Assembly (NCBI GenBank): GCA_020428685.1
Contig: JAGQMJ010000005.1
Location: 1-43,594 of the forward strand
Direction: 5' to 3'
Length of the DNA stretch: 43,594 nt
Origin: Candidatus Kaiserbacteria bacterium
GTDB lineage: Bacteria > Patescibacteriota > Minisyncoccia > Phycocordibacterales > UBA918
This document shows, piece after piece, positions 1 to 43,594 of this stretch. Each line of letters begins with the position of its first letter. Position 1 is the stretch's first letter. The notes beneath the pieces are model-generated. The model was not told the origin of the DNA. It saw nothing but the letters and a program-made list of their open reading frames with translations, and did no database searches. A program made the position numbers and the translations under genes.

Positions 1-19
1 TTTTGGCGCTTTTTCTTAT

Positions 20-180
20 GCTGCCGGAAGTGAGTGAATAGTTTCACTCACGTCAGGGATTCGAACGGCGGAGTAATGTTTTCTGCTCTTTCCTAGAGCA
101 GAAAACAAGCGAGCCGTGTCCCGCGGCACTTATGAGCGTAGCGAATTAGTGACCGTCAGGACGAGTCCCTGTCCGGCAGC
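20..180. repeat. Structured palindromic repeat, copy A
   Basis: An imperfect palindrome: GCTGCCGG at 20-27 pairs with CCGGCAGC at 173-180, and AGGGATTCG (55-63) pairs with CGAGTCCCT (162-170) with one G-T. Inside are a perfect 9-bp hairpin (30-38/43-51), a 13-bp hairpin (77-89/95-107, loop inside CTTTCCTAG), the words GGCGGAGTAATG (67-78) and AGCGAGCC (108-115), and a CACT/AGTG hairpin (127-151) capped by GAGCGTAGCGA (134-144). The 3' end looks like a tRNA T-arm plus acceptor end, but no D-arm or anticodon arm can be drawn, so this is not a tRNA. Copies B and C share the ends. It may act as DNA (a REP-like mobile element) or as RNA. The bases before it (5-17, GGCGCTTTTTCTT) look like the end of a terminator whose first half lies outside the window. 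Confidence 0.7.
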
Positions 181-190
181 TCTTAGCATA

Positions 191-211
191 AATCACCCGT
201 TAAGGGTGATT
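191..211. terminator. Hairpin between repeats A and B
   Basis: AATCACCC (191-198), loop GTTAA, GGGTGATT (204-211), followed by TTGCTTT. This 8-bp perfect stem with a T-rich tail can act as a terminator. It sits exactly between the 3' end of repeat A and the 5' end of repeat B, so it may be part of the repeat structure rather than of a gene. Confidence 0.45.
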
Positions 212-220
212 TTGCTTTAG

Positions 221-357
221 GGCTGCCAGGACAGCAACAGTCTGGGAGACTGTTGCGTAGGGACTCGAAAAGCTTTTGAGATATTTTTAAGCTAGCGCAG
301 AAAATATCCAAAAGGTATACTGGTCATGTAATGACCGAGACTCCCTGTCCGGCAGCC
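221..357. repeat. Structured palindromic repeat, copy B
   Basis: GGCTGCC-A-GGACAG (221-234) pairs over 13 bp with CTGTCCGGCAGCC (345-357), with A228 bulged. A 9-bp hairpin (235-243/247-255) is inserted at the place where copy A also carries a hairpin, followed by AGGGACTCG (259-267), which matches CGAGACTCCCT (336-346) apart from a two-base insertion. The interior holds the self-complementary AAAAGCTTTT, a GATATTTT/AAAATATC pairing and GGTCAT-GTA-ATGACC (a GTA-loop hairpin). The interior differs from A and C but the layout is the same. Just downstream, GTGCGTAGCAC (363-373) is another stem with a GTA loop. From here to the start codon at 448 only a promoter is visible. Confidence 0.65.
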
Positions 358-435
358 AATTCGTGCGTAGCACAAAGAACGTTAATAAAACGCTTATCTC
401 ATTTTGCATAGACTTAGCAAAAATCTAAAAAGGGA

Positions 436-441
436 TATAAT
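436..441 (+). promoter_or_regulatory. -10 box TATAAT of the Abi-like gene
   Basis: Perfect TATAAT ending 6 nt before ATG 448, with TTAGCA (414-419) as a weak -35 at 16 bp. The transcript would be essentially leaderless, and there is no Shine-Dalgarno sequence. Confidence 0.65.
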
Positions 442-447
442 TTAAAT

Positions 448-1512
448 ATGAAGCTTTTCTCTAAAAGAAATGACAGGTCTCAAGACAGATATCCAATTCA
501 ATATAGAGATAGAATAGGATCATCTTATGGAAGGAGGACGGAGATTATAAGTCAAAAGACACGAACACGTTTAGTTTCGCTAATACGCTTTTTGACCAGC
601 TCTGATAATTTTTTAGAACAGTATATTTTGATTGATAATAAAAAAGAGAAAATCCATTATTTTAATTTAAACCTGCTGGATAATTTTGCGGAGGCGGAAC
701 TAGGCTATAAATTTTCAGCTTACTTTAAGTTTTATCCTTTCTTATTTAGAAAAACAGAAATTGTTCCATCTAGGAATTCGGAAGGTGAAGATGAAAATTA
801 CGACGACTATGTTTTGTTTGACTTACTTGAAACAACAATTTTATTTTCTAAATCAAAACAACGAAAGGACGTTATCCAAAGAATTAATGAAATCCTTATT
901 GAAGAAAAGACAGGTTTTTGTATCAGTAAGAACTTAATTACCAGAGAGGGTGGTGACGATTTAAAAAATATTTCTCCTCAACTCAAAGATATTCAATTGA
1001 AATCTAAGATTGCAGCATATTTTGATTTCTTCGAAAAAGATGAGTTTATAAATGCTGCGAAAATTTCGGCAGATATAATCAATATCGTTTTTAGTGATGA
1101 GAAAAGTGATAAAAAAGTAAAAATTAAAGATTTAACCAAGGAGATTTCCAGTCATGTCGTAAATAATAAACTCGAAAAAACAAAGAGAATTTCAGAGTTT
1201 GAGAATATTCTTAATGAGTCACTTAAAATATCAAATACATTAAACAATCAAATCTACGATATACGTCATTCTGAAAAAGACAGAATTTCTGTTACAAACG
1301 ATTTTCTATACAAAATGATTTGCGTTAATAATATTGCCCTGATTGAATTTGTTCTCACTAGTCTTAAAGATAAGTTCATCGTTAGTGAAGATTGGGAAAG
1401 TATTAAGGATTCCTACATTGAAAGATATAAAATTAATAAGAGTACTTATTACTATATTCCTGATAAAACAAAAGAAGATGATGAAATTGATCCGGATGAT
1501 ATTCCATTTTAA
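448..1512 (+). CDS. Abortive-infection-like protein (tentative)
   Basis: A 354-aa soluble, charged protein without signal peptide or membrane segment. I do not recognise the N-terminal two thirds. The C-terminal region (roughly residues 245-320) has a helix with LNNQIYDIRHSEKDR followed by a hydrophobic helix NIALIEFVLTSL. This recalls the Abi_C/HEPN-type helical bundle of abortive-infection proteins, in which an Arg/His-containing turn precedes a helix of the type avn.A..l..fl. The tail is very acidic (DKTKEDDEIDPDDIPF). The gene is isolated, has its own -10 box, and is flanked by structured repeats A/B upstream and C downstream, with a strong hairpin after it, so it sits like a cassette. 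The defence role is inference from the weak C-terminal resemblance and the neighbouring CD-NTase genes. Confidence 0.5.
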   Translation: MKLFSKRNDRSQDRYPIQYRDRIGSSYGRRTEIISQKTRTRLVSLIRFLTSSDNFLEQYILIDNKKEKIHYFNLNLLDNFAEAELGYKFSAYFKFYPFLFRKTEIVPSRNSEGEDENYDDYVLFDLLETTILFSKSKQRKDVIQRINEILIEEKTGFCISKNLITREGGDDLKNISPQLKDIQLKSKIAAYFDFFEKDEFINAAKISADIINIVFSDEKSDKKVKIKDLTKEISSHVVNNKLEKTKRISEFENILNESLKISNTLNNQIYDIRHSEKDRISVTNDFLYKMICVNNIALIEFVLTSLKDKFIVSEDWESIKDSYIERYKINKSTYYYIPDKTKEDDEIDPDDIPF

Positions 1513-1611
1513 GCTGGGTGCACGAGACACGTAGTTCCAAGAACTAAAATGATGGCTAAATGGAGTAGGTGGGGTTTGACCGATCATGGTTCTAGCCCGA
1601 GACAGTCAGCT

Positions 1612-1652
1612 ACGACAAAAATACCCAGCTTCAGGCTGGGTATTTTTGTCGT
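1612..1652. terminator. Bidirectional terminator, 18-bp stem
   Basis: ACGACAAAAATACCCAGC (1612-1629), loop TTCAG, then its exact complement (1635-1652). The stem starts with an A-run and ends with TATTTTTGTCGT, so it can terminate transcription from both sides: the Abi-like gene at left and the minus-strand XRE gene at right. Bases 1513-1611 hold no gene. They include a small hairpin TAGTTC-CAA-GAACTA and a GGTTCTAGCCC word that resembles a T-arm but cannot be completed to a tRNA. Confidence 0.75.
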
Positions 1653-1657
1653 CGTAA

Positions 1658-1801
1658 GCTCCCGAGATAGGGACGAGAAAGGCGGAGCGATGTGAGGAGT
1701 TTACGACGAACCAGCGAGCCAGGGTCGTGAACACTTACTAGAATTGGAACGAAGTGAACAATTATAGTTAGTGACTCCTGACCGAGTCCCTGTCCGGCAG
1801 C
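1658..1801. repeat. Structured palindromic repeat, copy C
   Basis: It shares with copy A, in the same order, a GGGACGAG word (1670-1677), GGCGGAGCGATG (1681-1692), AGCGAGCC (1713-1720), a CACTTA...TTAGTG hairpin (1732-1773) and the exact 18-mer GAGTCCCTGTCCGGCAGC (1784-1801). The hairpin tip is GAACGAAGTGA (1747-1757), against GAGCGTAGCGA in A. The closing pair changes from G-C to A-T on both sides, which is covariation. The left end (GCTCCCGAGATA) is degraded and lacks the inserted hairpin. CGTCGTAAGCTCC (1650-1662) pairs with GGAGTTTACGACG (1696-1708). Its right end overlaps the 3' end of the XRE gene. Confidence 0.7.
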
Positions 1802-2166
1802 ACTTCCGAAAAAGAGGCATTTACAGGAGCCATTGCGAACGCATCGTAAGGGCTTTTGTATTGTAAATCAACGATATTTCTATCTAGTAGCTTGGAGTTC
1901 GATAGTGCCTCTGAGAGGATTTCTCGTTTTTCTTCTGGTGAAGCGTCTTTATATCGTTTCGACATTGTATAGTCTCGTTTAAACTGATTACAGATGAGTT
2001 CTATAGTTGCGTACGGGTCAAGGTTATTTTTCTCACCTTGTTCAACCATTCTTATATAAGTTTTATGGACACCAGCTAGTTCACCAAGTCTCTCTTGGGA
2101 GATGCCTTGCTCGGCTCGGATTGTCCGAACACGCTTTCCAAACTTTACTAGGATAGGCTTAGTCAT
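1768..2166 (-). CDS. XRE-family HTH transcriptional regulator
   Basis: A 132-aa protein with an N-terminal helix-turn-helix (about residues 8-65; GISQERLGELAGVHKTYI is the HTH core with the usual Gln and Ala/Gly positions). The second half (about 66-120) is helical, and I do not recognise it. It resembles small Cro/C.protein-type regulators and would bind DNA as a dimer. The last codons (EVLPDRDSVRSH) are read through the right end of repeat C (1784-1801), so the original C-terminus was probably replaced when the repeat arrived or expanded. The gene is divergent from the DUF2726/TM/CD-NTase cluster with only 57 bp between start codons, so it is a good candidate regulator of that cluster. Its -10 is TACTCT (2176-2181 on the plus strand, read in reverse). 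Confidence 0.8.
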   Translation of the reverse strand: MTKPILVKFGKRVRTIRAEQGISQERLGELAGVHKTYIRMVEQGEKNNLDPYATIELICNQFKRDYTMSKRYKDASPEEKREILSEALSNSKLLDRNIVDLQYKSPYDAFAMAPVNASFSEVLPDRDSVRSH

Positions 2167-2175
2167 TTGCTATCC

Positions 2176-2217
2176 AGAGTAGAAATTTGATAACTAAAGT
2201 TCTACAGACTATAGTTA
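2176..2217. promoter_or_regulatory. Divergent promoter with candidate operator
   Basis: The plus-strand -10 is TATAGT (2210-2215), 8 nt before ATG 2224. The minus-strand -10 TACTCT is the complement of 2176-2181, 9 nt before the XRE start. An inverted repeat TAACTA (2191-2196) / TAGTTA (2212-2217) overlaps the rightward -10, as expected for an operator of the adjacent XRE protein. The operator role is inferred. Confidence 0.5.
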
Positions 2218-2223
2218 GCACAT

Positions 2224-2760
2224 ATGGAAAGTAACTTGTTGGATTCATTTACCCAGTTGATATCTGTCGTAATTTTTCTGCTACTTTGTGCTTTGTTCAT
2301 TAAGTGGCTCTTGTTTAAGTTGTTCTCTCCATTTAAGGAGAAGGTTGTCAGGGAAGTGGTTATCGAAAAACAGCGTGAATACAAAAAGAAAGCAGTGGTC
2401 ATGAATGACAGTGAAATGGCGTTGTTTCAAGCTTTGGTATCAGGACTTCCAGGCAATTACTTTGTTTTTCCTAAGATGCGTATTGCCGACATGGTAGATG
2501 TGGTGGATGGTAGTGGTTACTATCAAAGACGAAATCAGATATTGCCAAAGCACGTTGATTTCTTAATTTGTAATAACAGAATGGTTCCATTGATGGCAGT
2601 TGAGTTGGATGGTAATTCACACAGCAAACCTAGTCGTATAGAGCGAGATCAGTTAGTTGATGGTGTATTTGAAAACGCTGAACTACCTCTTTGGAGAATC
2701 GAAGTAGGTTCAGATTTTAAATCTAAAGTTATTGAAATTTCGCTAGCATTGAAAGGTTAG
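2224..2760 (+). CDS. Membrane-anchored DUF2726 protein (nuclease-like)
   Basis: A 178-aa protein with one N-terminal TM helix (about residues 9-33), a basic linker and a cytoplasmic DUF2726 domain (about 60-178). The domain shows VDFLICNN (D112), AVELDGNSH (E127, D129, H133), RIERDQLVDGVF and PLWRIEVG. This is the family pattern of a restriction-endonuclease-like (PD-(D/E)XK-like) fold with a conserved D and E-x-D followed by SH and an RD motif. The DUF2726 assignment is from pattern recognition; nuclease activity is inferred from the fold. It heads a same-strand cluster (22 nt to the next gene) ending in a CD-NTase and faces the XRE gene. It could be a membrane-tethered nuclease effector or a processing factor of the defence cluster. 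Confidence 0.75.
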   Translation: MESNLLDSFTQLISVVIFLLLCALFIKWLLFKLFSPFKEKVVREVVIEKQREYKKKAVVMNDSEMALFQALVSGLPGNYFVFPKMRIADMVDVVDGSGYYQRRNQILPKHVDFLICNNRMVPLMAVELDGNSHSKPSRIERDQLVDGVFENAELPLWRIEVGSDFKSKVIEISLALKG

Positions 2761-2770
2761 ATTTAAGGGG

Positions 2771-2776
2771 TATACT
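2771..2776 (+). promoter_or_regulatory. -10 box TATACT inside the defence cluster
   Basis: TATACT ends 6 nt before ATG 2783, so the TM/Rossmann-like gene and the CD-NTase gene can be expressed independently of the DUF2726 gene as a leaderless message. Confidence 0.6.
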
Positions 2777-2782
2777 TCCTGA

Positions 2783-3301
2783 ATGGGATTGTTTACTTCT
2801 CTCTGGAATCTAATAGACGGAACGGTTTATCTTATTGGTTGGGTGACTGCATTTTTAGTTTTGTGTTCAATCGTTGCGGCTATAATCGCATGGTTTTTAG
2901 GAATTTTAAGACCACTTTATAGGTTAGGGTTAGGTCTTTCTAGAAAAAGAATCACCATCATTGCTAATAGTGAAGACTCTGAGAGTTTAACAAATCTAAT
3001 AAGAAATTCTAAGATTTTTAGCGATAGTCGTATACGACGGATTTGTTCTCGCGAAGATGCTGAGGATATACGTATCAGCGATGTGGTTTTATACAAATAT
3101 AGCGGTTCTCCATTTACATTACGAGAAGTTCTGGAGAAAAAAGATCCGAATGCCTCAATAGTTGTTTATGCAAAACCTATGGAAATTAAAGACCCTGCTG
3201 ATTGGTTACTTATGGATGAATTTAGAAATGTTTCTGTGTGTAATTTAAAAGGGAGGCTTCTGAATGATTTGCTAACACTAATGATGACAACTAAACTTTA
3301 A
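2783..3301 (+). CDS. Membrane protein with Rossmann-like domain, candidate CBASS effector
   Basis: A 172-aa protein with a hydrophobic N-terminal third (about residues 12-45, one long or two short TM segments) and then a compact soluble alpha/beta domain. The strands KRITIIAN (55-62), DVVLYKYS (100-107), ASIVVYAKP (124-132) and VSVCNLKG (150-157) alternate with helices, and the domain ends in GRLLNDLLTLMMTT. This is the layout of a small Rossmann/receiver-like module tethered to the membrane. I cannot name the family. The gene lies 18 nt upstream of the CD-NTase gene. In CBASS systems an effector that senses the cyclic nucleotide, often through TM helices, is normally adjacent to the CD-NTase, so this is the best effector candidate in the cluster. 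Confidence 0.6.
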   Translation: MGLFTSLWNLIDGTVYLIGWVTAFLVLCSIVAAIIAWFLGILRPLYRLGLGLSRKRITIIANSEDSESLTNLIRNSKIFSDSRIRRICSREDAEDIRISDVVLYKYSGSPFTLREVLEKKDPNASIVVYAKPMEIKDPADWLLMDEFRNVSVCNLKGRLLNDLLTLMMTTKL

Positions 3302-3319
3302 AGGTTTAATGATGATTAC

Positions 3320-4099
3320 ATGTCTGCATATCTGTTGAGTATTGTTGATAAATATAAACCTAGAGATCTGACGCCGTTTCAGATTTATTCTATTCCAAAG
3401 CTAAAGACTGATCTTACCTCATGGGCTAGTTCATGCTTTGTCGAGATACTTGACTCTGGATCAAGAGCAAAAGGAACGGCCATATCTCTTGCCTCAGATG
3501 TTGATTATATGGTTTCTTTAACTAGTGGATGTAATCAGAATTCCGGTGGCTTAGAAAGTATATTTAATTCTTTGTATACAAGTCTAAATGCGAAGTACAG
3601 TAACTGTAGAAGACAGAATGTTTCGGTAAGAATAAAGGTCTCTGATTTAGAGATTGATATTACACCAGCTCGTAAACAGCCTGGTTCAGTAAATGATCAC
3701 TGGATTTATTTATCAAAAACAGGAGGAAGACAACAAACTAATATAAAACGACATATTAGTGACGTTTCAACATCAGGTCGTTTAAAAGAAATAATGCTTT
3801 GTAAAATCTGGAGAGAAAGACATGGCTTAGATTTTCCTTCAATCTATTTAGAGTATTTACTTATAAATCATGTTCTCTTATATCGTTCAAAAGGAGATTC
3901 ATATCTTGAGTCTAATTTTGCACATATACTACGAGAGTTTTCAAAGGATGTCGGTAATCCTCTTTTTTCACGAGTTATAGACCCAGCTAACTCTTCAAAC
4001 ATTCTGTCTGATTTACTCACTACAGCAGAGAAAAACAGGATTGTTTCGATTGCAAAAAAATCAGATCTAGCAACTAATTGGGGTTTAGTGGTGTGGTAG
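3320..4099 (+). CDS. CD-NTase / OAS-like nucleotidyltransferase (CBASS-type)
   Basis: A 259-aa nucleotidyltransferase of the Pol-beta superfamily. The signature DSGSRAKGTAISLASDVDYMV places GS at 47-48 and the two metal-binding aspartates at D60 and D62; the third is D113 in LEIDITPAR. The C-terminal helical half includes SGRLKEIMLCKIWRE and RVIDPANSSNILSDLLT, a DPAN-type motif seen in OAS/cGAS/DncV-like enzymes. All catalytic carboxylates are present, so it is probably active and would make a cyclic di- or trinucleotide or linear oligonucleotide second messenger. No Cap2/Cap3 ubiquitin-like genes or HORMA/TRIP13 genes are nearby, so if it is CBASS it is a minimal (type I-like) unit with the two upstream membrane proteins as effector candidates. 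A solitary OAS-like enzyme of another role is possible. Confidence 0.8.
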   Translation: MSAYLLSIVDKYKPRDLTPFQIYSIPKLKTDLTSWASSCFVEILDSGSRAKGTAISLASDVDYMVSLTSGCNQNSGGLESIFNSLYTSLNAKYSNCRRQNVSVRIKVSDLEIDITPARKQPGSVNDHWIYLSKTGGRQQTNIKRHISDVSTSGRLKEIMLCKIWRERHGLDFPSIYLEYLLINHVLLYRSKGDSYLESNFAHILREFSKDVGNPLFSRVIDPANSSNILSDLLTTAEKNRIVSIAKKSDLATNWGLVVW

Positions 4100-4185
4100 A
4101 TGAAGTGCCAAATAGTTGTAACTCCGTACTATACGGCCATTGAATATCGTTGACTGTACTGAGAATAGATGTAAGCTTTTGATAT

Positions 4186-5010
4186 ATGAAAAAAATACTC
4201 ATGGCGTTGCTTTTGGTTGTGTTTATTATGCCAGCCACTTCAGATGCGTATGTATCAGTCAATGGTTATTTTCGGGCTGATGGTACTTACGTAGCCCCTT
4301 ATGTCCGAAGTAATCCAAACGGTCTTAAATATGATAATTATGGCTGGACACCAAGCCAAGGACTATACAATCCAACATACGGAACTCGTGGGGCTGCGTG
4401 GGATACACCAACTTGGATTACAGATCCGTACTACTATGAAGGGAAGAGTTTGTATGAGTCAAATCATGCAAGTGTTGGGTCAATAAATACTTATAGTGCA
4501 CCGACCCTACCTTCATACACGTATCCTTCAGGTGCTACAAAAAGTCATACAAAATCATCAGTTTCTGTGCCTAAAAACGCTTCTTTGAATTATTCTGGGA
4601 CGGATTGGTATTGTGACACTGGTTATAAAACGAAGTATGACGATAACTATAAAAAAGTTGGTTGTACAAAGATAAAAGTTCCAACGAATGCGCATTTAAG
4701 TACTTTCTCCAATGATTGGTATTGTGACACTGGATACAGAACAACATACAATAACAGTTATCAGAAAAGTGGCTGTGAGGAGATCGAGGTTCCTTCGCAT
4801 GCGCACCTAAGTACATTCTCTAATGATTGGTATTGCGACTCTGGTTACGAAACTAAGTATAACGATAACTATGAAAAAGTCGGTTGTACAAAAATTAAGA
4901 TTCCTAAGAATGCACATTTAAGTACTTTTTCAAACGACTGGTACTGTGATTCTGGTTATGAGACAAAATACGATAGTAATTACAAGAAAGTTGGTTGTGT
5001 TAAAGAGTAG
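4186..5010 (+). CDS. Secreted protein with four Cys-containing 37-aa repeats
   Basis: A 274-aa protein. The signal peptide is residues 1-20 (MKKILMALLLVVFIMPATSD, with probable cleavage near SDA-YV). The N-terminal module has VNGYFRADGTYVAPYVRSNP, a short motif common in small secreted bacterial proteins. Four 36-37-aa repeats (128-164, 165-201, 202-238, 239-274) each have the pattern P-x-N/H-A-x-L, then D-W-Y-C-D-x-G-Y and a second Cys about 16 residues on, so each repeat can form one disulfide. Similar NAHL...W.C..GY...C repeats recur in surface proteins of Patescibacteria. The next gene starts 2 nt after its stop. The role is unknown; a cell-surface or attachment protein is plausible, and the two thiol oxidoreductases in this window could serve its cysteines. 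Confidence 0.75.
   Translation: MKKILMALLLVVFIMPATSDAYVSVNGYFRADGTYVAPYVRSNPNGLKYDNYGWTPSQGLYNPTYGTRGAAWDTPTWITDPYYYEGKSLYESNHASVGSINTYSAPTLPSYTYPSGATKSHTKSSVSVPKNASLNYSGTDWYCDTGYKTKYDDNYKKVGCTKIKVPTNAHLSTFSNDWYCDTGYRTTYNNSYQKSGCEEIEVPSHAHLSTFSNDWYCDSGYETKYNDNYEKVGCTKIKIPKNAHLSTFSNDWYCDSGYETKYDSNYKKVGCVKE
4567..5007 (+). repeat. Four in-frame tandem repeats of about 111 bp
   Basis: They encode the four Cys-containing repeats of the secreted protein. The last three share the coding words for HLSTFSNDWYCD almost unchanged, while the first is more diverged (NASLNYSGTDWYCD). This suggests recent duplication from the 3' end. Confidence 0.8.
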
Positions 5011-5012
5011 TT

Positions 5013-5300
5013 ATGGAAAAGATTAAGAGTTTTCTCAAAAATAATTTAATATTGCTACTGACCCTTATCATTTCTTTTGTAGCAATGATCAATGCAATTG
5101 ATGCTAACGATAATGCGATGAAAGCGTATGACTATGCTGCTGAAGCTGCAAGGCACTCCAGATATGCAGCTGATTATGCTGAGCAAGCAGCAAGTAACGC
5201 TGAAGATGCAGCTGATTATGCTTCAGAAGCGGCAAGTAATGCAGCTGAGGCTGTTGATGCAGCAAATAGAGCAAGTACAAATGCAATGCTTGGTTGGTAG
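5013..5300 (+). CDS. Small membrane-anchored alanine-rich coiled-coil protein
   Basis: A 95-aa protein with a basic N-terminus and a TM helix or uncleaved signal anchor (about residues 10-28). Four 14-residue (two-heptad) repeats follow over residues 38-93, for example AADYAEQAASNAED and AADYASEAASNAAE. These would form a long alpha-helix or coiled coil rich in Ala, Asp and Tyr outside the membrane. It starts 2 nt after the preceding gene, so the two are probably co-translated and may work together at the surface. It is vaguely reminiscent of alanine-rich outer-membrane lipoproteins (Lpp-like), but there is no lipobox. The function is unknown. Confidence 0.65.
   Translation: MEKIKSFLKNNLILLLTLIISFVAMINAIDANDNAMKAYDYAAEAARHSRYAADYAEQAASNAEDAADYASEAASNAAEAVDAANRASTNAMLGW
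5124..5291 (+). repeat. Four in-frame 42-bp repeats
   Basis: Each 42-bp unit encodes 14 residues (two heptads). The second and third units (from 5166) are nearly the same at protein level; the outer two are diverged. Confidence 0.6.
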
Positions 5301-5403
5301 AAGATAATTATTCTTACCTTATTAAGGTTCCAACTTCGTCCCAGACGGCCAGCCAATTTTGAAGTATTGAAGAAGGTTTAAAATGAAGATTTAGTCTGGG
5401 GTT

Positions 5404-5438
5404 ATTCTCTATTAGAGAATCGTATTTATTGCTATACT
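5404..5438 (+). promoter_or_regulatory. Hairpin and -10 box before the CKPVIYLYP gene
   Basis: A perfect 7-bp hairpin ATTCTCT-ATT-AGAGAAT (5404-5420) is followed by TATACT (5433-5438), 8 nt before ATG 5447. A further inverted repeat CCCAGAC (5340-5346) / GTCTGGG (5394-5400) brackets the intergenic segment. The hairpin may be an operator or the terminator of the preceding pair. Confidence 0.5.
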
Positions 5439-5446
5439 CATTCTTA

Positions 5447-7261
5447 ATGAATACAGAAGAACATAGTCAGGTCGAGAGCGCCGAAGTTCCAGTAGCTGAA
5501 GCGTCAAGCGAAGTTATTGAACAAAAGAACGAGTTTAATTGGAAACTTTTCTCCCTAACTCTTATTGCAATTATTGTCGGAGCTGGCTTTGTAGCTGCAG
5601 CTTTTTATTATAAAGAACAACAACAGATTAGACCTCCGGCAGACTTAACTCCTGAAGAAGAGGAAATGGTATGGGTCCCTCCACAGGAAGAAGAGGTTGA
5701 TGGTTGGGCTTTACCAGAGGATGATTTTGAAGTGGAAGAAGACAACAATCAAAATACGGAAGAGGAGGATATCCGACCTGTCCCATGGGATTTCAACAAC
5801 TCAAGCTCTTCTGTGCCCCAGTATGATATTTCGGTTGATTGGAGGGATAGGCCTGAAAAGATTGATAATGAGAATCTGCCGATTCAGTATGTAACACGGG
5901 CGTATGTAGTTGGTTCAGTTAAGAATGGTCTTTTTGCTGGAGAGACTGTTCATCTTTTGTATACAGCTGAGATGGGAGAGTACCCCTTTGGCCTTTTCGT
6001 GTTTAATCCTGAAATCACAAACATTGAGCCCTGGTTAGATAATGTTCTCAAACTTCCTGATTCATTGAGTAGCTCTGACGGGACCATTCAGTTAAAGAAA
6101 GATGGTGAGCTATACGCAGCACTAGTAGATATTGAAGAACGTCGTTCTCACAGTTCGTCATCAATTGGTACACTCACTTTTGAAGGTTTGTCAGGTATTC
6201 CTAGTAATACTCTGTATACGTATAGTGGATGTTTATTTGCAAGAACACCGAGTGATTTGGTCACTGAGTACGTTGTCGACATTCCGTTTATCGCCGACGA
6301 AGATGAAGGCTCTTATGCTACTCCAGAAATTAGTTACAACCGAATTGATGGCAATAGAGTAACAGCTGAGTATGAAATTTATGACCTAGTATCATACGGA
6401 TGTGGTTCTTTGTGTTCTCCGTTAAAGGTTGTTCACCGTACCGATGAAGAGTTTGTAAAAACCGGTATTACTGACGATGGTTATGAGGTTTTTGTATTGA
6501 AAGATGTCTATGATGAGCGTTATAACGAACTTTATACCCAGAGAAATACCCGTGCTTTTGTTGATACTTCTGACGGTCAATACAACGCATTAGATGAGAA
6601 TAAGTATTCCTATGACGAGTTCATTAATATCGTGCCACTCCTATATTGGAAGGACCCGCTGGGTCGCTGGGTTGAGTTTGTGAACACAGAATTCATAATC
6701 CTTGCTGAGAAGTGTAAACCAGTTATCTACTTGTATCCCGAAGAAGAAACTGACCTTCATGTAGAGGTAAAGCCAAATATAGGATTTACCAAAACAATCC
6801 CAGAGTATAAGAACGGTTGGAACGTGACAGCGTATCCTGATGGAACCGTTATTGATAGAGAAACGGGAGATAATTATGACTATCTCTATTGGGCTGGGTT
6901 AGTTGATGGGTACCCTCTTATTGAAGAGGGCTGGGTGGTGGCACAAACAGACCTCCTTGCATTCTTTGAATACATTTTGCCTTTATACGGCCTACAGGGA
7001 GAAGAAATTGCCGACTTTACTGAATATTGGGTTGAAGATATGGATAAGGCTCCGTATTACGCAGTTAGCTTTGTAGAGCAGTCTATTATTGATGAGCTAT
7101 CGCCACTATCGATTGATAAGAAACCAGATGTGGTAATGCGAGTCCTGATGACAGCTAAGCCTTTAAAGCGACCAATCAAACTAAGTGCTCCTCAACTGCC
7201 TGAAATACCAGAGCGAAGAGGATTCACGGTTGTAGAGTGGGGAGGAACCATTTTGCGATAA
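5447..7261 (+). CDS. Membrane-anchored CKPVIYLYP-domain protein
   Basis: 604 aa from ATG 5447. An upstream in-frame TTG at 5429 is rejected because the -10 box TATACT lies within that extension. Order: a short cytoplasmic tail, one TM helix (about residues 29-52), a very acidic Pro/Glu/Asp linker (about 55-115), a long beta-rich extracellular part (about 140-410), and from about residue 422 a domain beginning AEKCKPVIYLYPEEE and ending with PERRGFTVVEWGG. The CKPVIYLYP domain is widespread in candidate-phyla bacteria and some eukaryotes and has no function I can name. A protein of this size with its own promoter is probably a surface protein; the following MEMO-CapA gene starts 10 nt after its stop, so the two probably form an operon. 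Confidence 0.75.
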   Translation: MNTEEHSQVESAEVPVAEASSEVIEQKNEFNWKLFSLTLIAIIVGAGFVAAAFYYKEQQQIRPPADLTPEEEEMVWVPPQEEEVDGWALPEDDFEVEEDNNQNTEEEDIRPVPWDFNNSSSSVPQYDISVDWRDRPEKIDNENLPIQYVTRAYVVGSVKNGLFAGETVHLLYTAEMGEYPFGLFVFNPEITNIEPWLDNVLKLPDSLSSSDGTIQLKKDGELYAALVDIEERRSHSSSSIGTLTFEGLSGIPSNTLYTYSGCLFARTPSDLVTEYVVDIPFIADEDEGSYATPEISYNRIDGNRVTAEYEIYDLVSYGCGSLCSPLKVVHRTDEEFVKTGITDDGYEVFVLKDVYDERYNELYTQRNTRAFVDTSDGQYNALDENKYSYDEFINIVPLLYWKDPLGRWVEFVNTEFIILAEKCKPVIYLYPEEETDLHVEVKPNIGFTKTIPEYKNGWNVTAYPDGTVIDRETGDNYDYLYWAGLVDGYPLIEEGWVVAQTDLLAFFEYILPLYGLQGEEIADFTEYWVEDMDKAPYYAVSFVEQSIIDELSPLSIDKKPDVVMRVLMTAKPLKRPIKLSAPQLPEIPERRGFTVVEWGGTILR

Positions 7262-7270
7262 TTAAAATTT

Positions 7271-9040
7271 ATGAAAGGCAAGAGTCATTACAAACTACCT
7301 TTGGTGGTCATATTGTTCAGTGTAATAGTCGCAGTGGTTGTTTTGGTTATCCCAACTGAGAATGTTCAAGACACTGAGTTGGCTGAGGAGAAGCGTACTT
7401 TGTCTGATGAGTTGCACTACGCTTACTCTAAAGATGGGAATCTTTACGGCGTAAACTCAACAGAAAATCTTGTGCAAAGATTTAGCGATACGGTATATGG
7501 AGGTGTTGTTTCTCACCATCTCTTGGCAAACATAGACATAGCTAAGTTCTTTTATGAGTTTAGTGACCAGGAGGTGGACCGAGTGATAATAATTGGACCA
7601 AATCACTTTTATCCAACAACCTTTCCTGCGTTATCAACCACCTATGACTATGAGACGCCTTTTGGAGAAGTTCGTCTCGATAATGAGTTCATAGAAGGAT
7701 TAGTGTCGGACAAACTTATCCAAATAGACGAGAATACTGTCGATACTGAACATGCAATTTCTTCGTTGGTTCCTTACGTTGCTCACTACTTACCGGATGC
7801 AGAGTTGGTGCCGATTATTCTCACCCGAAATGCACCAGACAGTTTACTAGAGGGGCTAGCTGACTATCTTAAGAAAAATAATACTGAAAATACAATCGTT
7901 GTTGCCAGCGTTGATTTTTCTCACCACCTATACAGCAATGCTTCCATGTTACACGACCTCAGGTCTGTAGCAGCCATTAAAAGTTTTGATATTGAAAGTC
8001 TTAGTGAGCTTGAGATAGATAGTCCTCAGTCAATCAGTGTTCTATTGCAGTATCTTGAGGCAATTGGGGCAAAAGACGTTTCTCTCTGGCAACAAAACGC
8101 CGCCTCTATATTTGATGAATACGATATCGATGATGTTACTTCGTATGTTTTTGCACATGCTCGTAAGGGAGGTATAGATGAAGTTCCTGGGGCTAGTATG
8201 CTTTTCTTTGGCGACACAATGCTAGGCAGAGATGTTGAGAGGATGATTGATGGTAAAGTAGATTTGTTTTCTGGAATTCGTGGTCCTGAAGGAAACTTCC
8301 TTAAAGGATATGACGCTATCATGGTGAACTTAGAAGGTGCGATTGCTAGTGACGAGTGTGGAGTGACGGATGATGAGCTGCTCATTCAGCCTGATAATTT
8401 AGAACTTTTGACTCAGGAGAATATATCTCATGTTGGGGTGAAAAATAATCATTTCCAGAAGTGTGACGAAGAAACATCTTTATCCATCGTTAAAAAAACG
8501 AGTTTAAAACCACTCGGTGATATCTCAGTAATTCAAGGGACTGGACACGATATCGCAGTAGTATCAGTTTATGCCGCCCCAGTTCCATCTGATACATCTA
8601 TAATAGTTGATTCGGTAAGAGGATTTGCGGACATATATGAAAACTTAGTAATTAATGTTCATTGGGGTGTTGAGTATAGTACTGAATCAACCAAAGCACA
8701 GACTGACCTTGCTCATGCATTTATAGATGCTGGGGCGGATATTATAATTGGCCACCATCCGCATGTTGTTCAGGATGTGGAAAAATACAAGGACGGTCTG
8801 ATTGTCTATTCACTAGGGAACTTTATATCTGACCAAAAGGGAGAACTTACTAAGAGTGGTTTGGCTGCAGGTGTCTTTTTCGGAGAAAATGAGAAGAAAT
8901 TATTCCTGTTTCCCTTTGAGCAGATTAACGGTGTGCCAACACATTTAACACAAGAAGATACAGGTATTGTGTGTGGTGATATCGTAAAGACTGGGTACCC
9001 CGACGCGATTCATAATTGCTTGATTGAGGTGACTGAATAA
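7271..9040 (+). CDS. MEMO (AmmeMemoRadiSam protein B)-CapA fusion protein
   Basis: A 589-aa two-domain protein behind an N-terminal TM anchor (about residues 9-27). Residues about 48-300 match the MEMO/AmmeMemoRadiSam protein B family: GGVVSHHLL, IIIGPNHF, TEHAISSLVPY and VASVDFSHHL supply the His/Asp metal-site motifs. Residues about 308-589 match the CapA/PgsA metallophosphatase-like family: MLFFGDTMLGRD (D315), MVNLEGAI, VKNNHF, NVHWGVEY, ADIIIGHHPHVVQ and YSLGNF are in canonical order. Both sets of metal ligands look intact. CapA-type enzymes act in poly-gamma-glutamate or other capsule metabolism at the membrane; MEMO relatives bind metal, some resembling dioxygenases. No PgsB/C is adjacent. 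The joint role is unknown. Confidence 0.85.
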   Translation: MKGKSHYKLPLVVILFSVIVAVVVLVIPTENVQDTELAEEKRTLSDELHYAYSKDGNLYGVNSTENLVQRFSDTVYGGVVSHHLLANIDIAKFFYEFSDQEVDRVIIIGPNHFYPTTFPALSTTYDYETPFGEVRLDNEFIEGLVSDKLIQIDENTVDTEHAISSLVPYVAHYLPDAELVPIILTRNAPDSLLEGLADYLKKNNTENTIVVASVDFSHHLYSNASMLHDLRSVAAIKSFDIESLSELEIDSPQSISVLLQYLEAIGAKDVSLWQQNAASIFDEYDIDDVTSYVFAHARKGGIDEVPGASMLFFGDTMLGRDVERMIDGKVDLFSGIRGPEGNFLKGYDAIMVNLEGAIASDECGVTDDELLIQPDNLELLTQENISHVGVKNNHFQKCDEETSLSIVKKTSLKPLGDISVIQGTGHDIAVVSVYAAPVPSDTSIIVDSVRGFADIYENLVINVHWGVEYSTESTKAQTDLAHAFIDAGADIIIGHHPHVVQDVEKYKDGLIVYSLGNFISDQKGELTKSGLAAGVFFGENEKKLFLFPFEQINGVPTHLTQEDTGIVCGDIVKTGYPDAIHNCLIEVTE

Positions 9041-9279
9041 GTGGTTGGTGATTTTTGGTATTTTATATCCCTGGAAACCCTTGTGGGGATTGATGGTAAA
9101 AGTACGAGATCGAGGAGGTTAGTGATGCACGTAAATTGATGTCACTCTTTTATTTCCCTCGCTTCTCGACTGTAGGACTACTGAAAAATATTTCCCGGAT
9201 ATTTTACCTGTCACAGTCTATCGTGGTTCTGTTCCAAGCAGCCAATAACGTATTTGAAGCTGTATTTATTAAAATATAT

Positions 9280-9307
9280 TTGGCTTGGTTTACATGTTTG
9301 TTATACT
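9280..9307 (+). promoter_or_regulatory. Promoter of the NUDIX gene
   Basis: TTGGCT (9280-9285), 16-bp spacer, TATACT (9302-9307), then 6 nt to ATG 9314. This fixes the start and makes the message leaderless. The preceding 9041-9279 holds no gene that I can support. Confidence 0.7.
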
Positions 9308-9313
9308 TTGACG

Positions 9314-9757
9314 ATGGAAAAACATGTAATTGTTCCAGCTGTTTGCTTGTTGTTGGAGTGTGATGGTAAATGGTTTGTTGGACGGCGTCAAAATACTGGA
9401 TTTTGTGATGGTTATCTAAATATGCCTGCCGGACATATTGATCCGGATGAGACACCGCGAGAAGCGGCTGTACGAGAGGCGAATGAAGAAGCCGGGGTAG
9501 AGGTGTCAGCTGAAGATATTGAGTTTGTACACATTCAATACAATAGGAATGTTGATGGGCGTCATGACAGAACTCATTATTATTTCAAAATTGAATGTTG
9601 TGATCAGGAGCCAGTAAATACTGAACCTCATAAGTGTAGTGAAGTAATGTGGGTTCCAGTAGGTGAACGACTTTCTGAATTTGTTCCGTTTATGAAAGAG
9701 GCTTTAGAATCCATGCTGCAAGGGAATCAGTACTCAGAGTTTTACGAGAAGATATAA
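9314..9757 (+). CDS. NUDIX hydrolase
   Basis: 147 aa from ATG 9314; a longer reading from 9254 would run through the promoter and is rejected. A complete Nudix box spans residues 40-62 (GX5EX7REUXEEXGU, with REANEEAGV at its end). The N-terminal VPAVCLLLECDGKWFVGRR is the usual first strand pair. It hydrolyses a nucleoside diphosphate linked to another moiety; the substrate cannot be read from the sequence (MutT-like nucleotide sanitation or mRNA/NAD-cap type are possible). It is a single gene with its own promoter. Confidence 0.9.
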   Translation: MEKHVIVPAVCLLLECDGKWFVGRRQNTGFCDGYLNMPAGHIDPDETPREAAVREANEEAGVEVSAEDIEFVHIQYNRNVDGRHDRTHYYFKIECCDQEPVNTEPHKCSEVMWVPVGERLSEFVPFMKEALESMLQGNQYSEFYEKI

Positions 9758-9864
9758 TTCGTAATACACTTAAGTCTAATCTTGTTGGCAAGGCTTTCTT
9801 GTACTATTTTGACTACTGTTCGCTAGTGATTAATCTATGGTGAACTACTTATTTAAGGGTAAAA

Positions 9865-10107
9865 ATGCTGTCGAAAAAAACTAATTTCTTGATACTTGGC
9901 ATAAGCTCTTTGTTTTGGACTAAGCTTATGTTTTTCTTCTTTGATGATCCTGAGGGTCCAAATCTTTTGGTGGTTGTTGGAATGTCGATAGTTATATATT
10001 TTATATCTGCCAGTACATTTTTGATAAAAATGTCCGATTTCTCAAGGTTTTTGTCTGCTCTCCTGGTCCAAGTATTTTTGGTCACAGTTTTCTACTTTAT
10101 TTTTTGA
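9865..10107 (+). CDS. Small membrane protein
   Basis: An 80-aa hydrophobic protein with two to three TM segments (about residues 8-25, 34-55 and 62-79) linked by the short polar loop DDPEGPN. I do not recognise the family. Its stop (TGA 10105-10107) directly abuts the stop of the convergent minus-strand gene. A degraded copy of its 3' end is found at 10898-10925, so the gene or its tail was once duplicated. Confidence 0.5.
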   Translation: MLSKKTNFLILGISSLFWTKLMFFFFDDPEGPNLLVVVGMSIVIYFISASTFLIKMSDFSRFLSALLVQVFLVTVFYFIF

Positions 10108-10425
10108 CTAGTCGTTTAGTTTGCTAAGTCTGATGTTGTACAAAACATCAGCGTCACTCACGCGTTCAAGGCAAGTTCTCTTCATTTCGTTGTGCTGCTG
10201 ATTTATAGTCCTTTCAGGATTGGATGGTAAGCATTCACCATCCATAAAACCAATAACGTAGTGCTCATTGTTTAATGTAAAACCAAGTGCTAGTTCTTGT
10301 AGCACCTGCTCTTCTTCAAGAGTTAAGACTGCTTCATCTCGAAGTGTCTTGTTGAGTTGGTTGCACCAGTTCTTCCAGTTTTCCCGCTGGCCCTCTTTTA
10401 CTTTTAGTAATACTGCTTTTTGCAT
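10108..10425 (-). CDS. Small soluble protein, DUF6176-like
   Basis: A 105-aa protein: strand KAVLLKVKEGQ, a long helix with WKNWCNQLNKTLRDEAVLTLEEEQV, strand FTLNNEHYVIGFMDGE, then a helix rich in Asn/Gln/Glu and a last strand DVLYNIRLS. The order beta-alpha-beta-alpha-beta with GFMDGE suits a ferredoxin-like/dimeric alpha-beta-barrel fold. I associate it with DUF6176, but only from memory of the pattern. Its -10 TATCAT (complement of 10432-10437) is 6 nt before the start codon, so it is leaderless. It is convergent with the small membrane-protein gene with no gap. The function is unknown. Confidence 0.65.
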   Translation of the reverse strand: MQKAVLLKVKEGQRENWKNWCNQLNKTLRDEAVLTLEEEQVLQELALGFTLNNEHYVIGFMDGECLPSNPERTINQQHNEMKRTCLERVSDADVLYNIRLSKLND

Positions 10426-10534
10426 ATTTAAATGATACTCATTTTAAAGTAAAAAGAAACCTGTTTCTGCTGTGGTGATTTCTGTGTCTGTGGCAATAAT
10501 TAAGTTCAGAACCTTGATATGCTAAACTCAAAAT

Positions 10535-10873
10535 ATGAAAAATCTTAAGTTCAAGTCAGAACTGTGCGAACTGATTTTGAGTGGTGAAAAAACAGCTACT
10601 TGGAGATTGTTTGATGACAAGGATTTGCAAGTAGGAGATGAAATTCAGTTTGTAAACAAAGAAACGGGTGAGACTATCGGGGATGGAGAAATTTTGAAAC
10701 TAAAGGTCACCTCCTTGGGCAGTTTGCAAGAAGAGGATTGGATTGGTCACGAAAAATATTCCTCGCCAGAAGAAATGTATAAAACATATAGGGGTTATTA
10801 TGGTGACAAAGTGGGTCCGGACACCAAATTAAAAATTATAGATTTTAGCTTTCAAAAGTTAAAAAAGTTTTGA
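10535..10873 (+). CDS. ASCH-domain protein
   Basis: A 112-aa single-domain protein. The ASCH/PUA-like fold signature is LILSGEKTATWRLFDDKDLQVGDEI, split over residues about 13-38, followed by the strand FVNKETGETIGDGEI. ASCH domains bind RNA or modified nucleosides, and some are N4-acetylcytidine amidohydrolases; the length suits the compact bacterial class. A -10-like TATGCT (10518-10523) lies 11 nt before the start codon. It stands alone between two genes of unrelated type. Confidence 0.8.
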   Translation: MKNLKFKSELCELILSGEKTATWRLFDDKDLQVGDEIQFVNKETGETIGDGEILKLKVTSLGSLQEEDWIGHEKYSSPEEMYKTYRGYYGDKVGPDTKLKIIDFSFQKLKKF

Positions 10874-10897
10874 CTTTGTCCACGAGGTCGGATCCTC

Positions 10898-10925
10898 GGT
10901 CCAAGTATTTTGGCTACAGTTTTCT
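10898..10925 (+). pseudogene. Remnant of a duplicated gene 3' end
   Basis: GGTCCAAGTATTTTGGCTAC and the bases to 10925 match 10065-10093, the 3' end of the small membrane-protein gene, with one deletion and a CT/TC change. No open frame remains. It lies just upstream of another 2-TM gene. Confidence 0.5.
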
Positions 10926-10952
10926 TGAGATCACATGATACAATCTTTCGGT

Positions 10953-11174
10953 ATGCAAAAACCTAAACATAAAGATTTTAAATATTTTGTCCGCACTCTT
11001 TCGATTGTTATTGGTTTGGTGATGGTCTGGCGTGGGGTATGGCATATGCTCGATGCTATTGAGGCAAAATATTTCGGAGGTGAATTATTTTGGACTGGGT
11101 TAGTTGGTATTATAATCGGAGTTGTGCTTCTGTATGCTCCAGACCGCGACTTGAAGGAGATAGAGAAGTTGTAG
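10953..11174 (+). CDS. Small two-TM membrane protein
   Basis: 73 aa from ATG 10953, chosen because TACAAT (10939-10944) lies 8 nt upstream; the in-frame ATG at 10935 is placed before that box. A basic N-terminus (MQKPKHKDFKYF) is followed by two TM helices (about residues 13-33 and 43-60) and a charged tail DRDLKEIEKL. The family is not recognised. The next gene begins 19 nt after its stop on the same strand. Confidence 0.5.
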   Translation: MQKPKHKDFKYFVRTLSIVIGLVMVWRGVWHMLDAIEAKYFGGELFWTGLVGIIIGVVLLYAPDRDLKEIEKL

Positions 11175-11193
11175 GGTTTAGTTAATAAACGTC

Positions 11194-11727
11194 ATGGAAA
11201 ATTTTGGTTTTAGAGCTAATCAAGAAGCAGAAGATACGAAGTTAGAAAAAGCTTTTTGTAAATTTGCTATTGAGAATAATTGTACTGCTGATGAGCTAGA
11301 AAAAGCATATTTGCAGTTTTGTGGTGTCGAGCGTGAGAGTGATGAGAGCGACAAGGTTTCTCTTCTGAGGGTTGAGATGGAAAAATTAGATAAAGAGTTT
11401 CGTTTTCCATTAAACCGATTTGTTAAAATTATTGAATCCCTAGGCGTTCTTGAGGGTTCGGTGGGAGAATTTGAAGAATATTTAACCAACTTAAGTTTGT
11501 CTGGTTCTGAAAAGAGTGTACTGATGAGTATCGTGAAAGAATGTCGCTCTGGGGAGATCGAGTGTTTGGTGGCCGGAAAACCTGTTGTAAAAATTATTGT
11601 TGAAAATAACGCCTCGCAAGCCGTGACGGCATACTGGCTTAAATTAAGGTTGGTAGAGCTGATGAAGGCGGTAGAAGATAGAGGATTGGATGTGAGTAAG
11701 GTGGAAATCTGGTTTGAGGAGAAATAA
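11194..11727 (+). CDS. Hypothetical cytoplasmic protein
   Basis: A 177-aa protein, acidic, without TM or signal. It has a helical N-terminal half (TADELEKAYLQFCGVERE, then VEMEKLDKEFRFPLNRFVKIIESLG) and a C-terminal alpha/beta part (GKPVVKIIVENNASQAVTAYW, split, and GLDVSKVEIWFEEK). I do not recognise a family. It may share an operon with the preceding 2-TM gene. Confidence 0.55.
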   Translation: MENFGFRANQEAEDTKLEKAFCKFAIENNCTADELEKAYLQFCGVERESDESDKVSLLRVEMEKLDKEFRFPLNRFVKIIESLGVLEGSVGEFEEYLTNLSLSGSEKSVLMSIVKECRSGEIECLVAGKPVVKIIVENNASQAVTAYWLKLRLVELMKAVEDRGLDVSKVEIWFEEK

Positions 11728-11774
11728 TTGACTCTATTAGTCTCATCAGGTTTATTTGGGTTACCTACGTCTGG

Positions 11775-11780
11775 TATAAT
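11775..11780 (+). promoter_or_regulatory. -10 box TATAAT of the Gmad2 gene
   Basis: Consensus TATAAT ends 6 nt before ATG 11787; there is no Shine-Dalgarno sequence, so the message is leaderless. Confidence 0.7.
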
Positions 11781-11786
11781 TAGTTT

Positions 11787-12719
11787 ATGAAAAGAATAAT
11801 TTTGTTGATTTTTGTTTTGTTTATATTGGTAGGAGGTTATTTTGCTTCCAATTATCAGCCTGCTGGCACCGCTTCGACTCCAGCCGAAACAAAGCCGGTT
11901 TACGACACTAAAAACATCTCATTTACTATAGATGGAGAAACTATCTCTTTAGTCGACGGGGTATCATCGGCTCCACTTATGGCTGGATCAGAAACCTTGA
12001 GAACCGTTAACTACATCGGAGACGCCTTGTCTCATGATGTAGACAGTGACGGAGATCTAGATGCTGTCTTTTTGGTTTCAGAAAATAGTGGCGGCAGTGG
12101 GACTTTTTATTATGCAGTTGGTGCTATCAATGAACCGACAGGGTATGTGGCTACGGAAGCGCTGATAGTAGGGGATAGAATCTCCCCACAGTCAGTCGTA
12201 GCTGGTGAAGGTAGTTTGGTCTTGGTGAACTACAAAGATAGAAATTTTAATGACCCGATGACTGTTGAGCCTGCAGTAGATAAGGTCCTGCAACTAAAAT
12301 ACAGCAAGGAGGATAATAAATTTGAGAAATACGTCTACTTCAAAGACGAGATACTGTACTTGCAGGAAGGGGTGCAAACGGTCAGAGTTTTGAGTCCCCA
12401 AGTAGACTCTTCGGTTTTTAGTCCAGTCGTTTTGTCTGGAGAAGCGCGCGGCTCTTGGTTTTTTGAAGGCTCATTCCCGGTGTCGATTGTTGATGCAGAG
12501 GGGGCGGTTTTGGGTGAAGGTTTTGTGACAGCCAATGGCGACTGGATGACAAATGACTTTGTTCCATTTGTTGGTCTGGTTGAATACAAGTTAGATGCTA
12601 GTCTAGGTTCTTCGACACCTGGAAGTGTAGTCTTGCGAAAGGATAATCCTTCAGGGTTGCCAGAGCATGACGATTCTTTTGAAGTAAATGTAGTGTTGAA
12701 TTCTGCTTTTGCAGAATAA
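11787..12719 (+). CDS. Secreted protein with C-terminal Gmad2 domain
   Basis: A 310-aa protein with a signal peptide or anchor (residues 3-20), a Pro/Thr/Ala linker, and a beta-rich middle domain that includes the acidic DVDSDGDLDAVF, a calcium-binding-like D-x-D-x-D-G loop. The C-terminal Gmad2 immunoglobulin-like domain (about residues 195-305) has VRVLSPQVDSSVFSPVVLSG, GSWFFEGSFPV, TANGDWMTNDFVPF and KDNPSGLPEHDDSFEV. Gmad2 is known from spore-germination proteins and is frequent in exported proteins of candidate-phyla bacteria. The protein probably acts outside the membrane; partner and role are unknown. It is expressed alone. Confidence 0.8.
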   Translation: MKRIILLIFVLFILVGGYFASNYQPAGTASTPAETKPVYDTKNISFTIDGETISLVDGVSSAPLMAGSETLRTVNYIGDALSHDVDSDGDLDAVFLVSENSGGSGTFYYAVGAINEPTGYVATEALIVGDRISPQSVVAGEGSLVLVNYKDRNFNDPMTVEPAVDKVLQLKYSKEDNKFEKYVYFKDEILYLQEGVQTVRVLSPQVDSSVFSPVVLSGEARGSWFFEGSFPVSIVDAEGAVLGEGFVTANGDWMTNDFVPFVGLVEYKLDASLGSSTPGSVVLRKDNPSGLPEHDDSFEVNVVLNSAFAE

Positions 12720-12760
12720 GTATTTGACGACTTAAGGCTTATTCATTAGATTGTCTCTAA

Positions 12761-13429
12761 ATGAAAGGAGAGACAGGTTCAAAAAAAGTTTATCAGAGTT
12801 TTGGTGGGCACGGCATGGACGTGTCTATTAACCGGGCTGATGATTTGGATAAGGTCACGCTGAATCATGTGGGGGCCAAAGAGTCGCCTTCAGTCCTAGA
12901 CTTGGGTTGTGGAGCTGGCGGACAGTCATTGCGGCTGGCACTTGGCGGTGCCACTGTAACCGCATTAGATAAATTTGATTTTAGGGAGCTGATAGCGGCA
13001 GAGATGAAGCTTCAAAAGATAAGTGAGGAAAAGTTGAAATTCATCCACGGAGACATCAGCAGCTTAGAAAATTTACTTCAAGGCGAGCAATATTCAGATG
13101 TGAGTATGCAAAGAACTTTGCACTATCTTCCTTATACGGATGCGTTGAAGCTACTGAAGTATTTGCATAGTGTTGTGACGGATAAGATGTTTGTGTCTGT
13201 GACGGGACTGTCTTCACAGGTTGCTTTTGATTATCCTGCGCTTAGCTTGCCGATTGAAAATCGGTTTTCAGTTTTGCATCCGGTGCAGGCTGAGATTTTT
13301 GGAATTCATGAGCCAGTATGTCTGTATTATGAGGTAGAATTTGTATCACTGTTGGAGGAATCAGGGTGGAAAGTAGAGAAGGTTTGGGTTTCTGCTTTTG
13401 GAAATATTAAGGCGGTTTGTCATCATTAG
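12761..13429 (+). CDS. Class I SAM-dependent methyltransferase
   Basis: A 222-aa Rossmann methyltransferase. Motif I VLDLGCGAGGQSL is at residues 45-57, motif II VTALDKFD at about 69-76, and the acidic FIHGDIS is the adenine-contact strand. Motif IV, normally DPPF or similar, is replaced by MQRTLHYLPY, as in ubiquinone/biotin-type small-molecule methyltransferases. The substrate cannot be named. It is followed by 48 bp and then the export operon, which has its own promoter, so there is no evidence of functional linkage. Confidence 0.8.
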   Translation: MKGETGSKKVYQSFGGHGMDVSINRADDLDKVTLNHVGAKESPSVLDLGCGAGGQSLRLALGGATVTALDKFDFRELIAAEMKLQKISEEKLKFIHGDISSLENLLQGEQYSDVSMQRTLHYLPYTDALKLLKYLHSVVTDKMFVSVTGLSSQVAFDYPALSLPIENRFSVLHPVQAEIFGIHEPVCLYYEVEFVSLLEESGWKVEKVWVSAFGNIKAVCHH

Positions 13430-13466
13430 GAGGTCGTGTGGCTGTAAGTGTCTGTTATACTGAAAG

Positions 13467-13472
13467 TATAAT
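13467..13472 (+). promoter_or_regulatory. -10 box TATAAT of the MacAB-like operon
   Basis: TATAAT overlaps the in-frame TTG at 13472 and ends 5 nt before ATG 13478. This makes ATG 13478 the start. The transcript would run to about 17042 or further to 17494. Confidence 0.7.
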
Positions 13473-13477
13473 TGCTT

Positions 13478-15082
13478 ATGAAATCGTTCTTCCGCTCTAA
13501 AAAATTCGTACTCTTTTTAGTTTTAATTGTCGTATTAGCTGGCGGTTATTTTTATAATAAAAACGGAGTAAGTGTCCTTGATGAGGTTGAGATAGAGTCT
13601 GTAAAAAGGGCAGACGTGAGGGAAGTCATTAGTGAGACTGGCTTTGTCGAGGCGGCTCGTGAGGTTTCTTTGGCTTTTGAGCGAGGAGGGAGGGTTGAGA
13701 AGGTGCTAGTAAAAGAAGGGGATTTTGTGGAGGAGGGTACTGTCCTTGTCGAGCTGGATAAGTCTGAGCTGTTTGTGGAGCTTGGAGCAGCTCACGCTCG
13801 ATTGAGAGCTGAAGAGTCTAGACTGGAGGAACTTCTGGCTGGAGCAGATGATGTTAGTTTGAGTGTAACTGGTTCGTCTGTTGATTATGCAAAAACAGCA
13901 GTTGAGAACGCAAAACAAAATTTACAGAAAGTCAGCACTCAACAAAATCAACTAGTGGCAGCTGCCAAAAAGACGCTTTTGGTGTCCGGATTGCAGGCTT
14001 ATTTGACCAGTGGCGAAAGAGAAAACTCCAGCGACTCATTCATGGCTCCTACGATTACTGGTGTTTACGATAGTGCTGAGGAGGGAGTTTACTATATTGA
14101 ATTGTTTGAATCAGGTTCTCCTTCTGGATCATCGTTTAGGTATTCTGGTTTGGAAAACGGTACTGGAGCTGTTTCTTCGGTTAATCCAGTCCGGCTTGGT
14201 ACCAGAGGCTTGTTTGTCCAGTTCCCTGATGATTTTGCCGGTCGTACAAAATGGAAAATAGAAATCCCAAACAAAAATTCCAGCGTTTATTTGGTTAATA
14301 AGAATAATTATGAAGTCACTCTCGAGACTGCCGCACTGGCTATAGAGTCGGCTGACAGTGCGGTTAAAAGTGCTGAGGCAGCTTTGGCTCAAAGTGATAG
14401 TCAGTACACGCAAGTTTCTTCTTCGGCTCGGGATGAGAGGGTTGTGGCACAGAGAGCTTTAGTAAACCAGATGAACGCCGCGGTCCAGGCGGTAGAGTTG
14501 GCGATAGAAAAATCATCCATCAAGGCACCGTTTTCAGGGGTGGTCACTCGAGTCTTTGGTGAAGAGGGTGAAATAGTTGCACCGTCGTCACCGATGGTCA
14601 ATCTTATCTCTGACGATAATTTTGAGTTGAAGGTAAGTATTTCTGAATCTGATATTCAGGAAATAACTTTGGGCGACACGGCTGTGGTTATTTTTGATGC
14701 GTATGATGACGATGTGTTCGAGGCTGAAGTTGTGCGAGTGGCTCCGATCGCTAGCTTGAGTGAGGGTGTCAGGGTCTTTGAGGTGACGCTTCAATTCACC
14801 GAGAAAAACCCAAAGATTAAGGCTGGTCTATCAGCTGATATAGATATTCTGGCGGCTGAAAGGATTGATGTTTTGGCTGTGCCAACTCGGTCTGTTGTTG
14901 AGAGAGATGGTGATAGATTTGTCCGTACTTGGGATGGTTTGAAGTTGGATTATATTAAGATAGAGACTGGTTTGCGCGGCTCAGATGGTCAGATAGAAAT
15001 TTTATCGGGTGTAACAGAGGGTCAGGATATTATTACTTTTGCACGTGAGGATACTATAGAAAAGCTTGAGAATTCTAATTAG
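13478..15082 (+). CDS. HlyD/MacA-type membrane fusion (adaptor) protein
   Basis: 534 aa from ATG 13478. N-terminal TM anchor (about residues 9-26); first lipoyl half (about 64-98: SLAFERGGRVEKVLVKEGDF, VELDKSEL); coiled-coil hairpin; an unusual beta-rich insertion of about 100 residues (GVYDSAEEGVYYIELFESGS region) within the hairpin; a second coiled-coil arm; second lipoyl half (SIKAPFSGVVTRVFGEEGE); then a beta-barrel and membrane-proximal domain. It bridges the ABC permease to the envelope exterior. Patescibacteria lack a typical outer membrane, so it probably serves a MacB-like export machine in a single-membrane cell. The start of the next gene is 2 nt after its stop. Confidence 0.88.
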   Translation: MKSFFRSKKFVLFLVLIVVLAGGYFYNKNGVSVLDEVEIESVKRADVREVISETGFVEAAREVSLAFERGGRVEKVLVKEGDFVEEGTVLVELDKSELFVELGAAHARLRAEESRLEELLAGADDVSLSVTGSSVDYAKTAVENAKQNLQKVSTQQNQLVAAAKKTLLVSGLQAYLTSGERENSSDSFMAPTITGVYDSAEEGVYYIELFESGSPSGSSFRYSGLENGTGAVSSVNPVRLGTRGLFVQFPDDFAGRTKWKIEIPNKNSSVYLVNKNNYEVTLETAALAIESADSAVKSAEAALAQSDSQYTQVSSSARDERVVAQRALVNQMNAAVQAVELAIEKSSIKAPFSGVVTRVFGEEGEIVAPSSPMVNLISDDNFELKVSISESDIQEITLGDTAVVIFDAYDDDVFEAEVVRVAPIASLSEGVRVFEVTLQFTEKNPKIKAGLSADIDILAAERIDVLAVPTRSVVERDGDRFVRTWDGLKLDYIKIETGLRGSDGQIEILSGVTEGQDIITFAREDTIEKLENSN

Positions 15083-15084
15083 CT

Positions 15085-15804
15085 ATGAATCTTTTTGAGG
15101 TTTCAAATCTAGAAAAAACTTTTACCGGCGGTGGAGTCGAAACAAAGGTTCTCCGTGGAATTGATTTCAGTATTGAGGAAGGAGAGTTTGTGTCGATAAT
15201 GGGTCCATCTGGCTCTGGTAAGTCCACGCTTTTGAATATTCTTGGTTTCTTGCTTGATCATTCATCTGGTGAATACAAATTCAACGGCAGAAGATACGAA
15301 GATCATACGGAAGACGAGATTGCTCAGGTGAGAAACCGTGAGATGGGATTTGTGTTTCAGACTTTCAATCTTCTGCCCAGACTGAGCGTGTTTGAAAATG
15401 TGCAGTTGCCACTTATGTATTCTGGTCGTCCAGAATCTGAATGGAAAGATAGGGTGGATGAAGTGGTAGAAATGGTCGGACTGACTCATCGTTCTGACTT
15501 CGATACCTATAAGCTTTCTGGTGGAGAAAAACAAAGAGTGGCGATTGCTCGTGCTTTGGTAAATGGTCCAAATGTTATTTTTGCCGATGAGCCAACAGGA
15601 AATCTAGATACCAAGTCAGGACAGGTAGTGATGCAGACCCTTCAAGAGTTGCACGATAAGTTTGGTCACACCATTTTGCTTATTACGCATGAGACGTTTA
15701 CGGCTGAGCATGCTGACAGGATGATATACATAGTAGACGGGAAAGTAGAGAGTGATAAGAAGAATCTAAACCGTCGTGACGCTAAGTTAGATTTTAGAAA
15801 ATAA
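15085..15804 (+). CDS. ABC transporter ATP-binding protein (MacB/LolD-like)
   Basis: 239 aa with all ABC motifs: Walker [10 protein letters not shown] (39-47), Q-loop [12 protein letters not shown], signature [15 protein letters not shown], Walker [13 protein letters not shown] and the H-loop LLITHE. The EPTGNLD and [12 protein letters not shown] words are typical of the MacB/LolD/FtsE class. It works with the adaptor upstream and the permease 2 nt downstream; together they form an export or mechanotransmission pump for peptides, lipoproteins or drugs. Confidence 0.93.
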
Positions 15805-15806
15805 TT

Positions 15807-17042
15807 ATGCCCTTTAAACACGTTTTATTGACTGCTCTGCAAGCACTCGAGTCACACAAATCTCGCTCAGCGTTGACGATTCTTGGTATTGTGATTGGTG
15901 TGGCGGCGATTATCATGGTGATGTCGCTTGGTAAAGGAGCAGAGGCGATGATTCTGGGTGAGGTGAGTGGACTTGGCCCTGAGACTGTGATTTTGCGCCC
16001 AGGAAATAGTCTGACTGACTTTACTCAGACTCTGTATTCTCAAACTATCACCAAAAAGGATATCGAGGCGTTAAAGCGAAAGCAGAATGTACCCAATTTG
16101 GTTGAGATTGCGCCACTGGTGATTACTTATGAGTCGGTCGAGTATCAGGGTGATTTGTATAGACCATCCATCATGGGCGCGCCGGCCGAATTCATAGCCA
16201 ATCTTTTTGATATTGGTTTGAGTGAGGGGCATTTGTATACTGATGACGATATAGACCAAGAGGCGAGAGTGGCAATTATTGGAAGTGAGATTAAGAATGA
16301 TTTGTTTGGTAGCTCGCGCGCAGTTGGCAAGCAGGTGAAAATAAAAGATAAAAAATTCAAAGTAATTGGAGTTTTTGAAGACAAGGGCAATGTGGGCGGA
16401 TTCAACATTGATACTCTTGTTTTGATACCTCAGACATCGGTTCAGACTTACATCACGGGGACTGATTATTTTGCTGAGGTCATGATCAGGGCTGATTCAC
16501 CAGAAAACGCTGAGAAATTGGCATACGATGTTGAGGTGACTTTGCGTGATGTCCATGATTTAAGTTTTCATGAGGAGAATGATTTTAATATCACTACTCA
16601 AGAAGAGACGATTGAAATGATACAAACGATTGTGACTATCTTCACTTCGTTTTTGATTACTGTGGTTGCTATCTCGCTGGTGGTTGGAGGGGTGGGAATC
16701 ATGAATATTATGCTGGTGTCTGTGTCGGAGCGAACCAAAGAGATTGGTCTACGTAAGGCTTTGGGCGCAACTCGTCAGGATATTCTCAATCAGTTTTTGT
16801 CTGAGGCAATTATTTTGACTAGTCTGGGTGGAGTGATTGGGATTATTATTGGAGCCAGCTTTTCATTTTTGGCGGCACTAATTTTGTCTCAAACAGTGGC
16901 GGAGGGCTGGGAATACATTTTCCCAGTTGGCGGCTCGCTGCTTGGGGTGGGTGTTTCGGCTGGAGTTGGGCTTTTGTTTGGTATTTATCCAGCCAATCAA
17001 GCCGCTAAGAAGAGTCCGATTGAAGCCTTACGTTATGAGTAA
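15807..17042 (+). CDS. ABC transporter permease (MacB/FtsX-like)
   Basis: A 411-aa MacB-type permease. TM1 follows the amphipathic start (SALTILGIVIGVAAIIMVM, about residues 22-40), then a periplasmic-type MacB core domain (about 50-270), and three C-terminal TM helices (about 285-400) with the typical VGGVGIMNIMLVSVSERTKE and EIGLRKALGATRQDIL stretch of the FtsX domain. It completes the three-gene exporter operon with tight 2-nt gaps. The substrate is not determined by sequence. Confidence 0.92.
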   Translation: MPFKHVLLTALQALESHKSRSALTILGIVIGVAAIIMVMSLGKGAEAMILGEVSGLGPETVILRPGNSLTDFTQTLYSQTITKKDIEALKRKQNVPNLVEIAPLVITYESVEYQGDLYRPSIMGAPAEFIANLFDIGLSEGHLYTDDDIDQEARVAIIGSEIKNDLFGSSRAVGKQVKIKDKKFKVIGVFEDKGNVGGFNIDTLVLIPQTSVQTYITGTDYFAEVMIRADSPENAEKLAYDVEVTLRDVHDLSFHEENDFNITTQEETIEMIQTIVTIFTSFLITVVAISLVVGGVGIMNIMLVSVSERTKEIGLRKALGATRQDILNQFLSEAIILTSLGGVIGIIIGASFSFLAALILSQTVAEGWEYIFPVGGSLLGVGVSAGVGLLFGIYPANQAAKKSPIEALRYE

Positions 17043-17063
17043 TTTTTGCTAATATTTATACAT

Positions 17064-17378
17064 ATGATAATGACAACAACAGAATTTGTTCCAAATAGAG
17101 AAGTGACTGAGGTTTTAGGAGTGGTTCGAGGTGGTACAGTACGAGCGCGCAATGTTGGGCGCGATATTTTAGCTGGCTTAAAAAGTATTGTGGGTGGAGA
17201 GATAGAGGAATATACCAAGCTCCAGGCTCAATCCCGCGAACAGGCATTGCAGAGAATTGAAGCTGAAGCTATGAGTCTTGGAGCAGACGCGATTGTCGGT
17301 CTTCGGATTACAACATCAATGATTGCACAAGGTGCGGCGGAGATATTAGTCTACGGAACAGCTGTAAAACTAAGGTAA
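17064..17378 (+). CDS. YbjQ/DUF74 (UPF0145) family protein
   Basis: 104 aa from ATG 17064; ATG 17070 is also possible, and an upstream TTG at 17046 is unlikely. Family features: LGVVRGGTVRARNVGRDILAG, IVGGEIEEYTKL, EAMSLGADAIVGLRI and VYGTAVKL. YbjQ-family proteins form pentameric beta-barrel-like assemblies and have been linked to metal binding, without a firm biochemical role. It lies 21 nt after the permease gene and 2 nt before a tiny membrane-protein gene, possibly the tail of the exporter operon. Confidence 0.88.
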   Translation: MIMTTTEFVPNREVTEVLGVVRGGTVRARNVGRDILAGLKSIVGGEIEEYTKLQAQSREQALQRIEAEAMSLGADAIVGLRITTSMIAQGAAEILVYGTAVKLR

Positions 17379-17380
17379 AT

Positions 17381-17494
17381 ATGCATCCATTTGAAATCGT
17401 ATTTTGGGTATTGCTCGTAGGGTCTCTGGTTGTGCTGACGATTAGAAGAATTCGTATTAAGAAACAAGAGAATTTTGAAGACAGGGACAATTAA
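17381..17494 (+). CDS. 37-aa single-TM microprotein
   Basis: ATG 17381 to TAA 17492-17494 reads MHPFEIVFWVLLVGSLVVL followed by a basic stretch RRIRIKK and an acidic end. One TM helix (about residues 4-20) with a positive-inside tail predicts N-out/C-in topology. It starts 2 nt after the YbjQ stop, so it is probably co-translated. The family is unknown; it may be an accessory subunit of the exporter. Confidence 0.55.
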   Translation: MHPFEIVFWVLLVGSLVVLTIRRIRIKKQENFEDRDN

Positions 17495-17563
17495 AGTTGG
17501 TTGTAAATTAAATTGTTTTTGCTATCTTTGAGCTAGATTTGTTTTCCGCCTCGGGGGTGTGAA

Positions 17564-17887
17564 ATGGGTAAGTGTAGAATAGTTGAGCCATCTGACATCG
17601 AGACGATGTTGTCGCGACTGAATCGGGTCGATGACTCAGATTACTGTGTCAAAAAACTTCATCCTTATATCGTGGATGGAATTGCTGATAAGAATTGCCC
17701 TATGAGTATTATTATTTTTTTGTATTGGGCTATTTATGAGACCAGTGACGGTCTTTCTGACGGCGAGCGTGAGCTGGTTCATGCAAACGTTCCGAAGTAT
17801 ATTGAGGTGGTGCTGAGGAGCGACCTTGATGCGATTTGCGTGAAAGGTCGCTTGGATGAGGTGATGTTGAGAACGGTGATGAGATGA
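17564..17887 (+). CDS. Hypothetical protein with strong Shine-Dalgarno
   Basis: A 107-aa soluble helical protein with no family I recognise. It contains PMSIIIFLYWAIYETSDGLSD and three Cys. The start is supported by GGGGG (17553-17557) 6 nt upstream. This is a real Shine-Dalgarno site, unlike the leaderless starts of most genes here. A strong hairpin follows at 17892-17916. It may belong with the next gene, which also has a Shine-Dalgarno site. Confidence 0.55.
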   Translation: MGKCRIVEPSDIETMLSRLNRVDDSDYCVKKLHPYIVDGIADKNCPMSIIIFLYWAIYETSDGLSDGERELVHANVPKYIEVVLRSDLDAICVKGRLDEVMLRTVMR

Positions 17888-17891
17888 TTTC

Positions 17892-17916
17892 TGGCCGCTT
17901 CCTTTGGAAGCGGCCA
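17892..17916 (+). terminator. Hairpin TGGCCGCTTCC/GGAAGCGGCCA
   Basis: An 11-bp perfect GC-rich stem with loop TTT, 4 nt after the stop of the 107-aa gene. There is no T-tract on the plus strand (AACTTTA follows), so it may be a factor-aided or mRNA-stabilising hairpin rather than a classical terminator. Confidence 0.6.
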
Positions 17917-17935
17917 AACTTTACCCAATTGAAGT

Positions 17936-17964
17936 TTGACATCGTTGTTGTTCTGTAACAATAT
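17936..17964 (+). promoter_or_regulatory. Promoter with consensus -35 TTGACA
   Basis: TTGACA (17936-17941), 17-bp spacer, CAATAT (17959-17964), giving a leader of about 40 nt with GAGAGGG (17997-18003) as ribosome site before ATG 18011. It is the only perfect -35 box I noticed next to a gene in the window. Confidence 0.5.
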
Positions 17965-18010
17965 GTGGGCTGAATTAGCTCATTGATTAACTTAAAGAGA
18001 GGGAAATCGT

Positions 18011-18709
18011 ATGACTTCGGCCGTCCTTGATTCAAGCGTGGTTGGACTCGGTGTTATGACTTTGCAGGCCCAGGTACGTCGGCAGTATAATCTGTGGTCT
18101 CGTCTGGATTACGCACTTAATCCGCGTGATTTCAGTTTGCCCGAAGTGGGTCATGACACTCGTCACTTACTGTTGATACCAAAAGGGTTGACTGTTGATT
18201 CATTGCTTGATGAGCTGTGGTTGAAGTATTTAATCCGGGTTGAATCTTCAGTTCTGAACGAGAAAACGATTGATCCTGAATTTTCAGTCAGGAATAATTC
18301 TAACCACGGCTATGCAATCTTTGCCAATTCGAACCTTGAGGCTGATGTTGATTACGCAAATGTGTCAGCAGATGTTCTCAGTCAAGGTTGTGTTCGCGGC
18401 ATGACACTTATCGAAAGACTGGTGTTTGAAGCTGTTACTTTTTTGGGAAACTGCAATCATGCTCTTGATACGGAGGGTACACTGACATTGTGTTCAGGTG
18501 ACCGGTTTTCAGACGGTACAGTACCGACAGTTTGTTGCCGTCCGATTGCGCGCAAAAGTGCGCGCAATCCCGATCCTTGCCCCGATGAGGCCTACAGTAA
18601 GGGGAGAAAACCTGGCCCTGAGACTAAACTGGGGATAGTTATCGGTTCTGTGTCACCCCATGAGCGGTTTGAACACATCAGGACCCGAGAAGTGTTCACG
18701 TGTAAGTGA
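18011..18709 (+). CDS. Hypothetical protein, Cys-rich C-terminus
   Basis: A 232-aa protein without TM. The start is set by GAGAGGG 7 nt upstream. Features: DTRHLLLIPKGLTVDSLLDELW, a YAIFANSN strand, TLIERLVFEAVTFLG, then a C-terminal part with C-x-C-like positions (LTLCSGDRF, TVCCRPIA, NPDPCPDE) that could bind a metal, and a basic GRKPGPETK stretch. I do not recognise the family; its style (Shine-Dalgarno, long leader, strong terminator, higher GC) differs from its neighbours and matches the 107-aa gene before it. The Cys pattern suggests a zinc or nucleic-acid-associated protein, but this is speculation. Confidence 0.6.
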   Translation: MTSAVLDSSVVGLGVMTLQAQVRRQYNLWSRLDYALNPRDFSLPEVGHDTRHLLLIPKGLTVDSLLDELWLKYLIRVESSVLNEKTIDPEFSVRNNSNHGYAIFANSNLEADVDYANVSADVLSQGCVRGMTLIERLVFEAVTFLGNCNHALDTEGTLTLCSGDRFSDGTVPTVCCRPIARKSARNPDPCPDEAYSKGRKPGPETKLGIVIGSVSPHERFEHIRTREVFTCK

Positions 18710-18720
18710 CACTCTGTTTA

Positions 18721-18756
18721 AAAAGCGCCGAGCTTATATCCGGCGCTTTTTCTTTT
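18721..18756 (+). terminator. Rho-independent terminator
   Basis: AAAAGCGCCG (18721-18730), 10-nt loop, CGGCGCTTTT (18741-18750), TCTTTT. Classical stem and T-tract 11 nt after the preceding stop codon. The window's first bases (GGCGCTTTTTCTT at 5-17) look like the end of the same kind of structure. Confidence 0.85.
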
Positions 18757-18829
18757 CGTTTTAGTTTAGTCGGCCAAATCAGCCTGACTTTTTAGCATGA
18801 TATGCTATGGTATAGCGAACAGAAACGTT

Positions 18830-20617
18830 ATGGTTAAACAACTTTTAGAGCAAGTGCAGGCTGATTTGGCCGACTTTTTGAATACTAAAAATATATCGTC
18901 ACCCGACGTGCTGATTGAGCGTGCTGCCAACTCAGAATTTGGTGACTATACCACCAACGTCGCCATGCGTTACGCCAAGACCTGCTCTATGTCTCCTTTG
19001 GCACTAGCGGAAGAGATTGTAAACTTTTTGGAAACTAAATCAGTCTCTGGGATTGAAAAAGTAGTAGCTGTGAAACCTGGTTTTATTAATTTTTTCTTTT
19101 CACCAGAAGTGAAGGTGTCTACTGCCAACGCCGCTTTAAGCAATCAAGCATTCAAGAAAAATGCCTCACTTTCAGGTCAAAAATGGGTGGTAGAACACAC
19201 ATCTCCAAACCCAAATAAGGCAATGCATCTTGGTCACCTACGCAACAATCTTGTCGGGATGGGAATCGTCAGAATTCTTAATTGGAATGGGGCAGAGGTT
19301 GTTGCAGAGGCGGTCTACAATGATCGCGGTATCGCTATAGCAAAACTCATGTATGGTTTTTTGGCACACATGAAAAAGAATGCAGAAGCCGAGACAAATA
19401 TTGCTTATTGGACATCTCATCAGAGTGAATGGTTCACTCCAGAGGAAAAAGAAATGAAGGCCGATAGATTTGTGGCTGAGTGCTATGTGTTAGCAGAAAA
19501 GGATATAGCTTCAAATCCAGAAATTGAAAATCAAGTCAGAAAAATGGTGGTCGACTGGGAAGCAGGTGATGAGCTGGTGCGACAGTTGTGGCAACATGTT
19601 TTGAATTTTTCTTACTCAGGCATCAATCAAACTCTGACCAGACTCGGCAGTCATTGGGATAAAATTTGGTATGAGCATGAACATTATCAAGCTGGTAAAG
19701 ACTATGTTTCAAAGGGATTGGAACAGGGCATTTTTACCAAGCTCGAAGATGGTGCGGTTCTAACCAATCTAGAATCCTTTAAAATCCCAGATACTATTCT
19801 TCTTAAAAATGATGGCACATCGCTGTATATAACCCAAGACATTGCTTTGACAGACCTAAAGCGAAAGACTCATCAAGCTGACAAGATGGTTTGGGTGATT
19901 GGTCCCGACCAGTCCTTGGCTATGCGGCAGTTATTTGCTGTGTGTGAGCAGCTTGGTATAGGAAAAGTTTCAGACTTCAATCACGTTACTTATGGGTATG
20001 TCGGACTAAAGGCGGATGATGGCGGTTTCCAAAAAATGTCATCTCGAGCAGGGACAGTAGTTTTGATTGATGATGTGATAGATGAGGTAAAAAGTGTTAT
20101 CAAACAACGCTTTGTTGAAGAAGAAAGGCATGAGCCTAGTAAGCAAGATGAGCTATCAGAAAAGCTGGCTTTGGCAGCGGTTAAATTTAGTTTCCTTAAA
20201 TCTGACCGCTCTCAGGATATGACCTTTGATGTTTCTCAGTCGGTAGATGTTCATGGAGATTCTGGAATATATGTCATGTATTCGTATGTTCGCACGCAGT
20301 CGATTCTGCGTAAGGCTGCTCGAGTATTGTCTGAGGAAATCTCAGCGCCAGAAGTGTTGGGCGAAGAAGCTGAATTACTTAGAACTCTTTTCTATTTTAA
20401 TGAAGTTTTAGAAAAATCTGCTAAAGATTTGTCTGTTCACCATGTGGCTCAATACCTGCTAGAGGTCAGTAGTGAGTTCAATCGCTGGTATGCGAAGGAA
20501 ACTATTTTAGATGGTTCTGATAAGGAAGCGTACCGTTTGGCTATCGTAAAAACCGTTGGAGATTGTCTAAAGAGCGGCATGGAAATTCTCGGAATTGATG
20601 TAGTTGATGAAATGTAA
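18830..20617 (+). CDS. argS: Arginyl-tRNA synthetase
   Basis: 595 aa from ATG 18830; upstream in-frame ATG 18797 would run through the -10-like TATGCT (18801-18806) and TATAGC (18811-18816). Class I synthetase: an N-terminal additional domain with SEFGDYTTNVAM, then SPNPNKAMHLGHLRNN with HLGH (133-136) as the HIGH motif, FQKMSSRAGTVV as the KMSK-equivalent, and a C-terminal anticodon-binding DALR-type domain with MYSYVRTQSILRKA. It charges tRNA-Arg in the cytoplasm. rsgA follows 11 nt after its stop, suggesting a translation-related operon. Confidence 0.95.
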   Translation: MVKQLLEQVQADLADFLNTKNISSPDVLIERAANSEFGDYTTNVAMRYAKTCSMSPLALAEEIVNFLETKSVSGIEKVVAVKPGFINFFFSPEVKVSTANAALSNQAFKKNASLSGQKWVVEHTSPNPNKAMHLGHLRNNLVGMGIVRILNWNGAEVVAEAVYNDRGIAIAKLMYGFLAHMKKNAEAETNIAYWTSHQSEWFTPEEKEMKADRFVAECYVLAEKDIASNPEIENQVRKMVVDWEAGDELVRQLWQHVLNFSYSGINQTLTRLGSHWDKIWYEHEHYQAGKDYVSKGLEQGIFTKLEDGAVLTNLESFKIPDTILLKNDGTSLYITQDIALTDLKRKTHQADKMVWVIGPDQSLAMRQLFAVCEQLGIGKVSDFNHVTYGYVGLKADDGGFQKMSSRAGTVVLIDDVIDEVKSVIKQRFVEEERHEPSKQDELSEKLALAAVKFSFLKSDRSQDMTFDVSQSVDVHGDSGIYVMYSYVRTQSILRKAARVLSEEISAPEVLGEEAELLRTLFYFNEVLEKSAKDLSVHHVAQYLLEVSSEFNRWYAKETILDGSDKEAYRLAIVKTVGDCLKSGMEILGIDVVDEM

Positions 20618-20628
20618 TTCATTATTTT

Positions 20629-21621
20629 ATGGTGCAAGGCCGCATAACAGAAGCTCATAGAACAAATTTCACGGTCACAAATGATATGGGAGAAGTGACA
20701 GCTACCGTGCGGGGAAATTTTCATGCTGAAGGTGGTTTTCCAAAAGTCGGAGACTATGTCGACATGACTTTGCTTGAAGACGAAAAAGCTGTGATAGAAA
20801 GCGTTCACGAACGAAGGACTATCATCAAGCGCCGAGCGGCTGATGGAGAAGATGAACAGATAATTGCCACTAATGTTGATTTGATATTTATCGTAATGGG
20901 TTTGGACTTGGATTTTAATATTAGCCGCCTGGAGCGCTACTTACTTCTCGCTAAGCAAAGTGATATCCCAGCCGTGGTTGTTTTGAATAAGGCTGATGTT
21001 GTAGAGGATGTTGATTCATATCTGAAAGAGGTTGAAGGGGTGGCTGGAGTAACACCGGTGCTGCTTACTTCTGCTTTGGGTGGTGATGGTATGCCGGAGC
21101 TGCAGTCGTACATAACTCCAGCCACCACGGCAGTACTGCTCGGCTCATCTGGAGCTGGAAAGTCGACTATCACCAACTGGCTACTGCAGACAGCAAGACA
21201 GTCAGTCCAGCCAACGAGAGAAGATGATAATCGAGGTCGCCACACCACTACCTCTAGACAATTATTCAGTCTACCAACAGGCGGTTTCTTGATTGATACT
21301 CCTGGCATGAGGGAGCTTGGGGTGCTCGACAGTGAAGCTGAAGACGAGTTGGCGGTATTTGATAAGATTGAAAGTCTAGCGTCAGAATGTCGTTTTTCTA
21401 ATTGTGATCACGAAAAGAGCGAGGGCTGTGCGGTGGTAGAAGCTTTGGCGTCAGGTGAAATTTCTGAACGAGAAATACAAAACTATCATAAACTCCTGCG
21501 TGAAAGAGAATGGCAGCAAAGTAAAGATAATGATTCTTCTGCTCAACATTACAAACAAACTCAAAAAAGGTTGCATCAAAAGTACGCGGCTGTATTGAAA
21601 CAAAAGCATAATCGCCGCTAA
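20629..21621 (+). CDS. rsgA: Ribosome small-subunit biogenesis GTPase RsgA
   Basis: A 330-aa circularly permuted GTPase. N-terminal OB fold (1-65), G4 NKAD (120-123), G1 GSSGAGKST (172-180), RGRHTT switch region, G3 DTPG (223-226), then the zinc motif C254-x4-C259-x-H261-x5-C267. All elements are intact. It acts in late 30S maturation. The C-terminal helix is Lys/Gln-rich (KQTQKRLHQKYAAVLKQKHN), as in many RsgA proteins. Co-transcribed with argS. Confidence 0.95.
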   Translation: MVQGRITEAHRTNFTVTNDMGEVTATVRGNFHAEGGFPKVGDYVDMTLLEDEKAVIESVHERRTIIKRRAADGEDEQIIATNVDLIFIVMGLDLDFNISRLERYLLLAKQSDIPAVVVLNKADVVEDVDSYLKEVEGVAGVTPVLLTSALGGDGMPELQSYITPATTAVLLGSSGAGKSTITNWLLQTARQSVQPTREDDNRGRHTTTSRQLFSLPTGGFLIDTPGMRELGVLDSEAEDELAVFDKIESLASECRFSNCDHEKSEGCAVVEALASGEISEREIQNYHKLLREREWQQSKDNDSSAQHYKQTQKRLHQKYAAVLKQKHNRR

Positions 21622-21624
21622 TTC

Positions 21625-21645
21625 CACTTCTTGCCTAGAGAAGTG
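21625..21645. terminator. Hairpin after rsgA
   Basis: CACTTC (21625-21630), loop, GAAGTG (21640-21645); the loop word CTTGCCTAG differs by one base from the CTTTCCTAG loop of repeat A and the 43-kb array. There is no T-run beyond CGTTCTTAG. It may be a terminator or a fragment of the hairpin-element family. Confidence 0.4.
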
Positions 21646-21707
21646 CGTTCTTAGCATGTATACTAGTCGATGAAAGATAGAAAATAATTGAACGTAATAT
21701 AAAGGAT

Positions 21708-22487
21708 ATGCAAGAAGAAAATAATCAGACCGAAGTTCAAAATACTTCATCACAACCAGTGGCGACCGTGTCACAGCCGAGCAGTACTCTTATGAAAGAT
21801 TTATTAATCCCGATTTCGATCGTAATTGCAGGAATTGCTGTTGGGGCTGGAATGTATTTTGGAGGAGCTCCAGCCAAGGGAAGTGATGTGCCGGTAGCTC
21901 AGCCTGAGAAAGTGGCAGACAACACAAGTAAAATCAATCCAATTACAGATAAAGATCATGTAAAAGGAAACCGAAATGCCGAGATAAAGATTGTTGAATA
22001 TTCGGATTTTGACTGTCCTTTCTGTAGTCGTTTTCACGATACTATGAAAGTAGTGGCCGAAAAATACGGAGACGACATCGCTTGGGTTTATCGTCAATTT
22101 CCACTAGAACAACTTCATCCGCAGGCGCCAGCCGTAGCGATGGCTTCTGAATGTGTAGCTGAGCTGGGAGGCGATGATGCTTTTTGGATCTTTACTGATG
22201 GTTACTTTGCCGCTCGTGGAGCTGGTGACAAGACAGCTCATGCTGAATTGATCGGAAAGTTGGTAACAGAATCTGGAGTAAATACTGCCGCTTTTACCGA
22301 GTGTTTTGATAGCGGGCGTCAGTTGTCTAAGGTACAAGCTGATATGGATAATGCAGTTGAAACTGGAGGCAGAGGAACACCTTGGAGTATTTTGATTGGC
22401 CCTTCTGGTAAGACTTACCCAATCAACGGAGCCTTACCCCAGCAAACAATCGAACAGGTTATTGAGTTGGCTAAAAAAGAAGCTTAG
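21708..22487 (+). CDS. DsbA-family thiol oxidoreductase (membrane-anchored)
   Basis: A 259-aa protein: acidic Gln/Asn/Ser-rich cytoplasmic tail, TM helix (about residues 31-52), Pro-rich linker, then a thioredoxin/DsbA-fold domain with active site C103-P-F-C106 and the cis-Pro loop GRGTPWSIL. ECVAEL and TECFDSG add two more Cys. It probably introduces or reshuffles disulfides in exported proteins. TAATAT (21695-21700) is 7 nt before the start codon. A 4-TM protein with a CAAC motif begins 2 nt after its stop. Confidence 0.88.
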   Translation: MQEENNQTEVQNTSSQPVATVSQPSSTLMKDLLIPISIVIAGIAVGAGMYFGGAPAKGSDVPVAQPEKVADNTSKINPITDKDHVKGNRNAEIKIVEYSDFDCPFCSRFHDTMKVVAEKYGDDIAWVYRQFPLEQLHPQAPAVAMASECVAELGGDDAFWIFTDGYFAARGAGDKTAHAELIGKLVTESGVNTAAFTECFDSGRQLSKVQADMDNAVETGGRGTPWSILIGPSGKTYPINGALPQQTIEQVIELAKKEA

Positions 22488-22489
22488 GC

Positions 22490-23038
22490 ATGATTTTGGA
22501 TGTGTTTGGTAGAGTGTTCCGTAATGCTCGCTATACACAACTAACAATTGTAGTCGCATTCATCGTTTTGAGTGCGGCTCTTTTGTTGCCAAATACAAAT
22601 CTGATAGCTCAGATTTACAATTCTGATTCATTGTCTGTGGCAGGGAAGATGAGTTTTATTTTGGATATCTACGGCTCAATTTTCACCAACTTTACGACCT
22701 TGTCGGCCTTTACTACGATCACAACTTCGGTGTTGTTTGGTATTAATATTTCTTTACTTTTGTATTACATAAGACGAAGACAGTCCGCTGCCACTGGTAG
22801 GTCTGCGGAATGGTCTAGTCTAGGAGGAATAATTAGCGGTGTGTTTGGGGTAGGTTGCGCTGCTTGCGGCTCGGTTGTTTTGTCGGCACTTTTGACTACT
22901 TTTGGAGCTGGAGGTTTGATTGCTCTCTTGCCATTCCATGGTGCTGAATTTGGTATCTTAGGACTTTTGCTTTTGTCTGCGTCTATCTGGTACCTGACTA
23001 AAAGAATAAACGATCCTTTAATTTGTCCTATTTCCTAG
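22490..23038 (+). CDS. Four-TM protein with GCAACG motif, possible DsbA partner
   Basis: A 182-aa protein with TM helices at about 17-35, 66-92, 105-135 and 140-163. The third TM segment contains GVGCAACGSVVLSAL, with two Cys separated by two Ala inside the membrane, followed by a Gly/Leu-rich helix. It is joined to the DsbA-like gene by a 2-nt gap. The function is unknown; an intramembrane CxxC next to a DsbA protein suggests electron transfer to or from it, in the manner of DsbB/VKOR/CcdA, though it belongs to none of these by eye. Its stop overlaps the stop of the convergent mltG gene by 4 nt. Confidence 0.65.
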   Translation: MILDVFGRVFRNARYTQLTIVVAFIVLSAALLLPNTNLIAQIYNSDSLSVAGKMSFILDIYGSIFTNFTTLSAFTTITTSVLFGINISLLLYYIRRRQSAATGRSAEWSSLGGIISGVFGVGCAACGSVVLSALLTTFGAGGLIALLPFHGAEFGILGLLLLSASIWYLTKRINDPLICPIS

Positions 23039-24042
23039 CTGCCTCGCCCGTAGATAGTTTTGAGTTTTGCTACGTGTTCTTCGTAGTCTTTTGAGCAGTG
23101 ATAGGCTTTATCTGAAGTGTGAAAGTAGAATAGGCACTCTGTAACAATCGGATTCAAAGCGGCCAGGATGGACTCTGCGGAAGGGTTTGCGATTGGAGCT
23201 GGAGGTAAGCCTTTGTATTTGTAGGTGTTAAAAGGTGACTCGATAAACTTGTCTTTCGACTTTACTATTGGCCACCAGCGGGGCTCGTATTTGTTGCTGC
23301 CTTTTGCGTACTGCAAGGTAGCGTCTAGCTGTAGCGGCATATCGATAAAAATTCTGTTCCAGATAACGCCAGAGATTTCACGCATGTTATTGAAATCACT
23401 TGCTTCGCGTTCCAGTAAAGAGGCGATTATTAGAGCATCTTCCAGCGGGACTTGCAGAGCAACTTCTTCAGTGTATCTAGTCAAAACCTCAGACTCAAAA
23501 CTCTCGTTGATTACATTTTTGATGTCTTCTGGAGTGGCTCCTACATGGGCCACATACTGACCAGGGTAGTATTTTCCCTCACTCAAAATCGGGTCTGAAG
23601 CGTCAACAATTCGCTTGAATTCAACCACTTGCTCATTGTCCCACTTTAGGATTTTAGCAATGTTGTTGCTGATTTCTTCCTTTCTCTCACCTGGCCAAAT
23701 TACAATGATGCGACTGACGGGAGAAGCTAGATTCTGGTACCAGTTTTTGCTGGCAAAAACAGAGGCAACTTGATTCCACCAATTATCTCTAGAGTCTGAT
23801 GCTGAGGCGATAGTGTTGTAGAAGTAGCTGTCCGCTACTGGACTAGGTGTGATAGTCTTTGCGATTGGGTTTACTCCGACCGGGAATGGTTCGATTAGAC
23901 TTTCTGCCTGTGGAGCTTTGAATGAGTTTACAAAAATATGACTTTTTGATTCAAGTAACATGATGATGCCAGTCGCTGTAGCGATTGATAGGATTATGGC
24001 CAGGCTGTAAATCAGGCGGATGAGGTTATTACGGGAAATCAT
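23035..24042 (-). CDS. mltG: Endolytic murein transglycosylase MltG (YceG-like)
   Basis: 335 aa from the ATG complementary to 24040-24042. I prefer this to 24063 because a -10-like TAATAT (complement of 24050-24055) lies between the two. N-terminal TM anchor (about residues 9-30), LysM-like middle part, then the catalytic YceG domain with ASLLEREAS (E211 as the catalytic glutamate) and GVIWNR, DATLQYAKG and the C-terminal YHCSKDYEEHVA. It cleaves nascent peptidoglycan strands and sets glycan length. The last four nt overlap the convergent CAAC-protein gene. Confidence 0.9.
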   Translation of the reverse strand: MISRNNLIRLIYSLAIILSIATATGIIMLLESKSHIFVNSFKAPQAESLIEPFPVGVNPIAKTITPSPVADSYFYNTIASASDSRDNWWNQVASVFASKNWYQNLASPVSRIIVIWPGERKEEISNNIAKILKWDNEQVVEFKRIVDASDPILSEGKYYPGQYVAHVGATPEDIKNVINESFESEVLTRYTEEVALQVPLEDALIIASLLEREASDFNNMREISGVIWNRIFIDMPLQLDATLQYAKGSNKYEPRWWPIVKSKDKFIESPFNTYKYKGLPPAPIANPSAESILAALNPIVTECLFYFHTSDKAYHCSKDYEEHVAKLKTIYGRGS

Positions 24043-24049
24043 TTTGGGT

Positions 24050-24055
24050 ATATTA
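24050..24055 (-). promoter_or_regulatory. -10-like TAATAT of mltG
   Basis: Read on the minus strand, TAATAT ends 7 nt before the ATG at 24042, giving a leaderless message. Confidence 0.45.
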
Positions 24056-24100
24056 TGACACATTTACCTGGATTTTAGATGAAAAACTGGGATAAAGGAG

Positions 24101-24106
24101 TATAAT
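24101..24106 (+). promoter_or_regulatory. -10 box TATAAT of the 206-aa secreted-protein gene
   Basis: Consensus TATAAT ends 8 nt before ATG 24115, so the message is leaderless. Confidence 0.65.
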
Positions 24107-24114
24107 TATTCTAT

Positions 24115-24735
24115 ATGAAATACGCAGCAGCAATAAGTATCGTCGCAGTTATTATCGCAATCTTTGCATACAACACAGTTTTTGCTCCGCCACATGATGA
24201 TGTGGTGGCAGTGCAGTCTGGAGAAGAAATGGCTTCAGAAGATGAGGTGGGTAAGGTTGAGCCGAGTAAACTTTCTGGTTATGGAACTTTAGCTAGTTTG
24301 AGAGAGTTTTCGGATGATTTGGAATGTAATATTTCTTATCAGCCAAGTGAATTAGAGTCAGTGGTTACGGGTACATATTTTGTGAGCGACGGAAGAATCA
24401 GAGGTGATTTTTTGACCAAATCTCCTGAGTTTGGTGGCGAGATTTTGTCTTCGGTGATTATTGAAGGTGATTACTTTTACGCTTGGTCAGAGATAGAAGG
24501 TAAGTCATATGGTGTAAAAATGGAGGTAGAGGCAATGAACAACACTGATTTCGAAAATAATGAACCAGTACCGATGGATTCTGAAGTTCGATACAATTGC
24601 GCGCCTTGGGAAAACATAGATAATAGTGTTTTCAATCCGCCAAGTGAAGTTTTATTCCGTGACGTGAATGACTTGATGCCAGCTGGAATGGAGTACGGAA
24701 CAGTGTACGAAGAAGAATTGAATTTACAGTTTTAG
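24115..24735 (+). CDS. Exported protein of unknown function
   Basis: A 206-aa protein. N-terminal hydrophobic segment (about residues 3-22) as signal anchor, acidic linker (EEMASEDEVGKVEPSK), then a beta-rich domain with LECNISYQ, GTYFVSDGRIRGDFL, SVIIEGDYFYAWSE and RYNCAPWENID; the two Cys could pair. The pattern of strands describing a scored variable with repeated display words is common in exported candidate-phyla proteins of unknown role. It is expressed alone and ends at a bidirectional terminator. Confidence 0.65.
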   Translation: MKYAAAISIVAVIIAIFAYNTVFAPPHDDVVAVQSGEEMASEDEVGKVEPSKLSGYGTLASLREFSDDLECNISYQPSELESVVTGTYFVSDGRIRGDFLTKSPEFGGEILSSVIIEGDYFYAWSEIEGKSYGVKMEVEAMNNTDFENNEPVPMDSEVRYNCAPWENIDNSVFNPPSEVLFRDVNDLMPAGMEYGTVYEEELNLQF

Positions 24736-24750
24736 TTGGGGTGGGGATTG

Positions 24751-24783
24751 TTAAAGGGCGGGGCCGAAGGCCCCGCCCTTTAA
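24751..24783. terminator. Bidirectional terminator, 15-bp stem
   Basis: TTAAAGGGCGGGGCC (24751-24765), loop GAA, GGCCCCGCCCTTTAA (24769-24783). A perfect stem with A/T ends between two convergent genes; the loop is a C(GAA)G mini-loop. Confidence 0.88.
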
Positions 24784-24792
24784 TAATCGCAT

Positions 24793-25146
24793 TTAAATAA
24801 GCCTCGACAGAAGAAGTGCAATCAAAACAATCGTCAAAAATAATCCCGCTAATAGAACTGCACCAGCTGCCATATCCTTACTTCTTCCGATAGAATCGTG
24901 AAGTTCTGGATGTAGTTGATCCAAGGCGATCTCTAGTGCCGAATTTTGCAGCTCAGTAATAAGAATCAAAAACCAGCCAAGCAAGATAAACAAAAACTCA
25001 AAAAGTGATAATGGAGAATAGATTGCAAAGACAATAAAAGCTACGACTAACCCTAAATAAACTTGAGTTCTAAAACCAAAGTCATTGCCAGTGGCATAAG
25101 TGATGCCTCGAACTGCATGTGGAAATCGGTTGAAATACTTTTTCAT
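24793..25146 (-). CDS. dgkA: Diacylglycerol/undecaprenol kinase (DgkA family)
   Basis: A 117-aa protein with three TM helices: helix 1 at about 28-45, helix 2 at about 47-65 and helix 3 at about 93-115. Family residues include ELQNSALEIALD (E65, E72) and GRSKDMAAGAVLL (D91) of the DgkA active site. It phosphorylates undecaprenol or diacylglycerol, probably recycling the lipid carrier for the cell wall. It is the last gene of a three-gene minus-strand operon, 3 nt after the methyltransferase. Confidence 0.92.
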   Translation of the reverse strand: MKKYFNRFPHAVRGITYATGNDFGFRTQVYLGLVVAFIVFAIYSPLSLFEFLFILLGWFLILITELQNSALEIALDQLHPELHDSIGRSKDMAAGAVLLAGLFLTIVLIALLLSRLI

Positions 25147-25149
25147 AGA

Positions 25150-25893
25150 TTAAATATTTTTATCGTAATCTTTTTCTGCGTAGATAGAAATGGTGCGGCG
25201 CTTTCTGGCTCGGCCTTTAAAGGCGTGCTTATGTGAGCGGTAAATTTTTCGCACAATAAATTTTTCTGATAGAAATGCAACTAGCTCCTCCTCACTGTAG
25301 ACATATTCCGCTACTCCCATAACAGGGTGAATGTAGCTTCCTTCTTCTGTGCCCGGTCTTTCAGATATTAGGCGTGCAGTATGAAGATCTTTATCCTTCA
25401 GGAAAGTTTTCATAAACAAGTATCCTCCAGGCACTAAGGTGCGATGTAGCTCGTCACGGAGCTGTTCTCGGCCTTTAGCGTCAAGGAAGTGTGATGTCAT
25501 CATGTCTAGTGCGAGAGATTGTGATGAGTCTTCGACTGGTATTTTGTCGGCAGCCGTACGCACATCGTATTCGATTTCTAGTTTCTCTGAAGCTGCTTTT
25601 GCTTGGCTGATGGCAGCCGAAGAAATGTCGAAACCAACTCCTTTCATTTCAAATTCATTAGCCAGGAATATCAAGTTACGACCATTGCCACAACCGGCAT
25701 CGATGGCGCTGGCTGGGGGAGTCAGCAAGTCTGTGCGCTCACGCCGAATCAGCCAGCGCGTGAATTTCGCTAAGTCCTCACTTTCTTTGGTTGAAAGCTT
25801 TAGGTGGGTAGGGTTGTTGTATTCCTGATCCCAAAAAGTAGTGCCGTGTACTTGGCGCTTTTTCTTTCTAACAAAATTTGGCTTCATTGGCAT
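25150..25893 (-). CDS. Class I SAM-dependent methyltransferase
   Basis: 247 aa. The N-terminus is very basic (KPNFVRKKKRQVHG). Methyltransferase core: AIDAGCGNGRNLIFLA (63-78), VGFDISSAAISQA (second strand), VRTAADKIPVEDSSQSLALD (motif III/IV), LVPGGYLFMKTF (post-motif). The C-terminus is again basic (KHAFKGRARKRRTI). The basic ends suggest a nucleic acid or membrane target, but the SAM-binding core is of the small-molecule type. It lies between the P-type ATPase (12 nt) and dgkA (3 nt) in one operon. Start 25893 or the internal ATG 25887. Confidence 0.83.
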   Translation of the reverse strand: MPMKPNFVRKKKRQVHGTTFWDQEYNNPTHLKLSTKESEDLAKFTRWLIRRERTDLLTPPASAIDAGCGNGRNLIFLANEFEMKGVGFDISSAAISQAKAASEKLEIEYDVRTAADKIPVEDSSQSLALDMMTSHFLDAKGREQLRDELHRTLVPGGYLFMKTFLKDKDLHTARLISERPGTEEGSYIHPVMGVAEYVYSEEELVAFLSEKFIVRKIYRSHKHAFKGRARKRRTISIYAEKDYDKNI

Positions 25894-25905
25894 AGTTGTA
25901 TGAGG

Positions 25906-28578
25906 CTATGATACTTTTGGCTTCTTGTCCACTGATTTTACAATAAAGGCATTAGCAAACCACTTAGCAGCCTCAACCACAGCGATATTTACAATGCTCC
26001 AAAGAGCCACAAATCCAATCCAGAAAAGTGATAATGACTCAACTTCAAAGGTTGATTTGAGGAAGGGAATTGAGAAAGTGGCCACCATCATAATCATTCC
26101 TATGACTACGCCAGCAATCAAAAGTCTGTTCTCGGTTAGGGAGTATTTGAATATTGGTCGAGTGAGGTCACGGAATGAAAAGGCAATAAATAGGGTGTAA
26201 GTTCCGAAGCTGGCAAACAAAATACTACGTGCTAGTTCAACTGGTACGTTGTATTTTAGTAATCCTAGGTACATCATTACTAGCATGAGTGAAACTGTGA
26301 TGCCGATGAAGATGGTTAGAAATAAAACTCTAGGATCAAAAAATTCCTTACTGGTGGATTCGCTTTCTCTCATGTGTTGACGGTCAAAGGCAAAAGCGAT
26401 GGCCGGCAAACTTCCAGTGAAGAGGTTGACCCAAATAATCTGCACTGCGGTCAGAGGTAGAGCTACGCCGGCAATGATGGCTCCACCGATAAGGAAGAGT
26501 TCATCAAGAGCGTTGGACATCAGGTAGACAAACATTTTTTTAATGTTGGCTAAAATCTGTTTACCTTCCTCAATGGTGGCCACGATGGTCTTGAAGTTGT
26601 TGTCGAGCAAAATCAAGTCCGCTACGCTCTTTGCTACGTCGCTACCAGAACCGACTGCAATACCGATGTTGGCGGCTTTGAGTGATGGGGCGTCGTTGAC
26701 TCCATCTCCCGTCATGGCGACTATCTCGCCTTGTGACTGGTGTAGGCGGGTGATACGAAGCTTATCTTCTGGAGTAACCCGAGCAAAGATGTGAATTCTG
26801 TCGAGAATTTTTATCAAATCCTCGTCACTCAATTGCTGAAGCTGTTTACCAGTGAGGACATTGGTCTTGTCTACCTGCCAGCCAATCTCTCTGGCTACTG
26901 CAAGGGCGGTACCGGGTAAGTCACCAGTAGCCATGATAACTCTAGTGCCGTAAGACTGGATGCGCTTGAGAGCGGCCGGTACTTCCTCTCTGATTGGGTC
27001 ATGAAAACTGAGTACCCCTAAAAAGGTGAGATTTGTGACGTGGTCTGTCGTCATTGAGGCCGGCTCCACGTGTGGTGTCAGGAGAGCGACACCAAGGACA
27101 CGCCGGCCATACTCACTATGAGAATTCACTGCTTGCTGCAGCTTGTCTTTTGATTCTTGGTCCAAGTAAGAAAGAGATAAAAGAATATCAGGCGCGCCCA
27201 TGACCACGTGTGGGTCTTCAAATTGACTTAATCCAGATGGTAAGTAGTGACTCGGGATGCGTACTACTGAATACTTGTACTTTGAACTAAAAGGGATTCT
27301 GATTTGGATGTCGGCTCGTTCAGCGACGGTCTGAAGTATATTGTGCTTGCCGGCAGCTTTGACGATATTGGTTTCTAGGTCGGAGCCAGCCATGACCCAG
27401 TTTTCATAATCTTCTTCTGGATTTTCAATCATTACATCAGCGGCACAGCGAGCCACGGTCAGGATTTCTCTTTGTTCATGATTGAAATTGTCGCTGTGGT
27501 TGGATGGGGTAAAATTTGCGTCTATTAGCTGGGCTGTGGTGTCTATGTCGACCAAGCGCATATCGGCTTGAGTCAGGGTGCCGGTCTTGTCGGTGATGAT
27601 GATGGAAGTGGAGCCAAGAGTTTCGGATGCTGTCAGACTGCGCATGATGCCTTTTTTCTTGGCGATTCTCTCGACCCCAATAGCCAAAATAGCCGTCAAT
27701 CCAATCGGTAACGCTTCAGGAACTGAGCCTACCAAAACAGCGATAGAGATAAGGAGCATTTCATAGAGTTCTTGGCCCTGCATAATGCCGATGATAAATA
27801 TACCTATAACAGCCAGTGTAGTAATAACAATAATTACCCAGGTAAGAGTAGTGAGGGCTTTTTGAAGGGGGGTTTGTTCGGACTTGGTGTCTGCGACCAG
27901 TCTGGCAAGTTTGCCGATTTCGGTGTCGTACCCAGTAGCTGTCACCACAGCATAAGCGGAGCCGTCTATACCAAGCGTGCCGGCAAAGACCATGTTGGTC
28001 CTGTCTGGTAGTCCGGCTGTCTCTGAAAGCGGGCCAGTTTCTTTTTCTACTGGCAATGATTCTCCGGTCAGAATAGACTCATCGGCTGTGAAGCTGATTT
28101 CTTTAATGATTCTAGCGTCAGCGGTGATACGTGAGCCGTGAGTAATATGAATGATATCTCCTGGCACTAAAAGCCTAGGGTCGATTTCTAGCTCATGTCC
28201 ATCGCGGATGACTCTGGTGCGATGAGTAATATATGAACGCAAGTCAGTGATGGCTTTTTCTGCTTTGAATTCTTGTACAAAGCCGAGAATCGCATTGACT
28301 ATCACAGCAAAGGCAATAATGATCGTGTCCAACCATTCTTGGAGCGATGCAGTGATAACGACTGCAATACAGAGAATTATGATTAGTGGGCTGGTGAATT
28401 GCCTCAGAAATATGGAGAGAGCAGTCTTTTCCTTGGTAGATTCAAAAATATTCTCACCTGAAATTTTGATGCGTTTACCAGCTTCTTCCTCAGTGATTCC
28501 TTTGGAAAGATTGGTATTCAGTTGTTTGGTGATGGTTTCTAGATTGTCTGACCAAGGGTGATGAGGTTTTTCGTACAT
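25906..28578 (-). CDS. P-type cation-transporting ATPase (P2-like)
   Basis: 890 aa, full length. N-terminal cation-ATPase domain; TGES (171-174) of the A-domain; M4 motif VPEALP (286-291); phosphorylation site D330 in DKTGTLT; N-domain; TGDGVNDAP (623-631) of the P-domain; C-terminal M5-M10. The M6 segment reads WVNLFTGSLPA where Ca2+ pumps have N-x-x-T-D-G-x-P; the Asp that binds Ca2+ is Gly here, so a classical SERCA-type site is unlikely and the ion (Ca, Mn, Mg, H or Na) is open. It heads an operon with a methyltransferase and dgkA. Confidence 0.9.
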   Translation of the reverse strand: MYEKPHHPWSDNLETITKQLNTNLSKGITEEEAGKRIKISGENIFESTKEKTALSIFLRQFTSPLIIILCIAVVITASLQEWLDTIIIAFAVIVNAILGFVQEFKAEKAITDLRSYITHRTRVIRDGHELEIDPRLLVPGDIIHITHGSRITADARIIKEISFTADESILTGESLPVEKETGPLSETAGLPDRTNMVFAGTLGIDGSAYAVVTATGYDTEIGKLARLVADTKSEQTPLQKALTTLTWVIIVITTLAVIGIFIIGIMQGQELYEMLLISIAVLVGSVPEALPIGLTAILAIGVERIAKKKGIMRSLTASETLGSTSIIITDKTGTLTQADMRLVDIDTTAQLIDANFTPSNHSDNFNHEQREILTVARCAADVMIENPEEDYENWVMAGSDLETNIVKAAGKHNILQTVAERADIQIRIPFSSKYKYSVVRIPSHYLPSGLSQFEDPHVVMGAPDILLSLSYLDQESKDKLQQAVNSHSEYGRRVLGVALLTPHVEPASMTTDHVTNLTFLGVLSFHDPIREEVPAALKRIQSYGTRVIMATGDLPGTALAVAREIGWQVDKTNVLTGKQLQQLSDEDLIKILDRIHIFARVTPEDKLRITRLHQSQGEIVAMTGDGVNDAPSLKAANIGIAVGSGSDVAKSVADLILLDNNFKTIVATIEEGKQILANIKKMFVYLMSNALDELFLIGGAIIAGVALPLTAVQIIWVNLFTGSLPAIAFAFDRQHMRESESTSKEFFDPRVLFLTIFIGITVSLMLVMMYLGLLKYNVPVELARSILFASFGTYTLFIAFSFRDLTRPIFKYSLTENRLLIAGVVIGMIMMVATFSIPFLKSTFEVESLSLFWIGFVALWSIVNIAVVEAAKWFANAFIVKSVDKKPKVS

Positions 28579-28584
28579 TCTTTA

Positions 28585-28590
28585 AGTGTA
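28585..28590 (-). promoter_or_regulatory. -10 box TACACT of the P-type ATPase operon
   Basis: Read on the minus strand, TACACT ends 6 nt before the ATG at 28578. Leaderless start of the ATPase, methyltransferase and dgkA operon. Confidence 0.5.
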
Positions 28591-28650
28591 ACAAACAAAT
28601 GTTTGTCTAGGTTTAATCACTGTGGGTGAATATGATAAACTGTCATACAT

Positions 28651-29313
28651 ATGAAAAATCCATGGGTAATTATCGGTGTTATCACCGTAGTGTTGTTTGG
28701 AGGGGCGATTGTTTACTCCAATTACGCAGCTGAACAAAATAATGAAGGGGTAGAGATTTTGGAACACGTAAAAGGAAATGAGGAGGCGACAGTGACTTTG
28801 ACTGAGTATAGTGATTTTCAGTGTCCGGCCTGTGCTTCTTTCCAGCCAGTTTTAAATGGTGTACTAGAGGAATACGGAGACAATCTACGCTTTGAATACA
28901 AGCATTTCCCATTGCCAATTCACAACTATGCAATGCCAGCAGCGGTAGCAGCAGAAGCAGCAGCACAGCAAGGTAAATTCTTCGAGTATCACGACGCTTT
29001 ATTTGCCAATCAACAAGCTTGGTCAAATTCAAATACTGCCAACGCTCTATTTATTAAGTACGCTGAAGAATTAGATTTGGACATGGATTTATTCCGTCGA
29101 CACATGAATGCTTCTGTCTTGCGCGACAAAGTGCGTGACAGTGTAGGAGAGGGTCGTGCACTAAAGCTGACCGGTACCCCAACATTTTTCCTCAACGGAG
29201 AACGAATGGAGTTTGATTCTTTCCCAGCATTTATTGAGCAGATTGCTCTAGCGGTCGACCCATCTTCTGCATCCACCACCAAGCCAGCCTCAAATGTAAA
29301 GTTTGGGATTTAA
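28651..29313 (+). CDS. DsbA-family thiol oxidoreductase (membrane-anchored)
   Basis: A 220-aa protein: a short N-terminal TM anchor (about residues 5-23), then a DsbA/thioredoxin-fold domain with DFQCPACASF (C58-P-A-C61), KHFPLPIHNYAMPAA, the helix with FFEYHDALFANQ and the cis-Pro loop LTGTPTFFLNGE. This is the second DsbA-like gene of the window, with CPAC against CPFC in the other, so the two may differ in redox potential. It is followed after 3 nt by an ATP-grasp gene. Confidence 0.9.
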   Translation: MKNPWVIIGVITVVLFGGAIVYSNYAAEQNNEGVEILEHVKGNEEATVTLTEYSDFQCPACASFQPVLNGVLEEYGDNLRFEYKHFPLPIHNYAMPAAVAAEAAAQQGKFFEYHDALFANQQAWSNSNTANALFIKYAEELDLDMDLFRRHMNASVLRDKVRDSVGEGRALKLTGTPTFFLNGERMEFDSFPAFIEQIALAVDPSSASTTKPASNVKFGI

Positions 29314-29316
29314 GAT

Positions 29317-30216
29317 ATGGTAGAAAAGATTATTGTTCTAAATGCTGGAAGTTCGGAAAATGAAGTGGTGTTAAAAGAAGATATTAATGAAGCTTGCAGT
29401 GGTGCATACAAAGTCGATTTTATAAACTCCAATGATTTGTGGATAGAAGTTAAGTCAGGCAAGGTGGAGATTGTTTCACCGCGTGGATGCATCGATTACA
29501 AAAAAGCTTTCTTTTTTGTCAGGTTAAGAAGAAAAGACTCTGCGCTAGTAGCGCTCATTTGTCATATACTAAAACTTGCCAAGGTTGGGTTTAGTGATAA
29601 AAGTAACGAATTCCACTCTGATTTTGCAGAAAAATCTTTCGCTATTCCAAGATTAGCTATGAACGGTTTCTCTGTTCCTGACACAATTATTTCTTCACAC
29701 AAATCTTTAGTAAAAAATATTCAGTCTTTGGAAAAAGCTTTTTGTTATCCGTGCGTTGTTAAAGGGAAAGGTGATAGAGGTGAGAGTGTTGAGCTTGCAG
29801 GTAACAGACAAGAGCTGCTTGATTTTGCAGAAAGAGCAAATAGTAAAGAGTCAGCACTAATTACAATACAGGAAGTAGTTGAAAATTCTTATGATGTTAG
29901 AGCTCTTTTTGTTGGGGATGAATTTTTAGGTGCAATTCGAAGAACAAGGTCTTCTGAAGAGCCATTACTGAATAATGTTTCTCACGGTGCTAGCGTTGAG
30001 GTTGACGAGATGAGTTTTGAAGAAATTGAATTGTGTCGAAGAGTTGTAAGGATTGGTTACATTGATTTGTGTGGAATAGATTTTATGAGAACTCCAAAAG
30101 GCTTGGTTTTTATAGAGTTGAATAGAGCTCCGCAATTAGGTGGTATTCGTAGTGCTATACCAAACTTATCTGTTGGTCGAGGTTTACTGTCTTTAATTAG
30201 AAAAGTAGGCACTTAA
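29317..30216 (+). CDS. ATP-grasp ligase, RimK-like
   Basis: A 299-aa protein with the three-part ATP-grasp fold: an N-terminal pre-ATP domain to about 105, then PCVVKGKGDRGESVEL (nucleotide-binding Lys and Gly-rich loop, about residues 145-160), ITIQEVVENSYDVRALFVG, and the metal-binding LCGIDFMRTPKG plus FIELNRAPQLGGI (E-x-N). The family is closest to RimK/glutathione-synthetase-like carboxylate-amine ligases, which form an amide bond using ATP through an acyl phosphate. It lies 3 nt after a DsbA-like gene, and its last 24 nt overlap the 3' end of the convergent ATP-grasp gene. Confidence 0.82.
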   Translation: MVEKIIVLNAGSSENEVVLKEDINEACSGAYKVDFINSNDLWIEVKSGKVEIVSPRGCIDYKKAFFFVRLRRKDSALVALICHILKLAKVGFSDKSNEFHSDFAEKSFAIPRLAMNGFSVPDTIISSHKSLVKNIQSLEKAFCYPCVVKGKGDRGESVELAGNRQELLDFAERANSKESALITIQEVVENSYDVRALFVGDEFLGAIRRTRSSEEPLLNNVSHGASVEVDEMSFEEIELCRRVVRIGYIDLCGIDFMRTPKGLVFIELNRAPQLGGIRSAIPNLSVGRGLLSLIRKVGT

Positions 30217-31155
30217 AGTGTCTTCCCACATTTTTTTAATTTCGTTATACCCGTTAAACTTATTAACGATGTATGAAAAAGCTGGGTTTGAGTTAATTTC
30301 AATGATTTTGAATGTGTCTGGATTGTTTATATCTGTAGCAAAAATATCTATCCCCATTACAGACGAGGACAGGTCTTTTCCGAGATTACTGGTCCATGTT
30401 TTTACTGCTTCTGGTATATTGTCGTTAAAATATATCTCATTAACAGACTCACCGTGAGTGATTTTGGTTATATGTGTCTTAACATTGTGTCCTTCTTCCA
30501 GTATTGACTCGATGTCTATGCCTTTATTAACAAGCTCTTTTTGCAAGAAATCATTATCTGATAGGTGTGAAGCTTGTTCTGAAAGCAATTTTTCAACGCT
30601 ACTATATCCGTCACCAGTAATCACGTTTAAGCTCTTTGAGTGTACAACTTGTACACTGTTGTTGACATACAGTATTCTGTATTCTTTATCCTCAATTATT
30701 GGTTGTACACAAAAATCGCAATTTTCCTCGTATCTGGCCGTCGCTTCTTTGATTAGCTGGCTCAGAGTGTCGATGTATTTTATATCCTTACCTTTCATTC
30801 CGTCGTTTGGTTTAATTATGATAGGGAAATCAAACGAGAGGTTTTCTAGATCAGATATGATTTCATTCAACGTTAAATTACTGACAGTGTAGTCGTGAGA
30901 CTTAACAAATGAGTACCCGAGCTCTTTAAGTAATTTGCCTGACTGAATCTTATTCTTGAATAGTGCTGTGTGCCATCTGCGGTTGTCTGGATAGTATCCG
31001 TAACTTCCAGCGTTAGCAATGTAGAATTTGTTGTTTTTCGAAATATTTAGCGTAAGGCGATTCTTCTTAGAGGTTACTTCAGATACGTTGTAGCCTAGTT
31101 CTCCAGCAATCTTTTTTAGTAGATTGCTATCATTGAATTTATTTTCATTAATCAT
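30193..31155 (-). CDS. ATP-grasp ligase, cyanophycin-synthetase/RimK-like
   Basis: 320 aa. N-terminal domain to about 115; FPIIIKPNDGMKGKDIKYI (nucleotide-binding Lys and Gly-rich loop), FCVQPIIEDKEYRILYV, a lid region with VITGDGYSSVEKLLSEQ (the S-V-E-L-L-type segment seen in cyanophycin synthetase/GshF-type ATP-grasp enzymes), VMGIDIFATDI and FKIIEINSNPAF (metal-binding E-x-N). It is AT-rich and unlike the first ATP-grasp gene in sequence. Convergent, with the two stop ends overlapping by 24 nt, so transcription of the two genes may interfere. Confidence 0.82.
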   Translation of the reverse strand: MINENKFNDSNLLKKIAGELGYNVSEVTSKKNRLTLNISKNNKFYIANAGSYGYYPDNRRWHTALFKNKIQSGKLLKELGYSFVKSHDYTVSNLTLNEIISDLENLSFDFPIIIKPNDGMKGKDIKYIDTLSQLIKEATARYEENCDFCVQPIIEDKEYRILYVNNSVQVVHSKSLNVITGDGYSSVEKLLSEQASHLSDNDFLQKELVNKGIDIESILEEGHNVKTHITKITHGESVNEIYFNDNIPEAVKTWTSNLGKDLSSSVMGIDIFATDINNPDTFKIIEINSNPAFSYIVNKFNGYNEIKKMWEDTLSAYFSN

Positions 31156-31351
31156 GTAGAATTTATTAGACCGTCATCCTAGTCTATCTGATTTGATAAG
31201 TCAAAGTTGTCAAGAGTTGATTTTAACAACATGTGTGTTGCAGCGAGCTTTTTTTGTTTTTTCATTGTATGCTTTCGATTGTCTGAATATGGGTAGAAAG
31301 TATGCAGTCATGTCATGTGCTGTTTTTTAATTTAAATTCACCTTAGGGTTT

Positions 31352-32668
31352 ATGAAGAAGAATCGAAAAAATATTATTGTTTACGTGATGTCGTTACCGG
31401 CTGGTGTTATTGAGAGTGTCCGGAAGTTTTCCAAAGAAAACAAAACTGAATACAAAGTGATGTTGTTGTGGGATAGTCGGGTGGAGGATGCTAAAGATAG
31501 ACATAAGAATCCGGATTTAGATCTATATGTTTCTTGTGATTTTTCTAAGCCGGATAAGGTTATTGAGGCACTAGCTCCATATAGAGACAATCTTCTTGCG
31601 ATCACCTGTCGAAGCGAGTCCAGCATGGCCAGGTTTGCTGAGATAATCCCGCATGTTCCATATCTACGTACTCCAACCAGTGAATCATTGATTACCGTTA
31701 GTGATAAGTACGAGATGAGGAAAAGAATGCGTGCCTACAATCCAAAAATCACGCCAAAGTACTCTCTGGTAAAAAGTAATTCAGAAGAAGAGAGAGGTCG
31801 TATTGCTGAAAAAGTTGGTTTTCCGATGATTATCAAGCCGACCAATATGGCGGCTAGTCTATTTGTGTCTATTTGCTATCATGAGGAAGATTTGGAAAAG
31901 ACACTAGGCTTTACATTTAGGAGTCTTAAGAAGGCGTATGCGGCTGATAATAGGATTGAATCACCGAAGGTTATTGCGGAAGAGTATATGGATGGCGACT
32001 TATATTCGTTGGACTCCTACGTTGACTCAAGAGGGACGATTTATCACTGTCCCTTGGTAAAACAAATAACAGCTAAAAAAATCGGTCACGATGATTTTTA
32101 CAATCATATTCAAATGACGCCTACAGGCCTGAAAAGTTCTACAGTCGAAAATGCTCGTAAGGCCGCTGAAGATGCTATTCATGCGGTAGGATTGCGAAGT
32201 TCTATTGCTCACACTGAATTGATGAAACTAGATGATGAATGGAAGATTGTTGAGATTGGGGGGCGAATGGGAGGTTTCCGTCATTTATTACACGAACTGA
32301 GTTGTGACATAGACCATACTCTAAATGATATTTTCATTAGAATTCCGAAGAAGCCAGTGATTCCAAAAAAGTGCAAAGGATATGCTTGTGCTTTGAAGTG
32401 GTTTGCTGAGAAAGAAGGTGTCATTACCGAAATGAAAGGTATTAAAAAGATTGAACAATTAGAGTCTTTTAACAGTATCAATGTTAAGAAAAAGGTGGGA
32501 GATAAAGCTATATTTGCGCGCAATGGCGGTCGGTCTGTCTTCGATTTATTCTTGTATAACGCAGAAAGATCAAAATTATTGGCTGATATTCGCAGGGCAG
32601 AGCAGTTGGTAAACATAAAGGTAGCTGGTAGGAAAAAAGCCGTAGCGACCGAGAAGAAGTTGAAGTAG
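31352..32668 (+). CDS. ATP-grasp domain protein, carbamoyl-phosphate-synthase-like
   Basis: A 438-aa protein. N-terminal pre-ATP domain (1-120) with NIIVYVMSLPAGV; the ATP-grasp core with VSDKYEMRKRM, GFPMIIKPTNMAASLFVSI, VIAEEYMDGDLYSLDSYVD and HTELMKLDDEWKIVEIGGRMGGFRH, split, giving the E-x-GGRMGG metal/ATP end; and a C-terminal domain of about 110 residues. The R-M-G-G variant is typical of the CPSase L-chain/PurK-like subgroup that ligates amino acids (BacD/L-amino-acid ligase-like). It is the third ATP-grasp gene in 3.4 kb; 31156-31351 between the second and third holds no gene I can support. Confidence 0.82.
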   Translation: MKKNRKNIIVYVMSLPAGVIESVRKFSKENKTEYKVMLLWDSRVEDAKDRHKNPDLDLYVSCDFSKPDKVIEALAPYRDNLLAITCRSESSMARFAEIIPHVPYLRTPTSESLITVSDKYEMRKRMRAYNPKITPKYSLVKSNSEEERGRIAEKVGFPMIIKPTNMAASLFVSICYHEEDLEKTLGFTFRSLKKAYAADNRIESPKVIAEEYMDGDLYSLDSYVDSRGTIYHCPLVKQITAKKIGHDDFYNHIQMTPTGLKSSTVENARKAAEDAIHAVGLRSSIAHTELMKLDDEWKIVEIGGRMGGFRHLLHELSCDIDHTLNDIFIRIPKKPVIPKKCKGYACALKWFAEKEGVITEMKGIKKIEQLESFNSINVKKKVGDKAIFARNGGRSVFDLFLYNAERSKLLADIRRAEQLVNIKVAGRKKAVATEKKLK

Positions 32669-32677
32669 GGAGTTGTT

Positions 32678-32710
32678 CAAAGGGCGGCAGGCGTAGCCTG
32701 CCGCCCTTTG
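32678..32710. terminator. Terminator hairpin, 15-bp stem, GTA loop
   Basis: CAAAGGGCGGCAGGC (32678-32692), loop GTA, GCCTGCCGCCCTTTG (32696-32710). Perfect stem; the C(GTA)G tip is again the stable mini-loop. It ends the ATP-grasp gene and overlaps the promoter zone of the next gene. Confidence 0.85.
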
Positions 32711-32723
32711 CTATTATAGTGTC

Positions 32724-33503
32724 ATGTTTAGAACACGAGATTTTATTTTATTTTTCACGGCTATTGTTTTTTTGGTGACTGCCATTGGGGTCACGAGTTT
32801 CAAAAAAAGTATTTCTCCGTCTTCTCCAGCTCAGGTGCAGCAGTTTGTCGATGATGAGGAGAAGGATTATGTAGCTGTAGTCAATGAAGATTCAGGCTTG
32901 TCGCGTGAAGAAAGGTTGAAAGCAATGAAAGAGAAAATTTCCAAAGACTCAAGCTTAAAATTAACAAACTCGCCAGAAGTTGATGAAGAAGAGAATGTTT
33001 CTTCTGAGGATGAAGAAGTGGTGGCTATTTCTGGCTTGCAGAAGTGTTCGGGATATCGACCTTTCCAAGGTGAGTGGTCTTTTTCAAAATTAGAATTTGA
33101 TGTAGTTGAAGGGTCGAGAATTGTCTTTGAAGAAGTCTTGAGTGAGTCTTCAGTGAGAGCATCAGGTACTGCTGTAGTGGAGCAAGAAGTAAAGCGAGAT
33201 GTTTATCTTCAGTTGCCGATTAGAAGTGGCCCTGTAGCTAATACAAGCTGCATCGCAACCGATGTGATAGGTGTAGCACAAGATGGTTCACTGATAAGAA
33301 ACACCGAAGCTAAGCTTTATGGTGTGTTTGGTCCTGACACACTGGTCGGATATGCGCTTGATGGTTTTCCGATTTATGGAGTTTCTGATGTGCAGACCGA
33401 CAACTGCGGAGGCGTAAGTATCGCTGGTCAGTATCAATATTTCCTAAACAATAGTAGAGAAACGGTCTTAAATTGTTTCTCAGCTCCACCAGTCAGTATT
33501 TAA
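32724..33503 (+). CDS. Secreted YHYH-like protein
   Basis: A 259-aa protein. TM/signal anchor (about residues 7-26), acidic Glu-rich linker (about 40-100), then a domain with KCSGYRPFQGEWSF, YLQLPIRSGPVA and, near the end, GPDTLVGYALDGFPIYG followed by a Cys-containing tail. The GYALDGFPIYG word is the hallmark of YHYH-domain proteins, but the name-giving Y-H-Y-H motif before it is not present; here the region reads VAQDGSLIRNTEAKLYG. So it is a relative of that domain, probably without its metal site. It is exported. A DEDD nuclease-like gene starts 2 nt after its stop. A -10-like TATTAT is at 32713-32718. Confidence 0.7.
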   Translation: MFRTRDFILFFTAIVFLVTAIGVTSFKKSISPSSPAQVQQFVDDEEKDYVAVVNEDSGLSREERLKAMKEKISKDSSLKLTNSPEVDEEENVSSEDEEVVAISGLQKCSGYRPFQGEWSFSKLEFDVVEGSRIVFEEVLSESSVRASGTAVVEQEVKRDVYLQLPIRSGPVANTSCIATDVIGVAQDGSLIRNTEAKLYGVFGPDTLVGYALDGFPIYGVSDVQTDNCGGVSIAGQYQYFLNNSRETVLNCFSAPPVSI

Positions 33504-33505
33504 TT

Positions 33506-34234
33506 ATGGCAACATTAATAGTAGATATCGAAACCAAAGCGGTAGACTGGAAAGAATTGCCAGGGATTACTAGAGCTGCGCTGACTCACCGTATTGACAG
33601 GGCAAACATTGCTGATTTAGAAAAAAATAAAAAGCTAGATGATGTGCATTCACGTCTATCTTTGTCGCCATTTACAGCCACCATTGTCTCTTTAGCTGTT
33701 TATGACGTTGAGCGCAAAACCGGAGCTGTTTATTTTGTATCAAATACACCTGATGAAAGTTTTGAGGTAGACGGTTTTGTCTGTAAACAACGTACCGAGA
33801 CTGAGATTTTGGAAGATTTTTGGGAGGGTGCCAAGGGGTACGATATTTTTGTAACCTTCAATGGTCGGGCGTTTACCATGCCGTTTATACACCATCGCTC
33901 AATTGCGCTTGGGGTAAGGCCGACAGTAGGTATTGCAAGACAGCGTTACGTCACAAAACAGCAGCAGCCGTACCACGTTGATTTGATGGATGAATTCTCC
34001 TTCCACGGCAATATGCAACATAGGCCCTCATTGCAGCTATTGTGTGGCGCCTACGGTATAGAAAATCCGAGCGTGCTCGGAGGTGAAGAAATTGATGCGG
34101 CTTTTAGAGAAGAGCGTTATCGAGTAATTGCGGAAAAGAATGTTGGTGATGTGCTGGCATTAATTAGCTTGTATGAAAAGTGGTTGCAATACTTGGCTCC
34201 AAGTAGTTTTGTTAATACAATAGAGTTTCTATAA
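33506..34234 (+). CDS. DEDD-type 3'-5' exonuclease-like protein
   Basis: 242 aa from ATG 33506. RNase H-like fold: motif I VDIETKAVDW (D and E), motif II FVTFNGRAFTMPFIHHR (family normally F-N-G-R-x-F-D-x-P), and motif III NVGDVLALISLYEKW. The central Asp of motif II is replaced by Thr in FTM. This suggests a weak or lost exonuclease activity, or that this subgroup uses a different metal ligand. The closest families are the PolB-like exonuclease 2 / YprB RNase H-like groups. Its stop lies 49 nt before the next gene. Confidence 0.75.
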   Translation: MATLIVDIETKAVDWKELPGITRAALTHRIDRANIADLEKNKKLDDVHSRLSLSPFTATIVSLAVYDVERKTGAVYFVSNTPDESFEVDGFVCKQRTETEILEDFWEGAKGYDIFVTFNGRAFTMPFIHHRSIALGVRPTVGIARQRYVTKQQQPYHVDLMDEFSFHGNMQHRPSLQLLCGAYGIENPSVLGGEEIDAAFREERYRVIAEKNVGDVLALISLYEKWLQYLAPSSFVNTIEFL

Positions 34235-34270
34235 TTGTGCATATTTAACAATCACTTAAGAGGCTTGGGT

Positions 34271-34276
34271 TACAAT
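34271..34276 (+). promoter_or_regulatory. -10 box TACAAT of the CorA-like gene
   Basis: TACAAT ends 7 nt before ATG 34284, so the message is leaderless. Confidence 0.5.
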
Positions 34277-34283
34277 AAGTGCA

Positions 34284-35456
34284 ATGGAAATAAAACGTGT
34301 TTATGTTGGCGGATGGTTTCAGCGTACTCGTCTACATCTGGGAGAAATTTATGATTTTTTGCGAGATGCAGATTCTCCGCTTGCTCTTGATAAAGAAGAG
34401 CTTGTAAAACTAAGAGATTCTTTGGATATAAAAGAGCTGGTTTTGACTGTCGATAGACTGGAGTATGTTTATTTAAAAAGCGATGTGATTGAGGTGAGGA
34501 TTTATGAAGATGGACTTATCGTTCTTACGACCACCCACTCTCACGACCTGCAGGCTGACATAGGTTCTCTGACCAAGTATTACGAAGAGCGGCTGTCTCC
34601 AGCTTTCAGCTATATATTTAGTCTTGGTGCGCCAGTGCCAAAGGAGTTGGCAAATATCAAAACTGTCTATCCTTACTTTGTTACCACGACAGGCGCTACT
34701 GGCGAAAGAGTCGGTCAATTGTTTGATGAGTTTCATCAGAAGCAGTATCTAGCCATCAATCACGAACAATTTGATGTTTATCGCGGAGACAAGCTCTATG
34801 TCATAGATCAGCATGGAGTTACTGATGAAGAAGTTATGCGCTTTATCGAAGAGCAGATTTTTGTGCGAGAATTTCGTGGTCAGCTACACCGTTACTTGAA
34901 TTTACATAGAAATATCTGGGAAAGGATTGCTGAAGTAAATGAACGCGGACAAATGCAGGGAAGTGAAATACCAGCCTTTAAAGCTAAGATTGACCAGTAC
35001 AAAAAAACAATTGACTTCATTGGTACGCGTATCAATCAGATGGATACTTATCTAAATACTAGAAAGTCCATTGCAGATGGCGATGAGCGCCTAAAGTCCT
35101 TCCAAGATGTGCTTGGCTACAAGCACGAAACTCTGGCAGATACTCTCGAATACATCAACGATATTTGGGATCTTACCAAGCAGTACGTGGACTCAGCCGC
35201 CAAAGTCTTCTCCGACTTGGCTGCAGCAAGTACCAGCAATAACGTTAAGAATTTGACCATTGTGACTTCGATGGGAGTTGGAGCTACTTTGATTGGTTTA
35301 TTTACTACTAAGAGTGTGCCAGAGTTTACTGTTTTCGGTCTGATCTACTTTTTGGCTTTGGCGGTGGTTGGATATGGAGTCAATAAAGGATTGGGCTGGT
35401 GGGCTGCCAAGAAGCAGTACGGCATCAAGACTATCGAGTTGGCTAAAGATTTATAA
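34284..35456 (+). CDS. CorA-like membrane protein (no GMN)
   Basis: A 390-aa protein. N-terminal alpha/beta domain (1-190), a long helical region (about 190-320, two heptad-like helices with YLNLHRNIWERIAEVNERG), and two C-terminal TM helices (about 325-345 and 352-372). The word NNVKNLTIVTSMGVGATLIGL, split, before TM1 recalls the N-x-x-M-x-x-L-T segment of CorA Mg2+ transporters. The GMN motif that ends TM1 in CorA is absent (FTTKSVPE instead). So it is CorA-shaped but may not be a Mg2+ channel. The next gene starts 35 nt downstream. Confidence 0.55.
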   Translation: MEIKRVYVGGWFQRTRLHLGEIYDFLRDADSPLALDKEELVKLRDSLDIKELVLTVDRLEYVYLKSDVIEVRIYEDGLIVLTTTHSHDLQADIGSLTKYYEERLSPAFSYIFSLGAPVPKELANIKTVYPYFVTTTGATGERVGQLFDEFHQKQYLAINHEQFDVYRGDKLYVIDQHGVTDEEVMRFIEEQIFVREFRGQLHRYLNLHRNIWERIAEVNERGQMQGSEIPAFKAKIDQYKKTIDFIGTRINQMDTYLNTRKSIADGDERLKSFQDVLGYKHETLADTLEYINDIWDLTKQYVDSAAKVFSDLAAASTSNNVKNLTIVTSMGVGATLIGLFTTKSVPEFTVFGLIYFLALAVVGYGVNKGLGWWAAKKQYGIKTIELAKDL

Positions 35457-35491
35457 AGCGCCCGTAAGAGGGGAAATAAAACAAGAGAATT

Positions 35492-36682
35492 ATGCAGAAA
35501 AAATTTCCGGACGGATTTTATTGGGGAGCAGCAACTGCCTCATATCAGGTTGAGGGTGGAATAGAAAACAATGACTGGGCCAAGTCAGCTCTGGAGGGGT
35601 ATGTGCCCACGTGTGGTCTGGCCTGTGACCACTTTAATCGTTATGAAGAAGATTTTGATTTAGCTAAGGAGCTAGGTCACAATGCTCACCGCTTTTCTAT
35701 TGAATGGGCGCGTATAGAACCTGAGGAAGGTAAATTTGACCAAGAAGCGATTGAGCATTATCGAAGAGTACTGATGGCTCTTAGAGACAGAGGTATCACT
35801 CCGTTTGTAACTATTTGGCACTGGACTCTACCGATTTGGTTTGTAGAGAAGGGTGGCTGGGTCAGCAAGGACGCAGAAGGTCATTTTTTGCGGTACGTTT
35901 CGTTACTGACTAACGAATATGAAGATTTGGTAAAATTTTGGGTTGTATATAACGAGCCCGAAACACCAGTTCGGCACGGGTATGTAATTGGTGATCGTCC
36001 ACCGCATCACAAACTCCGTATTTTTACGGCATTAAAAGTAATTAAAAAAATTGCTAAGGTATACAAGAAAACATATCAAGTAATTAAAAACATAGACCCT
36101 GAAGCGCAGGTTGGGTTTAGTGAGAGTCTGGTTTATTTTGAGCCATACGAAAACACCTTAGTTAATCGTTTGGCAGTAAAAATTATTAAATGGTGGCGGA
36201 ATAATCCTGAATATGATGTGTACGCTTCAAATTGTGATTTTATTGGACTACAATATTATTTTCACACTCGAGTAAGGATTAATCTGTTCAAGTCAAAGTG
36301 GGGAATTCAGTTTAATGATAATGAAAGAGTTAGTGATTTTGGTTGGGAGATTTTTCCAGAAGGTATATACCATATTTTGCTGTCTCTAAAAAAATATAAA
36401 AAGCCCATATATATTACAGAAAACGGATTAGCTGACGCCGATGATAAGTATCGCTCTGACTTTATTCGAGAGCACTTAATTTGGTGCCATAAAGCATTTG
36501 AGGACGGGGTTGATTTACGAGGTTATTTGCACTGGTCGTTGATGGATAATTACGAGTGGACTAGAGGATTTGAGATGCGCTTTGGTCTCATTAAGGTTGA
36601 TTATGAAACTCTAGAGCGAAAAATTCGCCCCTCAGCTTACGTGTATAAAGAAATTTGTGAGACCAATGTCGTAGTAGAATAG
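35492..36682 (+). CDS. Glycoside hydrolase family 1 (beta-glycosidase)
   Basis: A 396-aa GH1 enzyme. FPDGFYWGAATASYQVEGG, split, opens the barrel (residues 5-23); acid/base glutamate in YNEPE (E155); nucleophile in ITENG (E310); aglycone region YGW-like segment LHWSLMDNYEWTRGF. No signal peptide, so it is intracellular. It hydrolyses beta-glucosides or galactosides, or transfers sugars; the donor is not predictable. It lies in one unit with a DMT transporter (4 nt after its stop) and a second glycosidase-like gene, so a small sugar-processing cluster is likely. Confidence 0.92.
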   Translation: MQKKFPDGFYWGAATASYQVEGGIENNDWAKSALEGYVPTCGLACDHFNRYEEDFDLAKELGHNAHRFSIEWARIEPEEGKFDQEAIEHYRRVLMALRDRGITPFVTIWHWTLPIWFVEKGGWVSKDAEGHFLRYVSLLTNEYEDLVKFWVVYNEPETPVRHGYVIGDRPPHHKLRIFTALKVIKKIAKVYKKTYQVIKNIDPEAQVGFSESLVYFEPYENTLVNRLAVKIIKWWRNNPEYDVYASNCDFIGLQYYFHTRVRINLFKSKWGIQFNDNERVSDFGWEIFPEGIYHILLSLKKYKKPIYITENGLADADDKYRSDFIREHLIWCHKAFEDGVDLRGYLHWSLMDNYEWTRGFEMRFGLIKVDYETLERKIRPSAYVYKEICETNVVVE

Positions 36683-36686
36683 GCTT

Positions 36687-37619
36687 ATGAGTTGGATTTT
36701 GCTCGCTACCGCAGGACAATTTTTGAATGCGATAGTTGCTATCTTTGATAAGTACATTGTTTCGGATGAAAAGGTTTTACCTAGGCCTTTCGTATACGCT
36801 TTCTATTCTTGCCTTATTACAGGAGGCTGGATTGTAATATTTCTCCTCGGACTTTTGCCTGGCTTTAGTGACGTCGGTATTCCTTCATTAGAGAATATTA
36901 AGTCACCATCAATACAGGTGGTGGCGATGTCTTTTTTGGCAGCCTATACCTTTTTCATCGCTCTGGTTTCGATGTATGACGCTCTAAAGAGAGCCGACGC
37001 CTCAAATGCTTTGCCGATTATTGGCTCTGTTTCAGCGCTGTCTTCGTTTGGGATGAGCTATCTGTTTTTGGATGTTAAGCTTCATGATAATTTTGTCTGG
37101 GGGGTGATTCTGCTTTCAGTCGGTACGATGTTGGTAGCACAAACACTACCTAAAGTTACGGTTGTAATTCAAGTGGTCCATAGTGGTATTTTCTTCGCAC
37201 TACACTACATCACCATGAAAGGTCTTTTCTTGGAAACTAGTTTCGATAATGGGTTCTTCTGGTCACGTATTGGTTTTGTTCTTTTCACGCTGTCATTGTT
37301 ATTGGTGCCGGCTTACTACGACAAGATTCGCGAGCAGACCAAACAAACAACCAAGAAAGCCGGCGGTATAGTACTGGTCGCCAAGGTTTTGGCTGGAGTG
37401 GCTTCATTTATGCTTTTGAAGGCGACAGATATGGGTGAGGTGTCGGTGGTGCAGGCTCTTGATGGATTACGCTTCGTGTTCATTCTGCTGATCAGTATTA
37501 CTTTTGGTCATTGGCTACCTGATTCAGCTACTGATAGAGATACACGACCAGGAATATTCTTCCGCCGCTTCTTGTATGTGGTTGTGATTTTGGTTGGATT
37601 CTTTGTTTTGTTCACATGA
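36687..37619 (+). CDS. EamA/DMT-family transporter
   Basis: 310 aa with about ten TM helices in two halves (the usual 5+5 DMT layout). YIVSDEKVLPRPFVYAFYS, DALKRADASNALPIIGSVSA and MGEVSVVQALDGLRFVF fit EamA repeats at helix ends. It is a small-molecule exporter or importer of unknown substrate. It lies 4 nt after the GH1 gene, so sugars or glycosides are the natural guess. The next gene starts 19 nt after its stop. Confidence 0.82.
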   Translation: MSWILLATAGQFLNAIVAIFDKYIVSDEKVLPRPFVYAFYSCLITGGWIVIFLLGLLPGFSDVGIPSLENIKSPSIQVVAMSFLAAYTFFIALVSMYDALKRADASNALPIIGSVSALSSFGMSYLFLDVKLHDNFVWGVILLSVGTMLVAQTLPKVTVVIQVVHSGIFFALHYITMKGLFLETSFDNGFFWSRIGFVLFTLSLLLVPAYYDKIREQTKQTTKKAGGIVLVAKVLAGVASFMLLKATDMGEVSVVQALDGLRFVFILLISITFGHWLPDSATDRDTRPGIFFRRFLYVVVILVGFFVLFT

Positions 37620-37638
37620 TAATATAAAGGTAAATATT

Positions 37639-38637
37639 ATGTGGAAAAGGATTATTTATTCTATAATTGCTTTAGTGTGCGTATTTGCTTTCGCGGTTTT
37701 TTTGTTGGCGCAAAAAGATAAGCCCGAGCAGATTACCTACGGAATGTCTTTCAATACCCTCTATGCACGTGAGCTCGGTCTGGATTGGAAAGTGACATAT
37801 GACGCAATCTTGGATGATTTGAAGGTTAGGCACTTGAGATTAGCGGCCCACTGGCCAATGATTGAACCGGTCCCAAATATCTATAATTTTTCTGAATTGG
37901 ATTATCAGATTAAGCGTGCCGAAGAAGTTGGTGCTACGGTGATACTTGGAGTAGGGCGAAGGTTGCCACGCTGGCCTGAGTGTCATGTGCCGGAATGGGC
38001 GAGAGAAATGGAGTTAGAAAAAAGAAATCAGGCGCAAATTCGTTATATGGAAGCTGTGGTAGAGCGTTACAAAAATAGCCCTGCGGTCGTGACTTGGCAG
38101 GTAGAAAATGAGCCGTTTTTGGCTGTGTTTGCATTTTCGCACTGCGGAGAGCTGGATGAGGACTTTTTAGATTCCGAAATTGCGCTGGTAAGAGAGCTTG
38201 ATCCGACAAGGCAGATTTTGGTAACAGACAGTGGTAATCTAGGAATGTGGACCGGTGCATATTCTAGAGGAGATATGTTTGGTACTAGTGTGTATGTGCA
38301 TTTTTGGAATCCTGAGCTTGGTCAATTTAGGACAGTTTTGCCACCATGGGCATACAGAGTCAAAGACAATCTAATGGCTGTTTTATATGGTGAAAAACCA
38401 ACGATGCTCATCGAGCTATCAGCTGAACCGTGGCTACTAGAGCCTATTATTGATGTTCCACTTGAGACACAATTCACCAGAATGAATTTGGAAAAATTTG
38501 AAGATATTCTAAAATACGCCGAAGGAACACATTATGAAATGCAGTATCTTTGGGGAGCGGAGTGGTGGTATTGGCTACATCTACAAGGAAAGTCTGAAAT
38601 GTGGCAGCGTGGTCAAAGATTATTTGCAAATGATTAG
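37639..38637 (+). CDS. Membrane-anchored GH-A clan glycosidase-like protein
   Basis: 332 aa from ATG 37639 (an earlier in-frame ATG at 37594 is inside the transporter gene); AAAGG (37626-37630) is 8 nt upstream, so a Shine-Dalgarno site may be used. N-terminal TM anchor (about residues 7-24), then a TIM-barrel-like catalytic domain with acid/base glutamate in WQVENEPF (E158) and candidate nucleophile in MLIELSAEPW (E259). WGAEWWYWL near the end matches the last barrel strands. It is closest to GH5-like clan A enzymes. Probably extracellular, acting on glycans whose products enter by the adjacent transporter. Confidence 0.75.
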   Translation: MWKRIIYSIIALVCVFAFAVFLLAQKDKPEQITYGMSFNTLYARELGLDWKVTYDAILDDLKVRHLRLAAHWPMIEPVPNIYNFSELDYQIKRAEEVGATVILGVGRRLPRWPECHVPEWAREMELEKRNQAQIRYMEAVVERYKNSPAVVTWQVENEPFLAVFAFSHCGELDEDFLDSEIALVRELDPTRQILVTDSGNLGMWTGAYSRGDMFGTSVYVHFWNPELGQFRTVLPPWAYRVKDNLMAVLYGEKPTMLIELSAEPWLLEPIIDVPLETQFTRMNLEKFEDILKYAEGTHYEMQYLWGAEWWYWLHLQGKSEMWQRGQRLFAND

Positions 38638-38663
38638 GAGTAATTTTTATTCACAAAATAGAA

Positions 38664-39860
38664 ATGGATAATCAAGTAAATCAAACAGCAAAGATAGTTC
38701 TACTGAGTATTCTATTCACCTTACTAGTGTCTGTTAGTTTACTGTACTTGTTTAGGGGTAGCTTGATGAGCTATTTGCAGTCTGAGCTTTCGTCATCAAG
38801 TGCTGAGATAGGTAAATCCATCAGTGACAGTGAGCAGATAGTCAAGACGGTTAAGGCGGTCAATGACGCGGTAGTATCTGTCGTAGTGACGAAAGATGTG
38901 CCAGTTTATGAGCGTTACTATGAGCCGTTTGCTCCAGGTGGTTTGTTTGGCGGTCTGGGGATTACAAAAATACGTGAAAAGGGAACTGAAGAAAGGGAAG
39001 TTGGCGGCGGCTCTGGCTTTATTGTTAGTGTTGATGGTTTAATCGTTACCAATAGACATGTGGTAGAAGACGAGTCGGCCCGCTACTCTGTGATGCTAAA
39101 TGATGGCACTTCTTATGAAACCGTAGTTTTGGCAAGAGATGATGAGTTTGATATCGCGATTTTGAAAATTGATGAACCGCTACAGTCAGCTCTAGTGCCG
39201 ATTTCATTTGCAAAGTCAGAGAGTGTTAGGTTGGGTGAAACAGTAATCGCTATCGGTAATGCTCTTGGTGAGTTTAGAAACTCCGTTTCGGTCGGGGTTG
39301 TTTCTGGCCTGTCTCGCACTATTGTAGCCAGCAATAACTTTGGTAAAACCGAAAAGCTTGATCATGTCATCCAGACTGATGCAGCGATAAACCCCGGTAA
39401 TTCTGGTGGCCCTCTGCTCAATATTTACGGTAAAGTAATTGGGGTCAATGTGGCAACCTCTAAAGGAGCCGACAATATTGGCTTTGCTTTACCGGCAGAT
39501 GAGGTGAAGTCCATCGTTGACTCGGTTACAAAATACGGCAAAATCGTCAGACCTTCTATCGGAGTGCGTTATGTGATGATTACAGAGCAAATGGCGAGGT
39601 TAAATAAGCTGCCAGTCACGTACGGCGCTTTGCTGGTGTCTGGAGATGGTGCAGTAGAACCGGCTGTTTTGCCAGATTCTCCTGCCGCCGCCGCGGGGCT
39701 GATAGAAGGAGATGTAATTCTTTCAGTCGAAGGTGTTGATTTGAAAGATGTTGATTTGGCTATGATGCTTAGACAGATGTCTACTGAAGGTGATGTCAAA
39801 TTAGAGGTTTTGCGTGGGGAAGAAAAGTTTACTGTAGTGCTAAAACCGGTAGTGCAGTAG
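38664..39860 (+). CDS. HtrA/DegP-family serine protease with PDZ domain
   Basis: A 398-aa protein. N-terminal TM anchor (about residues 9-30); trypsin-like protease with catalytic H132 (TNRHVVED), D163 (FDIAILKI) and S247 (GNSGGPL), all present; one PDZ domain (about 305-395) with PDSPAAAAGLIEGDVILSVEG. It degrades or refolds misfolded exported proteins. Expressed alone after the glycosidase gene. Confidence 0.95.
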   Translation: MDNQVNQTAKIVLLSILFTLLVSVSLLYLFRGSLMSYLQSELSSSSAEIGKSISDSEQIVKTVKAVNDAVVSVVVTKDVPVYERYYEPFAPGGLFGGLGITKIREKGTEEREVGGGSGFIVSVDGLIVTNRHVVEDESARYSVMLNDGTSYETVVLARDDEFDIAILKIDEPLQSALVPISFAKSESVRLGETVIAIGNALGEFRNSVSVGVVSGLSRTIVASNNFGKTEKLDHVIQTDAAINPGNSGGPLLNIYGKVIGVNVATSKGADNIGFALPADEVKSIVDSVTKYGKIVRPSIGVRYVMITEQMARLNKLPVTYGALLVSGDGAVEPAVLPDSPAAAAGLIEGDVILSVEGVDLKDVDLAMMLRQMSTEGDVKLEVLRGEEKFTVVLKPVVQ

Positions 39861-39911
39861 AAGCTTTATTCAGCTCCTCAGGTTTAAAACTTCTGATTGA
39901 CTGATACACTA

Positions 39912-39917
39912 TATAAT
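39912..39917 (+). promoter_or_regulatory. -10 box TATAAT of the tiny membrane gene pair
   Basis: TATAAT ends 11 nt before ATG 39929. Confidence 0.5.
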
Positions 39918-39928
39918 AAAGTTGTTGT

Positions 39929-40102
39929 ATGAGTTTTTTCAAATTTGCTTTTTCTTTTCTATACGTTCGTAACTGGCATACGGGCGAAAGAGAATTGTCT
40001 CGACCTAGAATAACTCTTTTTTGTGCTGCCTTTTTTCTGATTATGTTAGCGCTTACTATTATCAGTATTCTGCAGGCGCCGATTGAATACATTTCTCCAT
40101 GA
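39929..40102 (+). CDS. 57-aa single-TM protein
   Basis: ATG 39929 to TGA 40100-40102. Sequence features: basic/aromatic N-terminus MSFFKFAFSFLYVRNWHTG, charged loop ERELSRPR, one TM helix (about residues 29-49), short tail. The family is not recognised. Its stop overlaps the start of the next small gene (ATGA), which supports that both are translated. The -10 box is upstream. Confidence 0.55.
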   Translation: MSFFKFAFSFLYVRNWHTGERELSRPRITLFCAAFFLIMLALTIISILQAPIEYISP

Positions 40103-40191
40103 ACAAGTTTCTGATTGCTTCCTTTATATTGTTGTTCTTTGCACTGCTCGCAACTGTGCTAGTTTTTTTGTGGGTCAATAAGAGCATTTAA
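40099..40191 (+). CDS. 30-aa TM microprotein
   Basis: ATG 40099 overlaps the TGA of the previous gene; ends at TAA 40189-40191. MNKFLIASFILLFFALLATV plus LVFLWVNKSI is one hydrophobic helix. Translational coupling by ATGA and hydrophobic coherence support it, but such a short ORF can be chance. Confidence 0.4.
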   Translation: MNKFLIASFILLFFALLATVLVFLWVNKSI

Positions 40192-40253
40192 TCCTAAAAA
40201 GTCGTTTGCGTGAGGGGGTAAACAACGTATACTAATAGAGTTAAATATATATT

Positions 40254-41033
40254 ATGTCTGTTTTTGCTCGTTTCCGTGCCTTGCCCGACAAGGATAAAGC
40301 TTCGTTAATTAGAAAATTAGTTGAAAACGGAACTCCTGATTTTGATTACTTTTATCTAATCGGACTTTCAACGCTAATGGCGACCTTGGGTCTGCTTTTA
40401 AATAGCAGTTCGATTGTAATCGGCAGCATGTTGATTGCGCCTTTGATGTATCCGATTTTGGGCGCGGCTCTTGGTCTGGTAATGATGGAAGAAAATGATA
40501 GCTTACTTCAGCGTGCGCTTTCTACTCTTACCAAATCTTTAGCTGTAGGGCTGGGGGTTTCGGTTGCAGCCGCCTTCTTCTTTGGTGGTGAGGCTATGTA
40601 CGAGACAGCTGAGGTTTTGTCTAGAACCAATCCAAGTCATCTGCACTTGCTGGTTGCAATAGTGGCCGGAGCGGCTGTATCTTACATGTTGGCTCGCCCT
40701 GAGTGGGGTGATGCTCTGCCAGGTGTTGCGATTGCTGTGGCTTTGATTCCGCCTTTGGCAACGGTAGGTATCGGTATTGCAGCTTGGAGCGCCACTATCA
40801 TTAAAGGGGCAACCATGATGCTTTTGCTCAACCTGTTTGGTATCGTTGCTGTTGCGGTCGTGATGTTTTTGCTTATGAACTTGGGGGAAAAGGAAAATAT
40901 CGCTGAATCCACCCTGAAGAGAGAAGATGAAAAAGTTGAGAACGAGAATAAGGTCATTGCCGAAGTGGCTGAAAAAATGACTATTGAAAAAGAACGTAAG
41001 TACACCATTAGAGAAGATATTAAAGTCGATTAA
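40254..41033 (+). CDS. DUF389 membrane protein
   Basis: A 259-aa protein with about six TM helices. Family words: LLNSSSIVIGSMLIAPLMYP, ALSTLTKSLAVGLGVSV, ALPGVAIAVALIPPLATVG and WSATIIKGATMMLLLNLFGI. The DUF389 (uncharacterised hydrophobic) domain has no settled function. The C-terminus is charged and cytoplasmic (ENIAESTLKREDEKVENENK). TATACT (40227-40232) is about 20 nt upstream. The next gene begins 8 nt after the stop. Confidence 0.88.
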   Translation: MSVFARFRALPDKDKASLIRKLVENGTPDFDYFYLIGLSTLMATLGLLLNSSSIVIGSMLIAPLMYPILGAALGLVMMEENDSLLQRALSTLTKSLAVGLGVSVAAAFFFGGEAMYETAEVLSRTNPSHLHLLVAIVAGAAVSYMLARPEWGDALPGVAIAVALIPPLATVGIGIAAWSATIIKGATMMLLLNLFGIVAVAVVMFLLMNLGEKENIAESTLKREDEKVENENKVIAEVAEKMTIEKERKYTIREDIKVD

Positions 41034-41041
41034 TTATTTTT

Positions 41042-42157
41042 ATGAAAAATACAATTTTAGCTTTTGTTTTTCTAAATCTTGCTTTCCTCACTCCTGTGTT
41101 TGAGGTGCAGGCAGAGAATGTTGTTCGTTCTGGTAATGAAGTTTCGATTGCAGACGACCAGAAGATTGAAGGAGATTTTTACTCAGCAGCTGGAAAGATT
41201 ACTATCTCTGGAGAGATTGCTGAGGATGCGGTGATGGCGGCTGGTCAGATTACGATTAAGGGTCTTATCGGCGAAGATGCTTTCTTAGCAGCAGGTAGTG
41301 TCGATGTACACGGCACTGTGAGCGATGATTTACGAATAATCGCTGGTGAGGTTACGATCGCAGATCCGGTCATGGGAGACCTTCTTATTGCAGCTAGTAC
41401 GGTCAATATTCTTTCTACGGCCTCTATTTCTGGCGATGTAATCTTGCTGGCAGACAGTGTGACTATCGAGGGATCTGTAGGTGGAGATGTGATTGGTACA
41501 ATTAGCTCGCTTCAGATTGATGGTTTGGTTGAAGGGGATGTGGATGTAAAAGTAGATTATCTAACGCTGGGAAATAGAGCGGAGATTGCCGGTTCGGTCA
41601 GTTATGTAAGCAGTAATCTGGTGACTCAGGCGCTGAACGCTTCTATAGCGGGTGATTTGGTGAGAAATGACCCGATTATCCCCGTGAAAGACACAACTCT
41701 CTCTCAGGCGATTACACCACTTCTGGTCCTATTGTTTGCGAGTTTGGCATGGTACTTAGTTTCTAGAAAGACTATGAGTCAGATGGTCAAGCGTGCAACA
41801 CTTCTCAGTCCACGCCCAATCTTGATTGGCTTGGCTGCTTTTATTGCAGTCCCTCTCCTTGCTTTGATACTGGCGCTAAGTGTTTTGGGTAGTCTTGTAT
41901 CTATGACGCTGATGTTTGCTTACTTGATGCTGATTTCGTTGGCGATTGTTGGTTCTTCTGCCGTGCTGGGCGTTCTATTGATGAAAGTATTTAATCAGCC
42001 CCGCTCAGAAGTCACTCTTCTAGCTTTGGTTGTGGGAGCGGTCGGGGTCGGCTCCTTGCTATTGCTTCCGGTTCTGGGGCAAGTGATTCTTGTCATCTTC
42101 TTTATACTTACTTTTGGAGCTATGGTCGACTTGCTGATTCGACCCAATGTGCAGTAA
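41042..42157 (+). CDS. Bactofilin-like repeat protein with C-terminal TM domain
   Basis: A 371-aa protein. Signal peptide (1-22, FLTPVFEVQA-EN), then a right-handed beta-helix-like region of short repeats (about 28-195) with strands such as GKITISGEIAEDAVMAAGQI, SVDVHGTVSDDLRIIAGEV and DSVTIEGSVGGDVIG, as in bactofilin/polymer-forming domains, followed by four or so TM helices (about 225-365). A secreted bactofilin-like domain with TM tail is common in Patescibacteria. It probably organises the envelope. In operon with DUF389 (8 nt) and the SH3-like protein (9 nt after its stop). Confidence 0.82.
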   Translation: MKNTILAFVFLNLAFLTPVFEVQAENVVRSGNEVSIADDQKIEGDFYSAAGKITISGEIAEDAVMAAGQITIKGLIGEDAFLAAGSVDVHGTVSDDLRIIAGEVTIADPVMGDLLIAASTVNILSTASISGDVILLADSVTIEGSVGGDVIGTISSLQIDGLVEGDVDVKVDYLTLGNRAEIAGSVSYVSSNLVTQALNASIAGDLVRNDPIIPVKDTTLSQAITPLLVLLFASLAWYLVSRKTMSQMVKRATLLSPRPILIGLAAFIAVPLLALILALSVLGSLVSMTLMFAYLMLISLAIVGSSAVLGVLLMKVFNQPRSEVTLLALVVGAVGVGSLLLLPVLGQVILVIFFILTFGAMVDLLIRPNVQ

Positions 42158-42166
42158 AATGCACCT

Positions 42167-42997
42167 ATGTTAATTGCTTTTTGGGAAGTCCTCAAGGACT
42201 TATGGTTTTTTGTTTTGGGAAAGCAAATTCAGCAACCTGATGCTGCGGTCGCTGTTAGTGTTGATGTGGGCAGGGTGGATAAACAGTCAGATACGGAAAA
42301 GGAAAAGATTGTTCCTGAAATCAAATATGATACCTATGACTCTGAGCTGGTCAGTGGGCAAAAAGTCTTTGTTCGAGTGGATGGTACACCCTGTCTGCAA
42401 AAACCCATTATTTCTTACGATACTGTCGTTGGACGACTGAAGTATGGAGAAGAGGTTTATGTTGATGATTTGGGTAAGGACTTTGTACATGTTCAATCTA
42501 TCAATTTCTCAGGCTGGGTAGAATCATCATCTTTGACAGACAGTAAAAGTTTGGTGTATCCAGAATTTAAATCTGGGTATGTGTATGGCGATTCAAATAG
42601 GGAGGTTGTAAAGCTGCGTCAGTATTTGAAAGACGAGCTGCTAGGAGGTGAGCTAGGATTGGCCTTACAGCCTGAGGAATATGTTGTCTACAGACTCAAT
42701 CAAAGGGGTTCAAGAGTAGCTTGGCCCCAAGTAAGACCACGTCTGGCTGGGGATTGGAAAACAATTTTAAAGGGAGTACGCGGAGCTACTATCAGTCTTA
42801 CTCCTCATACTGGATCGGTGCTAGAAATGATTGATGATGATAATTCTGGCTTCTTGGCAATGGTTGAAGAGGTTAAGCCAGACAATTCAATCAAGATAAC
42901 TGGAGTGGGTCGAGAAAGAGAGGGGGAGTTGCGAGAAGAAGTTTTGGCCCATGCGGAGTGGATTGAGTGGCGACCGGTATTTATTACCTTTACCTAA
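42167..42997 (+). CDS. SH3-like domain protein with degenerate CHAP-like C-terminus
   Basis: 276 aa. It starts 9 nt after the previous stop. Hydrophobic N-terminal segment FWEVLKDLWFFVLG, acidic linker, an SH3-like domain (about 62-130; VFVRVDGTPCLQKP, VVGRLKYGEEVYVDDLGKDF, GWVESSSL), then a C-terminal domain with RVAWPQVRPRLAGDWKTIL, GSVLEMIDDDNSGFLAMVEE and VKPDNSIKITG, which follows the order of a CHAP amidase (A-x-x-W, P-x-x-G-x-[IV], GH[VI]A-x-V). The catalytic Cys and His of CHAP are not seen (GFLAMVEE instead of GHVA-x-VEE), so it may bind rather than cut peptidoglycan. Confidence 0.6.
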   Translation: MLIAFWEVLKDLWFFVLGKQIQQPDAAVAVSVDVGRVDKQSDTEKEKIVPEIKYDTYDSELVSGQKVFVRVDGTPCLQKPIISYDTVVGRLKYGEEVYVDDLGKDFVHVQSINFSGWVESSSLTDSKSLVYPEFKSGYVYGDSNREVVKLRQYLKDELLGGELGLALQPEEYVVYRLNQRGSRVAWPQVRPRLAGDWKTILKGVRGATISLTPHTGSVLEMIDDDNSGFLAMVEEVKPDNSIKITGVGREREGELREEVLAHAEWIEWRPVFITFT

Positions 42998-43014
42998 GCT
43001 GTTAAGATGTGTTT

Positions 43015-43164
43015 ATGAAACCAGTAGCATTCTTAAATGAGGAAACGAACAGCAAAGCTGTGACTATTCCGAATTTATACAGGCGCTTCACTAGATTCGA
43101 CCTGCCTAGGGAGAATATAGTGGTAGCGAGCTGTAAAGACATTTTCTTTTCTAAAATAGTTTAA
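43015..43164 (+). CDS. 49-aa ORF at array unit 1 (duplicated HAD gene start)
   Basis: ATG 43015 to TAA 43162-43164. It begins MKPVAFLNEE, the first six codons of the HAD gene at 43447 (MKPVAFFD), and then runs through hairpin-bearing sequence (43047-43063). -10-like TAAGAT (43003-43008) is 6 nt before the start codon. I take it as a truncated duplicate of the gene's 5' end that has remained open, possibly by chance. It could also be a leader peptide. Confidence 0.35.
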   Translation: MKPVAFLNEETNSKAVTIPNLYRRFTRFDLPRENIVVASCKDIFFSKIV

Positions 43165-43446
43165 TTATGAAACCAGTAGCATTCTTTGATGAATGAAGAA
43201 AGGAACGTAGTGACTATTCTGAATTTACATCCGAATTTACGCCTTTCCTAGCGTAAATTCCTGGATGCAGAGTGTTAACATAATTAACAGATTTAACATT
43301 TTCATTATGAAACCAGTAGCATTCTTTGATAAATGAAGAAAGAAACGTAGTGACTATTCTGAATTTACATCCGAATTTACGCCTTTCCTAGCGTAAATAC
43401 CTGGATGCAGAGTGTTAACACGATTAACAGATTTAACATTTTCATT
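43015..43446 (+). repeat. Tandem array of the HAD gene's first 24 nt and hairpins
   Basis: Units 43015-43166 (152 bp), 43167-43306 and 43307-43446 (140 bp each, five or so differences) precede the gene at 43447. Each starts with ATGAAACCAGTAGCATTCTT (plus TGAT in units 2 and 3) and ends before the next copy. In units 2 and 3 the frame stops after 8 residues. Each contains a mini-hairpin (GAACGTAGTGA at 43203-43213, AAACGTAGTGA at 43343-43353, GAAC-AGCAAAGCT-GTGA at 43047-43063) and units 2 and 3 a 15-bp hairpin (43228-43242/43251-43267) whose loop is CTTTCCTAG, as in repeat A. A -10-like TAACAT precedes ATGs 43307 and 43447 by 7 nt. No gene other than the 49-aa ORF is seen. Confidence 0.8.
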
Positions 43447-43594
43447 ATGAAACCAGTAGCATTCTTTGATATCGACGGTACAGTATTTCGCTCTAGCTTG
43501 TTGATAGAGCTGACAGAGCAGTTGATTAAAAGGGGGATTTTTCCTGAGTCTGCAACGCAAGAATTTCAGGTGGAGTATGAATCGTGGCGATCAC
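43447..43594 (+). CDS. HAD-superfamily hydrolase, 5' part (cut by window end)
   Basis: ATG 43447 reads MKPVAFFDIDGTVFRSSLLI and continues with ELTEQLIKRGIFPES to the window edge, without a stop. Motif I DIDGT (D8, D10) with a hydrophobic strand before it marks a HAD phosphatase, likely of the SerB/phosphoserine-phosphatase-like class with a helical cap starting after FRSSL. It lies directly after the tandem array whose units repeat its first codons; it is the only copy that stays in frame past codon 9 with a normal catalytic motif. Confidence 0.85.
   Translation, partial: MKPVAFFDIDGTVFRSSLLIELTEQLIKRGIFPESATQEFQVEYESWRS

What the first reader, a model, noticed from the sequence alone, without database searches (positions are those of the whole stretch)
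43015..43594. Tandem array repeating the promoter and first codons of a HAD gene
Three units before the gene each start with its first 20-24 nt; the last two are 140 bp and nearly identical, stop after 8 residues and carry a promoter-like TAACAT and two hairpins. It looks as if hairpin elements inserted into the gene's start and were multiplied together with it, leaving one intact gene. Alternatively the short ATG-led frames could be leader peptides tuning the gene. Copy number may vary.
Basis: seen in the sequence. Interest (0 to 1): 0.6.

Follow-up and report, generated by a model that had tools for sequence, protein, structure and literature searches.

The report
Mobile hairpin elements inserted at gene start
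A tiny non-coding hairpin element, scattered through one genus of Patescibacteria, has landed twice near the start of a phosphatase-like gene, each time copying the first 20-odd bases, so that one unbroken gene start remains behind three broken ones; how such elements move is unknown.

Summary
The array is real. Three copies of a HAD gene's first 20-24 nt precede the intact start at 43447. What separates the copies is a dispersed structured element: an ~80-nt two-hairpin core with strong covariation (all 24 pairs vary on both sides across 105 sequences) plus a ~28-nt unconserved tail. It occurs in 30 of 38 genomes of this Patescibacteria (Kaiserbacteria-like) genus, up to 28 copies each. It was found in no other genus of a 384-genome class sample, and not in Rfam, phages or plasmids. 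None of 29 relatives' HAD genes has it. There the gene usually follows the preceding gene closely, so the leftmost broken start (43015) is the original one. Two different subtypes (43034, 43190) inserted within 4 nt of the same codon position, each flanked by a 22- or 27-nt target copy. The second unit was then duplicated in tandem (140 bp). At about ten other loci (tRNA genes, gene starts, a gene end) a copied target also abuts the element's left end to within 1 nt. No transposase family searched for explains the elements. Best reading: a new non-autonomous mobile element making long target duplications. Leader-peptide or promoter roles are not supported. Mobiliser and intermediate (RNA or ssDNA) are unknown.

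The parts
42167..42997 (+). Conserved upstream ORF (276 aa, no Pfam match); its relatives precede the HAD gene in several related genomes
43013..43034 (+). Left copy of target 1 (TTATGAAACCAGTAGCATTCTT): original HAD start, 17 nt after the upstream stop, now truncated
   Evidence: spacing agrees with many relatives
43034..43136 (+). Element 1, subtype B (same first hairpin, longer second hairpin); hairpin stem ACAGC/GCTGT
   Evidence: R1 hit 30 bits; fold z = -5.4; same subtype at L003
43137..43164 (+). ~28-nt unconserved tail of element 1
43164..43190 (+). Second copy of HAD start: right copy of target 1 (43165-43186) and left copy of target 2; reads MKPVAFFDE*
43190..43268 (+). Element 2, subtype A: P1 43190-43194/43223-43227, inner triloop hairpin 43205-43206/43210-43211, P3 43228-43232/43263-43267, P4 43233-43242/43251-43260
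   Evidence: R1 hit 101 bits; covariation
43269..43303 (+).
43304..43330 (+). Third copy of HAD start; reads MKPVAFFDK*
43330..43408 (+). Element 3: tandem duplicate of element 2 (8 differences over the 140-bp unit)
   Evidence: R1 hit 95 bits
43409..43443 (+). Tail of element 3
43444..43470 (+). Fourth, intact copy of the target: real start of the HAD gene
43447..43594 (+). HAD-superfamily hydrolase gene, first 49 codons (contig ends inside the gene)
   Evidence: relative matches PF12710

Best explanation
The array is the scar of a small non-autonomous mobile element specific to this genus. The element has a precise left end (TRAATGA), an ~80-nt core that folds into two adjacent hairpins on the + strand, and a ~28-nt tail without conserved sequence. 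It inserts next to T/A-rich sites and duplicates 10-60 nt of the target, so the target is repeated left of the element and again after the tail. At the HAD gene a subtype-B element inserted about 7 codons into the gene. A subtype-A element later inserted into the regenerated start about one codon further on. The resulting 140-bp unit then duplicated in tandem. Each duplication included the start codon, so an intact gene was kept. Shown: dispersal, structure, empty sites in relatives, duplication abutting the left end. Inferred: the order of events, insertion as one step, and an unidentified mobiliser acting in trans.
For: Dispersed copies in G000 and in 30 of 38 genus genomes, up to 28 per genome. 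Covariation: 542 double-changed cells against 157 in shuffles, 97.3% paired, 24 of 24 pairs changed on both sides (starting alignment). Wobble pairs mark the + strand as the folded one: 117 G-T against 24 A-C cells. None of 29 HAD relatives carries the element; in most with a syntenic upstream gene the gap is 6-80 nt, against 17 nt to the first copy and 449 nt to the intact start here. Left/right duplication: 13 of 140 elements at score >=9 against 0.8 expected; of 13 strong pairs, 12 end within 1 nt of the left end and most restart 18-37 nt past the core. Loci: HAD, four tRNA-Ser, a kinase start, tRNA 3' pieces, a gene 3' end. A kinase gene has independent insertions at different sites in G024 and G005.
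Against: Most elements (over 120 of 140) show no detectable target duplication; if duplication is universal it must have eroded. No Y1, DDE_1, Cas1, reverse transcriptase or extra tyrosine recombinase tracks the elements. The right end has no sequence consensus. Some elements sit at the same gene boundary in several species (efp, rpsS), which could mean a kept host function. In L053 the differences between the two copies fall at third codon positions, odd for a decaying duplicate.
Confidence: 0.78

Rival explanations
1. The elements are host cis-regulatory RNAs: structured leaders or insulators at gene boundaries, and the copied starts are leader peptides or decoy initiation sites that tune the downstream gene.
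For: Strand-specific covarying structure that folds fully as RNA on the + strand. Left ends coincide with gene boundaries: stop codon overlapped in 34 elements, antisense ATG within 1 nt in 13 of 16. Persistence at efp and rpsS in several species.
Against: No orientation preference towards the downstream gene (46 same strand, 49 opposite). Elements at efp, rpsS and topA are antisense to the gene. Copied targets include tRNA pieces and a gene 3' end. Absent from all 29 HAD relatives.
Confidence: 0.12
2. The array arose by ordinary tandem duplication of a promoter-and-start segment that happened to carry a hairpin, without transposition.
For: Units 2 and 3 are a clean 140-bp tandem duplication with 8 differences; a second tandem pair exists at C7 in the same genome.
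Against: Unit 1 carries a different subtype with an unrelated second half. The same hairpins lie at many unrelated loci and genomes. Target copies abut the element's left end at unrelated genes.
Confidence: 0.06
3. The repeats are brought in by recombination with DNA from relatives: a fragment element-tail-gene start recombines at the resident orthologue, leaving the old start on the left and the donor's on the right.
For: At L053 the two start copies differ almost only at third codon positions, and L072 differs by a silent change plus a lost ATG, as expected between orthologues.
Against: In HAD, L252 and the tRNA-Ser loci the copies are identical or nearly so; the join is always at the element's left end; antisense and 3'-end insertions do not fit simply.
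Confidence: 0.12
4. Assembly artefact: collapsed or expanded repeats in a fragmented metagenome assembly (64 contigs).
For: Several elements lie close to contig ends, and this contig itself ends inside the HAD gene.
Against: Units differ from each other, and equivalent structures occur in other, independently assembled genomes.
Confidence: 0.04

Closest known systems
bcr repeats of the Bacillus cereus group (PMC6542083)
   Same: Lineage-restricted, 100-400 bp, dispersed, non-coding repeats with mobile-element features and no known dedicated transposase
   Different: bcr mobility is linked to a TTTAT motif and a site-specific-recombination-like mechanism; here the duplicated target is long (10-60 nt) and differs at every locus, the core is a different fold and the hosts are Patescibacteria
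REP elements with RAYT transposases (PMC3733652)
   Same: Short hairpin repeats scattered in intergenic space, inverted pairs present, sometimes inside genes
   Different: REPs are 20-40 bp with GTAG or CGTC at one end; here an ~80-nt two-hairpin core with TRAATGA. No R1 element within 1.5 kb of any Y1/RAYT gene and several element-rich genomes lack Y1. REP-type transposition is not known to duplicate targets (own knowledge)
IS1549/IS1634 insertion sequences (PMC2266710)
   Same: Direct repeats of long, variable length (8-514 bp reported)
   Different: Those are DDE insertion sequences of 1.5-2 kb with terminal inverted repeats; here no terminal inverted repeat was seen, and PF01609 occurs in 2 of 38 genomes
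Casposons (PMC10359463)
   Same: Target duplication, including insertions at tRNA genes
   Different: Carry Cas1 and terminal inverted repeats with a 14-nt duplication in the cited case; Cas1 in 1 of 38 genomes here
SINE-like retroposons of eukaryotes (own knowledge)
   Same: Folded non-coding RNA-like body, one precise end, variable target duplications, no coding capacity
   Different: No RNA intermediate shown; reverse transcriptase found in 9 of 38 genomes without relation to copy number

Membership tests
REP/RAYT elements | Linked or co-occurring Y1 (RAYT) transposase | tested here: not met
   No R1 hit within 1.5 kb of 30 Y1 loci; G000, G013, G021, G033 rich in elements without Y1
REP/RAYT elements | 20-40 bp palindrome with GTAG or CGTC tag at one end | tested here: not met
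   80-nt core, two hairpins, left end TRAATGA
Classical MITE of a DDE insertion sequence | Terminal inverted repeats | tested here: inconclusive
   No sequence consensus in the 50 nt after the core; no inverse of the left end seen by eye in tails, no formal test made
Classical MITE of a DDE insertion sequence | Short fixed-length target duplication | tested here: not met
   Duplications 11-46 nt by alignment, variable
IS1634-type long-repeat insertion sequences | DDE transposase of the IS4-related group in the genome | tested here: not met
   PF01609 in 2 of 38 genomes, not in G000
IS1634-type long-repeat insertion sequences | Long variable direct repeats | tested here: met
Casposon or CRISPR-type integration | Cas1 integrase | tested here: not met
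   Cas1 in 1 of 38 genomes
Integron attC sites | Integron integrase with cassette array | tested here: not met
   Mostly one tyrosine recombinase per genome, none found in G000; attC consensus boxes themselves were not scanned for
Bacterial retroelement | Reverse transcriptase tracking the element | tested here: not met
   RVT_1 in 9 of 38, absent from G000, G014, G021, G013, G024
Known RNA family (Rfam 15), including HEARO and T-box | Covariance-model match over the element | tested here: not met
   No match in the window; only tRNA and T-box neighbours in other loci
Cis-regulatory leader RNA | Consistent sense orientation upstream of a regulated gene | tested here: not met
   46 same strand, 49 opposite
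Mobile element (general) | Same sequence at unrelated sites, with empty sites in relatives | tested here: met
Mobile element (general) | Observed transposition | not testable with these tools
   Needs strains or long-read time series

The most novel reading that the evidence does not exclude
The element is a bacterial SINE-like retroposon: a small structured RNA with an exact 5' end that is copied into DNA and inserted by target-primed synthesis, giving variable target duplications, driven by a host or borrowed enzyme not yet recognised.
Probability: 0.07. Interest if true: 0.92.

Novelty: new variant of a known kind. Interest (0 to 1): 0.58.

Why it matters
Patescibacteria have very small genomes with few insertion sequences, yet in this genus a non-coding hairpin element has spread to as many as 28 copies, at the edges of essential genes (tRNAs, ribosomal protein genes, efp, topA). 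It duplicates 10-60 nt of target, and none of the recombinase families searched here accounts for it. Either an unrecognised mobilising enzyme exists or a host enzyme does the work. The duplication at gene starts and tRNA 5' ends also shows how a gene can survive an insertion inside its own first codons. The structure model gives a ready probe for other genomes.

Tried and rejected
Rfam search at gathering and relaxed thresholds: no family. Y1/RAYT transposase link: no co-occurrence and no element within 1.5 kb. Reverse transcriptase, DDE_1, Cas1, tyrosine recombinase: none tracks copy number. Larger autonomous versions: no left-flank copy beyond 140 nt except tRNA repeats and known tandem arrays; no recurrent transposase-like gene next to elements, recurrent neighbours look like conserved chromosomal genes. 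Replication-strand bias expected of ssDNA transposition: none after correcting for gene strand. Shared 28-nt tails between copies as sign of carried-along donor flank: only tandem or compound arrays and orthologues share them. Viral contigs, phages, plasmids: no real hit. DNA-specific triloop idea: most inner loops are GNA, but DNA parameters do not form P1 while RNA parameters do, so undecided. Promoter inside the tail: not above chance. Literature: nothing found on such elements in Patescibacteria.

Full report
Observation. The window is the whole contig C55 of an 808-kb, 64-contig, 88%-complete genome. Copies of the HAD start lie at 43015, 43167, 43307 and 43447. Copy 1 shares 22 nt with the real start and copies 2 and 3 share 27 nt. 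Units 2 and 3 are 140 bp with 8 differences. Frames 2 and 3 end after nine residues, eight of them shared with the gene; frame 1 stays open for 49 residues. A search for the whole family inside the window finds only this array.

The material between the copies is a dispersed element. Using the array as query, similar pieces appear at other contigs of the same genome and in 22 of 34 other same-genus genomes but in none of 24 genomes from other families of the order. Thirty-six copies were aligned. The structure is P1 TRAAT/ATTTA, a tandem G.A step, two further conserved pairs (four in the RNAalifold fold), an internal loop around a 2-bp hairpin with a mostly GNA triloop, then a second long hairpin closed by a stem with a CT bulge. 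It has 150 double-changed cells against 47 in shuffles, and collapses when slid by one column. A covariance model R1 built from it matches 30 of 38 genus genomes, up to 28 copies, and in a 384-genome class sample only genomes of this genus (stricter filters, so weak relatives could be missed). On 105 distinct sequences all 24 pairs vary on both sides and 97.3% of cells pair (that alignment was fitted to the model). G-T cells outnumber A-C cells 117 to 24, so the + strand is the one that folds. RNA parameters give the covariation structure as minimum; DNA parameters miss P1.

The first element in the array (43034-43136) has the same first hairpin but a different, longer second hairpin (subtype B, as in L003 ahead of thrS). 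So the HAD start was hit by two different subtypes within 4 nt.

Insertion, not relic duplication. HAD relatives were found in 26 related genomes by whole-genome search and in 72 contigs by name search; the 29 examined all lack the element. Contig titles of relatives are mostly Patescibacteria, Kaiserbacteria or Paceibacterota. In relatives with a recognisable syntenic upstream gene the gap to the HAD start is mostly 6-80 nt. Here it is 17 nt to the first copy and 449 nt to the intact start. The leftmost, truncated start is therefore the ancestral one and everything to its right, up to 43446, is gained.

Target duplication is a property of the element. Left flanks of 140 elements were compared with their right flanks; 13 reach an anchored score of 9 or more against 0.8 expected from mismatched flanks. 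Leaving out compound arrays of genome G021, 13 strong pairs were found, 12 of them ending within 1 nt of the element's left end. The right-hand copy usually starts 18-37 nt after the core, often at 28. Targets include the 5' ends of tRNA-Ser genes (L005, L015, L045, L047), the start of a kinase gene (L053), 3' parts of a tRNA on the other strand (L263, L298) and the 3' end of a gene (L252, 44 nt). Weaker cases are L072 and L027. Most other copies show none, which I read as erosion in an old family; that is an inference.

Position. In 34 elements a stop codon of the left-hand gene overlaps the element's left end, and in 13 of 16 cases with an antisense start codon nearby the ATG lies within 1 nt. 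Several of these are orthologous (efp, rpsS). There is no orientation preference towards the right-hand gene and no replication-strand bias. The left flank prefers T-T-R. This fits insertions tolerated at gene edges, though long persistence at efp and rpsS leaves room for a host function.

Mechanism. Y1 transposases (none within 1.5 kb), DDE_1, Cas1, reverse transcriptase and tyrosine recombinases do not track the elements. Absence of an enzyme in an incomplete assembly is weak evidence for any one genome, but element-rich genomes more than 90% complete (G014, G021, G013, G024) lack RT, DDE_1 and Cas1. Long variable direct repeats are known for IS1549 and IS1634, with no mechanism proposed (PMC2266710). 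The mobiliser remains open.

Verdict. The leader-peptide reading is not supported as a general role. The element family appears undescribed in Rfam and in the papers searched, and resembles bcr and REP repeats in kind while differing in structure, target duplication and host.

Noticed in passing
L252 3545-4046, L257, L300, L303, L310 (genome G021): Compound arrays of several R1 cores joined by conserved connecting segments, near-identical at several loci; may be a younger, larger form of the element.
   Followed up: partly
L003, L028, L036, L040, L279: Elements sit inside or just behind T-box-like leaders of aminoacyl-tRNA synthetase genes (thrS, aspS) in several genomes.
   Followed up: partly
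L005, L015, L047, L045: Four independent-looking hits on tRNA-Ser 5' ends; three share one subtype and the same tRNA position, suggesting a site-preferring sub-lineage.
   Followed up: partly
L032, L052, L038, L044, L064: Elements nested inside hairpin loops of other elements or carrying smaller hairpin inserts of the same design.
   Followed up: no
L275, L286, L297, L269 (rpsS) and L251, L253, L258, L044 (efp): Elements abut the start codon antisense at the same gene in different species, with different sequences but intact pairing.
   Followed up: partly
window 4603-4958: About 3.2 tandem copies of a 111-bp unit inside an ORF (4186-5010), encoding a repeated NDWYCDxGYxTxY protein motif.
   Followed up: no
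window 5013-5300: Small ORF with a hydrophobic N-terminus and an Ala-rich AAxxAxxAADYA repeat.
   Followed up: no
L009 (G000:C7 1-300): A second tandem pair of R1 elements in the same genome, each unit carrying a terminator-like hairpin with a changed stem, at a contig end.
   Followed up: partly
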